From contig NZ_JADMLB010000075.1 of the NCBI RefSeq assembly GCF_015482765.1, forward strand, positions 1 through 56,846: DNA of 56,846 bases, in the 5' to 3' direction. The notes beneath the pieces are model-generated. The model was not told where the DNA came from and made no database searches. It saw only the letters and a program-made list of their open reading frames with translations. Source of the stretch: Halodesulfovibrio sp. Its GTDB lineage: Bacteria; Desulfobacterota; Desulfovibrionia; Desulfovibrionales; Desulfovibrionaceae. This document shows positions 1 to 56,846 of this stretch, piece after piece. The first letter of the stretch is position 1, and each line of letters opens with the position of its first letter. A program made the translations under genes and the position numbers.

Positions 1-455
1 AAAAAAGGCGGTATAACACCCTTGGAGAACGTTCTTACCAGTTCCTGCTTCGTACTGAAAAAATACGAAAGGTACAGAACCAATGAAAGCTTTGCGAACT
101 CCATAGGCTGCACAGAAAACGGTCCAATACTGATCCAGCGACTTGCACCGTTAACCTTCACTCCCAACGGAGAAAGCGTAATGATCAAGGCACAAAGAGA
201 CAGGCCGAGCAACGGGTAATGCAATTGGTAGATAAAGCGTTTCGGTAAAAAAGCGCATATGCCCATTCCGGCAAGCCCGATGCAGGCAAACATAAATTGC
301 CTTTGAAAGAAGTGATACTTACTTCCAAAGTTACGTTCTGCCATAATGCCACTGGAACTCAGAACCATTATCAGTCCGAACGCGAGAACACACAGGACTG
401 CTATGAGTAAAATCCAGTCCAATGAAATTGTGGTGTCCTGTCGTTTATCAGCCAT
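1..455 (-). CDS. ftsW: FtsW, SEDS-family peptidoglycan glycosyltransferase (partial, N-terminal part)
   Basis: FtsW polymerises septal peptidoglycan from lipid II in the inner membrane together with the FtsI transpeptidase. The 151 visible residues start at an ATG read leftward from 455 (MADKRQDTTISLDW) and hold the first membrane helices. They include the SEDS-typical stretch NGASRWISIGPFSVQPMEFA near residues 95-115; this kind of W-I-x-x-G-P-x-x-x-Q-P-x-E signature is family-specific. The C-terminal part lies beyond the left edge. It is the last visible gene of the dcw operon, 47 nt downstream of murD, where ftsW is normally found. RodA is the alternative SEDS protein, but the position after murD favours FtsW. 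Confidence 0.9.
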   Translation of the reverse strand, partial: MADKRQDTTISLDWILLIAVLCVLAFGLIMVLSSSGIMAERNFGSKYHFFQRQFMFACIGLAGMGICAFLPKRFIYQLHYPLLGLSLCALIITLSPLGVKVNGASRWISIGPFSVQPMEFAKLSLVLYLSYFFSTKQELVRTFSKGVIPPF

Positions 456-502
456 GTAATGACTCCACACACAACCGGAATGCTCCGGTAATTATCGTAT
501 TA

Positions 503-1804
503 TTATTCGCTGAGCATTGCGGCAATTCTTCTGAAGTCATCACCGCGTGCCTTATAGTTTGCATACTGGTCGAAGCTGGAGGTTGCTGGAGAAAGCAGCA
601 TGACATCACCGTCCTGTGCCTTTCCCATTAAAGCCCTGGCTGCATCTTCCATAGATTCATGCCAGTCCAGATCGACAACGCCGTCCCATGCTGATTCAAA
701 AACTGTCCGGCTGTCACCATACAGACCTACAGCACGAACATGTTTTTTTACCAACTCAGCAAGAGAGCCAAGGTCTCCGCCTTTGTAATGGCCACCTGCT
801 AAAAGCAATACAGGCTCTGCAAAACTTTCCAAGGCAGCGCGGACTGAATCAACCGTCGTGGCTTTTGAGTCATTGACGAAAAGTACGCCGCGACCTTTAG
901 CGACAGTTTCCAACGTATGCGGTGCAGTTGAAAAGTTTTCCACTGCGGCTAACGCCTGATCCAGAGTTACACCGAAACGGGAAGTTGCAGCAAAAGCTGC
1001 TTCCATATTCAGTCGGTTATGAGACCCTTTCAACGAAGCCTGTGCAAATTGTCCGGTATCGGAAAACACATGCTGTGTCGCCTGCTTCAGTCCGTTACAT
1101 TGGCTGCTGATTGCAACCTGCTGCACATCTTCACCAAACAGCGCGATATCATCGTGCTGCATATTGGCAAACATCTGCAACTTGGCATCAATGTATTCCT
1201 GCATATCTTCATGATAATCGAGATGATCTTCAGTAATATTCAGCAATACACCGACACTTGGACGGAAGTGGCGGCAAGTTTGTAATTGAAAACTGGAGAC
1301 TTCCAGCACAAGAACATCTGCTTCCTGCTCTTCAAGAACAAATTCGCTTAGCGGTGTTCCGATGTTACCACCAAGGAAAACGCGTTTTCCTGCTTCACGA
1401 AGCATGGCATCGCAAAGGCGTACTGTTGTTGTTTTTCCATTTGTTCCTGTCACTGCAATTGCAGGAATGTGAGGAACGCATGACCAAGCCAGTTCCATTT
1501 CCGCAAGCACTACGGCTTGGGAAGGAATAAATGCCTCGAGCTTGCGCATGGCAACCCCGGGGCTTGGCACTACAACATCTGCACCGATAAACTGTTCTGC
1601 TGTATGAGGACCGAATGCGGTCTCAAAACCGCATTCAGCTATTGTTTTACGGAAGGATTCCGGAACAGATTCCTCGTTCATATTCACGATACGTACAGAA
1701 GCCCCGAGTGAATGCAACAGCCTTGCAGCAGCCTGACCAGAACGGCCAGTGCCGACAACGACGGCTTTGCATCCGGGTGTAACTACCTGTGGTCGATTTT
1801 CCAC
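503..1804 (-). CDS. murD: UDP-N-acetylmuramoyl-L-alanine--D-glutamate ligase
   Basis: Cytoplasmic Mur ligase that adds D-Glu to UDP-MurNAc-L-Ala using ATP. The 433 residues match the usual length. Residues 11-40 form the N-terminal nucleotide-sugar fold (VVGTGRSG), the ATP P-loop TGTNGKTT lies at 119-126, and the C-terminal domain has NDSKAT at 311-316. The start is GTG at 1804 with AAGGAG seven bases upstream, ten bases after the mraY stop. In the C-terminal domain the motif that usually reads PHRxE is PHTLE (about 295-299) and the usual KATN is KATT. Both are departures from what I remember of the E. coli enzyme. The operon position between mraY and ftsW supports the call. Confidence 0.96.
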   Translation of the reverse strand: MENRPQVVTPGCKAVVVGTGRSGQAAARLLHSLGASVRIVNMNEESVPESFRKTIAECGFETAFGPHTAEQFIGADVVVPSPGVAMRKLEAFIPSQAVVLAEMELAWSCVPHIPAIAVTGTNGKTTTVRLCDAMLREAGKRVFLGGNIGTPLSEFVLEEQEADVLVLEVSSFQLQTCRHFRPSVGVLLNITEDHLDYHEDMQEYIDAKLQMFANMQHDDIALFGEDVQQVAISSQCNGLKQATQHVFSDTGQFAQASLKGSHNRLNMEAAFAATSRFGVTLDQALAAVENFSTAPHTLETVAKGRGVLFVNDSKATTVDSVRAALESFAEPVLLLAGGHYKGGDLGSLAELVKKHVRAVGLYGDSRTVFESAWDGVVDLDWHESMEDAARALMGKAQDGDVMLLSPATSSFDQYANYKARGDDFRRIAAMLSE

Positions 1805-1814
1805 GAGTAACTCC

Positions 1815-2888
1815 TTAACGCAGCTTCAGGACACTGAGAGCCATTACGCCCAACAGTATTGAGATAATCCAGAAGCGAATAATAACTTTGGATTCCGGAA
1901 TACCACTAATTTCAAAGTGGTGATGAATCGGTGCCATTTTGAATATTCGTTTTTTCCGTAGCTTATAGGACCCTACCTGCAAGATTACCGACAAGGTTTC
2001 TACGACAAACAATCCACCGACAACGACCATCATCAGCTCCTGTTTGCACAGCACGGAAATAAAACCAAGAGTACCACCGATTGAAAGTGAACCTACATCA
2101 CCCATAAACACCTGAGCCGGATACGCGTTGAACCACAGGAAACCAAGGCCTGCGCCGACAAGCGCTCCGCAGAATACGGTAATTTCACCCACACCCGGTA
2201 CAGCTGCAACTTGCAAATACTGCGACAATGCTGCGTGACCGGCAATGTAAACAAAAACACCGTACACAAGTGCGGTAACAACAGCCGGAACAATGGCAAG
2301 TCCATCCATTCCGTCTGTGAGGTTCACACCGTTTGATGAGCCGATAATAACCAGCATGGCAAACGGAATATAGAACAGCCCTAAATCAGGACTGACGTTT
2401 TTAAACAAAGGAACATACAGTTCCGTTGAATATGCCGGCAACTGCACCAGCATATAGAGAGCTACGCCGGAAATAGCGATCTGCCACATAAACTTAGCGC
2501 GGGCAGACAGTCCCTGATTTTCCTTACGGCGAAGCTTTGTAAAGTCATCCAGAAACCCGACACATCCAAAGCCTACATACACAAGTAAGGTAAGCCAGAC
2601 GTATGAGTTGCTTAAATCACACCACAACAGTGTGCTGACAACTATAGAAAACGCGATCAGGATACCACCCATTGTTGGTGTACCAGCTTTGCTGCTGTGG
2701 GTTGCCACCTCGGACTGGATGTACTGTCCGCATTTAATTTTTTTGAGCCAGTTAATAAAGTAAGGCCCCAAGACAATTGAAAGAATCAGAGCAGTAAGAA
2801 GAGCTCCCACTGTTCTAAAGGAGATGTATTTGAATACATTCAAAAAGCTCAGATCTGAACTGAGCGGGTAAAGCAGATTATAAAGCAC
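1815..2888 (-). CDS. mraY: Phospho-N-acetylmuramoyl-pentapeptide transferase
   Basis: Integral membrane enzyme that transfers phospho-MurNAc-pentapeptide to undecaprenyl phosphate, giving lipid I. The 357 residues have about ten hydrophobic helices. The family signatures are present: GTPTMGGI near 68-75, FLDDFTK near 113-119, [10 protein letters not shown] near 188-197 with the catalytic aspartates, and MAPIHHHFE near 317-325. The start is GTG at 2888, overlapping the murF stop by 11 nt, which suggests translational coupling. It sits between murF and murD, the standard dcw position. Confidence 0.97.
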
Positions 2889-4320
2889 CAGTTATCCCCG
2901 TTGTTCTGCTTGGACAACAATTGTCGCAGAACACAGAAACAAAACGCTCTAGCTTATTACCACGGGACCCCTTAAACAAGATGGCACCGTCATCTACGCA
3001 AAGCGTTCTGCAGAGGTTAAGAAATTGCTGCGGTGTTTCCACGCAGTGGAATTCCCCGGTAAAGTCAGTCTCATCCAGACCGTCTTTCACCGCATTGCGG
3101 TTATTGCCAATCCAGCACACAACATCGGCATTAGATTCTGCGATCTTTTTACCTAAATCTCTGTGCGCCTCGTAAGCCTGCTCCCCCAGTTCCAGCATTT
3201 CACCCAACACCAGAACAAGCGGCTTATCTTTTGCCAGCTCTGCAGCTGTTTCCAGCGCACGGGCACAAGATAGCGGATTCGAATTATAACAATCGTCTAT
3301 AACAAGCCAGTTGCCTCGCTGTGAGCAGTTAAACCGTTTTTCCGGCAACGTAGCCTGAGCAAAGCCCTGAATAATTTCTTTTGAAAGTAATCCGATAATA
3401 TCTGCGGCAGCAGCCACTGCGATAACGTTCTCGGCTGCAAACTCTCCTCTGAACGGAACAGTTACTTCAAATTCTTTGCCGCAAAGATTAACGCGGTACT
3501 TACCGTGTACTTCAGAAACAGCCCCTATGTACTCAGCGTAATAAGCACATTCGGGATCTTTGATACTGAAGTACCGCATTTCATCAAACTTTCCTTCACA
3601 TGCTTCTGTTAGTTCAGGATAGTCAGCAGAAACCAGTCCGACTCCACCCTGCTGAACATATTTCAAAAGCTGTGACTTATAGTAGGCAACACCTTTGTCG
3701 CCTAATCCTTCGGTATGGCCTTCGCCAACGTTCAGGATAATTGCAAGATCCGGTCGCATAATAGCGCCAAGCTCGTCCATATCGTGCGGCTGGCTTATTC
3801 CTGCTTCCATCACCCAGTATTTCTCATCACCGGAAGCGGCAAGCATAGATACCGGCAGTCCGATCTGATTATTCAAATTGAGATGGTTCCTTGCGGTCTC
3901 GCCTCGTACAGAAAGAACTTCTGCCAACAGCTCTTTCACTGTTGTTTTTCCGGCAGTACCTGTAATGCCTGTGACAATAGCTTTTGTCTGCAGGCGGTAG
4001 AATGCTCCGAGCTTCCCGAGAGCTTCTACACAATCTTGAACCATTAAAAGAGGTACACCGCCGTCACCGCATTCAAGCTCCATCATTTCTTCCATAGAAA
4101 ATGGAGGACGCTCTGCAACAATTCCGCATGCACCACGTTCCAGCGCTGCTTTCGCAAAGTTATGGCCGTCAAACCGCTCGCCTGAAATACAGAAGAACAG
4201 TTCACCGCGCTTTAACACACGACTGTCGGTCTGTACGCCGACAGGTACAGTACCTTCTGCATCACCGAGAAATCCCACAGCGCCCATAGCGCTTTGGATT
4301 TGTTCGAGCGTTAACTTCAC
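2878..4320 (-). CDS. murF: UDP-N-acetylmuramoyl-tripeptide--D-alanyl-D-alanine ligase
   Basis: Cytoplasmic Mur ligase that attaches D-Ala-D-Ala to the UDP-MurNAc tripeptide. The 480 residues show an N-terminal substrate domain with DSR at 32-34, the ATP P-loop TGTAGKTT at 120-127, and a C-terminal domain with DDCYNSNP, the typical MurF version of the ligase motif. The start is GTG at 4320, whose G is the last base of the murE TAG stop. AAGGAG lies eight bases upstream. Such stop-start overlap implies coupled translation with murE. Confidence 0.96.
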
Positions 4321-5765
4321 TAGAGCAACTCCTTAAGAATTGCCTGATCGCTGAATGATACCTTTTTAGTGCCGATAACCTGATAGTCCTCGTGTCCTTT
4401 ACCGGCTACGAGAATACAATCTCCAGGTTCAGCAATGGAAACCGCAAGCTCTAACGCTTTTTTGCGATCCACTTCCACCAGCACTTCTTTACATTCGGCA
4501 AGACCCGGCTTCACATCGTCGAGAATAGCATCAGGATTTTCAGTACGCGGGTTATCTGAAGTAAGCACCGCCACGTCAGCCCCTTTTGCTACTGCCTCAC
4601 CCATGAGCGGACGCTTAGTGCGGTCACGGTCACCGCCGCAACCGAACACTGCAATAATGCGCTCAAACCCTGTTTTACGCAGAGCAGAAAGAACGTTTAC
4701 CAACGCATCCGGAGTATGTGCATAATCAACAAAAGCATAAATGCCTTTCTCTGTCGGGATGCGCTCAAGGCGACCACACACACCGTTGTATTCAGAAAGA
4801 CACTGCATCTGCGCAGGAGTCAGCCCCATTCCAATGCCTACCGCCATAGCTGCAAGCAGGTTGGATGCGTTATGAGTACCGACCATCGGAGAGGTAATTT
4901 TCCACTCCTGTCCCTCAAAGGTCATATGAAGTTTCAATCCGTCCACAGTGGATTCAACAATATCTCCACGCAGTACACGACATCCTTCAACAGTCTGATC
5001 TGTCAGGGTAAAACCGATACCGTTTGCGAGTTCCGGCAACAGACGCTTGCCATAGTCATCATCAAGATTGACCACACCAAGCTTCTCTGTATCTGGAACT
5101 GTTGTGAACAGCTTTTTCTTTGCTTCATAGTAACTTTCCATATCACCATGATAGTCCAGATGATCCTGTGTGACGTTTGTCAGCACACCGCCTGCAAAAC
5201 GAATCCCTGCAGAGCGGTTCTGATCCAGAGCATGGGAGGAAACTTCCATGAATGCATTTTCAACACCGGCTGCTTCCATACGCGAAAGCAAGGAATGCAG
5301 TTTTAAACAATCCGGCGTTGTCATGTTTGCAACAATTTCAGTACCCGGCCAGCGGTATGCAACGGTGCCGATAACACCGGTTTTGCGTCCGGCCTGTGCA
5401 AACAGATATTCAAGGATACTGGTTACTGTTGTTTTTCCGTTTGTTCCGGTAACACCGACAAGCTTTAAATTCAGGTTGGCAGTACCAAAACGGGCAGAAG
5501 CGAGTCTGCCGAGAGTCTCTTTTGGATTGTCTGTAACAACAAACACTGCATCTGCAGAATCTGTCGGAATATTCTCTTCGCTGCACACAATGTATGCTGC
5601 ACCATTCTCAATGGCGTTCCCAATAAATTTTCCACCGTCAACAGAAGCACCCGGAAGCGCAATAAACACGTCTCCCTGCTTCACTTTGCGGGAATCGATA
5701 TGCAGCGTAAGCAAGCCGGTTGCGACCTGCTGCTCCAGCTGTTCCATAGGTATAGTCTGCGCCAT
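4320..5765 (-). CDS. murE: UDP-N-acetylmuramoyl-tripeptide synthetase (meso-DAP adding)
   Basis: Adds the third stem-peptide residue to UDP-MurNAc-L-Ala-D-Glu. The P-loop TGTNGKTT lies near 106-113, and the C-terminal domain carries DNPRTENP. The DNPR motif is known to select meso-diaminopimelate, so this cell makes ordinary Gram-negative DAP-type peptidoglycan. The reading frame is open further upstream, but I chose ATG 5765 (MAQTIPMEQ). It has GGAG eight bases upstream and sits one base after the ftsI stop, giving 481 residues, close to the usual length. The upstream extension would overlap ftsI. Confidence 0.95.
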   Translation of the reverse strand: MAQTIPMEQLEQQVATGLLTLHIDSRKVKQGDVFIALPGASVDGGKFIGNAIENGAAYIVCSEENIPTDSADAVFVVTDNPKETLGRLASARFGTANLNLKLVGVTGTNGKTTVTSILEYLFAQAGRKTGVIGTVAYRWPGTEIVANMTTPDCLKLHSLLSRMEAAGVENAFMEVSSHALDQNRSAGIRFAGGVLTNVTQDHLDYHGDMESYYEAKKKLFTTVPDTEKLGVVNLDDDYGKRLLPELANGIGFTLTDQTVEGCRVLRGDIVESTVDGLKLHMTFEGQEWKITSPMVGTHNASNLLAAMAVGIGMGLTPAQMQCLSEYNGVCGRLERIPTEKGIYAFVDYAHTPDALVNVLSALRKTGFERIIAVFGCGGDRDRTKRPLMGEAVAKGADVAVLTSDNPRTENPDAILDDVKPGLAECKEVLVEVDRKKALELAVSIAEPGDCILVAGKGHEDYQVIGTKKVSFSDQAILKELL

Positions 5766-5766
5766 A

Positions 5767-7788
5767 TTACGATTGCTCCGATAGCCAGAGTATATATTGC
5801 TGTTTACTGCCGGCAGACCACTTTGCACCCGCTGCCGGTTTTTGTCTTTTCACAAAAGCACCGCTACCTTTTACAGATGGAATGATGCCCTGACGAGCAT
5901 ACACTTCCATTGCGAAGCGTACTGACCTGCCCCGTAAATCCGGAATAGAATTACCGGAAATATGTGGTTTACCACCTACATCAAATCGTCTTTCACCATA
6001 TGCAGGCTTCAGCGTTGACTGCTTGGAAGTGGCAAACAAACGGGACTTCTCAAAGTCTGGTAAGGTGCCGTTGAGAGCCATGTACCGCATCGCAATCTCT
6101 TTAAAGGCCGGTGCGGCAACCTTGCTCCCGTAATAGTTTTTAGCCGGTTCATCAACCACAACAAGTGTAATGAACTGCGGATTCATTGCCGGAACAAGCC
6201 CGACAAACGACGCGGTGTACTTACGTCCGTACCCGCCGCTTCGTGATGCTTTCTGCGCTGTTCCGGTTTTTCCGCCAATGGAAACACCGGAGATGGCAGC
6301 ACTTTTACCAGTGCCGGATTCAACCACGTCTTGCATCATCTTTAAAACAGTATGTGCTGTTTCTTCTGAAAAAACCCTCTGTGAATTTTCTCGAAGCACA
6401 TTTTCATTCAATGGAAAATTTTTTACCAACCGTAACGGTTTTCGCACCCCGCCGTTTGCCAAAGCCAAATAGGCTTCTGCCAGCTGCGGCATTGTGGCTG
6501 CAAAGCCTTGCCCAAACGCGGCGTTGGCAAGGTCTACCTGCGTCCATCGGTTCAACGGCCGCAAAATACCGGAAGATTGTCCGGCTAGCGGCAGTGCCGC
6601 CTTTTTCCCGAAACCGAGCCGTACGAGATAATCCCGATACTTCGTTGCCCCAAGCTCAAGTCCGATTTTGGCTGTACCGATATTACTGGAGTAAGTCAGT
6701 ATCTTTTTAGCTGTCAGCCACTGTAATTTCTTTGTATCGCGAATGCGGACGTTATGAAGTTTCCATCGCCCGTTTTCGCAAAAAAACAGTGTATCCGGCT
6801 CAATAATATTTTCTTCCAAGGCTGCTGCCATAAGAAACGGTTTAATTGTTGACCCCATTTCCAAGACATCCTGCGCAATGCGGTCGCGTCGCTGGCTTGC
6901 TGAATACTGCCCGAACACATTCGGGTTAAACATAGGAGCCTGTGCCCATGCGAGAATATCTCCACTGGCAACATCAACAACCATTGCCCCGCCCCATTTG
7001 GCATCATAGGCATTCACTGCATACTGAACAGCCTGTTCAGCAAAGAACTGAACCTCTGAATCAATTGTCAGAGCAATATCTTCGCCCTGAAGCGGTGTTG
7101 TTTCTTCTGCACCTTGCAAGAAAAGTCTTCGCCCTGCGGCATCACGCTGAACCACAAATTTTGACGAAGAGCCGGTAAGGGTTTTGTTAAAGGCATACTC
7201 AATACCGGCCAGCCCTTTCTCATCAATACCTACATAGCCAAGCAGGTTACCGCTCAACATTTTGTTCGGGTAAATCCGCCCAAACTCTTTTTGAAGGTAT
7301 ACGCCCTTCAATCCGAGTTTTTTGATAGCTGCGGCTGTCTTGTCATCAATTTTTCGCTTAACCCAAACAAAGTTGCGGCCCTTCTTTATCTTTTTACGGA
7401 TGAAAGACGGATCAACGCCCAGCACTCTGGCAAGGCGCACAGCCACTGTATACGGGCTTTCCACTTCATACGGACGCACAAAAACAGATTTAATGGCAAG
7501 GGTAGATGCCAACACTCTGTTATCACGGTCAAGAATCTTCCCGCGACGCCCTGTAACAAGCTCTGATGTAAGATGCTGTCGAAGCGCTCTACCGCTTAAA
7601 TTCTGCGTATCAACAACCTGCAAGCAGTATGCTCTTGCCCAAAGAGAGCACCACACAACTGCTATTAACACTGCAACGCATAAAAACCGCACACGGCTCC
7701 AGTCCCGCTTTTGAGAAGCAGAATCACGGGTTGCCGAGGCGGTTCGTTTTGATCGAGTATTTGATCTAGTTCGCGCTGCCTTCGCCAC
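5767..7788 (-). CDS. ftsI: Penicillin-binding protein 3 / FtsI, septal transpeptidase with PASTA domain
   Basis: Class B PBP that cross-links septal peptidoglycan as partner of FtsW. Using the GTG at 7788 (GGAG five bases upstream), the protein has about 673 residues. It has a basic cytoplasmic tail, one membrane helix near 34-52, a dimerisation domain, then the transpeptidase domain with SxxK as STIK (about 313-316), SxN as SSN (about 367-369) and KTG (about 507-509). A C-terminal PASTA domain (last ~60 residues, beginning IPDLRGRSVRFAM) is typical of Desulfovibrio-type and Gram-positive FtsI but absent from E. coli FtsI. An ATG at 7818 in the same frame has no ribosome binding site and would overlap ftsL by 20 nt. 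Confidence 0.95.
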   Translation of the reverse strand: MAKAARTRSNTRSKRTASATRDSASQKRDWSRVRFLCVAVLIAVVWCSLWARAYCLQVVDTQNLSGRALRQHLTSELVTGRRGKILDRDNRVLASTLAIKSVFVRPYEVESPYTVAVRLARVLGVDPSFIRKKIKKGRNFVWVKRKIDDKTAAAIKKLGLKGVYLQKEFGRIYPNKMLSGNLLGYVGIDEKGLAGIEYAFNKTLTGSSSKFVVQRDAAGRRLFLQGAEETTPLQGEDIALTIDSEVQFFAEQAVQYAVNAYDAKWGGAMVVDVASGDILAWAQAPMFNPNVFGQYSASQRRDRIAQDVLEMGSTIKPFLMAAALEENIIEPDTLFFCENGRWKLHNVRIRDTKKLQWLTAKKILTYSSNIGTAKIGLELGATKYRDYLVRLGFGKKAALPLAGQSSGILRPLNRWTQVDLANAAFGQGFAATMPQLAEAYLALANGGVRKPLRLVKNFPLNENVLRENSQRVFSEETAHTVLKMMQDVVESGTGKSAAISGVSIGGKTGTAQKASRSGGYGRKYTASFVGLVPAMNPQFITLVVVDEPAKNYYGSKVAAPAFKEIAMRYMALNGTLPDFEKSRLFATSKQSTLKPAYGERRFDVGGKPHISGNSIPDLRGRSVRFAMEVYARQGIIPSVKGSGAFVKRQKPAAGAKWSAGSKQQYILWLSEQS

Positions 7789-7798
7789 GGTCACTCCA

Positions 7799-8092
7799 TC
7801 AATTCTTTGTCGGTTCATCAGGCATTCGTCGAAGCTGTCCGACCTGAGCTGCCTGCATCCCGAGCTTTGCGGCTTCTTTCTTCAGCCTGTACGGAGACAA
7901 CAGGTTGTCCCGTTCAAGCTGAAGTCTTGCTGTATGAGCTTTCTTTTTGTTGACGCTTACCTGAAGTTCTTTAAGGGCATAGCCCATATTCACCTGCTCA
8001 ATATTAAGCCACACTGTGGTAAGGCACAGTGCCAACGTGACGACTCCTGAAAGAATCAAAGCAAGAATCCATACATCAAATTTTTTTGCCAT
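7799..8092 (-). CDS. ftsL: FtsL-like cell division protein
   Basis: Small bitopic protein of 97 residues: a short cytoplasmic N-terminus, one membrane helix (about 8-29) and a periplasmic heptad-rich segment (about 35-80). This is the FtsL/DivIC architecture. FtsL joins FtsB and FtsQ in the complex that activates FtsWI. Sequence conservation in this family is low, so the call rests on size, topology and its place between rsmH and ftsI, where ftsL is almost always found. Confidence 0.85.
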   Translation of the reverse strand: MAKKFDVWILALILSGVVTLALCLTTVWLNIEQVNMGYALKELQVSVNKKKAHTARLQLERDNLLSPYRLKKEAAKLGMQAAQVGQLRRMPDEPTKN

Positions 8093-8101
8093 GGCTTTCC
8101 G

Positions 8102-9079
8102 CTACAATTTTTCAACCACACGCAGTTTTGCGCTGGAAGAACGGGAGTTTATTTTCAATTCTTCAGCTGTTGCAGTAACAGGCTTTCTGGTAATCAACTT
8201 AATATTCGGCGTATGGTTACAAATGCATACCGGAATCTGTTTCGGACAAATACATCCGGTAGATTCTTCTTTGAACATACGTTTAACCATACGATCTTCC
8301 AGAGAATGGAACGTAATTACTGCAAGTCTTCCACCGGGACGAAGGTGATCCAGAATGCGTTTAAGAAACGCTTCCAGCTCTTCCAGTTCGCTGTTAACCA
8401 CCATGCGCAACGCCTGAAAAGTACGTGTTGCAGGATGATTTCTCGATTTCGCACGCCATTTTGCCGGATATGCTTTTTCAACAATGGAAGCCAACTGTGT
8501 CGTGGTTTCAATCGGGGAAAGAGCACGCGCTTCAAGAATCGCTTTGGCAATTCGGCCACACATAGGATCTTCGCCGTACCGACCGATAATAAATTTTAAT
8601 TTTTCATAAGACGCCTTGTTCACAATGGAGCCTGCTGGCGGCATACCGCCGGATGGGTCCATACGCATATCAAGAGGGCCTTCTGTTTTAAAGCTGAACC
8701 CGCGCTCCGGCTGGTCAATCTGCATAGAGGAAACACCGATATCAATCAGTGCACCGTCCAGCTCATCCCAACCTACATCACGCATAACCATTTCAAATTC
8801 ACTGAATCTGGCATGGGCGGTTACAACATAATCTCCAAACGGTTCGAGACGCTTACGCGCACGTTCCAATGTTTCGAGATCTCTATCAATACCGAGCAGA
8901 TGCGCTTTACCTTCTGCTTTTTTCAACAAAGCTTCGCTATGCCCTGCAAGACCGAGGGTACCGTCCAAGTAGTATCCACCCGGCTTAGGGTCGAGATAGT
9001 CGATCACTTCGTTCAGCAATACAGAGACGTGATCGTCCCATTCTTGCCGGTTTTGCGCGCTATCCTGTTCGGAACTCAT
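8102..9079 (-). CDS. rsmH: 16S rRNA (cytosine1402-N4)-methyltransferase
   Basis: SAM-dependent methyltransferase (formerly MraW) that makes N4-methylcytosine at 16S position 1402. Its 325 residues are standard. The N-terminal HVSVLLNEVIDYL and the SAM-binding DGTLGLAGHSEALL (about 39-52) are visible. Later come the helical insertion typical of the family (NHPATRTFQALRM) and GGRLAVITFHSLEDRMVK. AAGGTG lies about eight bases before the ATG. It follows mraZ by 17 nt in the dcw operon. Confidence 0.97.
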   Translation of the reverse strand: MSSEQDSAQNRQEWDDHVSVLLNEVIDYLDPKPGGYYLDGTLGLAGHSEALLKKAEGKAHLLGIDRDLETLERARKRLEPFGDYVVTAHARFSEFEMVMRDVGWDELDGALIDIGVSSMQIDQPERGFSFKTEGPLDMRMDPSGGMPPAGSIVNKASYEKLKFIIGRYGEDPMCGRIAKAILEARALSPIETTTQLASIVEKAYPAKWRAKSRNHPATRTFQALRMVVNSELEELEAFLKRILDHLRPGGRLAVITFHSLEDRMVKRMFKEESTGCICPKQIPVCICNHTPNIKLITRKPVTATAEELKINSRSSSAKLRVVEKL

Positions 9080-9096
9080 TACTCGTCACCTTATTC

Positions 9097-9546
9097 CTAA
9101 ATCGGGAAGTCAATCCCGCTTTCTGTTAATTCGTCGGCCACATCATCAAAGTCGAGTGCCATCAGGTCTTCAAATCTGGACTTATCCCAAATTTCAAACT
9201 TGTTTCCTTGCCCGACAATCACTATTTCTTTCTGAAGCCCACCATAAACCACGTGGTCAGCCGGAAGACGAATGCGTCCCTGCTTGTCCACAACAACTTC
9301 TTCGGCTCCGCCAATAACGAGTCTTCGGAAATGACGCAACTTAAGAGATGGATTTTTTAATCGGTGGAATTTTTGCTCGAACTCTTCCCAATCAGGCAAG
9401 GGGTATCCCATTACGCACCTGTCATAAGTGGTAAGGACAAGGTTCCCGCCTTCGGAGCGAGAAAGAAGGATGTCCCTAAAGGCAGTGGGCAGCATTACTC
9501 TGCCTTTATTATCGAGACTTCGGTGGGATCGGCCTCTGAAATACAT
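9097..9546 (-). CDS. mraZ: MraZ, transcriptional regulator of the dcw cluster
   Basis: DNA-binding protein with two SpoVT/AbrB-like beta folds: [19 protein letters not shown] at the N-terminus and [17 protein letters not shown] in the second half. The 149 residues fit the family. In E. coli, MraZ forms an octameric ring and represses its own operon by binding direct repeats upstream. Matching repeats lie immediately before this gene (9557-9581), so autorepression is likely here too. It is the first gene of the leftward operon. Confidence 0.95.
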
Positions 9547-9556
9547 ACGTCACCTC

Positions 9557-9581
9557 TACCACCTTTTACCACACTTTACCA
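9557..9581 (-). promoter_or_regulatory. MraZ box: three TGGTA direct repeats with 10-bp period
   Basis: On the minus strand TGGTA occurs three times with exactly five bases between copies (complement TACCA at 9557-9561, 9567-9571 and 9577-9581). The known E. coli MraZ site is TGGGN repeated with a 5-nt spacer, so the geometry is the same with one base changed. The array lies between the -10 element and the mraZ start and overlaps the ribosome-binding region, a position suited to autorepression. Confidence 0.85.
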
Positions 9582-9589
9582 CCCCAACT

Positions 9590-9595
9590 ATTATA
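9590..9595 (-). promoter_or_regulatory. -10 element of the mraZ/dcw promoter
   Basis: A perfect TATAAT on the minus strand, about 10 bp upstream of the MraZ repeats. I could not find a convincing -35 hexamer at 16-18 bp; TTACAA sits at a 20-bp spacing. Activity is inferred from position and the exact -10 match. Confidence 0.55.
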
Positions 9596-9665
9596 AGAAT
9601 GGTATAGCCCCAAAGTTGTAACCAGTTGCAAACGAACTAAAACCGGTTTCACTCCTCAATAGCTC

Positions 9666-9701
9666 TTGACAATATGTGGCAAATCACAAAATATCGATAC
9701 C
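9666..9701 (+). promoter_or_regulatory. pyk promoter -35 and apparent leaderless start
   Basis: Perfect TTGACA at 9666-9671 with 30 nt between it and the pyk ATG. The -10 is weak (AT-rich AATATC/TATCGA at 9690-9697). No Shine-Dalgarno sequence precedes the ATG, and a transcription start the usual distance from this -35 would fall at or next to the start codon. Confidence 0.5.
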
Positions 9702-11114
9702 ATGAGAACTAAAATTATTGCCACCATTGGTCCGGCCAGTAACTCCCGACAGAAACTGTCAGAACTTATTGAAGCCGGTGTACGGATTTTCAGGCTTAAC
9801 TTCTCTCATGGCGATGCGACCATGTTTGAAGGTCTTATCGCACTTATTCGCGAACTCGAAACCGAGTATGATACCCCGATTACCATTCTTCAGGACCTTT
9901 CCGGCCCTAAAATGCGTATCGGCCAGCTCAGCGAAGACAGCTACACGCTTAAAAAGCATGACCGTCTCGTTCTCGGCCCTTCCGGTTCAGAACATGTGCG
10001 TCAACTTCCATTTATTCCGTTTGATGTTCCAGAGATCATGGAAACTCTGGAAATCGGCGACAAAATCGTACTCGCAGACGGCGTACTTCCGTTCCGCGTG
10101 ACCGAAAAACTCGATCTCGGCGCATTTGAGATTGAATGCCGCAACGACGGATTCCTGACCTCCCGTAAAGGTCTGGCTCTTCCGGGTAAGCCGATCAACC
10201 TTCCGGCTATGACCGAAAAAGACCAGAGAGACCTTCGCGACGGTCTGCGTCTCGGTGTTGATGCCTGTGCACTCTCCTTTGTTCAGACTCCTGCTGACAT
10301 TGAAGTTGCACGCAAGATTATTCTTGAAGCAGGCAAAAACATTCCGATTATCGCAAAACTCGAACGCCAGACATCAGTACAGAACCTCGAAGACATTCTC
10401 GAAGTTACTGACATCATCATGGTTGCCCGTGGTGACCTTGGCGTTGAATGCCCGCTGCCGCAGCTTCCTGCTATGCAGAAACGCATTATCGAAGCATGTA
10501 ACCGCGCAGGCAAACCTGTAATCGTTGCTACCCAGATGCTTCTGTCCATGGTGAACAACCCTGTTCCTACCCGTGCAGAAACCACTGACGTTGCTAACGC
10601 AGTACTCGACGGTACCGACTGTCTTATGCTCTCTGAAGAAACCGCTATGGGTAACTTCCCTGTGCAGACAGTTAAGTACATGACCAAAATCGCTCAGGAA
10701 GCAGAAAAATACTACTTCGAGCAAGAACGTGACATGACTCCAAGCAAAGGTCAGTCTACTCCTGACTTCCTTGCATACTCAGCATGTCTCATGGCTGAAA
10801 AAGTAGAAGCCAAGGCTCTTGTATGTCACTCCAACAGTGGCGCATCTGCCCGCTTAATGTCCGCACGCCGTCCGGATCAGCTTGTTCACGCACTGACTCC
10901 GAACGAAAATGTTCGTCGTGCATTGAACTTCTCATGGGGTGTTGTAACCGATCCTGTTGACAAATCTATTGAAGCCCACCTACAAAGGGCTGAAACATTT
11001 GTTGAAACATCCCCTGAATTCCGTGCCGGAGATCGCGTTGTTATTACTGCAGGACAGCCAAAACCGGGAGGACAAGCCAGGGGTACAAACTTGGTTAAAA
11101 TCTACCATAAGTAA
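9702..11114 (+). CDS. pyk: Pyruvate kinase
   Basis: Catalyses the last step of glycolysis, phosphoenolpyruvate plus ADP to pyruvate plus ATP. The 470 residues begin MRTKIIATIGPAS, the canonical N-terminus. LSGPKMRIG lies near 73-81, and the catalytic segment includes IIAKLER and MVARGDLGVE with the metal- and phosphate-binding residues. The C-terminal allosteric domain (VCHSNSGASARLMSARRP) is intact. An in-frame TTG upstream is part of the promoter, so ATG 9702 is chosen on homology. It is followed by the HD-GYP gene after only 2 nt. Confidence 0.97.
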   Translation: MRTKIIATIGPASNSRQKLSELIEAGVRIFRLNFSHGDATMFEGLIALIRELETEYDTPITILQDLSGPKMRIGQLSEDSYTLKKHDRLVLGPSGSEHVRQLPFIPFDVPEIMETLEIGDKIVLADGVLPFRVTEKLDLGAFEIECRNDGFLTSRKGLALPGKPINLPAMTEKDQRDLRDGLRLGVDACALSFVQTPADIEVARKIILEAGKNIPIIAKLERQTSVQNLEDILEVTDIIMVARGDLGVECPLPQLPAMQKRIIEACNRAGKPVIVATQMLLSMVNNPVPTRAETTDVANAVLDGTDCLMLSEETAMGNFPVQTVKYMTKIAQEAEKYYFEQERDMTPSKGQSTPDFLAYSACLMAEKVEAKALVCHSNSGASARLMSARRPDQLVHALTPNENVRRALNFSWGVVTDPVDKSIEAHLQRAETFVETSPEFRAGDRVVITAGQPKPGGQARGTNLVKIYHK

Positions 11115-11116
11115 GT

Positions 11117-12115
11117 ATGACAACTGATCGTTCCGCTGCTTCCGAAAGCTTTAGAGAGGCCTATTACCAGATTGCTAAGTCAATTCTGGAAAGCTTCCCG
11201 AAATACAGACCACCACTGGATCTGTTTGTGTACAAAGATGAGTCTGCCACGCTTGAAACCTATTGTCGTAAAGGCCATAGGCTCTCTAACGAGCAGGTAG
11301 ATGAAATCCACAAATTATGCGGTGATGGCAGCCTGTTTGTAGCCCGTGCTGACCATGCGGTGTACTTCAAGCACATTGTCAAACAGCTTGACCTTGTTCT
11401 TGTTGATGAAAACTTGAAAGAGACAGAAATCGCTGAAGTGATTATTCAGGCGTTAACCATCCGCCTTGAAGAATTCTTTGACCAGCCCGTCCGCCCAGTG
11501 TTTGAAACACTGTACAAAGACGTTATGGTATTCACGGAATTTCTTGCTCAGGATAAGTTCCGCATTAAACTCTTCATGCGTCGCCTAGCATTGAAAGAGC
11601 ATAAACTCAGCTCTCACTCGCTGAACAGCTGTATTGCCGGACTCTGGCTCTTTTTTGAAACCCGCAAGGATTTCAAACGCAGGGATCTGGATAAAGCAAC
11701 ACTGGCACTGTTATTACATGATCTTGGAATGACAAAAGTTCCTTCCTTTATCTTGTCTAAAACAGAGCCGCTGAAACGTGATGAGCGAGCAAAAATCATC
11801 GATCATGCCCTTCAGGGCGGAAAGGTGGTTCATAAACTGGGCTTTGCTTTCGACGAAATGGTGCAAGCCATTATGCAGCACCATGAACGATTAGACGGAA
11901 CTGGATACCCTAACAAGCTTAAAGGTGATGATATCGGCTGGTTCGGCAGACTTGCTGCGGTTGCTGACTCCTTCAGCGCCATGATTACTGACCGCAATTA
12001 CGCCCCTGCAATTGCACCCGCTGAAGCGGCTGCTTCTCTTCAAAAAGATGAAAAGCGCTACGACAGCAAATACACATCACTGCTTAATGCAGCATATGCC
12101 ACCAACTTGTTTTAG
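11117..12115 (+). CDS. HD-GYP domain protein, putative cyclic-di-GMP phosphodiesterase
   Basis: 332 residues. The C-terminal half carries a full HD-GYP signature: His167, HD at 201-202, HHERLDGTGYP at 255-265 and Asp284. These are the metal-binding and specificity residues of phosphodiesterases that linearise c-di-GMP. The N-terminal ~150 residues match no domain I recognise and may be sensory; no membrane segment is seen. It is 2 nt behind pyk, so the two are probably co-transcribed, and it is followed by a strong terminator. Coupling of a glycolytic gene to c-di-GMP turnover is an inference from the operon only. Confidence 0.85.
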   Translation: MTTDRSAASESFREAYYQIAKSILESFPKYRPPLDLFVYKDESATLETYCRKGHRLSNEQVDEIHKLCGDGSLFVARADHAVYFKHIVKQLDLVLVDENLKETEIAEVIIQALTIRLEEFFDQPVRPVFETLYKDVMVFTEFLAQDKFRIKLFMRRLALKEHKLSSHSLNSCIAGLWLFFETRKDFKRRDLDKATLALLLHDLGMTKVPSFILSKTEPLKRDERAKIIDHALQGGKVVHKLGFAFDEMVQAIMQHHERLDGTGYPNKLKGDDIGWFGRLAAVADSFSAMITDRNYAPAIAPAEAAASLQKDEKRYDSKYTSLLNAAYATNLF

Positions 12116-12137
12116 CATCACCGCTATTACGCCCATA

Positions 12138-12169
12138 AAAGACCACTACGCGAGCAGTGGTCTTTTTTT
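12138..12169 (+). terminator. Intrinsic terminator after the HD-GYP gene
   Basis: Perfect stem AAGACCACT / AGTGGTCTT around an 8-nt loop, followed by seven T residues. It separates the pyk unit from the export operon. Confidence 0.93.
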
Positions 12170-12284
12170 CGCCTATCTAACTGTATACACATTATTTTTA
12201 CCATCCTTCCGCTCTTAGAATAGCTATCACACTCATATGTAGCGTACAGTTTACGTGTCCCTTGACGCAAAAGGATACACTGTA

Positions 12285-13529
12285 ATGCGTAAACTGCCGG
12301 TTTCTCTTCCATCTATCATTATTGGAGTATTGCTTCTCATCGGAGCAATATGGTTTCTCCTTGCCCAACAGTCAGATGATGCTGTCCGAGTGTTACGCAC
12401 AGCCACAGCACAACGGGGCAGTGTATCAGTCCAGCTTAAATCAACCGGAATCATCAAGCCTCAGGTCGGTGCTATTGTAAAAACAGGCACACGGGCAACC
12501 GGTCTTATCAAACGCATGCTTGTGCAAGTAGGGGACAGGGTCAAACAAGGTGTCCTTATCGCCAAGATTGATGATCGGGAAGAACGTGCGGTTTATCAGG
12601 CTCAGGAAGCGGCACTGCGCCAAGCTCAGGCAGAGCTGACCAATGTGAATAAGACGTACCCAATCCAGATAGATCAAGCTCAGGCAACGCTCAAAGGCTC
12701 GCTTGCAGAGCGACGCTTCACCTACCTGACCTGGCAGCGAAATACAGCTCTCGTGGCGACCGGTGTTCTCGAGCAGGCAGCACTGGATGAGGCATACCAG
12801 AACTATGTCGTTGCTGCCACACAGGCTAAAGCAGATGAAGAGGCGCTGAATCTCGTAGAAGAAAACTATGTGACTGATCTCATCAAAGCCGTAGAAGGTG
12901 TTGTTTCTGCCGAAGCTGATCTTGAAAACGCCAGTATTCAGATCAGTTACACAGAAATTTATGCTCCTATTACCGGAGTAGTAAGCCAAGTTACAGCTCA
13001 GGAAGGGGAAACAGTTGTTACAGGACTGGAAGTAGCGAATCTTATCACCATTCTTGATCCAACGCGTCTGGAAATGCTCATATACGTTGACGAAACCGAT
13101 GTCGGCACCGTGACCAAAGGAATGCCGGTCAATTTTTCTGTTGATGCCTATCCCAATACAATTTTCAGGGGGATGGTTGAAACAATTTATCCTGAAGCCG
13201 TCATACAGGATAACATCGTCTACTATCAGGCTCTCGTTCCACTTTCCGCCGCAACTGCCCTGCAACTTCGTCCGGAAATGACCACACAGTGCTCAATCAT
13301 CACGAAAGAAATCGACAGTGTTCTCGTTGTCCCAAACGAAGCTATCAAGTGGGTTGATGGAAAAAAATATGTTTATGTTGTGGATGCAGATGGAGACGCC
13401 ACGCCTGTTTCTCCCAAATTCGGCATTATGGGAGAGGAGAATACTGAGATCCTTTCAGGCATCAACGAAGGTGAGAAGGTAGCAACACGAATTATCATTC
13501 CAACCATTAATGCAGACAGTAATAAATAA
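12285..13529 (+). CDS. Periplasmic adaptor (membrane fusion) protein, MacA/HlyD type
   Basis: The adaptor links inner-membrane ABC permeases to an outer-membrane channel for tripartite export. From ATG 12285 (AAAGGA ten bases upstream) it has 414 residues. There is one N-terminal membrane helix (about 9-27), the first half of a lipoyl domain, a coiled-coil hairpin rich in QAQ and EAALRQAQAEL (about 100-215), the second lipoyl half (YAPITGVVSQV), and beta-barrel and membrane-proximal domains. The in-frame upstream GTG at 12255 lacks a ribosome binding site. The ATPase follows by 5 nt; the two permeases lie about 6.5 kb further on. No outer-membrane channel gene is nearby, so a TolC-like partner would be encoded elsewhere. 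Confidence 0.88.
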   Translation: MRKLPVSLPSIIIGVLLLIGAIWFLLAQQSDDAVRVLRTATAQRGSVSVQLKSTGIIKPQVGAIVKTGTRATGLIKRMLVQVGDRVKQGVLIAKIDDREERAVYQAQEAALRQAQAELTNVNKTYPIQIDQAQATLKGSLAERRFTYLTWQRNTALVATGVLEQAALDEAYQNYVVAATQAKADEEALNLVEENYVTDLIKAVEGVVSAEADLENASIQISYTEIYAPITGVVSQVTAQEGETVVTGLEVANLITILDPTRLEMLIYVDETDVGTVTKGMPVNFSVDAYPNTIFRGMVETIYPEAVIQDNIVYYQALVPLSAATALQLRPEMTTQCSIITKEIDSVLVVPNEAIKWVDGKKYVYVVDADGDATPVSPKFGIMGEENTEILSGINEGEKVATRIIIPTINADSNK

Positions 13530-13534
13530 AGAGT

Positions 13535-14263
13535 ATGAATAAGCCGGTAATTGAGACAAAGGCACTCACACGCACCTTCAGTCAAGGAGGGCAAACCGTC
13601 AATGCGGTGAAGTCCCTTGATCTGGTCATCAACCATGGAGAACTCGTGGCGATTCAGGGCACTTCGGGCTCGGGAAAATCCACGCTTCTACATCTCCTTG
13701 CCCTTCTCGATCGTCCTACGTCCGGCTCCTACTTTCTTGACGGAACCAACACTGCCCAAATGACTGATGATGAACAAAGTGATGCTCGAAACAAACTGAC
13801 CGGCATTGTCTTTCAGAACTTCTACCTCATCCCGTATGCCACAGCTGTGGAGAATGTTATGCTCCCAGGGCTGTATGGACACAGGGCACGCACCAAGCTT
13901 CGACAGCATGCTGAAGAACTGCTTGATGCTGTAGGGCTGGGAGACAGGCTCACGTTTAAGCCTTCGAGTCTTTCAGGCGGACAACAGCAACGAGTCGCCC
14001 TTGCCAGAGCCTTGTTCAACGATCCGCCTCTTCTTCTCGCTGATGAACCCACAGGGCAGCTGGATTCCAGCACCAGCAACGAAATTCTTGATCTGTTCAA
14101 AAAGATTAATGAGCTGGGAAAAACCATAATTCTTGTTACACACGACCCGCTTACCGCCGGCAGTGCACGACGACGCATTGTTTTTAAAGACGGAGAAGTG
14201 GTAAGTGATAAAACCCAACAGCCCGTCCGTAATTCTGACACTGCGGACAGCTCTATACAATAA
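13535..14263 (+). CDS. ABC transporter ATP-binding protein, MacB/LolD family
   Basis: 242-residue nucleotide-binding subunit. Walker A GTSGSGKST at 42-50, Q-loop near 94, signature LSGGQ at 146-150, Walker B LLLADEP about 167-172 and switch His at 203 are all intact. The LolD/MacB subclass is indicated by the closely similar opening VNAVKSLDL and by QQQRVALARAL. In MacB proper this domain is fused to the permease; here it is separate. Its natural partners are the adaptor just upstream and the two FtsX-type permeases at 20075-22551. The binding-protein gene 20 nt downstream belongs to a different ABC family and is unlikely to use this ATPase. Confidence 0.92.
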   Translation: MNKPVIETKALTRTFSQGGQTVNAVKSLDLVINHGELVAIQGTSGSGKSTLLHLLALLDRPTSGSYFLDGTNTAQMTDDEQSDARNKLTGIVFQNFYLIPYATAVENVMLPGLYGHRARTKLRQHAEELLDAVGLGDRLTFKPSSLSGGQQQRVALARALFNDPPLLLADEPTGQLDSSTSNEILDLFKKINELGKTIILVTHDPLTAGSARRRIVFKDGEVVSDKTQQPVRNSDTADSSIQ

Positions 14264-14282
14264 CAACACGCGAGGAGACATT

Positions 14283-15206
14283 ATGTATAAGTCCATCATT
14301 ACGTTTCTTTTTGCAGCATTTTTTCTAGCGTCCACTGTTCCTGCTTATGCAGAAACAGCCCCTATACGCTTTGCAGTTCCGCCATGGTCAGGGGCTATGG
14401 TTAAAGCAGCAGTAGCTACACAGGTTCTGGATGCACTGGGCTACAAAACATCAACCGTTCCTATGGAAGCTTCCGAAGTATACAAAGCTCTCGATGCAGG
14501 AGAAGTGGATGTCTACATGAGTTCATGGCTTCCAACACAGGAAATGCTTCTTGAACCATTACTGAAAACAAAGAATGTGCATGTTGCCGGAGTGAATGTT
14601 GCCCGCGCGCATACCGGACTTTGCGTTCCCGGATATGCACACGCTAAGGGTGTAGAGAATCTTGAAGATCTTGCAAAGCATGCTGATAAATTCAATTCCA
14701 CTATCTACACAAGTGAACCCGGTTCCGGCATGTATATCCTTGTTGATGAACTTATTAAGAAAAATACAGACGGACTTGGCAGCTGGAAACAGCAAGGTGC
14801 GCCTGTTGATGATATGCTGAAAGATGTCATCAGCGCTTTTAAAGAGAAAAAATGGGTTGTATTCACATGCTGGGAGCCACACTGGATGAACATCACTCTG
14901 GACATGCGCTACTTGAAAAGCATGGGAGGTGCCCCGAAACTTATTGCCGAAAGCACCATCAACACACTTATCCGTGCTGACATAAAAACAGCGAATCCCG
15001 ATGCGTACCTGTTCTTGTCCCGCTTCAATGTGAGCAAATTGACACAAGGAAAATGGACATATGACATTTCGCTTAAAGAGCAGGATGTTAACGAAACAGC
15101 TTCCGCATGGATCAAAGGAAACCTTGATACTGTTCGTCAGTGGCTTGGCAATATTAAAGCCGCGAACGGTGATCTGGCCTCAGATGTTATCAAAACAAAA
15201 TTCTAA
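14283..15206 (+). CDS. Glycine betaine/choline-type substrate-binding protein (OpuAC/ProX family)
   Basis: 307-residue periplasmic binding protein. ATG 14283 follows GAGGAG; the signal peptide (1-23) ends AYA before ETAPIRFA. The fold matches the ProX/OpuAC family, which binds glycine betaine, proline betaine or choline in an aromatic cage. WSGAMVKAAVA, DVYMSSWLPTQ and FTCWEPHWM carry likely cage tryptophans. No ProV/ProW partner is next to it, so it is an orphan here. Osmoprotectant uptake would suit a marine cell. No terminator separates it from the upstream ATPase gene or from the Phe-leader module downstream. Confidence 0.87.
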   Translation: MYKSIITFLFAAFFLASTVPAYAETAPIRFAVPPWSGAMVKAAVATQVLDALGYKTSTVPMEASEVYKALDAGEVDVYMSSWLPTQEMLLEPLLKTKNVHVAGVNVARAHTGLCVPGYAHAKGVENLEDLAKHADKFNSTIYTSEPGSGMYILVDELIKKNTDGLGSWKQQGAPVDDMLKDVISAFKEKKWVVFTCWEPHWMNITLDMRYLKSMGGAPKLIAESTINTLIRADIKTANPDAYLFLSRFNVSKLTQGKWTYDISLKEQDVNETASAWIKGNLDTVRQWLGNIKAANGDLASDVIKTKF

Positions 15207-15218
15207 CGGCACACAAAA

Positions 15219-15254
15219 TCGAACTTGACATTTTTGTACAAACACAGATAGAGA
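15219..15254 (+). promoter_or_regulatory. Promoter of Phe-leader symporter module (copy 1)
   Basis: A 20-nt block (15219-15238) containing perfect TTGACA (15225-15230) is identical in copy 2. A weak -10 (TAGAGA, 15249-15254) lies 18 bp after the -35. The distance from the -35 to the leader ATG is 30 nt in both copies, so the transcript may start at or very near the ATG. Confidence 0.65.
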
Positions 15255-15260
15255 ATTCAC

Positions 15261-15350
15261 ATGAACAACTTAACCACCAATTTCCTTTTTGCGTTTTTTG
15301 GTTTCCGCGGCATTCAGGCCTGCGGATCGGTTGAGTGTGTTCAAACGTAA
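15261..15350 (+). CDS. Phenylalanine-rich leader peptide (attenuator peptide, copy 1)
   Basis: A 29-residue frame: MNNLTT, then NFLFAFFGFR, then GIQA and CGSVECVQT before the stop. Five of eight consecutive residues (8-15) are Phe, as TTC/TTT codons. The last Phe codon (15303-15305) directly precedes RNA segment 1. The same reading frame occurs upstream of the second symporter with Tyr in place of Phe and with an identical CGSVEC. This is the architecture of attenuator peptides such as PheL. Its likely job is to make the ribosome pause when charged tRNA-Phe is scarce, not to act as a protein. Confidence 0.87.
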   Translation: MNNLTTNFLFAFFGFRGIQACGSVECVQT

Positions 15351-15406
15351 CACAAACTAACTCTATGCACCGATGAAACCGCAGGCGAAAGTCTGCGGTT
15401 TTTTTT
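15305..15406 (+). promoter_or_regulatory. Transcription attenuator, Phe type (segments 1-4 and terminator)
   Basis: Four segments pair in alternatives. 1:2 hairpin: CCGC-GGC (15305-15311) with GCC-T-GCGG (15318-15325). 2:3 antiterminator: GCCTGCGG (15318-15325) with CCGCAGGC (15379-15386), extended by ATCGGT (15326-15331) with ACCGAT (15369-15374). 3:4 terminator: AACCGCAG (15377-15384) with CTGCGGTT (15393-15400), followed by a T run. Ribosome stalling on the Phe codons would cover segment 1, free segment 2 to trap segment 3, and so prevent termination. Copy 2 keeps the pairings with compensating changes. Confidence 0.85.
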
Positions 15407-15430
15407 GTACCCTTAACACAGGAGACACAT

Positions 15431-15598
15431 ATGCTACTCGGACTCGGAAGTATTGAAACAGCATTGCCGTACTGGCTCTGCATCCTTTCAACCATTGGTT
15501 GTATCGCGTACGGGATCAAGAACTGGAACAATGCAGGTGAGCCTGACACTGTGACAGCTGAAGTAGAAGTAATAGTGCAGGAAAGCACGGACAACTAA
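15431..15598 (+). CDS. Small single-helix membrane protein, putative symporter accessory subunit (copy 1)
   Basis: 55 residues starting at ATG 15431 behind GGAGA. One hydrophobic helix (about 12-29: LPYWLCILSTIGCIAYGI) is followed by KNWNNAGEPDT and an acidic tail. It lies after the attenuator and 14 nt before the symporter start. The partner in copy 2 is nearly identical through residue 40 but differs in the tail. This resembles the small accessory proteins found beside some sodium:solute symporters; the exact role (stability, assembly or transport) is unknown. Confidence 0.8.
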   Translation: MLLGLGSIETALPYWLCILSTIGCIAYGIKNWNNAGEPDTVTAEVEVIVQESTDN

Positions 15599-15612
15599 GA
15601 GGAGTTACCGAC

Positions 15613-17208
15613 GTGGCCGTCAAACTTATTACCGCATTGCTGTACTTTGCAGCAGTTTTTTATCTGGGCTGGAAAGGATGGAAGGAGACCAAGGGGGCAA
15701 GTGACTACATGCTTGCCGGACGCTCAGTGAACCCTTTCATCATGGCCATGTCATATGGTGCAACCTTCGTCTCCACATCTGCTATCATTGGCTTTGGTGG
15801 TGTCGCTGCTATGTTCGGCATGCCTCTGCTCTGGCTTGCTTTTCTCACAATTTTTGTTGGTGTTTTTCTCGCCATGGTTTTTCTCGGAAAACGCACACGC
15901 CGTATGGGATTAACACTGAACTGCCACACGTTTCCTGAACTGCTCGGAAAGCGTTACAACTCCAAGTTTGTTCAATCGTTCTCCGGCGGCATCATCTTTT
16001 TCTTCATCCCTGTGTATGCGGCAGCGGTTCTTACCGGTATCTGCCGTATGACTGAAGTATCTTTAGGGCTGCCGTACGAATGGATGCTCATCGGCATTAC
16101 CGCAATCCTCTCTCTGTATGTGATCACCGGCGGTATGAAGGCTGTTATGTACACAGACGCATTCCAGGGAACCATCATGGCAGCGATGATGCTCTTTCTT
16201 CTGGGATACACCTACTACCTGCTCGGCGGTGTGGTTCCAGCACACGAAAAGCTCACAGCCATGTCTTACCTTATGCCGGAAGCATTGCAGAAAGGCGGCA
16301 TTCTCGGCTGGACACAGGGGTCAGCACAAGGCACACCGCTTTGGCTCGTTATCTACACAACACTGGTTTACGGTGTAGGCATCGGTGTACTCGCACAACC
16401 GCAGCTTGCCGTTCGCTTCATGACTGTTTCCAGCGACAAAGAGCTTAACAGAGCAGTGCTGTACGGTGCTATCTTCCTTATGCTGACGGTGTTCGTTATC
16501 TTTGTTGTAGGCGCACTTTCCAATGCTATTTTCTTCGAACAATTCGGAAAAATCAGTATCCAGATGGCAGGCGGAAACCTTGATAAGATCATTCCAGTCT
16601 TCATTGAAAGCATTATGCCTCCGTGGTTCTCAGCGGCATTCCTGCTCGCCATGTTTGCGGCGGCCATGTCAACGCTCTCAAGTCAATTCCACATTGGCGG
16701 AACCTCTCTTGCACATGATGTTTCGCAGGTTGTTATGCCGACAAAGCGTGATTCCAAACAGATCAGTCAGCTCGGTATCTTCGCAACTATTCTTGCGACG
16801 TTGGTATGGGCTTGGTTACTTCCGCCCTCCATTGTTGCGCGTGCCACTGCGTTCTTCTTCGGTCTCACAGGTGCGGCGTTTCTTCCAGCATACATTTTCG
16901 GGCTGTACTGGAAAGGAATGACCAAAACCGGAGCCAAGCTTTCTATGGTCGGCGGGTTTACCGTATCGATGCTCTGGATGCTCTTCATCCATAAGAAAGA
17001 AGCGGTTGCCATCGGGCTTTGTCAGACACTGTTCGGAAAAGCGACTCTGGTAGCAGATGCGGCTCCTGGAAGTACGATGTTCCTGCTCCAGTGGGTTGAT
17101 CCGAACGTTGTTGCGCTTCCTGTGTCCCTGACCATTGCTGTTGTCGTCAGTCTCGTTTCTCGCAGTTTGGCAGAAGATCACATTCAGCTTTGTTGGCAGA
17201 ACAACTAA
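15613..17208 (+). CDS. Sodium:solute symporter (SSS family), predicted phenylalanine transporter
   Basis: 531-residue SSS-family (TC 2.A.21) protein with about 13 membrane helices. Typical elements include the N-terminal DYMLAGRSVNPF, ATFVSTSAIIGFGG and the helix with AMSTLSSQFHIGGTSLAHD, whose serines fall in the region that forms the Na2 site in this family. The start is GTG at 15613 with GAGGAG upstream. It is close to identical to the second symporter at 18060 along most of its length. The family alone does not reveal the substrate. The Phe-rich attenuator upstream predicts expression during phenylalanine shortage and hence Phe uptake; this part is inference. Confidence 0.87.
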   Translation: MAVKLITALLYFAAVFYLGWKGWKETKGASDYMLAGRSVNPFIMAMSYGATFVSTSAIIGFGGVAAMFGMPLLWLAFLTIFVGVFLAMVFLGKRTRRMGLTLNCHTFPELLGKRYNSKFVQSFSGGIIFFFIPVYAAAVLTGICRMTEVSLGLPYEWMLIGITAILSLYVITGGMKAVMYTDAFQGTIMAAMMLFLLGYTYYLLGGVVPAHEKLTAMSYLMPEALQKGGILGWTQGSAQGTPLWLVIYTTLVYGVGIGVLAQPQLAVRFMTVSSDKELNRAVLYGAIFLMLTVFVIFVVGALSNAIFFEQFGKISIQMAGGNLDKIIPVFIESIMPPWFSAAFLLAMFAAAMSTLSSQFHIGGTSLAHDVSQVVMPTKRDSKQISQLGIFATILATLVWAWLLPPSIVARATAFFFGLTGAAFLPAYIFGLYWKGMTKTGAKLSMVGGFTVSMLWMLFIHKKEAVAIGLCQTLFGKATLVADAAPGSTMFLLQWVDPNVVALPVSLTIAVVVSLVSRSLAEDHIQLCWQNN

Positions 17209-17221
17209 GCTCAAGGATGTT

Positions 17222-17384
17222 GTCTCCGACGGGCAAAGGCTCTGCCCCGCACAAGAGACTGGCATCCGTAAGCACTCGTTCAGCGTGAACGGCAAAACAC
17301 CACAGCGTTCCGCTGAGCGTGTTAAGCAGATGTCTCCGACGGGCAAGGGCTCTGCCTCCACAAGGGACTGGTATCCGTAAACAC
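17222..17384 (+). repeat. Two direct intergenic repeats (about 53 bp each)
   Basis: Copy A at 17222-17275 and copy B at 17332-17384 share GTCTCCGACGGGCAA, GGCTCTGCC, and ACTGG-ATCCGTAA with a few mismatches; their starts are 110 bp apart. They lie in the 457-bp gap between the first symporter and the second leader, which has no credible gene. Similar GC-rich intergenic repeats are common in Desulfovibrio-type genomes as I recall, but I cannot confirm family membership. Confidence 0.75.
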
Positions 17385-17387
17385 CCG

Positions 17388-17406
17388 CAAGGGGGACGCC
17401 CCCTTG
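17388..17406 (+). repeat. Perfect GC-rich hairpin
   Basis: CAAGGGGG / CCCCCTTG with a 3-nt loop ACG, directly after repeat copy B. There is no T run, so it is more likely part of the intergenic repeat element than a terminator. Confidence 0.7.
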
Positions 17407-17481
17407 ACCGCGGTTTAACGCGACGACATCAAGCACTTATTCCATTGGAAGCCGCGGCTACATTACCTTTCTACTATCAAG

Positions 17482-17517
17482 AAGAGGCTGTCATTTAAAA
17501 GTGAACAGCCTCTTTTT
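17482..17517 (+). terminator. Intrinsic terminator of first symporter unit
   Basis: Ten-base perfect stem AAGAGGCTGT / ACAGCCTCTT, followed by TTTT. It ends the first module about 270 bp after the symporter stop, so the second module must use its own promoter. Confidence 0.9.
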
Positions 17518-17665
17518 TATATGTACATCGAGATAACCAGTTTTCATTAAGCCAATACATTATGGAAGAACATAAGAGAGACTCTCTGGTGTCAGCTGGT
17601 TGAAAAGACTTCCCTCTAAACTATATTTTTCGACGATATCGAAAAAATAAGCTTTTTCTGCTTTG

Positions 17666-17701
17666 TCGAACTTGACATTTTTGTATTAGAACAGGTAGAA
17701 G
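17666..17701 (+). promoter_or_regulatory. Promoter of Tyr-leader symporter module (copy 2)
   Basis: Same 20-nt block as copy 1 (17666-17685) with TTGACA at 17672-17677. A weak -10 (TAGAAG, 17696-17701) follows at 18 bp. The -35 to ATG distance is again 30 nt. Confidence 0.68.
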
Positions 17702-17707
17702 AAAGCC

Positions 17708-17800
17708 ATGAACACAATCAACCGCCATATGAACAGCTATTTTTATGCATATTATGGTTACCGCGTCTTAAAGACCTGCGGATCGGTTGAGTGTGCGTAA
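17708..17800 (+). CDS. Tyrosine-rich leader peptide (attenuator peptide, copy 2)
   Basis: A 30-residue frame beginning MNTINRHMN, then SYFYAYYGYR, VLKT and CGSVECA. Five Tyr codons (residues 11, 13, 15, 16, 18) align exactly with the five Phe codons of copy 1, while Ala, Gly, Arg and CGSVEC are unchanged. The final Tyr codon (17759-17761) directly precedes RNA segment 1. An internal ATG at 17729 could also start translation, but the 30-nt spacing to the -35 favours 17708. Confidence 0.87.
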   Translation: MNTINRHMNSYFYAYYGYRVLKTCGSVECA

Positions 17801-17863
17801 TCACGCATACTGATTAAGGAAAGTATACCGATTAACCGCAGGTGAGAGCCTGCGGTTTTTTTT
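17761..17863 (+). promoter_or_regulatory. Transcription attenuator, Tyr type (segments 1-4 and terminator)
   Basis: 1:2 hairpin: CCGC-GTC (17761-17767) with GAC-CT-GCGG (17773-17781). 2:3 antiterminator: CCTGCGG (17775-17781) with CCGCAGG (17836-17842), extended by ATCGGT (17782-17787) with ACCGAT (17827-17832). 3:4 terminator: AACCGCAGG (17834-17842) with CCTGCGGTT (17849-17857) and a T run. The GGC/GCC pair of copy 1 has become GTC/GAC here, a compensating change that supports the 1:2 hairpin. Confidence 0.87.
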
Positions 17864-17882
17864 ATAACAAGGAGAAAGAATT

Positions 17883-18044
17883 ATGCTGTTAGGACTCGGA
17901 AGTATCGAAACTGCCCTGCCTTACTGGCTCTGCATCATATCCACCATCGGCTGTGTTGCGTACGGCATAAAGAATTGGAACAACGCCGGTACGCCGGACA
18001 CAGTAACTATTGAATCGTTAGTGCAGGAAAGCACGGATAAGTAA
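17883..18044 (+). CDS. Small single-helix membrane protein, putative symporter accessory subunit (copy 2)
   Basis: 53 residues from ATG 17883 with AAGGAG upstream. The first 36 residues are nearly the same as copy 1 (MLLGLGSIETALPYWLCI, then a slightly changed helix and GIKNWNNAG). The tail is shorter and ends ESTDK. The stop is 15 nt before the second symporter. Conservation of the helix and the KNWNNAG segment after duplication suggests that a working contact with the symporter is maintained. Confidence 0.8.
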   Translation: MLLGLGSIETALPYWLCIISTIGCVAYGIKNWNNAGTPDTVTIESLVQESTDK

Positions 18045-18059
18045 CGGGAGAAATACGAC

Positions 18060-19661
18060 ATGGCTGTCAAGCTGATTACCTCACTGCTCTACTTTGGAAT
18101 TGTCTTCTACTTAGGTTGGAAGGGATGGAAAGAAACGAAAAACGCCGGAGACTACATGCTCGCCGGACGTTCTGTTAATCCGTTCGTTATGGCTATGTCG
18201 TATGGAGCAACCTTTATCTCCACCTCTGCGATTATCGGATTCGGCGGTGTTGCTGCCATGTTCGGAATGTCATTACTCTGGCTGGCGTTCTTAAATATTT
18301 TCGTGGGCATCTTCATTGCTATGGTCTTTTTAGGCAAAAGAACCCGTCGCATGGGTGTGGTACTGAACTGTCACACGTTCCCTGAACTGCTCGGTAAACG
18401 CTACAACTCAAAATTTATTCAAGGCTTCTCCGGCAGCATTATCTTCTTCTTTATTCCGGTATACGCAGCAGCGGTGCTCACCGGTATCTGCCGTATGACT
18501 GAAGTTTCGCTGGGACTGCCGTACGAATGGATGCTCATCGGCATTACTGTCATTCTCTCTCTGTACGTCATCACCGGCGGCATGAAAGCTGTTATGTACA
18601 CTGATGCATTCCAAGGCACTATCATGGTTGCCATGATGATCTTCCTGCTCGGCTACACATACTACCAGCTCGGTGGTGTTATTCCGGCGCATGAAACGCT
18701 CACCTCTATGGCGCATCTTGTTCCGGCCTCCTTGCAGAAAGGTGGTATTCTCGGCTGGACACAGGGAACAGAAACAGGCTCTCCGCTGTGGCTCGTGATC
18801 TACACAACCATCGTTTACGGTGTAGGTATCGGCGTTCTTGCACAACCGCAGCTTGCAGTACGTTTCATGACTGTTTCCAGCGACAAAGAGTTGAACCGTG
18901 CTGTTCTGTACGGTGCAATCTTTATCCTGCTTACCATTGGAGTGATCTACGTTGTAGGTGCACTTTCCAACGCAATTTTCCTAAACCAATTCGGCAAAAT
19001 CAGCATTCAAATGGCTGGCGGCAACCTTGATAAAATCGTCCCTGTTTTTATTGAAAAAGTTATGCCGCCTTGGTTCTCTGCCATGTTTCTGCTGGCTATG
19101 TTTGCCGCGGCCATGTCCACACTCTCCAGCCAGTTCCACATTGGTGGAACCTCTCTTGCGCATGATGTCTCCAGAAACGTTATGCGTCGTAAAAACAATC
19201 TGAGCGCTTCATCCATCAGCCAACTCGGTATTGTTGCTACGATTATTGCTACTCTTGTGTGGGCATGGCTGCTTCCTCCCTCCATTGTTGCACGTGCCAC
19301 AGCCTTTTTCTTCGGCTTAAGCGGTGCAACCTTCCTTCCGGCATACGTCTTCGGGCTCTACTGGAAGGGCATGACAAAAACAGGTGCTAAAGTTTCTATC
19401 GTAGGCGGATTCACCGTCTCCATGCTCTGGATGTTGTTCATCCATAAAAAAGAAGCTGCAGCTATCGGCCTTTGTCAGACACTGTTTGGAAAAGTAACTC
19501 TTGTTGCAGATGCAGCACCGGGCAGCACCATGTTTCTCCTCCAGTGGGTTGACCCGAACGTTGTTGCATTACCTATATCCGTTGCATTGGCTGTCGGAGT
19601 AAGTCTTGTATCCAGAAGCCTTGCAAAAGATCATATACAGCTGTGCTGGCAAAACTGCTAG
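18060..19661 (+). CDS. Sodium:solute symporter (SSS family), predicted tyrosine transporter
   Basis: 533 residues with the same helix pattern and motifs as the first symporter. Differences are scattered and mostly conservative. The densest changes are around residues 210-235 (TLTSMAHLVPASLQ against KLTAMSYLMPEALQ) and near 375-390 (RNVMRRKNNLSASS against QVVMPTKRDSK). The start is ATG, behind GGGAG, unlike the GTG of copy 1. The Tyr-rich attenuator predicts tyrosine as the cognate amino acid. Substrate prediction is inference; the SSS family assignment is firm. Confidence 0.87.
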   Translation: MAVKLITSLLYFGIVFYLGWKGWKETKNAGDYMLAGRSVNPFVMAMSYGATFISTSAIIGFGGVAAMFGMSLLWLAFLNIFVGIFIAMVFLGKRTRRMGVVLNCHTFPELLGKRYNSKFIQGFSGSIIFFFIPVYAAAVLTGICRMTEVSLGLPYEWMLIGITVILSLYVITGGMKAVMYTDAFQGTIMVAMMIFLLGYTYYQLGGVIPAHETLTSMAHLVPASLQKGGILGWTQGTETGSPLWLVIYTTIVYGVGIGVLAQPQLAVRFMTVSSDKELNRAVLYGAIFILLTIGVIYVVGALSNAIFLNQFGKISIQMAGGNLDKIVPVFIEKVMPPWFSAMFLLAMFAAAMSTLSSQFHIGGTSLAHDVSRNVMRRKNNLSASSISQLGIVATIIATLVWAWLLPPSIVARATAFFFGLSGATFLPAYVFGLYWKGMTKTGAKVSIVGGFTVSMLWMLFIHKKEAAAIGLCQTLFGKVTLVADAAPGSTMFLLQWVDPNVVALPISVALAVGVSLVSRSLAKDHIQLCWQNC

Positions 19662-19948
19662 CTGCATATGAACAAATAGAGACCCGTTGGTCAGCAGCCG
19701 GAATGCTTCTTCCCCCTGACAAGACCATGCATTCCCCTGCTGTCCGGCGGCATCTATACCGATTCACTCTCTACAAAAGAACGTGTGATGTGTAACGAAA
19801 GCCTGTCTCACTCCATACAACAGCTCTGCCGTTTCATTTCCTGCCTTATGTAAACGGTCAGTGCTGAAACATCCCGATCAAGCTTTCTTACATACAGTCA
19901 ACATCAAGCACTCTCTTCCCTGATGTGCCTCCGTTCTTTTGATCCCCC
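19662..19948. other. Intergenic region without recognised gene
   Basis: About 290 bp between the second symporter and its terminator. Frames here are short and lack ribosome binding sites; no repeat or RNA motif was recognised. Confidence 0.6.
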
Positions 19949-19991
19949 GCGTCCGGCTTCACAATGTGTGCGTGATGCCGGACGCCTTTTT
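19949..19991 (+). terminator. Intrinsic terminator of second symporter unit
   Basis: Stem GCGTCCGGC / GCCGGACGC with an inner TCAC/GTGA helix, followed by CTTTTT. It closes the symporter block, so the permease genes downstream need a separate promoter or readthrough. Confidence 0.92.
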
Positions 19992-20039
19992 CTTCTCACT
20001 ATTTTTCTCAGAACAAGCTAAATCTATACGCTATCTCTC

Positions 20040-20067
20040 TTGTACGAGCATGTAAGTAGGGTACAAT
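20040..20067 (+). promoter_or_regulatory. Predicted promoter of the permease pair
   Basis: TTGTAC (20040-20045), 16-bp spacer, TACAAT (20062-20067). The -10 ends only 7 nt before the ATG at 20075, so the mRNA would have almost no 5' untranslated region. Confidence 0.5.
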
Positions 20068-20074
20068 ACAGGGA

Positions 20075-21331
20075 ATGAAACTTCATACCCTGAAATCCAG
20101 CCTGGCCGTCATGGGCAGAACAGGACTCCTCGCGCTTCAAGCGTTGTGGGCGTATAAGATTCGTTCGCTCTTTGTCATCATTTCAGTATCTCTAGGGATC
20201 GCGTCCCTCACGGTGATCATTGCCGCACACGATGGAGCAAACCAGAAAGCGGAAGAACTGACTGAATCATTCGGCCCTGATGCCGTTCTTGTTCTGGGCG
20301 GAGATATCTTCAACAGACCGGTAGGACAACGGACACTTACCCTTTCGTGGAATGATCTTACCCAGATAAGACGCTCTCTTCCCGGAACATATTTAGTCAT
20401 TCCATTACGATCAATCAGCGGGAAAGTTATCCGGTACAGAAACAAAAACTGGAACGTTGCACGCATTATCGGCTCCTCAGCCAACTACAGTGAAGCATGG
20501 AACTGGCCGCTCATTTCGGGCAGAGACTTTACTCAGGAAGATGTGACACGGGCCTTACGAGTCTGCCTTATTGGTGAAACAGTCACACAGGCTCTGTTTT
20601 CTCCGACAGAAAGCCCTGTCAGCAAGACCATCTTTATCGGTAACGTACCGTTCACTATTATCGGTGAACTCTCCCACAGAGGCTATTCCGGCGGTGGAGG
20701 TTCCAGCCTTGATGATCGTGTTATTGTTCCCCTTACAACCCTTGCACAGCGCTTCGGAGCAGACAGGCAGTATTTCAGAGGATTACGCATTAAATACATT
20801 GATGCTGAAAACATGCAGGCTAACGTCGACAACCTCACCAGTTTTCTGCGTCATCTGCATAACCTTTCCCCCGGTGAACCGAATGACTTTTCCATTCTTA
20901 CAGCAGAAGAAGTTCAACAATTCCTCTCTGCCTTAAAAGGCGGTCTCACCATCTTTCTTGGTGTTACCGCAGTTACCGCCATGATCGTAGGTGGATTTGT
21001 TCTGGCAAATCTTTTCTATTTATCCGTTTCAGAACGAACCATTGAGATCGGTCTCAAGCGTGCTATCGGCGCCAGTAAGCGCGCCATCATTCGCCAGTTT
21101 TTACTTGAAGCAGTTTTGCTGACTATTATCGGCGGGGTCTTAGGAGTACTGTTAGGAATTGCCCTTGCGCGTGTTCTTTTTATTTTTAATCTTATTGAAA
21201 TAAGGCTTTCGTTAAAGATATTCCTGACGGCATTAGGTGCAGCCATGGCTGTGGGCGTACTCTTTGGATTAAGTCCAGCTAAACAGGCTGCGGAACTTGA
21301 TCCTATCAAGGCATTACGGGGAGACGGCTGA
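20075..21331 (+). CDS. ABC export permease, MacB/FtsX type (first subunit)
   Basis: 418 residues. One N-terminal helix (about 28-50, IRSLFVIISVSLGIASLTVI), a long periplasmic MacB-like domain (about 55-275) with GRDFTQEDV and VCLIGETV, then three C-terminal helices forming the FtsX domain, including EIGLKRAIGASKRAIIRQFLLEA in short form (EIGLKRAIGA). The last residues DPIKALRGDG are typical of MacB/LolC-like permeases. It overlaps the next permease at TGATG. ATPase and adaptor genes for this system are at 12285-14263, on the far side of the symporter block. Confidence 0.88.
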   Translation: MKLHTLKSSLAVMGRTGLLALQALWAYKIRSLFVIISVSLGIASLTVIIAAHDGANQKAEELTESFGPDAVLVLGGDIFNRPVGQRTLTLSWNDLTQIRRSLPGTYLVIPLRSISGKVIRYRNKNWNVARIIGSSANYSEAWNWPLISGRDFTQEDVTRALRVCLIGETVTQALFSPTESPVSKTIFIGNVPFTIIGELSHRGYSGGGGSSLDDRVIVPLTTLAQRFGADRQYFRGLRIKYIDAENMQANVDNLTSFLRHLHNLSPGEPNDFSILTAEEVQQFLSALKGGLTIFLGVTAVTAMIVGGFVLANLFYLSVSERTIEIGLKRAIGASKRAIIRQFLLEAVLLTIIGGVLGVLLGIALARVLFIFNLIEIRLSLKIFLTALGAAMAVGVLFGLSPAKQAAELDPIKALRGDG

Positions 21332-22551
21332 TGCTTAACTACCTACGCATTGCCCTGCGCTCTCTTGCGGCACACAAGCTTCGCTCTGTTCTGGCTATGC
21401 TGGGAGTCTTTTTAGGAACCCTCGCCCTCACGGGGGTCGTTCATGTATCCGAAGCACTGAAAGAACAGGCTCGACTGGAAACAGAAAAGCTCGGCCCGAA
21501 CCTGCTTGTGGTACTTGCGGGTCAGCCTACCTTCAGACGCAGCGGAACACTGCGTTATGGCGGCCTTACTACGACCTTTAAAATGGCTGATGTAACAGCT
21601 CTGCTGGAGAACAATCCATACGTAAAAGAAGGAACGCCCTTTGTTACAAAAAACTCCACTATCAGCTACCGCCGCAACATCATTAATTCTCAACTCATTG
21701 CTGTAAACGCAGACTTTCCTGCTGTTCGGGCTGCTCCTGTTTCTTCCGGCCATTTCTTTACGGCTCAAGATGTGGAAAACCGTGCAAAAGTCTGCATACT
21801 CGGATTCACTATCGCGAGTAAGCTGTTCAATCGCCCCGCTGAAGGGCTCGGTAAGATCGTTCACTACAACCTTACCACGTTGCGAGTCATCGGTATTATG
21901 CCGAAACGCGGACGAGACCTTGCCGGAACCGATCAGGATGAACAGGTGTTTGTTCCTATCACCACCTACATGCGCCGAATGTCCAATCAGGATTGGGTGT
22001 CCGGAGTCTTTATGACACTCTTTTCCGATAAAGACGAAGCAGCAGCCAAAAAGGTAGCCACTGATATTATGCTCAAGCAGCACAACATCACCCGTAAGGC
22101 TGATGAAGATTTTCTTGTGCTGTCCGCCAATGATGTTTCAAAGTTAAAAACACAAGCCCTTCAGCTTGTGTGGCTTCTCGGTCTACTCAGCTCATCCATT
22201 TCATTTTCTGTAGGAGCAATGGGTGTGCTCTCGATTATGATTCTGCTTGTACAGACCCGTAAGCTGGAAATTGGTGTCCGCAGAGCCATCGGTGCCCGCC
22301 GCAGCGCAATCATGTCCCAATTCCTTTTAGAATCCAGCCTGCTTTCGGGCATTGGCGGCACCTTAGGGGCACTTGTGGCTGTCGTCATCATAACCATCGT
22401 CTATTATGTCGCAGGCTATCCTTACATTTATGACCCCCTCTTTATTATCGGAGCCAGTATCGGCTCCTGCATTCTCGGTATCCTCGCAGGGGCATACCCA
22501 GCGTGGGTTGCATCAAATGTGGATGTCTTGAAAGTTCTGCGGAACGAATAG
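21331..22551 (+). CDS. ABC export permease, MacB/FtsX type (second subunit)
   Basis: 406 residues with the same topology: helix near 18-38, periplasmic domain with GHFFTAQDVENRAKVCILG, and an FtsX domain with LEIGVRRAIGARRSAIMSQFL shortened here to its core EIGVRRAIGARR. It ends NVDVLKVLRNE. The ATG shares bases with the previous stop (TGATG), so the two subunits are translationally coupled and probably form a heterodimer, unlike the homodimeric MacB. Cargo is unknown; lipid, lipopeptide or drug export are all possible. Confidence 0.88.
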   Translation: MLNYLRIALRSLAAHKLRSVLAMLGVFLGTLALTGVVHVSEALKEQARLETEKLGPNLLVVLAGQPTFRRSGTLRYGGLTTTFKMADVTALLENNPYVKEGTPFVTKNSTISYRRNIINSQLIAVNADFPAVRAAPVSSGHFFTAQDVENRAKVCILGFTIASKLFNRPAEGLGKIVHYNLTTLRVIGIMPKRGRDLAGTDQDEQVFVPITTYMRRMSNQDWVSGVFMTLFSDKDEAAAKKVATDIMLKQHNITRKADEDFLVLSANDVSKLKTQALQLVWLLGLLSSSISFSVGAMGVLSIMILLVQTRKLEIGVRRAIGARRSAIMSQFLLESSLLSGIGGTLGALVAVVIITIVYYVAGYPYIYDPLFIIGASIGSCILGILAGAYPAWVASNVDVLKVLRNE

Positions 22552-22630
22552 GTTTTATTTTATAACACATTGACATATCGCCTCTTTTTTAGAACACCTA
22601 CTATAAGAGTGTTCACTGTACGTCTTCTAT

Positions 22631-22648
22631 GCTGAGACTTTTCTCAGC
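22631..22648 (+). other. Hairpin in the 5' region of dctP
   Basis: Perfect stem GCTGAGA / TCTCAGC with a 4-nt loop, about 17 nt before the dctP ribosome binding site. There is no T run. It may be a 5'-UTR stabilising or regulatory element. Confidence 0.5.
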
Positions 22649-22676
22649 AAGCACGATGCTAACAAGGGAGGATATG

Positions 22677-23714
22677 ATGATGTTGTACAATATTTCATGG
22701 AAGTTCCTACGCTGCCTGCTGATAACTGGGCTACTGATACTCACGGTTGCAGTTGCAGCTTCTGCAAAAACAACAATCAAAATGAGCTACAACGGCCCTG
22801 CCTCAGAAGAGGACAATGCTGTTCACGTCTTTGCCACACACTTCAAAAAGCTTGTAGAAGAGAAAACAGGTGGAGCTATTGCTATAGACTTGTTTCCAAA
22901 CAGCCAGCTTGGCAATGAACAGCAACGCATGGAACAGGTTATGACAGACCCTATGATTAACGTTGCATCATTCGGCGGAATGGAAACTGTTTTTCCTGAA
23001 ATATTTGCCACAAACGTTCCCTTCCTTTTTGACAGCTACAAAGCTGCCCACATCTTCTTTGATTCCAGCGATGCTATGAAAAAAATACGCAAAGAATTCA
23101 GAGAACGTACCGGTGTTCAGCTTCTTGAGGTGATTGAAGAAGGCGGCTTTATTGCCTTTACCTGCACTCAGCCAATCAAATCACCAAAGGACTTCAAGGG
23201 CTTGAAATTTCGGGCAATGGATGCCAGCCAGGTCGCCATGTACGAAGCCTTTGGCGCTGCTGGTACTCCTATCCCTTGGACGGAAGTCTACCTCGCATTA
23301 AAAACAGGCGTTGCAGACGGTCAAATGAACCCGCCGACATACATCATCATCGGCAGTCTCTATGAAGTGCAGTCACACCTGACACTTGCCAACGTACAAT
23401 ATTCCGACCAGTTCCTCCTTGTGAACAATGCCATGATGGAAGAGCTTGCAGACAAGGAGCGCGAGGCAATCCGCAGCGCAGCCAAAGAAGCGAACGCACT
23501 GACACGAACCTTTGTTGAATCTCAGGTAGAAAATAGAATCGCTTTCCTGAAAGAAAAAGGAATGGAAGTGTACACCCCCACCCACGAAGAAATGGCTGAA
23601 TTCAAAAAACTCAGCACACCTTCCTATATTAAATGGTTACGTCAGCACATTGAAAAAGAGTGGATAGATGACGCTCTGGCAGACGCACAAAAAGCGAATA
23701 ATGAGGTTCAGTAA
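22677..23714 (+). CDS. dctP: TRAP transporter substrate-binding protein, DctP family
   Basis: Periplasmic receptor of a sodium-driven TRAP uptake system. Three tandem ATG codons (22674, 22677, 22680) follow AGGGAGG; the second is chosen for spacing, the third is equally good. The signal peptide ends near AASA before KTTIKMSYNGPA. Family elements include QLGNEQQRMEQV and GLKFRAMDASQ, in which the Arg normally forms a salt bridge to a carboxylate ligand, so an organic acid or amino acid substrate is likely. About 345 residues. It overlaps dctQ at TAATG. Confidence 0.92.
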   Translation: MMLYNISWKFLRCLLITGLLILTVAVAASAKTTIKMSYNGPASEEDNAVHVFATHFKKLVEEKTGGAIAIDLFPNSQLGNEQQRMEQVMTDPMINVASFGGMETVFPEIFATNVPFLFDSYKAAHIFFDSSDAMKKIRKEFRERTGVQLLEVIEEGGFIAFTCTQPIKSPKDFKGLKFRAMDASQVAMYEAFGAAGTPIPWTEVYLALKTGVADGQMNPPTYIIIGSLYEVQSHLTLANVQYSDQFLLVNNAMMEELADKEREAIRSAAKEANALTRTFVESQVENRIAFLKEKGMEVYTPTHEEMAEFKKLSTPSYIKWLRQHIEKEWIDDALADAQKANNEVQ

Positions 23715-24256
23715 TGACCTCTTTGGCAACCAAATGCCAAGCAGTTTCAACTATTCTGGAACGCCTCTGCCTATCTGGAGCAGGGGCGCTTCTGGTTATA
23801 AACTTGGCAACTGTAATGGTAGGAGTTTTTTCCCGATTCTTTCGCCCGCCGATCTGGACAACTGATCTGGCAAAAATCACCCTTGTCTGGATGGTTATGC
23901 TTGCTGCAGCCCCTGCGTTAAAGCATGGCGAGCACATGGCAATAACCATACTTGTAAACAGGCTTCCTCAACGCTCCAGACGTCTTGTCTGCGGAATTCG
24001 CACAATAGCGTTCATGAGCATTCTCTTGCTGATGATATGGCTGGGAGCACAGTATGCATACAAGATGCGTCTGTTTACCATCATGACATTAGGAATAACA
24101 AAATCACTACCGCTGATGGCGATTCCAGTCGGCATGGGGCTTATGCTTGTTGAATACACGTTACAGCAGTTCATTCCCCCTGATGAGGCACTACAGCAAC
24201 CTCACGCTGAGACTTCCGCAATGCACAAACAACACACAGAGGAGACTTCATTATGA
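23714..24256 (+). CDS. dctQ: TRAP transporter small permease, DctQ family
   Basis: 180 residues with four membrane helices, as usual for DctQ. The pattern VFSRFFRPPIWTTDLAKITLVWMVMLAAAP near 35-65 (seen in part as FRPPIWTTDLAK) is characteristic. The start overlaps the dctP stop and the end overlaps the dctM start by 4 nt. The C-terminal tail is hydrophilic and His/Gln-rich (HAETSAMHKQHTEETSL). Confidence 0.9.
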   Translation: MTSLATKCQAVSTILERLCLSGAGALLVINLATVMVGVFSRFFRPPIWTTDLAKITLVWMVMLAAAPALKHGEHMAITILVNRLPQRSRRLVCGIRTIAFMSILLLMIWLGAQYAYKMRLFTIMTLGITKSLPLMAIPVGMGLMLVEYTLQQFIPPDEALQQPHAETSAMHKQHTEETSL

Positions 24257-25536
24257 CGCTGATTCTTCTGTGCATCTTTTTCATTACTCTGGCTTCCGGT
24301 CTGCCGCTTTTCGCTGCCATGCTTTCAACCGCTTTTGCAGGCTTCATATACATAGACAAGCTCGGTCAACTGCGCATTATGATTCAGCAATTCTATGGCG
24401 GAATGGAGCCGTTCTCTCTGCTTGCGATTCCATATTTTATTATGGTCGGTGAACTTATGAGCAATTCCGGTCTCACCTCACGTCTTCTGCGTTTTTCTGA
24501 AGCTCTCGTAGGGCATTTAAAAGGGGGGTTAGGCTATGTCACCGTTGTTGCCAGTATCATCTTTGCAGGTGTGAACGGTTCGGCTGCTGCGGATGCTTCA
24601 GCAGTTGGTTCTATTATGATTCCTGCCATGAAGAAAGGCGGGTACCCTGACTCGTATGCAGCAGGGTTAACAGCAGGAAGTTCACTCATCGGCCCTATTA
24701 TTCCTCCAAGTATCTTTATGATCCTTTTTGGAGCAATGACCAAAACCAACGTGGGCGCTTTGTTTATTGCAGGAGTCGTCCCCGGCCTGCTGCTTGGTAT
24801 TGCATTCATCATTATGCATCGCATCAGCGCAGCACGGTTAGGACTTCCAGTCGTTAATTCCAAATTTTCATGGAAAGAACTCTTCATCTCAACCGGCGGA
24901 GCAATGGCTGCGCTTTTTGCACCGGGGATTATTGTCGGGGGTATTCTTTTCGGATTCATGACTCCCACAGAATCCGGTGCTGTTGCCTGCGCCTATGTAC
25001 TCATCATGGGTCTACTGTGGACAAAGCAGCTTACCGTGAAAGGAATCATTCAATCCACATGCAGTACCGTCCGGCTGAGCAGTGTCATTTTTATTGTTAT
25101 CGGTGCTGCAACCATTGTTGGCTGGATTCTTTCTTCGGAACGCATGCCGCAAAAGCTTGCACCGCTGGTCATGGAGTACGCATCGTCGCCCTCTATGGTT
25201 CTTCTGCTTATCAGCATTGTGATCTTCATCATCGGCATGTTTATGGAAGAAATTGCTGCTCTTGTGCTGCTGACTCCTGTGTTCAGCCCGCTTGCGGCAC
25301 AAGCAGGAATTGATCCGCTTCATTTCGGTATTGTTATGACACTGAACATCACCATTGCACTCATCACACCGCCTATGGGCGCCTGTGTCTACATTGTTTC
25401 CTCTGTCGGCAATGTCGCGTTAGAAAAAATGTTTAAACATATCTGGCCTTTTGTTCTTGTAGCGCTTATCTGCCAATTGCTGCTTATTTTTGTACCGGAA
25501 TTCTCACTCTGGCTTCCGCGCCTGCTGGGATACTAG
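24253..25536 (+). CDS. dctM: TRAP transporter large permease, DctM family
   Basis: 427 residues and about 12 helices, the Na+-coupled transport subunit. Family motifs include FSLLAIPYFIMVGELM, GGLGYVTVVASIIFAGVNGSAAADASAVGSI (core FAGVNGSAAADASAVGS) and IGPIIPPSIFMI, whose Pro-Pro-Ser is typical. It ends the dctPQM unit; the dipeptidase gene follows after 35 nt. Confidence 0.94.
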   Translation: MTLILLCIFFITLASGLPLFAAMLSTAFAGFIYIDKLGQLRIMIQQFYGGMEPFSLLAIPYFIMVGELMSNSGLTSRLLRFSEALVGHLKGGLGYVTVVASIIFAGVNGSAAADASAVGSIMIPAMKKGGYPDSYAAGLTAGSSLIGPIIPPSIFMILFGAMTKTNVGALFIAGVVPGLLLGIAFIIMHRISAARLGLPVVNSKFSWKELFISTGGAMAALFAPGIIVGGILFGFMTPTESGAVACAYVLIMGLLWTKQLTVKGIIQSTCSTVRLSSVIFIVIGAATIVGWILSSERMPQKLAPLVMEYASSPSMVLLLISIVIFIIGMFMEEIAALVLLTPVFSPLAAQAGIDPLHFGIVMTLNITIALITPPMGACVYIVSSVGNVALEKMFKHIWPFVLVALICQLLLIFVPEFSLWLPRLLGY

Positions 25537-25571
25537 CGGTACGTTGACCTATATCTCTTACTGGATTTGTC

Positions 25572-26330
25572 ATGCCTGATAAAATCGTACCCCCAATTCA
25601 TGGAATTGTTCACGCTTCTTGGGAAACTGTATATGCCACTGCATCTACAGAATCGAATGAAGATATCGTATCACTGTCGTTAGCACCGGAACACATGCTG
25701 AGCCGCTCTATTTATTTTGAACGGCAAATTGAAGGAGCACTGCCGGAATGCTATGCGCGTGAAGGAGTGCTGGAACGTCTGCTTCATGCATCGTCACTTC
25801 TGCCGTCACACCTGCGGCTTGTCATTCTTGATGGATGGCGCTCTACCGCTGTACAAACGTTTCTGTTCTCTGAATGCAAAAATGCCCTTGCTTCTATGCA
25901 TCCGGAAAAAACACCGGAAGAAATTGTACCTATGGCACAGCAGTTTGTTGCCAAGCCAATGACAGACTATTCAGAGCCTGCACCGCATTCAACCGGTGGC
26001 GCAGTGGATGTATGCATTGCGGAACGTTCTGGAAAACAATTGTTCTTCGGTGCTCCGTTTGACTACCCCGGTGATATTTCCAGCACACTTTTCTTTGAAG
26101 ACAAGCTGGAACGTGGAGAAAAGCTCACCACCCGTGAAGAAGAAGCGCTGTACAACAGACGTCTTCTTTACTTTGTGATGACTCAGGCCGGTTTCATAAA
26201 CTTCCATTGTGAATGGTGGCATTTCGAATATGGAACCCAGCGCTGGGCGGCTGCTACCCGTGCCGATCAGGCCATCTACACACCTCAAGAATTCACTCTG
26301 AATCCGTATGCACGGTTAGTAACGCCATAA
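25572..26330 (+). CDS. D-alanyl-D-alanine dipeptidase (VanX/DdpX family, peptidase M15)
   Basis: 252-residue zinc dipeptidase. The family residues are in place: Arg90 (DGWR), zinc ligands His139 and Asp146 in PHSTGGAVD, catalytic Glu214 and zinc ligand His217 in EWWH. VanX hydrolyses D-Ala-D-Ala; DdpX does so to recover D-Ala from peptidoglycan turnover. No signal peptide is visible, so it acts in the cytoplasm. No vanH/vanA ligase genes are near, which argues for nutrient use and not glycopeptide resistance. The location right after a TRAP transporter suggests that the transporter brings in its substrate or product. Confidence 0.9.
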   Translation: MPDKIVPPIHGIVHASWETVYATASTESNEDIVSLSLAPEHMLSRSIYFERQIEGALPECYAREGVLERLLHASSLLPSHLRLVILDGWRSTAVQTFLFSECKNALASMHPEKTPEEIVPMAQQFVAKPMTDYSEPAPHSTGGAVDVCIAERSGKQLFFGAPFDYPGDISSTLFFEDKLERGEKLTTREEEALYNRRLLYFVMTQAGFINFHCEWWHFEYGTQRWAAATRADQAIYTPQEFTLNPYARLVTP

Positions 26331-26341
26331 CAACAGAACAA

Positions 26342-26379
26342 TGCGGTGGCTGCTTTTTTTCATCACAGCAGCCACCGCA
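26342..26379. other. Long hairpin between vanX-like gene and thioesterase
   Basis: Twelve-base perfect stem TGCGGTGGCTGC / GCAGCCACCGCA with a T-rich 14-nt loop. The 3' flank (CAATTAATATC) has no T run, so it is a weak terminator candidate or an RNA-stability element. Confidence 0.55.
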
Positions 26380-26457
26380 CAATTAATATCCCCTGATTAC
26401 TTGCTCTCCACACAGGTCAGTGTTAGCTAACATCCTTATTCATAAGGGGAATCACAC

Positions 26458-27234
26458 ATGACACTGAAGGGGATAGAGTCTTTCACCATAAAGACCTACC
26501 ATACTGACCGTTTCGGCAAAGCCTGTCCGGCTACATTTGCAGCTTTTTTTGAAGAAGCTGCTGCAAACAATGCCCGCCTGCATGGTTTTCCAAGCGAATT
26601 CCTTCTGGAACATGGTATCGCATGGGTGCTCAGCAGACTCACCATGACTGTAGACCGTTATCCGGATGCCGGAGAAACAATCTCCATCCACACATGGCCT
26701 TCCGCCCATACGCCCAACTTAGCTCTGCGTTGTTTTGAAGTTTTTGATGAGCAACATCATCTTATTGCTGAAGGAACAACCGCATGGCTTGTCATTGATA
26801 TTAAAAAGCGTAAACTCGTTCCGGTGCCGGATGCCATTACCGAAAATTATCCGGTAGACAACCCGCCATGCAAAGAGTTTCCCACCCGTGTTGTCCCGTG
26901 CTTGCGTGCGGCTGAACACGAAAGCCCACTCATAAGCAGAAAAGCTGATATTGACATTAACGGACATGTTAATAATGTGCGCTACCTCGGCTGGATTCAA
27001 GAATCCGTTCCGGAAGACTTTATGCTTGAATATGAGCCTGCGCTCATAGATGTAAGCTACCGTGCCGAATGTACCGCACTGGAAAAACTTATCAGCAAAT
27101 CCGGTAAGACGGCTGACGGGGATTACCTGCACTCCATCGTTCAGGAGCAGACAGGTAAAGAACTATGTCGCGCCCGCACAGAGTGGCGAAAACGACAACA
27201 TAAAAATGTGCCGTACTTACAGCACCACATATAA
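26458..27234 (+). CDS. Acyl-ACP thioesterase family protein (FatA/FatB-like)
   Basis: 258 residues forming two hotdog folds. The active-site segment DIDINGHVNNVRYLGW (about 164-179) matches the plant and bacterial acyl-ACP thioesterase pattern with Asn168 and His170. Such enzymes hydrolyse fatty acyl-ACP, releasing free fatty acids. The first hotdog carries FEEAAANNARLHGF and the family's WVLSRLTM. It heads a short cluster with a second thioesterase and an amidohydrolase; no fatty-acid genes adjoin it. Confidence 0.88.
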   Translation: MTLKGIESFTIKTYHTDRFGKACPATFAAFFEEAAANNARLHGFPSEFLLEHGIAWVLSRLTMTVDRYPDAGETISIHTWPSAHTPNLALRCFEVFDEQHHLIAEGTTAWLVIDIKKRKLVPVPDAITENYPVDNPPCKEFPTRVVPCLRAAEHESPLISRKADIDINGHVNNVRYLGWIQESVPEDFMLEYEPALIDVSYRAECTALEKLISKSGKTADGDYLHSIVQEQTGKELCRARTEWRKRQHKNVPYLQHHI

Positions 27235-27441
27235 CACCGAGACTGCTGACACCATTTTTATGTACGGCGGGGCAATCTTCAGCGCCGATATAAAATGGAA
27301 AGAGTTCCGTTGAAAAACTGATGTTCACTGTCAGCCAACAAAAGAGCTCTTCGTACATTGCGGCCGTTTGTGCCTGACACACCGCATTGAACGAAATCGT
27401 CAGCAATCTGAATACCGACTGAATATATAGAGGGAATGACT

Positions 27442-27864
27442 ATGGCAGAATTTCCGACTCCTGAGACTTGGCTTTCACATCGTGTTTCCTACGGGGAAAC
27501 CGACGCGATGTCTGTCATGTATTACGCAGAGTATCTCCATTTATTCGAACGAAGCCGCAGCGAATATATCCGCGAACAGGGCATGAGTTACAAAACTGTT
27601 GAAGAACGGGGCATAATGCTTCCGGTTCGTGAAGCACAGTGCCGGTACAAACGCCCTGCGCGATTTGATGACCTGCTGCACATTCGTGTCGGAATCAGTA
27701 AATGGGGGCGTGCATCCATGACCTTTGAGTACGAAATTTACAACGAAACAAAGGACACTATTTTAGCTACCGGACTCACAGAGCATGCCTGTACCAACGA
27801 AAAAGGACGCCCTGTTAAAGTTCCCGACAGGCTGAAAGAACTCTTTGTAGGAAACAAACTTTAA
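27442..27864 (+). CDS. Acyl-CoA thioesterase, YbgC/4HBT family
   Basis: 140-residue single hotdog. ETDAMSVMYYAEYLHLFERSRSEYIR has the 4HBT/YbgC layout with the catalytic Asp followed by the tyrosine-rich YYAEY (YbgC: DTDxxGVVYHANY). AGAGGGA lies six bases before ATG 27442; an ATG at 27436 abuts the Shine-Dalgarno sequence and is less likely. The YbgC class acts on short or hydroxybenzoyl CoA or acyl-ACP thioesters; the substrate cannot be told from the sequence. No tol-pal genes are adjacent. Confidence 0.87.
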   Translation: MAEFPTPETWLSHRVSYGETDAMSVMYYAEYLHLFERSRSEYIREQGMSYKTVEERGIMLPVREAQCRYKRPARFDDLLHIRVGISKWGRASMTFEYEIYNETKDTILATGLTEHACTNEKGRPVKVPDRLKELFVGNKL

Positions 27865-27885
27865 CCAAAAGAACGCTGCGCTATT

Positions 27886-28677
27886 ATGTATCTCGACTTC
27901 CATACTCACGCATTCCATCCAAAAATCGCCGCAAAGGCCGTTGAGCATTTGAACTCCCATTACGGAGTCAACTGCCAGTGCCCGGGCGTTATGGATGACC
28001 TTATCCGCCGCATTAAAAAAGCCGGTCTGGATAAGATGGTGGTACTTTGTGCAGCAACTTCAGCCTCGCAGGTTATTCCCGCAAATAACTTTGCCCTGTC
28101 TCTCAAGGCTGCACACCCTGATGCAATCCCCTTCGGAACAATTCATCCGGATTTTGATGATTGGGAAAACCAGCTCGCGCGTCTCAAAGCACGAGGCATC
28201 AAGGGCTTAAAACTCCATCCGGATTTCCAAGGTTTCCGGTTGGATGAAAAACGTCTGTTGCCGATCATTGAAGCAGCACAAAATGACTTTGTAATGCTTC
28301 TGCATATTGGCGACAAACTTGAACCCAAAGATAACCCGTCTTGCCCGTACAAGCTTGCTGCGCTTATTGAAAACTTCCCTAAGGCGCGCTTTGTTGCAGC
28401 GCATTTTGGAGGCTACCATCAGTGGCAGCATGCATTAGACGTGCTTATCGGAAAAAATGTTTACATCGACACATCAAGTACTCTTGATTTTATTGACGAT
28501 GTTACATTGAGTGCGATTATGAAAAAGCACCCGCATGAAAAAATTCTCTTCGGATCAGACTATCCTCTGTACAGTCCTGATAAAGAAATCGCCAAACTGA
28601 AAAAACGGCTCAAGCTCTCCTTACCAAAGCTTGAAATGTTCCTCAGCAATGGCGCTGAACTGCTGGGACTTGAGTAA
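27886..28677 (+). CDS. Metal-dependent amidohydrolase (amidohydrolase_2 / TIM-barrel)
   Basis: 263 residues. His6 and His8 (DFHTH), His111 (LKLHPDF), His140 (LLHIG), His173 (AAHFGG) and Asp225 (FGSDYP) are the expected metal and catalytic residues of the PF04909-type barrel. Members include decarboxylases and lactone or amide hydrolases, so the reaction is open. It ends with a strong terminator. Gene spacing suggests co-transcription with the YbgC-type thioesterase (21 nt). Confidence 0.85.
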   Translation: MYLDFHTHAFHPKIAAKAVEHLNSHYGVNCQCPGVMDDLIRRIKKAGLDKMVVLCAATSASQVIPANNFALSLKAAHPDAIPFGTIHPDFDDWENQLARLKARGIKGLKLHPDFQGFRLDEKRLLPIIEAAQNDFVMLLHIGDKLEPKDNPSCPYKLAALIENFPKARFVAAHFGGYHQWQHALDVLIGKNVYIDTSSTLDFIDDVTLSAIMKKHPHEKILFGSDYPLYSPDKEIAKLKKRLKLSLPKLEMFLSNGAELLGLE

Positions 28678-28703
28678 CAAACGAAGTCCAGTTCGAACAA
28701 AAA

Positions 28704-28746
28704 AAACGCTGTGCAACCTCTCTTTGAGTGCTGCACAGCGTTTTTC
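28704..28746. terminator. Bidirectional terminator
   Basis: Stem AACGCTGTGCA / TGCACAGCGTT flanked by A7 on the left and T5 on the right, so it can terminate both the rightward amidohydrolase transcript and the leftward FTR transcript. Confidence 0.92.
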
Positions 28747-28771
28747 ATTTTCACGGCCTGTGTTGTTACAC

Positions 28772-29119
28772 TTAGCCTAAAATTTTCTCCGGTGGACGGC
28801 GTTCGGGGATAGCCACTTCACCTGGATCTTCTAACTTGTTGTATTCTTCAGTCACATAGAGACCGCAGTAACACACGCCGAATTCTTCTAAATCGGGGTC
28901 GCGATATTCACACGGGCAGATAATATCTCTGTCCGCATCAAAATCGCCGTTCGGCAATCTGCAAGGGCATGCCATATAACCATACTCTTCTTTATTAATG
29001 AGCAGGCTTTCAAGAAGCGGCATGGTGATATCCATATTCTTGTTGAAATAAAAACCGCGTGGCTCTTGAATCTTCTTGAGCATTTCATAAAGCTTTTCAG
29101 CCGTCATTGTATTACTCAT
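28772..29119 (-). CDS. Ferredoxin:thioredoxin reductase catalytic subunit (FTR beta-like)
   Basis: 115 residues with six cysteines arranged CPC (51-53), CPC (68-70) and CYC (83-85). Four of these bind a 4Fe-4S cluster and two form the active disulfide in plant and cyanobacterial FTR, which passes electrons from ferredoxin to thioredoxin. The spacing between pairs (14 and 12 residues) differs from the plant enzyme (16 and 8 as I recall). No variable alpha subunit gene is present. Its start overlaps the glutaredoxin stop by 4 nt, so the two are translated together and the glutaredoxin is the probable electron acceptor. Confidence 0.9.
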   Translation of the reverse strand: MSNTMTAEKLYEMLKKIQEPRGFYFNKNMDITMPLLESLLINKEEYGYMACPCRLPNGDFDADRDIICPCEYRDPDLEEFGVCYCGLYVTEEYNKLEDPGEVAIPERRPPEKILG

Positions 29120-29373
29120 AAATCCAACGCCTCTTCGATCTGATCCTTATGGAAGCCCACCACAATGCATGCGCCCTCTTTAACAACAAGAGTCGGGAAT
29201 GAAAGTTTCGGGTTATAATTCTTAATCAAATCGATTGTTTCTTTTCGTTCATCGCCACGAAGCTTATCAACGAAAACATTGTCAAATTCTACATCATGAT
29301 CTTCTAAAAAAACTTTCATACGTCTGCAATGAATGCAGGTTGAAAGTGCATACAGGGTACATTCTTTCGACAT
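29116..29373 (-). CDS. Glutaredoxin-like protein (CIHC active site)
   Basis: 85-residue thioredoxin-fold protein: active site CIHC at 13-16, cis-Pro in SFPTLVV near 59-65, and the glycine-containing VVGFHKDQIEEAL at the end. The His between the cysteines differs from the classical CPYC and resembles NrdH-like or archaeal small redoxins. The overlap with the FTR subunit points to a ferredoxin-driven disulfide relay for this obligate anaerobe. Confidence 0.88.
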   Translation of the reverse strand: MSKECTLYALSTCIHCRRMKVFLEDHDVEFDNVFVDKLRGDERKETIDLIKNYNPKLSFPTLVVKEGACIVVGFHKDQIEEALDL

Positions 29374-29505
29374 TTCGCCCCCATTTGGAAAATGTAATAC
29401 TCGTCACAAACTCATTGGAACATCAGACGCAACGTTGTTCAGTTTATCATTCATCTGAAAGCAAAACAACATACAGCTATGCCAATGCAAATTGCGACTG
29501 CTTAC

Positions 29506-30003
29506 TCACGGTTCAACAACACTTGCAATTTCTTTTGCGATAAGGCGGATAGCTTCTTCTTCCGTCTCTGCGTCACGACTTCGGACAACATCGCCCTGTG
29601 CATTTTTACTCTCAATGACAAAACGCTGATGCATCGCAACATCATCTGAAAAGTCCTGCTCATTGCCGCTAAGAGAAAATTGCGTCAGCTGATGAGTAAT
29701 CTCTACATACGTTTTTTCAAAAATAACCGCCACACTGTCACGATTATTTTCTATAGTAAATCGCTGTGATTCCGGTAGCGCAGCATTCATTTCCTCTAAT
29801 GCTTTGCGGACAGATTCCAGCTTCTTCACACCTATGTCCCGCAGGCGTTCAAGGTTCGCAGCGACCTGTTCCTGCCGTTCCCGCCGCTGGTTCAATTCGT
29901 CTTCCATAATTCGCGCAGGTGACTTACGACGATGCACAAAATCTCTAATTATCCATACAACAAGTGCAATAAAGACAATTCCAACAAGAATATTGATGTA
30001 CAT
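29506..30003 (-). CDS. Hypothetical protein with N-terminal membrane anchor and coiled coil
   Basis: 165 residues I do not recognise. One membrane helix (about 4-20), then a basic stretch RRKSPARIMEDELNQRRERQEQ leading into a likely coiled coil (about 33-75), then a globular mixed domain. Topology suggests a small membrane-bound protein with the bulk in the cytoplasm. It precedes the redox pair by 130 nt and faces away from the EF-G-like gene. Confidence 0.7.
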   Translation of the reverse strand: MYINILVGIVFIALVVWIIRDFVHRRKSPARIMEDELNQRRERQEQVAANLERLRDIGVKKLESVRKALEEMNAALPESQRFTIENNRDSVAVIFEKTYVEITHQLTQFSLSGNEQDFSDDVAMHQRFVIESKNAQGDVVRSRDAETEEEAIRLIAKEIASVVEP

Positions 30004-30168
30004 ATGTACTCCCGAATCAGCAACTTGGCAGAGTCAAAAATTAACGACGGATTATACTTCTACAACTTACAACAAAATTCAACAGAAAGGTGCGTATCCG
30101 TCTGAGAATTTGAAAATTTCGCATGAGAGGTTGACAAGTGTTGCAGCGTTATACAAGGTGGAACCATA

Positions 30169-30202
30169 GGGGTGCCCCCTATAAACAGTCATTAGGCACC
30201 CC
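30169..30202 (+). other. Stem-loop in the leader of the EF-G-like gene
   Basis: GGGGTGCC / GGCACCCC, perfect eight-base stem with an 18-nt loop, about 80 nt before the start codon. No T run follows, so it is likely an mRNA leader structure. A TTGACA lies at 30131-30136 without a clearly spaced -10. Confidence 0.55.
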
Positions 30203-30281
30203 CTCTAGACAAGTTATGGAACACCGCAGTTTGCAATGTTAGCAGGCATAATCCCCTAAAACCACATAAGGGAGAAGGTAT

Positions 30282-32336
30282 ATGGCCAAGACACTTGATT
30301 CTCAGAGAACTTATGCCCTTGTGGGCACAGGAGGAAGTGGAAAAACCTCGCTGGCTGAAATGCTTATGTTTCAGTCCGGGGTTATCAATCGCCTTGGGAA
30401 AATTGAAGAAGGCACCACTTCCCTCGACCACGAGCCAGAAGAGGTAAAGCGCAGAGGCTCTATCCAGCCGGGCTTTGCCACCATGGATTGGAACAAAAAT
30501 CGCCACTTCCTTATGGATGTTCCGGGCGACAATAACTTTGTAGGCGACATTAACCACCTGTTGTTCGGGGTTGATGGCGCCGTTTTTGTTATTGATGCTG
30601 TTGACGGCGTACGACCGCTGACAAGCCGCCTTTGGAACTTCGTTCAGGAAGCAGAACTTCCTTCCATTATCTTCATTAACAAGATGGATCGTGACCGTGC
30701 TGATTTTGACACAGCATTTGACGGTTTGTCTTCTATTCTTGGAATTCGCCCGGTATTGCTGCAAATGCCAATTGGTCAGGGCGATGATTTTAAAGGCTAT
30801 GTTGATGTATTAAACAACAAAGCATTCTTCTTTAATGAAGATGGCTCCACCACTGAAGGCGATGTCCCCGAAGACCTCGCAGAGGAAGTCTCTGTACTTC
30901 GTGAAACCACCATCGAAAACATTGCAGAAAGCAATGAAGAATTGATGGAAAACTACCTTGAGACCGGAGAACTCTCTCAAGAAGAAATTACTACCGGCCT
31001 GCGCGAAGGCGTGCTGTCACGAGACCTTATTCCAGTAATGCTCGGCTCTGCTCTTACTAACCACGGTGGTGCAGAACTTCTTGATGCTGTTCAGGATCTC
31101 CTGCCGTCTCCGCTCCAGCATGCTGCATGGATGGATAAAGAAGGTAATGAGCGCGCATCATCTCCTGATGAGCCTCTCGCTCTGCTTACCATCAAGACAC
31201 TTTCAGACCCATTCTCAGGTCAGCTGTCAATCATGCGTGTTCTTTCAGGTTCCTTTACCGGTGATGCTACCTTACACAACGTCACACATGACGATACGGA
31301 ACGCATCGGCGCTCCACTGTTTATGAACGGTAAAGAGTCCGCACCTGCAAAAGGAGAAATCGGCCCCGGCTCTATTATCGCTGTACCTAAACTGAAAGTA
31401 ACAAAAACTGGTGATACACTTGCTGATCCTAAGGCTTCGTTCGAAGTTCTGATGCCGGAACTTCCTCCTAACTTGATTTCATACGCAATCGCTCCAAAAG
31501 AAAAAGGAGACGAAGATAAGATTTATGCAGCGGTTCATAAACTTCTTGATGAGGATATAACCCTTACACTTTCCCGTGATCCAGAATCCAGCGACATTCT
31601 GCTTTCAGGCATGGGACAGCTGCATATTGAAACAAGCGTTGAACGCGCCATGCGTCGTTACAAATGCGACATGGTTCTTAAAACACCAAAAATTCCGTAC
31701 CGCGAAACTATTAAAGGTAAAGCACAGGTACAAGGCAGACATAAAAAACAATCCGGTGGACGCGGTCAGTTCGGTGATTGCTGGATTGAAATCGAAGGTA
31801 TGCCGCAGGGCTTCGGATATGAGTTTGAAAATGCCATCGTAGGTGGTGTTATCCCTCGCCAGTACATTCCGGCTGTCGACAAAGGTATTCAGGAAGCAGC
31901 ACAACGCGGTTGCTTAGCCGGTTACCCTCTCGTTGATTTTAAAGTTAAGCTCTACGACGGTTCATACCACTCCGTTGACTCCTCAGAGATGGCATTTAAA
32001 ATTGCCGGTTCTCTCGCTCTCAAGGGCGCTATGGAACAGGTAAAACCAACCTTGCTTGAGCCTGTTGTGCTTATGACGGTTCACATCCCTGATGAGTTCA
32101 TGGGTGATGTTATCGGTGACCTGTCATCACGTCGTGGTAAAGTTCTCGGTTCCGACTCAAAAGCCGGTATCACCGAAATTAAAGCACACGTGCCAATGGG
32201 CGAAGTTCTCCGCTACGCGCCGGATCTTCGTTCCATTACAGGCGGTCAGGGTGTCTTCACTATGGAATTTGACCATTACGAAGAGGCACCACCACCAGTA
32301 ATCGATAAAGTTGTTTCTGAAAAAGAAGCAAGTTAA
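30282..32336 (+). CDS. Elongation factor G-like GTPase (EF-G paralogue)
   Basis: 684 residues with the five-domain EF-G layout: G domain, domain II, and domains III-V ending in a C-terminal fold with SSRRGKVLGSD. P-loop GTGGSGKT at 15-22 and NKMD at 133-136 are intact. The G3 motif reads DVPGD (79-83), not the DTPGH of canonical EF-G, so the GTPase-activating His is Asp; the switch-I RGITI is RGSIQ. Such changes mark the EF-G-like clade rather than the housekeeping translocase, which would sit with the ribosomal str operon. Function may be in ribosome recycling or stress; this is inference. Confidence 0.88.
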   Translation: MAKTLDSQRTYALVGTGGSGKTSLAEMLMFQSGVINRLGKIEEGTTSLDHEPEEVKRRGSIQPGFATMDWNKNRHFLMDVPGDNNFVGDINHLLFGVDGAVFVIDAVDGVRPLTSRLWNFVQEAELPSIIFINKMDRDRADFDTAFDGLSSILGIRPVLLQMPIGQGDDFKGYVDVLNNKAFFFNEDGSTTEGDVPEDLAEEVSVLRETTIENIAESNEELMENYLETGELSQEEITTGLREGVLSRDLIPVMLGSALTNHGGAELLDAVQDLLPSPLQHAAWMDKEGNERASSPDEPLALLTIKTLSDPFSGQLSIMRVLSGSFTGDATLHNVTHDDTERIGAPLFMNGKESAPAKGEIGPGSIIAVPKLKVTKTGDTLADPKASFEVLMPELPPNLISYAIAPKEKGDEDKIYAAVHKLLDEDITLTLSRDPESSDILLSGMGQLHIETSVERAMRRYKCDMVLKTPKIPYRETIKGKAQVQGRHKKQSGGRGQFGDCWIEIEGMPQGFGYEFENAIVGGVIPRQYIPAVDKGIQEAAQRGCLAGYPLVDFKVKLYDGSYHSVDSSEMAFKIAGSLALKGAMEQVKPTLLEPVVLMTVHIPDEFMGDVIGDLSSRRGKVLGSDSKAGITEIKAHVPMGEVLRYAPDLRSITGGQGVFTMEFDHYEEAPPPVIDKVVSEKEAS

Positions 32337-32381
32337 TCAAACCTAATCACTTGTAACTCCACAACGTAACTAAGGAGAAAA

Positions 32382-32417
32382 AAGAAAGCCCCTTTGATGA
32401 CTCAAAGGGGCTTTCTT
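32382..32417 (+). terminator. Strong hairpin terminator after the EF-G-like gene
   Basis: A 16-base perfect stem AAGAAAGCCCCTTTGA / TCAAAGGGGCTTTCTT with loop TGAC. The T tract is inside the stem end and short, but stem strength supports termination. Confidence 0.78.
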
Positions 32418-32513
32418 ACGTTCCTTGCCACTTATCATGTTGACCATCAGTTAGAGCCAATATGCTTAAAAAGATATTCGTTGCTTTTAACTCTTCACGA
32501 TAAGGAAAACAGA

Positions 32514-33701
32514 ATGCACAAAATTGATGGAGCTATGAAGCCCACAGATTTCACGCTTGATGAGCAGATGCGTATTACTGCACATGAAATTGTAAAGCGG
32601 AAAAGTCTGTTCCATATATCCGAAGAAGACATGCTCACATTACTTGAAATCAAGCCCGTTATCCTTGCTGACATTGAAGATATCGTAAACAGCTTTTACG
32701 CAGAGCTTGTGGAAGTAGAAGGTGTTGCCCAAGTTATTGGTGATGCAGAAAGTCTTTACAGGTTACGCAATCACATGCAGCGATATCTGCGTTCACTTTT
32801 TGAGGGCACTTATGATGTTGAATATGTACAATCACGGCTACGCATCGGGTTGGTTCATAAACGTATTGGAGTTCCGCCCAAACTGTATATCACGGCCTAC
32901 CAGCTGCTCAGTAAAATCTTACGGGAAAAACTCCGTATTCAAAATAAAACAAAATCCTGTGACATCTGCAACAGTCGTTCAACAGCACTTGAAAATCTTA
33001 TGCTCTTTGACCTTGTTCTTGTTTTTGACACATATATTCAAGGACTTGTTAATGAAGTTAAACGAAGTAAAGACGATTTAGAAAATTACGCGCATGAACT
33101 TGAAAACACCGTTGCAAAACGCACAAAAGAACTTGCAGAACAAGCCAGCAAAGATGGATTAACCGGACTGTACAATCAAAAAACCTTCTTTGAATATTTG
33201 AACATTGAGCTTTCACGTTCTCAACGCAGAGCCAATAATTTCACTCTTTGTTACTTCGACCTTGATAATTTCAAGAAAGCTAATGATACATTCGGACACA
33301 AGTACGGCGACGCAGTTCTTACAAATGTTGCCACTGCAATTAAACACAGCCTCAGAAAAGAAGACATCGGTGCCCGTTATGGCGGAGATGAATTCTGCAT
33401 TCTGTTTGCCGAAACCTCTGCTGAACAGGCAAAAGAAATCTGCGATCGCCTTATTACAGAATTTGCGAAAATCGATCCTGAGTGCATTGTTACATTCAGT
33501 ATTGGACTGGCAGAATTTACACCGGAAAGCGGGTTGGATGCGGACGGATTAGTTAAACAGGCTGACAACGCTATGTACTCATCAAAAAAACATCCGGGGA
33601 ACTATATTACAACGTATGCAGCGCCCCCTGAGGACATCGAAACCGAAGAAGAGGAACCTGAATCTGAAATTGAATATTCAGACGAAAGCGCAACAACGTA
33701 A
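32514..33701 (+). CDS. Globin-coupled diguanylate cyclase (haem O2 sensor + GGDEF)
   Basis: 395 residues from ATG 32514 (AAGGA upstream). The N-terminal ~175 residues resemble the sensor globin of globin-coupled sensors such as DosC; His115 in GLVHKRIGV is the expected proximal haem ligand. A coiled-coil linker (about 182-212) leads to a GGDEF domain with GGDEF at 290-294 and the inhibitory I-site RKED at 281-284. It should make c-di-GMP in response to O2 or another haem ligand. An acidic tail (EDIETEEEEPESEIEYSDES) follows. A longer frame upstream lacks a start signal. Confidence 0.88.
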   Translation: MHKIDGAMKPTDFTLDEQMRITAHEIVKRKSLFHISEEDMLTLLEIKPVILADIEDIVNSFYAELVEVEGVAQVIGDAESLYRLRNHMQRYLRSLFEGTYDVEYVQSRLRIGLVHKRIGVPPKLYITAYQLLSKILREKLRIQNKTKSCDICNSRSTALENLMLFDLVLVFDTYIQGLVNEVKRSKDDLENYAHELENTVAKRTKELAEQASKDGLTGLYNQKTFFEYLNIELSRSQRRANNFTLCYFDLDNFKKANDTFGHKYGDAVLTNVATAIKHSLRKEDIGARYGGDEFCILFAETSAEQAKEICDRLITEFAKIDPECIVTFSIGLAEFTPESGLDADGLVKQADNAMYSSKKHPGNYITTYAAPPEDIETEEEEPESEIEYSDESATT

Positions 33702-33914
33702 CCCGATACCATATTGTGCGGTGAAGCGTCACACTACGGATGCGACTCTAACTGTTCGCTGAATATAGATTTTTTTGAGCGCAATAAAGTACTAACCACT
33801 TTCCTTTCCTCCATGCTACAAGCACCGCATCATTACATTGCGCCTCGCTTGCCGTACTTGAGCCTGGTGCTGAATTTAGTTAGGTTACCAGCTCACTTTT
33901 TATTTGGACAACGT

Positions 33915-34649
33915 ATGATTCGCACAATTTGGTTTTACTTTTCGTTTTTACTTACGACACTTTACGTCTGTATCTTTATGCCAATTTCAGCAGCTTTAGA
34001 TAGCTCTGGCAAAATGGTTCGTTACTTTGCACTGTATTGGTGCCGTGCGGCGCGCTTTTGCTCCCAGATTACTCTAATTACTGATACAGACTCTATTCCG
34101 ACAGATGAACCGGTTATCTTTGTTGCCAATCATCAAAGCCAATTTGATATTCCTCTTTCAACGGTAGCGTTAAAAAAAGCACTGCCTGCTTTTATGGCAA
34201 AAAAAAGCTTACAGGAACTGCCGCTGATCGGACGCTGCTTCAGATTATTCGGTAACATTTCTGTAGACCGAAGCAATAGACGTGCAGCGATGGAATCTTT
34301 GGAAACTGCTGCAACAACAATCCGGAACGGACGTTCTGTTATTCTTTTCCCTGAGGGAACACGACAAGATCAACTTGAAGAACTCGGTGATTTCAAAACC
34401 GGCGCAATCATGCTCGCTTTAAAAGCCGGTGTGCCTATTGTGCCTGTCATTATTGAAGGTACCGGCGATATTCTTCCTAAGGGACGTATCTCCCTCGGCT
34501 CTCGTAAAAAAGTGTATATTACGGCTATGGAGCCTATCAGCACTGCCGAATACACTATGAAGCAACGAAACGAATTCAGCGACATGCTCCGTGAACACAT
34601 GAATAAGAAATACATGGAGATGCGTGCATGCCACAAGACTCAGGCATAA
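33915..34649 (+). CDS. plsC: 1-acyl-sn-glycerol-3-phosphate acyltransferase
   Basis: Transfers an acyl chain to lysophosphatidic acid, giving phosphatidic acid at the inner membrane. Using ATG 33915 it has 244 residues, like E. coli PlsC, with N-terminal helices, the HX4D motif HQSQFD at 73-78 and FPEGTR at 145-150. The frame is open upstream to 33714 but that stretch is not PlsC-like and is probably intergenic. The 3' end overlaps the RNase J gene by 22 nt. Confidence 0.9.
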   Translation: MIRTIWFYFSFLLTTLYVCIFMPISAALDSSGKMVRYFALYWCRAARFCSQITLITDTDSIPTDEPVIFVANHQSQFDIPLSTVALKKALPAFMAKKSLQELPLIGRCFRLFGNISVDRSNRRAAMESLETAATTIRNGRSVILFPEGTRQDQLEELGDFKTGAIMLALKAGVPIVPVIIEGTGDILPKGRISLGSRKKVYITAMEPISTAEYTMKQRNEFSDMLREHMNKKYMEMRACHKTQA

Positions 34650-36283
34650 CACTCACACCGCTGGGCGGTATGGGTGAAATAGGCATGAACTGCACCATGT
34701 GGTCGACAGAGACATCCACTGTCATTGTCGACTGCGGGTTAATGTTCCCGCACGACTACCATCTTGGGGTCGATGTGGTTATTCCGCAGTTCGAGCACAT
34801 TTTACAACAAAAAGACAAGATAAAAGGCATTGTTCTCACCCACGGGCACGAAGACCATATCGGCGCGCTGCCGTGGCTTATCCGCTGGCTCAGCGTTCCG
34901 ATTTACGGTTCACGCTTCACCCTTGCTCTTGTCGAAAGTAAACTGCGTGAAGCAGACTTGCTCCACCGCGCAAAATTAATCCCTGTAGCTCCCCGCGAAC
35001 GGGTTGAGCTTGGTGATATGGCTTTCAACTTCTTCCCAGTCTGCCACTCAATAATCGAGGGCTACGGCTTCGGGGTAGAAACTCCGGCTGGTAAAATTGT
35101 CCATACCGGCGACTTTAAACTCGACCGGACACCGCTGGACAACCACCGTACTGACCTTGAAGGGTTCCGAGCCTTTTCTGAAGACGGTGTTGAACTCCTT
35201 CTTTCCGACTCAACCAACATTGAGCGTGAAGGCTTCTCTCTCAGCGAACGTGATATTAAGAGTGCCTTTGAAGACCTTTTTGCCAATGCTAAAGGGCGAA
35301 TCATCGTCACCCTCTTTTCCAGCCATATCCAGCGAATTCAGCAGGTACTCGACATCTCTGCCCGCTACGGAAGAAAGATCGCCGTATCCGGACGCAGTCT
35401 TGTTAAAAATATAGAAATTGCAAACGACCTTGGATTTTTACGCATTCGGACTCCGCTTTTCATGGATACCCGTGAAATGCCGGAACTTCCGGACGAAGAA
35501 ACCGTTCTGCTTCTTACCGGCTCACAAGGTGAACCGCTCTCTGCGCTTTCACGTATTGCGCGCGGAGAACATAAACACCTTGCGATTCAGGAAGGCGACA
35601 CGGTTGTTATGTCCTCCCGTGTTATTCCGGGAAACACGCTCGCTATTACGCGCATGATTAACGATATGTATAGAATGGGTGCAGAAGTGTACTACGAAAG
35701 CTTCCGAAACATTCATGCATCCGGTCATGCGTATCGCGACGAGCTGAGTGAAATGCTCGAAACAGTTGCACCGAAACACTTCATTCCTGTCCACGGTGAA
35801 TACCGTCATCTGGTAAAACATTGTCGTCTGGCGCAGGAGTGCGGCGTTGCAGAAGAAAACACCTTCATTATTGAAGACGGGCAGCCAATCACGTTACGCG
35901 ACGGCACATTAACGCCGGAACCGCCTCTTGAGCTTGAAGAGATTCTTGTGGACGGAAAAGGCGTCGGCGATGTGGGACTGACCGTTTTAAAAGAGCGTCA
36001 GATTCTCGGTGGCGAAGGAATGGTTGTGGTCTTTATGGTTCTCGACGAACAGATTTGGGAGATCCTGCACGGACCGACAATTGTTTCAAAAGGGTTTATC
36101 TTCGAAGCCCATTTCGATCATGTTCTGGAAGATGCAAAATGTATTATTCTTGAACTGCTTGAAAACATCGGCCCTGAGGACATTGAGCTGTTACAGGATC
36201 GTATCCGCTCCGGATTACGCCGATTCTTCCGAAAAGTCCTCGAACGCGACCCCGTCGTTGTTCCAGTCATTACCATGGTATAA
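34628..36283 (+). CDS. rnj: Ribonuclease J
   Basis: 551-residue metallo-beta-lactamase/beta-CASP nuclease with endonuclease and 5'-3' exonuclease activity in mRNA decay and rRNA maturation. Zinc motif THGHEDH at 71-77, further ligand His in VHTGDFKLD, and beta-CASP elements (SDSTNIEREGF, SSHIQRIQQVL, PVHGEYRHL) are visible. The length matches RNase J1/J2. It overlaps plsC by 22 nt and is followed by a terminator. Confidence 0.93.
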   Translation: MPQDSGITLTPLGGMGEIGMNCTMWSTETSTVIVDCGLMFPHDYHLGVDVVIPQFEHILQQKDKIKGIVLTHGHEDHIGALPWLIRWLSVPIYGSRFTLALVESKLREADLLHRAKLIPVAPRERVELGDMAFNFFPVCHSIIEGYGFGVETPAGKIVHTGDFKLDRTPLDNHRTDLEGFRAFSEDGVELLLSDSTNIEREGFSLSERDIKSAFEDLFANAKGRIIVTLFSSHIQRIQQVLDISARYGRKIAVSGRSLVKNIEIANDLGFLRIRTPLFMDTREMPELPDEETVLLLTGSQGEPLSALSRIARGEHKHLAIQEGDTVVMSSRVIPGNTLAITRMINDMYRMGAEVYYESFRNIHASGHAYRDELSEMLETVAPKHFIPVHGEYRHLVKHCRLAQECGVAEENTFIIEDGQPITLRDGTLTPEPPLELEEILVDGKGVGDVGLTVLKERQILGGEGMVVVFMVLDEQIWEILHGPTIVSKGFIFEAHFDHVLEDAKCIILELLENIGPEDIELLQDRIRSGLRRFFRKVLERDPVVVPVITMV

Positions 36284-36322
36284 AAAAAACTCCCTTTCCA
36301 AAACTGGATCGGGAGTTTTTTT
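36283..36322. terminator. Intrinsic terminator after RNase J
   Basis: ACTCCC / GGGAGT with an inner TCCA/TGGA helix, an A8 tract on the left and T7 on the right; it can act in both directions between convergent genes. Confidence 0.88.
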
Positions 36323-36344
36323 ATGAGTAAATATTGAGCGGGGT

Positions 36345-36929
36345 CTATTCTTTGCCGAGAACAAACTCCTCATTTCCTAAAGGCTCGCGAGGTGTTCTCA
36401 ATGCAATAATTAGAAAGATCACCCATGAAATTAAACTGATAACATTTTCACAGCCTCTCACCTCTTCTGGTGATACCACTTTCTGTCCGATAAGGACGCC
36501 ACCAATTAATGCCAGAACTACAGGCAGAATAAGCATTACAACCGGAAGAAACAACGGATGCCGCCCTGCTAAGACACTCATGTTTTTCAGCCACATATAA
36601 ACAACATATATGCCGATAACAAACGAGACAATCAGGAGGAAAATTCCGACAATAACAAAAGACTGTGCTTGCTCACGGAGTGCAACACCACCTATTCCCG
36701 CAAGCAATAGAAGAAAAGAAAAAGATATGAGCTTATTAGAGCCTTTGCCTATTCTAAAAGCAATGTACATATTCCATAACGGAATCAGCCACTGCCACCA
36801 AGGCGGAGAAATACTGCGCCGTTTGGCAATAATCCAACACGGCAAAACTATCAGCGCTGAGTACAACGCAAATCCGACAATGCAGATTAGTACCATTGCC
36901 ACGATTCCAATTTCATTCATGTGCGGCAT
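36345..36929 (-). CDS. Hypothetical multi-pass membrane protein (DUF5684-like)
   Basis: 194 residues from ATG 36929, which has GGAGG six bases upstream (the frame continues upstream without a better start). Five to six membrane helices. The segment after the first helix, KRRSISPPWWQWLIPLWNMY, resembles the loop of small signal-peptidase-associated/DUF5684 membrane proteins (pattern PxWxxLIPxxNxY). No catalytic residues seen. It is convergent with RNase J. Confidence 0.65.
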   Translation of the reverse strand: MPHMNEIGIVAMVLICIVGFALYSALIVLPCWIIAKRRSISPPWWQWLIPLWNMYIAFRIGKGSNKLISFSFLLLLAGIGGVALREQAQSFVIVGIFLLIVSFVIGIYVVYMWLKNMSVLAGRHPLFLPVVMLILPVVLALIGGVLIGQKVVSPEEVRGCENVISLISWVIFLIIALRTPREPLGNEEFVLGKE

Positions 36930-37041
36930 ATATCCCTCCAGTCCTAAAACAGGCAACTTATAACACTCTAGAGATATCACACCACAACGGTACGCACTGT
37001 TATATGAAATAAAAAATACAACTTAGCGTACAACTACTTCA

Positions 37042-37584
37042 TTACAAGTAGCAATTCCAGCCAATCAATTCTGCCTGCCGTTTCACGATTTTCAACATTC
37101 TGCGCCGAATCAGCGCACTGAACGGCCTGAAGAACATCCAGTAGCCTTTAAATATCCTGCGCGTCATATTGGACAGGCAGAGCACCCGGGTTTCCGTTGT
37201 AACCCTAGTTAATCCGGGACTTATCTCTGACAGGCTGAAATTCCATGCAACCTTCACCTTTGCAGAAAGTGAGTGCGTTAAAAATTCTTTTGCAGTAGAA
37301 ATAGGAACAATATTTCTGTTCGCCAAAAAACCGACCAGATGCTCGATGGGATAATTTTCTGCAAGTCTGGAAAAGCCCACATCCTCCACAACACCTTGCA
37401 ATGTCATCCTGCGCGTCGGCAATCCCCGCAGTTTAAAAAGAGTTACAATAAGAGTGGATTTAGAGAGATCTACATTCTTTGTAACTTCGTAGACCTCTTC
37501 AATGGGGCTGTTCACCACAATTTCGTGACACTCATTAAATGTGTACTCTGGCAAAAATTTATCAATCAGGGCAGACTCTGACAT
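37042..37584 (-). CDS. Hypothetical protein, SRPBCC/START-like fold
   Basis: 180 residues from ATG 37584 with GGAG eight bases upstream. The beginning FNECHEIVVNSPIEEVYEVTKNVDLSKS is the beta-strand/helix pattern of SRPBCC lipid-binding-like proteins, and the mid section (KVKVAWNFSLSEISPGLTRVTTETRV) is a run of beta strands. The C-terminal part is basic and aromatic (RRIFKGYWMFFRP, RRRMLKIVKRQ), perhaps membrane-facing. No ligand can be named. Confidence 0.6.
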   Translation of the reverse strand: MSESALIDKFLPEYTFNECHEIVVNSPIEEVYEVTKNVDLSKSTLIVTLFKLRGLPTRRMTLQGVVEDVGFSRLAENYPIEHLVGFLANRNIVPISTAKEFLTHSLSAKVKVAWNFSLSEISPGLTRVTTETRVLCLSNMTRRIFKGYWMFFRPFSALIRRRMLKIVKRQAELIGWNCYL

Positions 37585-37800
37585 GACAAGGCTCCAAGCA
37601 GGAAGGTGATGCATCCTGTTATAAAAAACTGTAATTACATTTAAAAACAGATTCGATAATAATTGGATAAACTGCGCAATCGTACATAAAAAAGAGATAA
37701 TTTAACACTTTTTTTGTTGCAATGACGAATATTTGCACAAGCAAATGCAACACAATACATTTCTTTTCTACAACACTGTAATTAGTATAGAAAACACCTA

Positions 37801-37817
37801 TTGGTAAGTCATACCAA
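37801..37817. promoter_or_regulatory. Inverted repeat upstream of the FAH-family gene (possible operator)
   Basis: TTGGTA-N5-TACCAA, a perfect palindrome 24 bp before the start codon in an AT-rich 256-bp intergenic region. A TATAGA lies just upstream. Position fits a repressor or activator site; the binding protein is unknown. Confidence 0.45.
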
Positions 37818-37840
37818 ACAATCCAGTACGGGAGTGTGTT

Positions 37841-38623
37841 ATGAAAATTGTTCGCGTTCATTATCAATACAAAACATTCTACGCAGCTCTTGAAGATGGA
37901 CTATTACGCTGCCTCACTCCACAGATAGGTGTTACAGAACGGTTCCCTTTAGAACAGGCCCAGCTTCTTCCTTTGGTTACACCTTCAAAAGTAGTTTGCG
38001 TGGGGCTTAACTATAAAGACCACGCAGCTGAACTTGGAATGCCGCTACCGGAAGAGCCTATGTTTTTCCTTAAGCCTCCTTCCTGCATCATTAATACCGG
38101 ACAGCCAATTTATATTCCTCCACAGTCTACACGCGTAGATTATGAAGCAGAGCTTGCCATTATTATGGGACGAGAGGCCAAATTCCTTTCTCCGCATGCG
38201 GTTCAGGAGCATATTTTCGGCTACACCTGTGCAAACGATGTCACTGCCCGGGATCTTCAAAAAAGCGACGGCATGTTCGGGCGCTGCAAAGGATTTGATA
38301 CATTCCTCCCTATAGGCCCCTGGCTTGAAACACATGTTCCTGACCCTTCAGATCTTTCCGTTAAACTCTATAAAAATGACCAGCTGGTTCAGCAGGGGCA
38401 TACGTCTGATATGCTGTTCAGCCCGCTTGAGCTTGTGGCGAACATATCCCATGTTATGACGCTTCTCCCCGGAGATGTGATTCTGACAGGCACACCGCAT
38501 GGCGTAGGCCCTATTCAGGAAGGGGATGAAATTCAGGTAGAGATTAACGGAATCGGCACGTTGATTAATCCTGTCAAAAATATTGATAAGCGGGAAACGA
38601 CTTCAGGACTTCCAGTTCAATAG
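37841..38623 (+). CDS. Fumarylacetoacetate hydrolase family protein
   Basis: 260 residues. The FAH fold is shown by GLNYKDHAAELG (about 55-66), the metal-binding YEAELAIIMG and CANDVTARDLQ with Glu, Glu and Asp ligands, and the C-terminal LLPGDVILTGTPHGVG. Members cleave C-C bonds in aromatic degradation or decarboxylate oxaloacetate. Without other aromatic-catabolism genes nearby, the substrate is not known; oxaloacetate decarboxylase-like activity is a common role for lone copies. GGGAG precedes the ATG. Confidence 0.88.
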   Translation: MKIVRVHYQYKTFYAALEDGLLRCLTPQIGVTERFPLEQAQLLPLVTPSKVVCVGLNYKDHAAELGMPLPEEPMFFLKPPSCIINTGQPIYIPPQSTRVDYEAELAIIMGREAKFLSPHAVQEHIFGYTCANDVTARDLQKSDGMFGRCKGFDTFLPIGPWLETHVPDPSDLSVKLYKNDQLVQQGHTSDMLFSPLELVANISHVMTLLPGDVILTGTPHGVGPIQEGDEIQVEINGIGTLINPVKNIDKRETTSGLPVQ

Positions 38624-38695
38624 ATTCTACGCTATACTTAAATATTCGCAGAGAGAATATCATGCAGAAAAAATGCGAATGAGCGGCATCAATGC

Positions 38696-38724
38696 TTGCC
38701 AAACTCACTTATTCGCAGTATGTA
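38696..38724 (+). promoter_or_regulatory. Predicted promoter for rpsB-tsf
   Basis: TTGCCA (38696-38701), 17-bp spacer, TATGTA (38719-38724). This gives a leader of roughly 120 nt before rpsB. Confidence 0.5.
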
Positions 38725-38772
38725 TCCCTGCCTTTTAATACAAAGCACACTCCGAAGCATCTTCCCTGGGTG

Positions 38773-38799
38773 CCTTCAGAATTCGTAAGATCCTGAAGG
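38773..38799 (+). other. Stem-loop in the rpsB leader
   Basis: CCTTCAG / CTGAAGG stem with a 12-nt loop, about 50 nt before rpsB, followed by a G-rich stretch. rpsB leaders in many bacteria bind S2 for autoregulation; that this is such a site is inference. Confidence 0.45.
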
Positions 38800-38849
38800 T
38801 GGAGGGACTTGGCTCGGGGTGGAAGAAAAACCCATTGAAGGAGATTACA

Positions 38850-39614
38850 ATGGCTTACGTAACTATGAAACAAATGCTGGAAACCGGTGTTCACTTCGGT
38901 CACCAGACTCGTCGCTGGAACCCGAAAATGCGTCCATTCATCTTTGGTGCTCGTAACGGCATCCATATCATGGACCTCCAGCAGACTGTAAAACTTTACC
39001 GTCGTGCTCACGACAAAGTTGTTGAAACTGTTGCTAACGGTGGCAAAGTTATCTTCATCGGTACCAAACGTCAGGCTCACGAAGCTGTTAAAACTGAAGC
39101 TGCTCGTGCTGACCAGTACTACGTAACCAACCGCTGGATGGGTGGTACTCTTACCAACTTCCAGACTATCCGTAAGTCTATCGACCGCCTCAAAAAACTC
39201 GAAGTTATGTTCGAAGACGGCAGCGTAAACCGCTACCAGAAGAAAGAAATTCTTCGTCTCCGTCGTGAAATGGACAAACTCGAAGCTACACTTGGTGGTA
39301 TTAAAAACATGGAACGCCTGCCACAGCTCGCGTTCATCGTTGACCCTAAGCGCGAAGACATCGCTGTTAAAGAATGCCGCAAACTCGGTATTCCTATCGT
39401 TGCAGTAACTGACTCTAACTGCGACCCTGACGTGATCGACTACATCATTCCAGGTAACGACGACGCTATCCGCGCTATCAAGCTTTTCGTATCTCACATC
39501 GCTGATGCATGTGCTGAAGGCGGCGCAATGGCTAAAGACGGCAAAGACGCTGAAGCTGAGATGGTTAAAGCTGCTGAAGCTGAAGAAGCTGCTGAAGCAA
39601 CCGCATCCGAATAA
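38850..39614 (+). CDS. rpsB: 30S ribosomal protein S2
   Basis: 254 residues beginning MAYVTMKQMLETGVHFGHQTRRWNPKM, the universal S2 N-terminus. AAGGAG lies upstream of ATG 38850, and the longer in-frame start at 38799 is inside the leader. WMGGTLTNFQTI and PIVAVTDSNCDPD are standard. The C-terminal tail is an acidic Ala/Glu run. It leads the rpsB-tsf unit; codon use is strongly biased as in highly expressed genes. Confidence 0.98.
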   Translation: MAYVTMKQMLETGVHFGHQTRRWNPKMRPFIFGARNGIHIMDLQQTVKLYRRAHDKVVETVANGGKVIFIGTKRQAHEAVKTEAARADQYYVTNRWMGGTLTNFQTIRKSIDRLKKLEVMFEDGSVNRYQKKEILRLRREMDKLEATLGGIKNMERLPQLAFIVDPKREDIAVKECRKLGIPIVAVTDSNCDPDVIDYIIPGNDDAIRAIKLFVSHIADACAEGGAMAKDGKDAEAEMVKAAEAEEAAEATASE

Positions 39615-39637
39615 TTCATTCAGAGGGAGAATAGATC

Positions 39638-40453
39638 ATGGCTATTACTGCTGCTATGGTTAAGAGCCTGCGCGAAAAAACCGGCGCTGGCATGATGGAC
39701 TGCAAAAAAGCACTCGTAGAAAACGACGCAGATGAAGCTGCAGCACTCGACTGGCTCCGCCAGAAAGGTCTGTCCAAAGCTGCTAAAAAAGCAGGTCGCG
39801 CTACCTCTGAAGGTCTCGTAGGCTGCGTAGTTGAAGCTAACCGCGCTGCTCTTGCAGAATTCAAATGTGAAACTGACTTCGTAGCACGTAACGAAAAATT
39901 CCAGGAAATCGCAGCAAAATTTGCTAACGATGTTCTTGAGAACGGTGCTGAAGGTTTCACCGCACGCGTTGAAGCTGACGTAAACGAAGCTATCGCTACC
40001 CTCGGTGAAAACATGTCTGCCGGCCGTGCACATCGCATCGAGCTTTCCGGCGAAGGCATCATCGGTTCTTACATCCATTCCAACGGCAAAATCGGTGTTC
40101 TCGTTGAGATCCTCGGTTCTGACGATGCTGAAATGGCTAAAGGCGTTGCAATGCAGATTGCTGCTACCAACCCAGTAGCTATCGATGAAGACGGCGTTCC
40201 TGCTGACCTCGTTGCTCGTGAGCGCGAAGTTCAGCGTCAGAAAACTCTCGAAGAGGGTAAGCCTGAAAACATCGTAGACAAAATCGTTGACGGCCGTATG
40301 GCTAAATTCTTCAAGGAAATCACCCTTGTGAACCAGCCTTACATCCGTGATGACAAAATGTCTATCCGCGACCTCCTCAAAGGCGCTACTATCGCTTCCC
40401 TCGTTCGTTTCGAACTCGGCGAAGACGACGCTAAAGAAGAAGACGCTGAATAG
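39638..40453 (+). CDS. tsf: Elongation factor Ts
   Basis: Guanine nucleotide exchange factor for EF-Tu. 271 residues with the N-terminal UBA-like domain (VKSLREKTGAGMMDCKKAL) and the two-part core containing CETDFVARNEKF and HSNGKIGVLVE. It follows rpsB by 23 nt and is followed by an intrinsic terminator. Confidence 0.98.
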   Translation: MAITAAMVKSLREKTGAGMMDCKKALVENDADEAAALDWLRQKGLSKAAKKAGRATSEGLVGCVVEANRAALAEFKCETDFVARNEKFQEIAAKFANDVLENGAEGFTARVEADVNEAIATLGENMSAGRAHRIELSGEGIIGSYIHSNGKIGVLVEILGSDDAEMAKGVAMQIAATNPVAIDEDGVPADLVAREREVQRQKTLEEGKPENIVDKIVDGRMAKFFKEITLVNQPYIRDDKMSIRDLLKGATIASLVRFELGEDDAKEEDAE

Positions 40454-40482
40454 ATACTACGGTTATCTGACAGCTTATAAGG

Positions 40483-40509
40483 GGGGAGAGTTTTCTCTCC
40501 CCTTTTTTT
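40483..40509 (+). terminator. Intrinsic terminator after tsf
   Basis: GGGGAGAG / CTCTCCCC with TTTT loop and T7 run. It ends 12 nt before the glycosyltransferase gene, so the following genes are likely transcribed at lower level by readthrough or from another promoter. Confidence 0.93.
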
Positions 40510-40521
40510 AAGGAAAAAATT

Positions 40522-41289
40522 ATGCCTTCGATCACTGGACTAGTTCTCACATATAACGGCGAACGCCTTCTCGATAAGTGCCTTCAATCTCTATCTTTTT
40601 GCGACAAGATACTTATCGTAGATTCTTTTTCAACTGACGAGACACTAGCCATTGCTGAAAAACACAAGGCAACTATCCTTCAAAATCCGTGGGGCGGCTT
40701 CAAAAAACAGTTTGAATTCGGCTTACAACATATTGAGAGCGAGTGGGTTATCTCATTAGATCAGGATGAAATCTGCTCAGCAACACTCAAAGAAAAAATT
40801 CTCTCTGAATTACAACACGTAGAGCCTTCCACCACCGCCTTCCGACCATGTCGTCGAAACTGGTATTTTGATCGATTCATGAAGCACTCAGGATGGTATC
40901 CGGACAGATTAATCCGCATTTTCCGCCCTGAACACTTAACCGTAACACAAAGCGGTTCTCACGAATCATTCAGTGCTTCAGGAACAATAAAAGACATTGA
41001 TGCAGACATCCTGCATTACCCGTATGAGAGCTTCGCCCATCATCTTGAAAAAATTAACCTGTATGCACAGGAAGGCGCAGAAGATCTCAAACGAAAAAAA
41101 CGCAAAGGCGGCATAGCTACTGCGCTAGCTCACGCTACAATGCGTTTTATCAAAATTTACTTTCTCAAGCTTGGTATGCTTGATGGCAAAGCCGGATTCA
41201 TCAATGCAATGCACGGCTTTTTTTATGTGTTTTTAAAATACGTTCGTATTGACGAAGGAAACTGGGGCACACCGTTTGATGCGGAATAA
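40522..41289 (+). CDS. Glycosyltransferase family 2 (WaaE/KdtX-like)
   Basis: 255 residues with GT-A fold features: N-terminal ITGLVLTYNGERLL, VDSFSTDETL, NPWGGFKKQFEFGL and the DxD-type LDQDE near residues 80-84. The resemblance is to WaaE/KdtX-type LPS core transferases (RRNWYFDRFMKHSGWYPDRLIRIFRP). It probably adds a sugar to the LPS core or a surface glycan. It lies between tsf and the FdtA-FdtB fusion in a region normally occupied only by rpsB-tsf-pyrH. Confidence 0.85.
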   Translation: MPSITGLVLTYNGERLLDKCLQSLSFCDKILIVDSFSTDETLAIAEKHKATILQNPWGGFKKQFEFGLQHIESEWVISLDQDEICSATLKEKILSELQHVEPSTTAFRPCRRNWYFDRFMKHSGWYPDRLIRIFRPEHLTVTQSGSHESFSASGTIKDIDADILHYPYESFAHHLEKINLYAQEGAEDLKRKKRKGGIATALAHATMRFIKIYFLKLGMLDGKAGFINAMHGFFYVFLKYVRIDEGNWGTPFDAE

Positions 41290-41345
41290 CGCTGAAAACA
41301 TGCTGAGACTGTATTCTTTCCCCTCAACAAGAAAGGACTTTTAAT

Positions 41346-42887
41346 ATGAACACGCTTCCTAAACTCATTGATATTGAAACACATAGAACAGAACAAAGCG
41401 GATCATTATCCGTAATTCAATCCAATACGCATCTTAACTTTCCAATTCGCAGAATTTATTACATTCACACAATTGAATACGATAAAGCCCGCGGTTTTCA
41501 TGGCCACAAAAAACTTCAGCAGTGCATTGTCGCTACTTCAGGCCGTGTCACATTAACCTTGGAAGGCTACGGGAAAACGCACACCTTCGAGCTAGACTCT
41601 CCTAAAAAAGCTGTTCTGGTTCCGGCAGGATACTGGCGTGAAATGAGCAACTTTTCTGAAGATGCCGTGCTTATGGTTTTGGCGTCTGATGACTATGACC
41701 CGGAAGACTACATTCACGATAAAGACGAATTTTACGCATTCGATGCAAAACGTACTGCTGTTGAAAAAGTACCTTACCTTGCTATGCCTCGTCGTTATGA
41801 GGAATTCCGTCTCCAACTACAGCAAACAACAGAGCAGGTTCTCAGCGAAACAAGCTACATTATGGGGCCGCGCCTTGAGAAGTTTGAAAAGTCGTTTGCA
41901 GAATTTACAGGCGTTAAACATTGCATCGGTACCGGTAACGGGCTTGACGCATTAGAAATTATCTTACGAGCCTCTGGAATTGGTGCTGGAGATGAAGTCA
42001 TCGTCAGTGCCGGTGGATTCATTGCCACCATTCTCGGCATCATGCGAGTAGGAGCAACTCCTGTTCTCGTTGAGTGCGAAGAATGGGGTAATATTGCACC
42101 CGAGTACATTGAAGCTGCGATTACAGAAAAAACTAAAGCCATTATGCCAACTCACCTTTATGGAATTCCGGCAGAAATGGACGAAGTGCGTACCATTGCA
42201 GAAAAACATAATCTCCTTCTTTTCGAAGATTCCTGTCAGGCTCATGGTGCATTGTACAAAAATAAAAAATGCGGTGCGCTTGGTGATGCCGCAGCATTCA
42301 GCTTTTATCCGACTAAAAACCTCGGTGCATTCGGTGACGGCGGCTGCTTGACCACCAACGACGATACCATTGCAGAAACAGCACGTCAGCTTCGCAGTTA
42401 CGGTGCCGCTGTTAAGTATCATCATGACATTGTCGGCTTTAACTCCAGACTGGATGAAATGCAGGCTGCCCTGCTGCAATGCCTTCTTCCTTCACTTCCT
42501 GAGTGGAATGAGAAACGTCGTGCACTGGCATCAATATACCTTGAAAAATTATCAGTAATTGAAGAACTTGCACTACCTGTGGTACATGACCATTCAGTAT
42601 CTGTATGGCATGTTTTCCCAGTAATGGTTCCTGCTGAAAAACGTGAAGCATTTTGTGCTCACCTCACAAAACATAATATTGGCTACAACATCCACTATCC
42701 AATTGCCATGCATTTGCAGCCATGTTGCAGCCACTTACAGTATAAAGCAGGAGATTTTCCTGTAGCTGAAAAACTGGCAGACTGCGAAGTCAGCCTACCG
42801 CTTGATCCGTATCATACGGAAGACGAGATTAATTTTGTTATCAAGGCTATTCTGGATTTTTTCGTACCTGACTCTGAAAACTGCTAG
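41346..42887 (+). CDS. Bifunctional dTDP-4-keto-6-deoxyglucose 3,4-ketoisomerase / aminotransferase (FdtA-FdtB fusion)
   Basis: 513 residues with two enzymes. Residues 1 to ~135 are a cupin of the FdtA/QdtA (WxcM-like) family with the His pair HGH at 52-54; it isomerises dTDP-4-keto-6-deoxyglucose to a 3-keto sugar. Residues ~143-513 are a DegT/DnrJ/EryC1 PLP aminotransferase with DSCQAHGA and PLP-lysine Lys324 in [13 protein letters not shown]; it would make dTDP-3-amino-3,6-dideoxy sugar (Fuc3N, or Qui3N if the first domain is QdtA-like). These are separate genes in the well-studied organisms. The product would feed the neighbouring glycosyltransferase. Confidence 0.87.
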
Positions 42888-42913
42888 AATGCCCGAAACC
42901 ATATGGGGAACAA

Positions 42914-43630
42914 ATGGAAAATTTAAAATTTAAGCGCGTACTGATTAAACTCAGCGGCGAAGCTCTTGCCGGCGACGGCAAGTTTGGTATTGACCCGGAC
43001 ACAGTAGCAGGTGTTTGCGCAGAAATCGCAGAACTTGCTGATATGGGTTTAGAAATTGCTCTTGTTATCGGCGGCGGTAACATTTTCCGTGGTCTTTCCT
43101 CTTCAGCAAAGGGTATGGACCGCTCATCCGCTGACTACATGGGCATGATGGCAACAGTAATGAACGCTGTTGCTGTTCAGGATCACCTTGAAAAACACGG
43201 TCACCCGACACGCGTACTTTCTGCTATTACCATGCAGGAAGTTTGTGAACCGTACATCCGACGCCGTGCAGAACGACATCTTGAAAAAGGTCGCATCGTC
43301 ATTTGTGCTGCCGGCACAGGTAACCCGTTTTTCACCACCGATACCGCAGCTGCACTCCGCGGTATGGAATTAAAATGTCAGGCTATCATTAAAGCTACCA
43401 AAGTAGATGGCGTTTATGATAAAGATCCTGTAACAAATGATGATGCAGTTATGTTTAAGTCCCTCAGCTTTATCGAGGTACTTCAGAAAAACTTGCGAGT
43501 AATGGACTCTACTGCCATTTCGCTGTGCATGGAAAACAATGTGCCAATTTTGGTTTGTAACCTGTTCAAGGGTGACGTTCGTAAAGTTATCCTTGGTGAA
43601 GATGTTGGTACAATCGTACACGGAGGCTAA
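42914..43630 (+). CDS. pyrH: UMP kinase
   Basis: Phosphorylates UMP to UDP with ATP. 238 residues of the amino-acid-kinase fold: [24 protein letters not shown], and the C-terminal acidic [10 protein letters not shown] segment. It precedes frr by 2 nt as in most bacteria. Confidence 0.97.
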
Positions 43631-43632
43631 TC

Positions 43633-44187
43633 ATGGATGAAATTCTTCTTGATGCCGAAGAAAGAATGGAAAAAGCGCTTGTAGCACTGGATCGTGAATT
43701 CGGTCGCCTGCGCACCGGTCGCGCTCACGCCAGCCTTGTTGACCACATTGTGGTCGACTACTACGGAGCGCCAACCCCTATTGGACAGCTCGCATCTGTT
43801 GCTGTTCCTGAAAGCCGCACAATTACTATTCAGCCTTGGGATAAAGGTGCTTTTCCTCTCGTAGAAAAAGCTATCATTAACTCTGACCTCGGCCTGACTC
43901 CTATGAACGATGGTAAACTGATCCGCATCTCTATTCCGATGCTGACAGAAGAACGTCGTCGTGAACTTGTTAAACTTGCTAAAAAGAACGTAGAAGATGC
44001 TAAAATTGCTATCCGTAACGTTCGTCGCGATGCTAACGAGCAGATGAAAAAGCTTGAAAAAGCAAAAGACATTTCCGAAGACGACTGCCGCCGTGGTCAG
44101 GATGATGTTCAGAAACTTACTGACTCATTCGTTGCTAAAGCAGACACTAAAGGTAATGACAAAGAAGCAGAGATCATGGAAATCTAA
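43633..44187 (+). CDS. frr: Ribosome recycling factor
   Basis: 184 residues, standard length. [15 protein letters not shown], the mid-region [16 protein letters not shown] and [15 protein letters not shown] are family-specific. With EF-G it splits post-termination ribosomes. A terminator follows 35 nt later, which separates it from the isoprenoid/lipid genes. Confidence 0.98.
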
Positions 44188-44221
44188 TTTCCGGGTTGCT
44201 TCGGCTGAATTTCAGTCATAA

Positions 44222-44252
44222 AAAAAGGTCGGATATTTATCCGGCCTTTTTT
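44222..44252 (+). terminator. Intrinsic terminator after frr
   Basis: AAGGTCGGAT / ATCCGGCCTT stem with ATTT loop and a T run, one G-T pair. Confidence 0.9.
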
Positions 44253-44285
44253 CGTATGTTGGCAATCTGCTCAAGACACCCTTTC

Positions 44286-44315
44286 TTGACGGAAGCCAAG
44301 CTTTCCCCTTATAAC
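44286..44315 (+). promoter_or_regulatory. Predicted promoter for uppS-cdsA-dxr-rseP-tsaB
   Basis: TTGACG (44286-44291), 18-bp spacer, TATAAC (44310-44315), ending 27 nt before the uppS ATG. With the frr terminator just upstream, this defines a separate transcription unit. Confidence 0.65.
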
Positions 44316-44342
44316 TCAACGTTTCTTTTATTACTTAACCGC

Positions 44343-45101
44343 ATGCTGAGGTATGTTTTGTCAAATTCACAATTACTGGACTGGGTAATACCTGAAGCTC
44401 TGCCTACGCACGTCTCCTTCATCATGGATGGAAACGGTCGATGGGCTAAGCACAGGGGGAATGAACGTACGGTGGGTCACCGTGCGGGTTCTGAAACAGT
44501 ACAGCGCATTGTGCGGGAATGTCGTAAATTAGGGATACAGCACGTAACCCTGTATACATTTTCTCGTGAAAACTGGGCACGTCCTAAAAAGGAAGTCAGT
44601 TTTCTTTTCGAGCTGCTTGTCAGCTTCCTTAAAAAAGAGCTTCCTGCTCTGATTGAACAAGACATCAAACTCAACATTTTCGGTGATATGGGTGATCTGC
44701 CTCTCGCGGCTCGCACTGCATTGCAACATGCAATCAAAAAAACCGAAAAGAATACCACCATGACGCTTAATCTTGCCTTAAACTATTCAGGGAGAGAAGA
44801 GATTATCCGTGCTGCAAAGCAGCTGGTAGAAGATTCAGCATCAGCGGACGATGTAACAGAAGAAGCCCTTGCCGCAAGACTCTATTCTTCCGGCATTCCT
44901 GATCCTGACTTGATGATCCGCACGAGTGGAGAGGTTCGCCTTTCTAATTTCATGCTGTTCCAGCATGCTTACAGCGAAATGTATTTCACCGAAACCTTAT
45001 GGCCGGACTTCTCTATTGATGAATTCCACGATGTGCTCAAATCATACGCAGCACGCGAGCGCCGTTTCGGTAAGACCGGAGACCAGCTTAACAATGACTA
45101 A
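44343..45101 (+). CDS. uppS: Isoprenyl transferase (undecaprenyl diphosphate synthase)
   Basis: 252 residues from ATG 44343. The cis-prenyltransferase signature FIMDGNGRWAKHRG has the catalytic Asp29, and IRTSGEVRLSNFMLFQ follows near 195-210. It makes the C55 lipid carrier used by MraY for cell-wall synthesis. The frame stays open upstream through the frr terminator, so that part is excluded. No strong Shine-Dalgarno sequence precedes ATG 44343. It overlaps cdsA by 8 nt. Confidence 0.95.
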   Translation: MLRYVLSNSQLLDWVIPEALPTHVSFIMDGNGRWAKHRGNERTVGHRAGSETVQRIVRECRKLGIQHVTLYTFSRENWARPKKEVSFLFELLVSFLKKELPALIEQDIKLNIFGDMGDLPLAARTALQHAIKKTEKNTTMTLNLALNYSGREEIIRAAKQLVEDSASADDVTEEALAARLYSSGIPDPDLMIRTSGEVRLSNFMLFQHAYSEMYFTETLWPDFSIDEFHDVLKSYAARERRFGKTGDQLNND

Positions 45102-45897
45102 TTCCCACAGACAGCGTTGGATGACAGCCCTTATTGCTTTTCCCGTACTTATTGCCGTTCTTGTTATCGGAGACTGGGCACTGCTCGCTGGTCTTCTCGC
45201 TGCCAGTGTTGTAGGACAATACGAGTTCTACTCCATGTTTTGGCCGCGCAATGAAAAAATGACACTCAAGCTGTTAGGCTGCCTTATGGGGGTATCCATC
45301 CTCATCGCATCCTACCTGAACATGCCTTCAGTTGTTATCGGCTTCATCGCCCTTACTTTCTGGATCAGCAACTTCGCCTTCCTCGGAAAATACGGCATCA
45401 GCAAACGTGATGATGCTGACTTCACACAAAGCCAGATTATTACCGGCGGCGTCCTCTACATCCCACTTCTTTTGCAGGCTGCTTTCAGCTTCCAACGCGT
45501 AGAGCTTGTTCTGGTACTCTTTGCTGCATTTGCTTCAGATATTGGCGGTTTCTATGCCGGACGTTTCTTTGGTAAACACAAAGTTTGGCCACGGGTCAGC
45601 CCTAAAAAAACCGTTGAAGGATCTATCGGCGGCATGCTCGCATGCAGCCTTATTACTCTTACCATCGGCTTAAGCTTTGGTACGGCTCCATGGTATGCAT
45701 TAATTTTTCTTGGTATTATGCTCAACTGTGCTTCACAGCTTGGCGACTTTTTTGAATCTGCGCTTAAACGTACTGTTGGCGTAAAAGATTCCGGCGCTAT
45801 TCTTCCCGGCCACGGCGGTGTTCTTGACCGTGTAGACTCTATTCTTCTTGTTCTGCCAACATACTGGTTTGCACAGAGCATCTACCCGTTCTTTTAA
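45094..45897 (+). CDS. cdsA: Phosphatidate cytidylyltransferase
   Basis: Makes CDP-diacylglycerol, the precursor of membrane phospholipids. 267 residues with about eight helices. The CdsA signature SALKRTVGVKDSGAILPGHGGVLDR (core KRTVGVKDSG and PGHGGVLDRVDS) is clear. The start ATG overlaps the uppS stop; an upstream extension of this frame is only a shadow of uppS. Confidence 0.95.
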   Translation: MTNSHRQRWMTALIAFPVLIAVLVIGDWALLAGLLAASVVGQYEFYSMFWPRNEKMTLKLLGCLMGVSILIASYLNMPSVVIGFIALTFWISNFAFLGKYGISKRDDADFTQSQIITGGVLYIPLLLQAAFSFQRVELVLVLFAAFASDIGGFYAGRFFGKHKVWPRVSPKKTVEGSIGGMLACSLITLTIGLSFGTAPWYALIFLGIMLNCASQLGDFFESALKRTVGVKDSGAILPGHGGVLDRVDSILLVLPTYWFAQSIYPFF

Positions 45898-45918
45898 CCC
45901 ACAGGCAGGAATTGACTG

Positions 45919-47373
45919 ATGGACGATACGCATAAACAGCACTCCCTTGATCTAGAGCAACTGGACGATCATCTTAATCGTGTCGTTGCAATCATCGGAG
46001 ATCATATAAAACATATTTCCGATGCTCCGGTTGTCACCCGGACACCTATGGAAGACATCAGAGATTCGCTGTTTGAAGATATGCCTATGGAAGGAACCTC
46101 ACCGGATGCCGTTCTGGATCAGGTTGAGAGTTCTTTTAAACCAGCATGTACTAAAATCGGTCATCCTCGATTTCTTGCATGGATTACCACCAGTCCTTCC
46201 CCAGCCGGAACACTCGGAGAGCTTCTCAGCGTCGGATTCAATCAGGCTCCTTTGCTGTATAAGGGCAGCCCGCCGGCAACTATTTTAGAAAAAGTTGTTC
46301 TAAAATGGTTTGCCGATCTCTTCGGCTATCCCGACACATGGGGTGGAACGCTTGTTTCCGGTGGAACCGTTGCCAACCTGATGGGGATGACTGTGGGGCG
46401 CCACACGCACGCTCCGGAAGTTGCAGATAAGGGCATGCATGCGCTGGAAAAACCGCTCACTGTCTATGTTTCCGATCAGGGACATATGTCCGTTTACCGT
46501 TCCGCGATGTTACTTGGTATCGGGCACAACAATGTGCGCAGTGTTCCGACGGATGATGACTGTCGTATGATTCCTGAAGAATTGCGAAGAATGGTAGAAG
46601 CAGACCGAATGGCCGGAATGCAACCCTACTGTGTTGTTGCTCAGGCAGGAGCAGTTTCAACTGGCTCAATTGATCCATTGAATGCCATTGCAGACATCTG
46701 TGAAGAAATGAACCTCTGGCTGCATGTTGATGCCTCATACGGTGGTGCGGCCATGATTTCAGAGAAACTTCGCCCGCTTCTTGACGGCATAGATCGTGCT
46801 GATTCCATCGCCGTAGATCCACATAAATGGTTTTTTATCCCACTTGAATGCGGCATCACACTTTTTAAAAATAAACAGCAGCAAAAAGATACCTTCGTAG
46901 CAAAAGCTGTGTATCTTGGTCAGGAAACAGATTGGGATTTGAAAAATACAAATTTCCAGCTTTCCAGACAAGGACGTGCTCTTAAGCTTTGGTTTGCATT
47001 CAAAACATACGGCGTAAAACGTCTGGCAGAAATTGTTGACCGCAACCACGAACATGCAAAGCTGTTCCATACGTTAACGACAGAATCCCCTAACTGGGAA
47101 CCTGTTTGCGGTGTTGAACTTTCCATGGCATGCGCCCGCTACATTCCAGATAATTGTTGCTCATGGACAGAAGCCGAGCTTGACAACCTGCAAGTCGCCA
47201 TTCTCGGAGAACTGGAAAAAAGCGGTCTCGGTTTTATGACACCGGCTCGTATTTGTGGAAAAGGTGTTATTCGCCTCTGTGTTGCCAACCATCGCACAAC
47301 CGATGACGACATCACGCTGCTTTTCAATTTTATGACAGAGACAGGCGCAAAGCTTGCCGCACAACACGCATAG
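45919..47373 (+). CDS. PLP-dependent amino acid decarboxylase, aromatic/glutamate decarboxylase family
   Basis: 484 residues of the group II decarboxylase family (PF00282 type). Cofactor residues are visible: His189 (SDQGHMSV, stacks on PLP), Asp271 (HVDASYGG) and Lys303 in DPHKWFF. The family includes L-DOPA, tyrosine, tryptophan, diaminobutyrate and glutamate decarboxylases, and the substrate cannot be chosen from sequence alone. It sits between cdsA and dxr, genes that usually adjoin. If it acts on an aromatic amino acid it would touch the same pool as the Phe/Tyr transporters in this window. Confidence 0.85.
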   Translation: MDDTHKQHSLDLEQLDDHLNRVVAIIGDHIKHISDAPVVTRTPMEDIRDSLFEDMPMEGTSPDAVLDQVESSFKPACTKIGHPRFLAWITTSPSPAGTLGELLSVGFNQAPLLYKGSPPATILEKVVLKWFADLFGYPDTWGGTLVSGGTVANLMGMTVGRHTHAPEVADKGMHALEKPLTVYVSDQGHMSVYRSAMLLGIGHNNVRSVPTDDDCRMIPEELRRMVEADRMAGMQPYCVVAQAGAVSTGSIDPLNAIADICEEMNLWLHVDASYGGAAMISEKLRPLLDGIDRADSIAVDPHKWFFIPLECGITLFKNKQQQKDTFVAKAVYLGQETDWDLKNTNFQLSRQGRALKLWFAFKTYGVKRLAEIVDRNHEHAKLFHTLTTESPNWEPVCGVELSMACARYIPDNCCSWTEAELDNLQVAILGELEKSGLGFMTPARICGKGVIRLCVANHRTTDDDITLLFNFMTETGAKLAAQHA

Positions 47374-47381
47374 GAAGCCCT

Positions 47382-48590
47382 GTGGTACATTACATATCCT
47401 CAATGCCGGACGCGACATACGCTCAAACATTTCCGCGTTCAATCGTAATTCTGGGATCTACCGGCTCAATTGGAACCAGTGCCCTTAACGTTATCAAAGA
47501 ACAACCGGAACAGTTTACTGTTGTAGGTCTGGCTGGAGCACGGAATATCACACTGCTCGCCCAGCAGGCTAAACAATGGCGACCTGCCTACCTTGCTGTA
47601 CTGGATGAAAATGCGGCCATCGAACTCCGTGCAGCATTACCCTCAGACTATAAGCCGGAAATTCTTATCGGTGGTGATGGCTATGCTCACATGGCACAAC
47701 TGCCGGAAGCATCCACTGTTCTTTCTGCTCAGGTTGGTGCAGCAGGACTCCGCGCTACCTTTGCCGCCGCAGAAGCCGGTAAAGTCATCGCCCTTGCCAA
47801 TAAGGAATCTCTTGTGCTTGCAGGCGACCTTATTCGTGATGTCTGCTCACGTACCGGAGCAGTCCTGCTGCCTGTCGATTCTGAACACAATGCAATTTTC
47901 CAAGCACTTTCAGGTCATGATGATGCTGAAGTACGCAGAATTATCCTTACAGCATCAGGTGGTCCCTTCCGTGGGAAACAACGAGATTTTCTCTCTACTG
48001 TAACAAGTAAGGAAGCATTGGCACATCCAAACTGGTCTATGGGACCCAAAATCAGTATCGACTCTGCAACACTTATGAACAAAGGATTAGAGGTTATTGA
48101 AGCCTACCACTTATATGGTGTTCCACTGGACACTATTGAAGTTGTAGTGCACCCTCAATCTATTATCCATTCACTAGTGGAATATAATGACGGCTCACAA
48201 ATCGCCCACATGGGCCCACCGGATATGCGGATAGCCATAGGCTACTGTATCGGCTGGCCAAAAATCATGAAAACAGGCGTTACGCCTCTTGATTTAATTT
48301 CCTGTGGTGACTTGACCTTTGAAAAACCTGATATACTATCGTTTCCGTGTCTTGAATTGGCACGCGAGGCTTTACGGGGTGAAAAAGGACTCTGTGTAGT
48401 TCTTAATGCGGCTAATGAAATAGCTGTAGACCTGTTCTTGCAGGACAAAATTGAGTTTCTCCAGATTCCGGAGCTCATTAGCAAAGCTATGAACGCACAT
48501 GACATGGTCACCCCTGCTTCCATTGAAGACATTATAGCGCTGGATAATGCGACACGGAAACGCTCATCTGAATGGGCACGATCGTTATAA
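47382..48590 (+). CDS. dxr: 1-deoxy-D-xylulose-5-phosphate reductoisomerase
   Basis: Second step of the MEP isoprenoid pathway, supplying the precursors for UppS. 402 residues from GTG 47382 (AGGA eight bases upstream). NADPH motif ILGSTGSIGTSAL, ALANKESLV, VDSEHNAIFQ and IDSATLMNKGLEVIEA are all intact. An ATG at 47403 would also give a full domain but lacks a ribosome binding site. Confidence 0.96.
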   Translation: MVHYISSMPDATYAQTFPRSIVILGSTGSIGTSALNVIKEQPEQFTVVGLAGARNITLLAQQAKQWRPAYLAVLDENAAIELRAALPSDYKPEILIGGDGYAHMAQLPEASTVLSAQVGAAGLRATFAAAEAGKVIALANKESLVLAGDLIRDVCSRTGAVLLPVDSEHNAIFQALSGHDDAEVRRIILTASGGPFRGKQRDFLSTVTSKEALAHPNWSMGPKISIDSATLMNKGLEVIEAYHLYGVPLDTIEVVVHPQSIIHSLVEYNDGSQIAHMGPPDMRIAIGYCIGWPKIMKTGVTPLDLISCGDLTFEKPDILSFPCLELAREALRGEKGLCVVLNAANEIAVDLFLQDKIEFLQIPELISKAMNAHDMVTPASIEDIIALDNATRKRSSEWARSL

Positions 48591-48625
48591 CCGGCACTAG
48601 TTAACCCACGGAGTATCTAAGCAGT

Positions 48626-49702
48626 ATGCTAAGCAGTGCAATCGCAATCATTCTTGTTCTGGGTGGGCTTATTTTTTTCCACGAGCTCGGACACTTTAGT
48701 GTGGCCCGTGCATTTGGTGTAGGTATCCGCACGTTCTCTCTCGGATTCGGACCTGCAATATACAAATTTAAACGTGGCAGAACAGAATACAGACTCTCCG
48801 CTGTGCCTCTTGGCGGATACGTTTCTATGGTGGGGGAAAGTCCGGATGATGACATCAACTCACCAGAAAACAGAGAATTTACCGAAGAAGACAGCTTTGT
48901 AAAACGTAAGCCATGGCAGCGTATGTGTATTGTTGCTGCCGGCCCTATTGCAAACCTGTTACTCGCCTTTTTGCTGTACTGGGCTATTTTTGCGACAAAT
49001 GGTCAATTCCAGCTTCTTCCTGAAATCGGTGATGTTCGAGCAGACAGCCCTGCTGCTGTTGCCGGAATTGAGAAAGGTGACTCCGTAAAATCCATCAGCG
49101 GTACCACCATCACGTATTGGGAAGATATTCCAGCCACCATTGAAAAAAGTGGCGGCAAAGAATTACAAATCGTTGTAGCCCGTGACGGGAAACAACTCAC
49201 ATTTGACGTTACCCCTTCCCTGCTTACCCGAAAAAACCTTTTTGGTGAGGATGAAAAAACATACCTCATTGGTATTCAGGCAGCAGGAAAAACGGAACAG
49301 ATTCAGCTCGGATTTGTGAACTCTGCATCAGCAGCACTTGAAATGACCTGGTCTAATACCGTGCTCACAGTGCAGGGCTTTGTAAAACTTATTGAGCGGG
49401 TTATTCCGGCAGACACTGTCGGTGGTCCTATTATGATTGCCCAGCTTGTCAGCCAGCAAGCAGAGGAAGGACTGTTAGCTGTTCTTGCTCTTGCGGCAAT
49501 AATCAGTATCAACCTTGGTGTACTTAACCTGCTTCCAGTTCCAGTATTGGATGGTGGTCACCTTGTGATGCTTGTCTATGAAATGATCGTGGGTAAACCT
49601 GTTCCAGGTAAAGTTATGGACTACTCTATCCGCGTTGGAATTTTCTTACTGTTAACACTCATGGTATGGGCCACATTCAACGATGTCCGCAGACTCTACT
49701 AA
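48626..49702 (+). CDS. rseP: Site-2 protease RseP
   Basis: Intramembrane zinc protease that cleaves anti-sigma factors such as RseA. 358 residues with HELGH at 19-23 in the first helix, a single PDZ domain (about 115-195; E. coli RseP has two) and the LDG motif VLDGGHLV in the third helix. The 3' end overlaps tsaB by 20 nt. Confidence 0.95.
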   Translation: MLSSAIAIILVLGGLIFFHELGHFSVARAFGVGIRTFSLGFGPAIYKFKRGRTEYRLSAVPLGGYVSMVGESPDDDINSPENREFTEEDSFVKRKPWQRMCIVAAGPIANLLLAFLLYWAIFATNGQFQLLPEIGDVRADSPAAVAGIEKGDSVKSISGTTITYWEDIPATIEKSGGKELQIVVARDGKQLTFDVTPSLLTRKNLFGEDEKTYLIGIQAAGKTEQIQLGFVNSASAALEMTWSNTVLTVQGFVKLIERVIPADTVGGPIMIAQLVSQQAEEGLLAVLALAAIISINLGVLNLLPVPVLDGGHLVMLVYEMIVGKPVPGKVMDYSIRVGIFLLLTLMVWATFNDVRRLY

Positions 49703-50462
49703 CATTACACTTGTATTTAACAGCGCTGAAGCTCGCCTGCAGATAGTCTGCGGGAAAGAAAATCAGCTGCTTTTTTCCAAAGAATTGTTTTCACCGCGTC
49801 AGGGAATGCAGGTTCTCTTACCAGCCCTTATGGAAGGACTGGAAAAAATGTCCCTTTCGCTTAAAGACGTCAGCAGAATTGCTTGCGTTCGTGGCCCGGG
49901 ATCTTTCACAGGTCTAAGACTGGTATTGGCAACAGCACTCGGTCTTGCTCGTTCTCATGGCTTCCCTATGGCGGGTATTGATTACCTTCCTGCCCTTGCA
50001 ATGGACACCTGTGCATGTACGGATCAGGAAGTATGGGTTGTAACCCACGCCCGCCGAGGACAAGTACACTTTCAGGCTTTCAAAGGAACGTCTGAAACAG
50101 GGCTTCCTATTGCACTGACTGAACCCGCTGCAGGAACAATTGAAGAACTGGCCGCTATGATAGCTACGCGCCGCTCAGGTTGTATATTACTGGGAACCGG
50201 AGTTCAGAAGAACCGTGATTTCTTTACCTCCGAGTTGCCCAACGCTACGTTGCTGGGCGAACGATTTTCACACCCGAAACCTGAAACGCTGTTAGAAATC
50301 GCAGAGTCACTTTCTTACTCTGATGCACCTGTTGATCCTCTCTACCTGCGTCCCTGTGATGCAGAAGAAAACCTCGACTACATTGTTTCAATGAAAGGGG
50401 TAAATCCGGATGAGGCTCGACAAAAGCTTGCCAAACTGACAAGCAGTCTTCCGGATGCATAA
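49683..50462 (+). CDS. tsaB: tRNA threonylcarbamoyladenosine biosynthesis protein TsaB
   Basis: 259-residue ASKHA-fold protein that partners TsaD in t6A37 modification. RGPGSFTGLRLVLATALGLA (about 70-89) is the TsaB signature. ATG 49683 lies inside the rseP end. It is the last gene of the unit and is followed by a terminator. Confidence 0.93.
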   Translation: MSADSTNITLVFNSAEARLQIVCGKENQLLFSKELFSPRQGMQVLLPALMEGLEKMSLSLKDVSRIACVRGPGSFTGLRLVLATALGLARSHGFPMAGIDYLPALAMDTCACTDQEVWVVTHARRGQVHFQAFKGTSETGLPIALTEPAAGTIEELAAMIATRRSGCILLGTGVQKNRDFFTSELPNATLLGERFSHPKPETLLEIAESLSYSDAPVDPLYLRPCDAEENLDYIVSMKGVNPDEARQKLAKLTSSLPDA

Positions 50463-50475
50463 CCAATAGACTTCT

Positions 50476-50507
50476 TAAAAGGCGGGATACATTCCGCCCT
50501 TTTTTTA
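50476..50507 (+). terminator. Intrinsic terminator after tsaB
   Basis: GGCGG / CCGCC core with A/T extensions and T7. Confidence 0.85.
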
Positions 50508-50553
50508 TGCTGCTTCCTCCACACTTCTTTACACGATCTTTATGCAGTTATTC

Positions 50554-50580
50554 TAAAGGCAACGTATTTACTGCCGATAA
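50554..50580 (+). promoter_or_regulatory. Sigma28 (FliA) promoter for fliS
   Basis: TAAA (50554-50557), exactly 15 bp, GCCGATAA (50573-50580): an exact match to the consensus TAAA-N15-GCCGATAA of late flagellar genes. Confidence 0.88.
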
Positions 50581-50628
50581 AGTAAGTAAGCATGAATGGT
50601 GACAACCAGTTACGTCACGTTCAACGCT

Positions 50629-50644
50629 TGGCATCCACTTTGCT
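50629..50644 (+). promoter_or_regulatory. Sigma54 (RpoN) -24/-12 promoter for fliS
   Basis: TGGCATCCACTTTGCT: GG and GC are separated by 10 bp, and TGGCA and TTGCT match the consensus. It lies about 140 nt upstream of fliS. Confidence 0.7.
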
Positions 50645-50785
50645 TTATTTTTAGGGGGCTATTGCAAACAGGAAATTTTTGCCGCTTTTACAACATACAC
50701 AAACGTGTATAGTATTCAGCAGGCATGTTTGCACCCTTCCCCTAGTATCTATAATAGTTTGTTAGAAGTTTATGAGGAGCACCCA

Positions 50786-51313
50786 ATGAAAACGGCCGCA
50801 CAAGCCTACTTTTCTACTCAAGTATCCACGACCTCACAGGGGCAGTTGCTGATTATGCTGTACGAAGGCTGTATCAAGTTTTTGAATCAAGCTAAAACCA
50901 GCATCGAAGAAAAAGACGTGGCAAAAAAGGGCATGCTCATCACCCGTGCAATGGATATTATCAACGAACTCGATAGTAGCCTTAATGCAGAAGCCGGTGG
51001 TGAAATTGCAAAGAACCTCCACGAACTCTACTACTTCTGCAACACACGGTTGCTTAAAGCGAACCTGACAATGGACACCACATACATTGATGAGGTCATT
51101 AAGATCATTGATGGTGTGCGTGATGCCTATGCTCAAATTATTGATACTCCGGAAGCCATTGAAGCTATGAAAAACAATGCTGCAATGCCTAGCACTCAAA
51201 CAACAACACATGCTAATTCCGGTGTATTCAATCAGCAGCCTGTCCAACCCGCTGCGCAACCGGCGAAGCGAACCGGAGCAGCCATGTACCAAAAAATGGC
51301 GACCTCTGCGTAA
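50786..51313 (+). CDS. fliS: Flagellar export chaperone FliS
   Basis: Binds flagellin in the cytoplasm and keeps it unfolded for export. From ATG 50786 (GAGGAG upstream) it has 175 residues, longer than the usual ~130. The core AAQAYFSTQVSTTSQGQLLIMLYEGCIKFLNQA is typical FliS. The extra C-terminal ~45 residues form a low-complexity Gln/Pro/Ala/Thr tail ending GAAMYQKMATSA. It stands alone, away from fliD or flagellin, with its own flagellar promoters. Confidence 0.93.
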   Translation: MKTAAQAYFSTQVSTTSQGQLLIMLYEGCIKFLNQAKTSIEEKDVAKKGMLITRAMDIINELDSSLNAEAGGEIAKNLHELYYFCNTRLLKANLTMDTTYIDEVIKIIDGVRDAYAQIIDTPEAIEAMKNNAAMPSTQTTTHANSGVFNQQPVQPAAQPAKRTGAAMYQKMATSA

Positions 51314-51335
51314 CCGAATAATTTTCTACGCCCCA

Positions 51336-51370
51336 AAAAAAAGACCACATCTTCATGTGGTCTTTTTTTT
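51336..51370. terminator. Bidirectional terminator between fliS and the lipoprotein gene
   Basis: AAAAAGACCACAT / ATGTGGTCTTTTT with CTTC loop, A tract on the left and T8 on the right. Confidence 0.95.
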
Positions 51371-51397
51371 GACTAGGCACTTTTTTCCGCAATCAAT

Positions 51398-52126
51398 TTA
51401 GAATGCTGCATTCTCTTCTGAGTTATTTTGTTGTTCAACAAAAGCCCACTGTCCTGTCCATTGCTGAACCGGTTTTTTCATGCTTCGAGCGATAGCAGTT
51501 GTTACAACCCACATAGGATCTGACGGCAGTCTGCTTTCTGCTTTAAACAAGAGAAAGTCTCTGGTTCTATCTTTATCCATGTAGGCAAACTGATTCATAG
51601 ACCAGATTAACGCTCCAGTGCGTGTGTCATAAATATCCACAACAACGCCGAGACGAGCACCGGTTACGCTGCCGCCGTCATAAAAATCTGTTAATTTACC
51701 GGTAACTGCGAACAGTGCACCACGCTGACGTGCAAGGCGTATAGCGTATGCCGGAGTGTATGAAGTTTTCAGCTCTCGAAATTCCAGTACAGTAAACGGC
51801 GCTTCACGCAGCCATTCATGCCAGAACCCTTTCGCTACGGCTGTTCCTGTTTCAAGCGGATCACGCAGGGTTACAGTCGGTAAAAATGGGAAAAATACCG
51901 CCGTAGGAGCAGCATCAGGCTTTGTCTGTGGATACACAGAAACATTCAAGTCTCCACCACGAACCCATTCATCCCACACGATTTCGCTATCTAAGTTCAT
52001 TGCTGGTGTAAAACCAGAAGGAACAGGTTTAATTTCTGTTTGAACAGCAGGGGTAGAACACCCACTCACTGTCAACAAGCCAACGCAGCACATAACCAGC
52101 ATACAACAAGATACTATTTGTTTCAT
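51398..52126 (-). CDS. Predicted lipoprotein of unknown function
   Basis: 242 residues with a lipoprotein signal peptide and lipobox LTVSGC (Cys23). The mature part has mixed beta strands (FAVTGKLTDFYDGGSVTGARLGVVVDIYD near 145-170), which resembles FlgP/LPP20-like or curli-associated periplasmic domains, but I do not recognise the family. It is convergent with fliS; whether it is linked to flagella is unknown. Confidence 0.7.
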   Translation of the reverse strand: MKQIVSCCMLVMCCVGLLTVSGCSTPAVQTEIKPVPSGFTPAMNLDSEIVWDEWVRGGDLNVSVYPQTKPDAAPTAVFFPFLPTVTLRDPLETGTAVAKGFWHEWLREAPFTVLEFRELKTSYTPAYAIRLARQRGALFAVTGKLTDFYDGGSVTGARLGVVVDIYDTRTGALIWSMNQFAYMDKDRTRDFLLFKAESRLPSDPMWVVTTAIARSMKKPVQQWTGQWAFVEQQNNSEENAAF

Positions 52127-52191
52127 AACAGCCCTTACTCACAATGTCAGAAAAATGGCATTTATTTACATATTCCCTTATGGTTATGCAA

Positions 52192-52240
52192 AAAAAATGC
52201 CTGATGAACATTCGGAGATAATCCGACATATTCATCAGGC
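52192..52240 (-). terminator. Terminator of the YIP1 operon
   Basis: On the minus strand GCCTGATGAA / TTCATCAGGC with an inner TCGG/CCGA helix, followed by T8. It lies 25 nt after the stop of the 111-residue gene. Confidence 0.9.
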
Positions 52241-52264
52241 TTATATTCTTTTTATTTCAAGACG

Positions 52265-52600
52265 TTACTGAATAACATCCGTAGCAACAGGCGTTGCTTG
52301 CATTGTATTGAGCAAGTGACGCTTGGAATCCACGAGTGATTCATGCAATTCCAATCGACGCTGCACTGAAAGTCTGCGAAATTCAGCTCTTCCGGTCAAT
52401 TCAATAAGCTGTCCTGTTTCAGATTGAATACGCTTAATCCGGTCTATGGGGGCGGCTTCTTCATTGGCAAACATCTCGGCCATTCGAGCCAGTTCACATA
52501 GTTCAGCGGCCAGCACTCTAATGGCTTCCGGAGAGACCTTTTCTTTGTATCTGATCCTGTCTTTAATACTGCCAAAAGCTTTAGCAAGCCATGCAAACAT
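52265..52600 (-). CDS. Small hypothetical helical protein
   Basis: 111 residues, almost wholly helical by composition, no membrane segment, no recognised motif. AAGGAG precedes the ATG, and it starts 18 nt after the upstream zinc-ribbon/YIP1 gene, so it belongs to that operon as its last gene. Confidence 0.65.
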   Translation of the reverse strand: MFAWLAKAFGSIKDRIRYKEKVSPEAIRVLAAELCELARMAEMFANEEAAPIDRIKRIQSETGQLIELTGRAEFRRLSVQRRLELHESLVDSKRHLLNTMQATPVATDVIQ

Positions 52601-52617
52601 GCTCGCGACTCCTTATG

Positions 52618-54036
52618 CTACATAACTGTAACCCCTGCAGCTGTCATAATCAGTACCGAAGCTGCAAACAACAGTAAAACTGTACCTACCAGTACAACCG
52701 ATTTAAATAACGACAAATTATAACCAGCACGGACGCTGTTAACATATAACAGCGGAAGATAAACGGCTGCCCCCAGAATTCCGACAACCGGAATAAGCAA
52801 CCAACTCACTGCCCCGTTACTGTAGGAAACAGCCTTTACACCTGTACTGAACGGTACAGGATCACCGCCCAGCAAACGAGCTCCCAACGTGATCAAACCT
52901 CCCAAAATAACTGGAAGGAACAACAAGGAGGAGCATAGAATGATCATAACAAACGGAGCAACATCAGACCACAATAATGTGGCAGGAAGATATCCCTCAT
53001 GTGGCAAAACCGTTTGCAGCATCGCGGAAATATCGATCCAGTTAGCGGCTAAAATCTGCACCCCTACGGCAGTGGCAATACACGAGATTATGCACATAAA
53101 AAGAGAGAACAGAATTGGCTGAAGTAAGGCAGGATGTGCGTTTATTCCGCGCCAGAAACGAACCGGATGCACAAACAGCCCTTTAAACGTACCTACAACA
53201 CGACCAGCAAAGCCGAGTCTGTTATCTTCCCAAGGAATAATATTGACCTGAGATCCACATCCCGGTGCGAACGACTCTACACATTCAGGATCATCACCCA
53301 TAGCTGCAATGGCGTCCCAAATATCAGTATCTGAAGTCTGTTCCGGTACAACATGCGCGGAGGCAGTTTCAACAGCCTGTGATTCCTGCTCTTGCTGGTA
53401 TTGACGAACGGCGCCTTCTTCAGCAGCTACTGCTTCGGGAGACATATCTGTGACATCATGCGATACAACGCCCTGCTCCCGTAACGCCTGAGCAGAAGCT
53501 GACCGTTTTACAAATGTCTTTGGTTTCTCCTCAACAACAGTTTCTTGAGGATCTAATGCTGGTGTTGATAAAATTTCATTAATATCGTCAAGGTGCGACT
53601 CATCTTGACGGTCAGCAGCTGTCGCTTCTTCCTGAAGTACGTCACGAATACTGGTTTGCTTTACAGTCTGCTCAACGTCTTCCTGCTCTGCTTCTTCCGC
53701 CCGTATAAGCTGTTCAATCTCTTCCTGCATTGCGGCAACCATCTGAGACTCGATGTACTCTTCTTCAATGGTCGCATCTTCAACAACGCTATCGCCGGAG
53801 ACCTTTTTTACTGACTCTACAGACTCACGATGTGTGCCCGTCTTCAAATCATCTTTTGTACTCTGTGCTGCAGACACGTCTTCAACGCTTTCAACGAGAA
53901 CTTCCTCTTCGTCGTGCAAAATTCGAAATCGGAATTTCGTCTTACATCGCGGACACGTTGCAAGCTGTGCTTTAGGCGGAATAGCCTCTGCATTTATATT
54001 ACGGGCAAACTGACACTCAGGACATGTGATAAGCAT
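52618..54036 (-). CDS. Zinc-ribbon (MJ0042) and YIP1-domain membrane protein, long form
   Basis: 472 residues. N-terminal zinc ribbon with Cys5, Cys8, Cys28 and Cys31 (MJ0042 type). Then a long acidic, Glu/Gln/Thr-rich linker (about 40-265). The C-terminal ~200 residues form a YIP1-like domain with five to six helices, starting with GRVVGTFKGLFVHPVRFWRG. The prokaryotic function of this domain pairing is not established. It lies between the shorter homologue and the 111-residue gene. Confidence 0.85.
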   Translation of the reverse strand: MLITCPECQFARNINAEAIPPKAQLATCPRCKTKFRFRILHDEEEVLVESVEDVSAAQSTKDDLKTGTHRESVESVKKVSGDSVVEDATIEEEYIESQMVAAMQEEIEQLIRAEEAEQEDVEQTVKQTSIRDVLQEEATAADRQDESHLDDINEILSTPALDPQETVVEEKPKTFVKRSASAQALREQGVVSHDVTDMSPEAVAAEEGAVRQYQQEQESQAVETASAHVVPEQTSDTDIWDAIAAMGDDPECVESFAPGCGSQVNIIPWEDNRLGFAGRVVGTFKGLFVHPVRFWRGINAHPALLQPILFSLFMCIISCIATAVGVQILAANWIDISAMLQTVLPHEGYLPATLLWSDVAPFVMIILCSSLLFLPVILGGLITLGARLLGGDPVPFSTGVKAVSYSNGAVSWLLIPVVGILGAAVYLPLLYVNSVRAGYNLSLFKSVVLVGTVLLLFAASVLIMTAAGVTVM

Positions 54037-54136
54037 GAACCAACCCTCTTAAAAATAGATCGTCGTGTACTCTGCTACACAGGTACGAGACTTGAACAAC
54101 ACTTTTTGGGCGGCTGCAGAATTCTGCAACATGAAT

Positions 54137-55126
54137 CTATATAATACCCTGTAATTGTAGACTGTATACTACAAAAGAAACAAGTACGAGCACCAGAATT
54201 ATCACAGGCGGTAATACCCGCGTGTATGTTGTTCCGTGTGCTGTCTTTAATCCTTTCACAATAATTATAAGTTTCCAGAGTCCACCTACAAGCGGCCCGA
54301 CAACTGGAATAATTGCAAGGAGGTCTGCTGTTGATGCGTAACATAACACACGGAGCGTCACGCCCAACCTGCCTTTTGCCGCTCCCGTCAATCGTAACGC
54401 GCCATGCAAGACAGCACCCGTTGTAAACAGATAGAACACTAAAATAAGTGGGCTGATGAACATAATAGAAAAAAGTTCATCAATTGATATCGGCCCCATA
54501 GTTTCAGCTGGAAACAAAGGATTGCCGAAAACGCTCTGCCACAATGTTTCAACAAGAACAGCGGCTAGGGAAATAAGAATAAAATAACTGAACGGAATAG
54601 AAAACTTTCCGCTTTTATTCATGATTTCATAAAATAATTCCGGCTTAAACAACACACCTTTCACAGTTGCTGTGATGGCAGGAAAGAATCCAAGTTCTTT
54701 AACTTCTGCCCAAGGCACATCACTAGGCATACCGTTTAATGGCTGCCCGTCTGAATAAACCATCCGCAGAGGATCTTCATCGGAAGAAGGTTTGGAATCA
54801 TCATTCTTCCAAAACTCATCCTGCAGCAAGTCTTCCGGCTCAGCAGGAGTTTCCCGTCGCATGGATGGAGGATACAAATCTTCAGGACGTACAGGGCGTT
54901 TCACTTCTTCAGCAGGTTCATCAGTGAGACTCTTGTCCATCTGAGGCATCTCGCTGTGTGCAGCAGCTGTATCCGGTTCTACACTCTGTGATTCTACAGT
55001 CTCATCGGACGGGCGCAGTTTAAACTTAGTACTGCACTTAGGACAGGTAGCAACAGTTATATCAGGTGAAATGGAGTCGGGATTAACTTTTTTTGAATAC
55101 CCGCACTCTGGACAACGGATTTCCAT
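54137..55126 (-). CDS. Zinc-ribbon (MJ0042) and YIP1-domain membrane protein, short form
   Basis: 329 residues with the same layout: Cys5, Cys8, Cys28 and Cys31, acidic linker (about 40-120), and a YIP1-type C-terminus with ITATVKGVLFKPELFYEIM. The N-terminal ribbon is aligned residue for residue with the long form, suggesting tandem duplication. AAGGA lies seven bases before the ATG. Confidence 0.85.
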   Translation of the reverse strand: MEIRCPECGYSKKVNPDSISPDITVATCPKCSTKFKLRPSDETVESQSVEPDTAAAHSEMPQMDKSLTDEPAEEVKRPVRPEDLYPPSMRRETPAEPEDLLQDEFWKNDDSKPSSDEDPLRMVYSDGQPLNGMPSDVPWAEVKELGFFPAITATVKGVLFKPELFYEIMNKSGKFSIPFSYFILISLAAVLVETLWQSVFGNPLFPAETMGPISIDELFSIMFISPLILVFYLFTTGAVLHGALRLTGAAKGRLGVTLRVLCYASTADLLAIIPVVGPLVGGLWKLIIIVKGLKTAHGTTYTRVLPPVIILVLVLVSFVVYSLQLQGII

Positions 55127-55232
55127 ATTCTATCCTTGTATTGTTACGTACCCTCAAACGAAAAACGTGCTGGAGTACTACTAAAAATCAAAAGGGTGTG
55201 ACCTGCATCAAAGCAATATACAAAATCCTACG

Positions 55233-55781
55233 TTAGGGAAAGAGAACCTTGCAGACCATAAAAAGTAATGAAAAATTTACTGCAACTACAGGCAAAACCC
55301 TGCTCCATAACGTCTGGTGAACAGATTTAAGGCTGTATGCCAGAAAAATGGACATGTATAATGCAGCGGTTATAGTGCCTGAATACGGGAAAACACTTAG
55401 ATAAAGACAGGGTACAGCATAGCATACACAAAGCATTGTTGCAGCATAAGATGCATTTTTCCCCTTTGCGAGCCATAGCAGCAAATGAAGAAACGTTGTC
55501 AAAAAAACGATTCCCAGCGCATAAAAAGGTACAAGTACAACCTGCTGCTGCATAGCTGCCAGCGGAGTCTGCCAAAGAGAAAAAGCAAAAATTACACTAT
55601 ACGGTGCAAAATAATTTGCTCCCAATGTTCCGACAAGGTTCCCAAGCCCGATTCGAACAAACGGAATACTCGTTAAAACAAGGACAGCAAAAAAAAGAGC
55701 ACGTAAAGGAACACGAGTTATTTGCTGTGTTGCAAAAAACTGTGAGGGGTTTACATACGCATCCAGTATTGTAACTAACAT
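55233..55781 (-). CDS. YIP1-family membrane protein without zinc ribbon
   Basis: 182 residues from ATG 55781 with five helices. The opening AYVNPSQFFATQQITRVPLRALFFAVLVL matches the start of the YIP1 domains in the two neighbours (P-x-x-F followed by helices), without the ribbon or linker. It is upstream in the same direction, so three YIP1-like proteins lie in tandem. No good Shine-Dalgarno sequence was found for either ATG 55781 or GTG 55817. Confidence 0.7.
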   Translation of the reverse strand: MLVTILDAYVNPSQFFATQQITRVPLRALFFAVLVLTSIPFVRIGLGNLVGTLGANYFAPYSVIFAFSLWQTPLAAMQQQVVLVPFYALGIVFLTTFLHLLLWLAKGKNASYAATMLCVCYAVPCLYLSVFPYSGTITAALYMSIFLAYSLKSVHQTLWSRVLPVVAVNFSLLFMVCKVLFP

Positions 55782-56240
55782 AAATCTATTGAGTATTTTG
55801 TAATAAAGACGTGGCACGACATGTGCTGGTGCATATTGGATTTATGCGGTATAGAAGTTTTATATCAATACTAATTACTACTAGCAAACAGAATCCTTCT
55901 TTTAGAATAGAGTCGATTACGCGACTTTCTTTCGCACATTCTTCCCAATACCGTGATCTGTTGTTGAATGCAAAGATTGCCTTTCCTACTTTAGCGGTTC
56001 TAAATTACACGAAAAAGTTTGATTCTACTTGAGAGTTAGGAAATTCTTTGCCCTGTGCGAGGTAGTTTGGTAAGGAAAAGCTGCGTTGTACGTAAGCTAG
56101 ACAAACGTGCATCAGCTAAATTTTATATACGTTGTTTACAGGGGAATCCTTTCCCTTTTTTGTTTTTTCTTTTGGGGCTCCTCCTGAGCCTCACATCGGG
56201 TCAGACGGCTTTACGCCTTTTCATATTATAAGGAGTCACA
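55782..56240. other. Intergenic region between the YIP1 cluster and ahbC
   Basis: 460 bp with no credible gene. An AT-rich stretch TTTTATATA near 56125-56134 could be a -10 region for ahbC. GGCTC / GAGCC around CTCCT (56176-56190) forms a small hairpin in the leader. Confidence 0.5.
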
Positions 56241-56846
56241 ATGATAGGCATCTCAAAACTTTACTGTGGTCAGGTTGAACCTTCCGACGCGCTGCGCTAC
56301 GGCAGGGACTCTGGCAAACTTCCTTCCCACCTGCTGCAGTTTTCAAAAGATAAAAAGCCTGTTGTCGTATGGAATATGACCCAGCGCTGTAACCTTAAAT
56401 GTGTTCACTGTTACGCTCATGCTATCGACCCTGATAAGCATAAAGACCTCATCAGCACAGAAAAAGGTAAAGAGATCATTGATGACCTCGCGCAGTACGG
56501 CGCACCTGTTATGCTTTTCTCCGGTGGCGAGCCACTCGTTCGCAAAGACCTTGTAGAACTTGCTAAGCATGCAACCGATAAAGGTATGCGCGCTGTTATC
56601 TCTACTAACGGTACACTTATCACCAAAGAAAAAGCACGCGAACTTAAAGAAGTCGGCCTTTCCTACGTTGGTATCTCACTTGACGGTATGGAAGAGGTTC
56701 ACAACAAGTTCCGCGGTGTTCCAAACGCATTCAAAAAAGCTCTTGAAGGTATTGAGAACTGTAAAGCAGAAGGCCTGAAAGTTGGTCTTCGTCTCACTAT
56801 CAACAAACAGAATGCACCTGAAATCCCGAAAGTTTTCCAGCTTCTT
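56241..56846 (+). CDS. ahbC: 12,18-didecarboxysiroheme deacetylase AhbC, radical SAM (partial, 3' end missing)
   Basis: 202 residues visible, running off the right edge. The radical SAM cluster motif CNLKCVHC has Cys50, Cys54 and Cys57, and SGGEP follows near 95-99. The N-terminus MIGISKLYCGQVEPSDALRYGR is characteristic of AhbC in Desulfovibrio-type sulfate reducers. The enzyme removes two acetate side chains from 12,18-didecarboxysiroheme to give Fe-coproporphyrin in the siroheme-dependent haem pathway. AAGGAG lies upstream of ATG 56241. Other AhbC/AhbD-like radical SAM proteins (SPASM, PqqE or NirJ) are alternatives. Confidence 0.87.
   Translation, partial: MIGISKLYCGQVEPSDALRYGRDSGKLPSHLLQFSKDKKPVVVWNMTQRCNLKCVHCYAHAIDPDKHKDLISTEKGKEIIDDLAQYGAPVMLFSGGEPLVRKDLVELAKHATDKGMRAVISTNGTLITKEKARELKEVGLSYVGISLDGMEEVHNKFRGVPNAFKKALEGIENCKAEGLKVGLRLTINKQNAPEIPKVFQLL

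Follow-up and report, generated by a model that had tools for sequence, protein, structure and literature searches.

The attenuators pheL, trpL and hisL of E. coli control the pheA, trp and his operons. They combine a leader peptide carrying control codons with a protector, an antiterminator and a terminator, and termination is relieved by shortage of the amino acid; this ribosome-mediated mechanism is set out in PMC9413887. The initial annotation of the locus studied here had held that known attenuators of this kind (pheA, trp, his) control biosynthesis. Its point that these leaders precede Na+ symporters was retained, but transporter precedents exist, namely T-box control of Firmicutes amino acid transporters (Wels 2008, PMC2494555) and, in PMC9413887, possible his attenuators on the transporter hisZ*YX. 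In the available text of PMC2494555, regulator specificity likewise predicts transporter substrate and a sodium symporter is mentioned among distant T-box genes; the T-box, however, is a tRNA-binding riboswitch and not a leader peptide, and the abbreviation SSS is absent from that text. According to the available part of PMC7298713, the S. meliloti attenuator transcript rnTrpL is leaderless, its 5' end coinciding with the AUG that opens the leader ORF, but unlike the modules described below it serves trp biosynthesis, in Alphaproteobacteria. For the SSS family, the 2021 review PMC7918813 lists no Phe or Tyr carriers, and the words phenylalanine, tyrosine and aromatic have 0 occurrences in its main text.

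The window, the whole analysed stretch of 56,846 nucleotides from a sulfate-reducing bacterium of marine habitat, contains two tandem modules, read directly from the sequence, in the order promoter, leader ORF, terminator, small protein of family NF045580 and SSS symporter. The repeat is in register with a period of about 2450 nt, and all parts of the duplicated order given by the initial annotation (promoter, leader, attenuator, small membrane protein, symporter) were located. Unlike pheL, trpL and hisL, these attenuators stand before predicted Na+ symporters with a small partner, occur as two duplicate copies reading different amino acids, are predicted to have leaderless leader mRNAs, and match no Rfam leader family. 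We consider it probable that each module is a ribosome-mediated attenuator driving a small protein and an Na+-coupled SSS importer of the amino acid read by its leader, Phe for 15613-17208 and Tyr for 18060-19661, and that the pair arose by duplication and recoding. The features are as follows.

15225..15253, + strand: predicted promoter of module 1; -35 TTGACA at 15225-15230, weak A/T-rich -10 at about 15247-15253
15261..15350, + strand: leader peptide 1 ORF, MNNLTTNFLFAFFGFRGIQACGSVECVQT; sequence read directly
15282..15305, + strand: Phe control codons, 5 Phe in 8 codons; from sequence
15304..15326, + strand: protector hairpin 1:2 of module 1; -13.1 kcal/mol, by folding
15318..15331, + strand: segment 2 of module 1, GCCTGCGGATCGGT; within the leader codons for ACGSV, 5' strand of the 14-pair antiterminator
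15369..15386, + strand: segment 3 of module 1, ACCGAT-GAAA-CCGCAGGC; antiterminator 3' strand, including most of the terminator 5' arm
15375..15406, + strand: intrinsic terminator 1 with T tract, hairpin 15375-15402; sequence, folding and scan
15431..15598, + strand: small membrane protein 1, NF045580 symporter small accessory protein; 48.6 bits, cut-off 35
15613..17208, + strand: SSS symporter 1, GTG start, PF00474; predicted Phe importer, substrate inferred from the leader
17672..17700, + strand: predicted promoter of module 2; -35 TTGACA at 17672-17677, weak -10 at about 17695-17700
17708..17800, + strand: leader peptide 2 ORF, MNTINRHMNSYFYAYYGYRVLKTCGSVECA; sequence read directly
17738..17761, + strand: Tyr control codons, 5 Tyr and 1 Phe in 8 codons; from sequence
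17761..17781, + strand: protector hairpin 1:2 of module 2; by folding
17774..17787, + strand: segment 2 of module 2, ACCTGCGGATCGGT; by folding
17827..17843, + strand: segment 3 of module 2, ACCGAT-TAA-CCGCAGGT; by folding
17834..17863, + strand: intrinsic terminator 2 with T tract, hairpin 17834-17857; sequence, folding and scan
17883..18044, + strand: small membrane protein 2, NF045580; 48.7 bits, cut-off 35
18060..19661, + strand: SSS symporter 2, PF00474; predicted Tyr importer, substrate inferred from the leader

The control blocks read NFLFAFFGFR in leader 1 and SYFYAYYGYR in leader 2. Codon alignment bore out the earlier statement that five Phe codons stand opposite five Tyr codons (F8/Y11, F10/Y13, F12/Y15, F13/Y16, F15/Y18) while Ala, Gly and Arg stay constant (GCG/GCA, GGT/GGT and CGC/CGC). 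The middle base changes from T to A in all five pairs and the third base also differs in one; the sole Phe codon left in the block of leader 2, F12, lies opposite a Leu of leader 1. This recoding pattern suggests that the leader ORF is translated. The stretch CGSVEC, also said to be fixed, is indeed conserved between the leaders, but was rejected as a conserved peptide signature, since its conservation is largely explained by its role as segment 2 of the RNA, which pairs in both the antiterminator and the protector hairpin. Its 19-nt core was found at 2 places in the host genome at up to 3 mismatches, both exact, and the reversed control pattern at 1.

Related genomes were scanned for leaders, each call requiring 5 or more F/Y within 12 residues together with a terminator (6 T in 8); this rule was chosen after the first listing and applied identically to shuffles. 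An F/Y-rich leader with terminator was present at 65/79 scorable symporter loci in the host order (79 of 81 places, the contig-end fragments L081 and L087 being excluded), at 0/35 loci elsewhere in the phylum (all searched places outside the order, excluding L091 and L092), and in 0/2280 shuffles of those upstream segments that preserved dinucleotides. Matching leaders thus exist in relatives, as the initial annotation had asked, and the Phe/Tyr pair itself occurs in 6/10 same-genus genomes having a match. The leader is thus no peculiarity of the pair: Phe-rich leaders are the rule for the clade within the order, and only the Tyr version is confined to one subgroup. The Trp-rich versions that it envisaged were not found among the 65, where the counting rule requires F/Y, and listings that also scored W and H upstream of symporters gave nothing convincing. 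Of the 14/79 order loci without a leader, three are additional copies, in genomes (G076, G245, G289) where another copy does bear a leader, and a search for leaders of other residues at these 14 loci returned nothing consistent. The sensor would be either younger than the symporter clade or lost outside the order. Counted against the main reading, 19/65 symporter leader cores hold at least one Y, and several mix F and Y.

Both window leaders are able to fold in silico as ribosome-mediated attenuators, with a control-codon leader ORF, an intrinsic terminator, an antiterminator and a protector. When the 3' arm was withheld, the terminator 5' arm paired inside the leader ORF in 65/65 leaders in silico (8-14 pairs, median 11), and the pairing segment starts 3-13 nt past the last aromatic codon in every one of them. 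Fold energy was matched by at most 5/100 shuffles in 63/65 leaders and the number of paired arm bases in only 31/65, pair counts alone not being strong, with shuffles that preserve base composition only. The segment 2/3/4 triples comprise 46 distinct combinations with 30 distinct segment 3 arms; they are complementary or nearly so, some with mismatches, and in some all three strands have changed in concert, as in CCGTAGGC with GCCTACGG and CTTACGG. The protector hairpin is clear in both window leaders and weaker in some relatives (range -2.9 to -13.1 kcal/mol). A T-box or Rfam amino-acid leader was rejected as the identity of the element: a scan of 14000-20500 gave no leader family and no T-box, and its two matches up to E 5 (E 0.72 and 1.3) were both below the gathering score.

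Regulation by attenuation is strongly supported by this anatomy and its conservation. A shortage of charged tRNA-Phe (or tRNA-Tyr) would make the ribosome stall at the Phe (or Tyr) codons, which would free segment 2 (CCTGCGG...) from the protector hairpin. Segment 2 would then pair with segment 3 and block the terminator, and the operon would be transcribed. With the amino acid plentiful, the ribosome would reach the stop codon, the terminator would form and transcription would end. Stalling and readthrough on shortage would thus be expected in vivo from the arrangement of these elements.

The spacing from TTGACA to ATG is identical in modules 1 and 2 (36 nt), and TTGAC lies 35-38 nt upstream of the ATG in 64/65 symporter leaders, from which leaderless leader mRNAs are predicted; 16/30 aro-cluster leaders have a close TTGAC. 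Transcription of module 1 is predicted to start at or adjoining the leader ATG, and the leader mRNA is probably leaderless, with +1 at the AUG. If this start is true, the leaders form a large attenuator set in which the first base of the transcript is also the first base translated. A simple consensus scan yielded promoter-like sites (4 versus 5.5, sd 2.1, in shuffles) and terminator-like sites (7 versus 5.0, sd 2.2) not above chance; both TTGACA promoters are absent from its listing, that of module 1 because of its weak -10.

In the host genome, NF045580 scored above cut-off only at the two places listed above, each beside an SSS gene. The two symporters are 87% identical and score 182.3 and 192.2 bits for PF00474. 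The model of symporter 2 (pLDDT 79.5) matches the fold of SGLT, SiaT, NIS and CHT1, with SMCT1 also among the matches. Residues A350, S353 and T354 align with A389, S392 and S393 of SGLT1 (HMMER alignment, counted by eye), all of which we take to be Na2 sodium-site residues. Across 11 members S353 is invariant and A350 and T354 are nearly so; the general Na2 site is described in section 4.1 of PMC7918813. The proteins therefore resemble SSS/SLC5 symporters such as PutP, PanF, SGLT and SiaT in domain, fold and Na2-site residues, and Na+ coupling is predicted for both. Both fall under the cut-off of every substrate-specific curated model listed. The closest to symporter 1 were PutP (184.8 bits) and PanF (164.2 bits), with ActP/MctC at 45.7-59.2 bits; for PutP (TIGR02121) the two symporters reached 184.8 and 187.9 bits against a cut-off of 515.5. 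The leaders would thus supply a testable substrate for an SSS clade left unassigned by curated sequence models, as had been proposed, though with no leader at any of the 35 loci outside the order the assignment should not be extended there on this evidence.

The substrates Phe and Tyr are inferred from leader content, for which the aromatic biosynthesis genes of the same host offer a comparison. The aro-pheA-aroA-tyrA-trp cluster (G000:C54) is preceded by the leader NFYFWFFFSYG, which holds F, Y and W and likewise has a terminator and an antiterminator. An aromatic leader was found before the first aro/trp-cluster gene at 30/30 loci fetched, under a terminator rule (5 T in 8) looser than that at symporter loci, and F, Y and W are all present in 25/30 of these leaders, compared with W in 0/65 symporter leader cores (Fisher 3e-18; 7e-13 on distinct cores, with shared ancestry uncorrected in both tests). 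Leader content therefore tracks downstream function. A gene cluster of the same kind is the D. vulgaris aroA'-aroB'-aroQ/pheA-aroF-tyrA-[trp] supraoperon, with a predicted attenuator in Table 7 of PMC1173090; compared through that published table, it is biosynthetic, and most such first-gene leaders carry codons for all three of F, Y and W, those of the symporters for F, Y or both but in no case for W. The initial annotation's view that Phe- and Tyr-reading leaders act by attenuation thus gained strong support from the alternative structures in all 65 leaders, from order-wide conservation and from the F/Y/W leader in the same genome. The presence of pheA and tyrA in the host means that uptake is not obligatory and was counted against the importer reading. 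In the available part of a D. vulgaris fitness study (PMC10102598), no gene specific for Phe use appears, in a strain that may or may not carry the symporter.

The best surviving alternative, which we regard as unlikely, keeps the attenuators as described but has the symporters import aryl acids (phenylacetate/4-hydroxyphenylacetate or arylpyruvates) as precursors of Phe and Tyr. Anaerobes are able to make Phe or Tyr from aryl acids, and leader content would be unchanged because the end product is sensed; the weak ActP and MctC model matches, SMCT1 among the fold matches and the short-chain organic acid carriers of the SSS family (going by the heading of section 2.3 in PMC7918813) agree with this. 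However, symporter 1 is closest to the proline and pantothenate models and not to ActP/MctC, and two separate aryl-acid carriers matching the two leaders would be required. It is somewhat less likely still that the leader reports general nutrient state through Phe/Tyr status and that the symporter substrate is unrelated or broad (proline, betaine, several neutral amino acids), as PutP being the best substrate-specific HMM match and a choline/betaine-type binding protein gene directly upstream of module 1 (14205-15206) might indicate; against this, the leader residues of the near-identical duplicates differ as two substrates would predict, the leader of the aro/trp cluster carries codons for all three products of that cluster, and the Phe-to-Tyr recoding, needless for a general sensor, is kept in 6 genomes. 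That the F/Y-rich ORFs are untranslated, the aromatic run being T-rich RNA kept for structure and the terminator constitutive or under protein or T-box control, is very improbable: the Shine-Dalgarno signal is weak (11/65 leaders versus 9.7% in shuffles that preserve base composition only) and in a codon-position test of four small groups variation lay mainly at third positions only in the four distinct Tyr leaders, but the TTT to TAT recoding gives Tyr with Gly, Ala and Arg left in place and not random T-rich sequence, TTC (138) and TAC (22) are used alongside TTT (328) and TAT (46), no T-box or other Rfam leader family was found in 14000-20500, the pairing segment begins 3-13 nt beyond the final aromatic codon in each of the 65 leaders, and the fixed promoter spacing sets the start codon at the predicted +1.

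Gene neighbourhood as a substrate clue for leaderless homologues was mixed, with no consistent signal among 135 loci, many with only 1.5 kb of flank. In two genomes of a single genus the symporter has a TrpB-like gene as its neighbour; an Lrp-type regulator and LIV/urea-type ABC genes were each seen in one.

For the reading as attenuated Phe and Tyr importers, the symporter tree bears on the origin of the pair. The Tyr-leader symporters form a single clade of 6 (support 98), with the partner symporters as a sister clade of 6 (support 99) carrying five Phe leaders and one FYAFFDF; leader groups in the tree were assigned from the residue content of the entire leader, and hence the mixed F/Y leader L077 is labelled Tyr and some leaders with Y outside the core are labelled mixed. 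Because neighbouring leader groups are Phe-rich, we infer that Phe is ancestral and the Tyr leader a derived switch in one subgroup. An ancestral Phe-reading module would have been duplicated inside the genus, and the five control codons of one copy then recoded to Tyr. We lean slightly towards a joint change of sensor and carrier, in which a Phe attenuator and symporter were copied, TTY turned into TAY at five codons and the carrier shifted to Tyr, within a set of leaderless aromatic attenuators that spans the order and whose composition (F; Y; F+Y+W) reports operon function; Phe- or Tyr-specific SSS carriers would be an addition to those in PMC7918813. Regulatory specificity would here have been rewritten by few middle-base changes with the remaining block preserved. 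Between the 6 Tyr-leader and 6 partner symporters, 32 alignment columns are fixed differently, one of them being the start codon (GTG scored as V) and one a gap. Among these differences, positions 53, 79, 84, 251, 342, 421 and 424 are examples placed in core helices by eye on the symporter 2 model, and the near-identical carriers provide a matched pair for locating Phe versus Tyr recognition.

Within contig C27 of the 3.7 Mb host genome, two tandem modules of shared element order were read directly in the sequence, as the initial annotation had described, with the repeat in register at about 2450 nt.

15219-19661: two head-to-tail modules
15431-15598 and 17883-18044: small partner proteins, adjoining the SSS genes
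15613-17208: symporter 1 (module 1, Phe leader)
18060-19661: symporter 2 (module 2, Tyr leader)

Each module consists of a TTGACA promoter element, a leader ORF, a terminator, an NF045580 small membrane protein and an SSS symporter. The symporters are 87% identical to each other (next SSS protein of the genome, 31%), and the NF045580 cut-off was passed at two places of the genome only, both in these modules. Taken alone, simple consensus scans for promoters and terminators gave no excess over chance in this region. The nearest named relative found was Halodesulfovibrio spirochaetisodalis JC271, whose symporter is 93% identical (locus L088, NZ_JXMS01000003.1). A gene for a choline/betaine-type ABC substrate-binding protein (14205-15206) lies immediately upstream of module 1; the two scanned genes preceding it resemble a MacAB-type exporter, and no ABC permease was seen among them.

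The control blocks were compared codon by codon (leader 1, AAT TTC CTT TTT GCG TTT TTT GGT TTC CGC; leader 2, AGC TAT TTT TAT GCA TAT TAT GGT TAC CGC). As claimed from the sequence, each of the five Phe codons in leader 1 stands opposite a Tyr codon of leader 2, with Ala, Gly and Arg unchanged. Each pair differs at the middle base (T versus A), one pair at the third base as well, and leader 2 has one Phe codon opposite a Leu codon of leader 1. Antiterminator folds were computed with the 3' terminator arm withheld. In leader 1, GCCTGCGGATCGGT (15318-15331) pairs with ACCGAT...CCGCAGGC (15369-15386) at -27.6 kcal/mol (terminator, -19.3); in leader 2, ACCTGCGGATCGGT (17774-17787) pairs with ACCGAT...CCGCAGGT at -30.8 (terminator, -18.1). 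Segment 2, the antiterminator and protector strand, is engaged by a protector hairpin (CCGC...GCGG) adjoining the last control codon and falls within the (A/T)CGSV codons. The CGSVEC stretch is indeed constant in both leaders, in large part because of this RNA segment. A ribosome stalled at Phe or Tyr codons would allow the antiterminator to form and transcription to read through, by the same logic as in trp and his attenuators. Control of the symporter modules by Phe- and Tyr-reading attenuators is highly probable.

Symporters were searched in 297 genomes sampled from the order Desulfovibrionales (E up to 1e-90), which gave 81 places in 70 genomes; 79 were scored after two contig-end fragments had been left out. 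To count as a leader, an ORF needed at least five F/Y within 12 residues and a terminator downstream. Such a leader was found at 65 of the 79 places and in 0/2280 dinucleotide shuffles made from the 114 upstream segments, and at none of 35 further places outside the order among 395 genomes sampled from the wider phylum. Typical leaders of the order include RFSFFFFFSFRFFRSACGLGV or ALFFFFNFFSFTSPVVW. In all 65, between 8 and 14 pairs join the terminator 5' arm to bases inside the leader ORF. At most 5/100 shuffles equalled the fold energy for 63 leaders, the bare pair count being equally rare for just 31. Across 46 distinct triples of segments 2, 3 and 4, complementarity was mostly retained, with a mismatch in some and matched changes of all strands in others. 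The pairing of leader and symporter is real, conserved and interpretable. Three of the 14 places of the order without a leader were second copies: that of G076 follows a leader-bearing copy at a distance of about 100 nt, and the other two are in genomes G245 and G289. Further tandem copies were observed at loci L041 and L042 of the same-genus genomes G171, with two Phe-rich leaders, and G076, where the second copy has no leader of its own. Outside the order, a TrpB-like gene adjoins a symporter homologue without leader in two genomes that belong to a single genus (L163:4060-5421, L113).

A tree of 114 symporters was calculated by a quick method without bootstrap. Within the genus, a single clade (98) held the six Tyr-leader copies, and its sister clade (99) their six partners, with five Phe leaders and one FYAFFDF. 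Both fell within an 18-row group (99), next to six copies found in four further genomes of the genus; the leaders of these six were Phe-rich (FFFGFYFF type) or absent. The pair was thus present in 6 of 10 same-genus genomes having a match, and derives most simply from one duplication. Because the neighbouring leader groups are Phe-rich, the Phe reading is likely ancestral and the Tyr reading derived; 13 changes were required on the tree for five leader labels. Between the modules lies a short repeat in two copies (17218-17300 and 17331-17387, 88% identical); the first copy as genome query matched at these two positions only.

For comparison, host contig C54 carries an aromatic cluster of aminodideoxyheptulosonate synthase, dehydroquinate synthase II, pheA, aroA, tyrA, trpE, trpG, trpD, trpC and trpB, named from best hits that were partly under equivalog cut-offs; one further ORF lies between trpC and trpB.

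G000:C54:86488-86595 (= L131:4489-4596): F/Y/W leader peptide MNAIFAKPASFETNFYFWFFFSYGKARGRFSGAFS, containing MNAIFAKPASFETNFYFWFFFSYGKARG, ahead of the aro-pheA-aroA-tyrA-trp cluster

A terminator lies 28 nt downstream of this leader, which also has an antiterminator. The first gene of the cluster was searched in 150 genomes of the order, with matches in 146. An aromatic leader and terminator were present at all of the 30 best loci fetched (the rest of the cluster being confirmed in the host alone); F, Y and W occurred together in 25 of the 30 cores, and four of the remaining five were Phe-rich. Trp-rich versions, proposed earlier as a search target ahead of transporters, did not appear: W was found in none of the 65 symporter cores passing the F/Y rule, which would have admitted F/Y/W leaders. 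This contrast (Fisher 3e-18; 7e-13 on distinct cores) ignores shared ancestry in both forms. Leader composition accordingly follows downstream function, which is the strongest argument for symporters handling Phe and Tyr. The main alternative is carriage of an aryl-acid precursor; Phe and Tyr themselves are probably the substrates. Since pheA and tyrA are present in the host, import would spare synthesis and is not obligatory. An attenuator was predicted for the D. vulgaris supraoperon as early as 2005 (Table 7, PMC1173090), and that of the aro cluster is therefore not new.

Both symporters are full-length PF00474 proteins. Their best substrate-specific models were PutP and PanF, with scores far under those cut-offs, and thirty-two alignment columns separate the Tyr and partner clades. 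Symporter 2 was modelled with AlphaFold from 11 sequences (mean pLDDT 79.5, pTM 0.80), and the model matched the folds of SGLT1/2-MAP17, SiaT, NIS, SMCT1 and CHT1. Profile alignment to SGLT1 placed the putative Na2-site residues A350, S353 and T354 at A389, S392 and S393, and F52 at N78 (counted by eye). The best fold matches, SGLT-MAP17 complexes, likewise contain a small membrane partner, and MAP17 is possibly analogous to the small proteins beside the SSS genes. Phenylalanine, tyrosine and aromatic are not mentioned in the main text of a 2021 review of prokaryotic SSS carriers. In literature searches that left most subscription journals outside coverage, leader-peptide attenuation of an SSS symporter was not found in titles or abstracts among the matches listed, and the phrase 'symporter small accessory protein' was absent from all papers covered. 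Attenuation of this kind belongs to a known class of mechanism; its use on this symporter and its Phe/Tyr duplication did not appear in the literature searched. As a line of reasoning, the nearest precedent is the prediction of transporter substrates from T-box specificity (PMC2494555).

TTGAC was located 35-38 nt before the ATG in 64 of 65 symporter leaders, including 15225-15261 and 17672-17708, and at 34-38 nt in 66 of 13000 base-composition shuffles; an A/T-rich -10 element follows at correct spacing. Shine-Dalgarno-like words occurred in 11/65 leaders (17%, versus 9.7% in shuffles). From the fixed distance and the spaced -10, the +1 position is predicted at or adjoining the AUG, and the leader mRNAs would be leaderless, as described for the S. 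meliloti trpL attenuator (PMC7298713). Among the aro leaders, 16 of 30 had TTGAC at 36-38 nt (a Shine-Dalgarno-like word in 1) and 14 at 60-97 nt (in 13). Where several in-frame ATGs existed, the one nearer the aromatic run was used; for aro locus L160, counted as distant, the upstream ATG gives a distance of 37.
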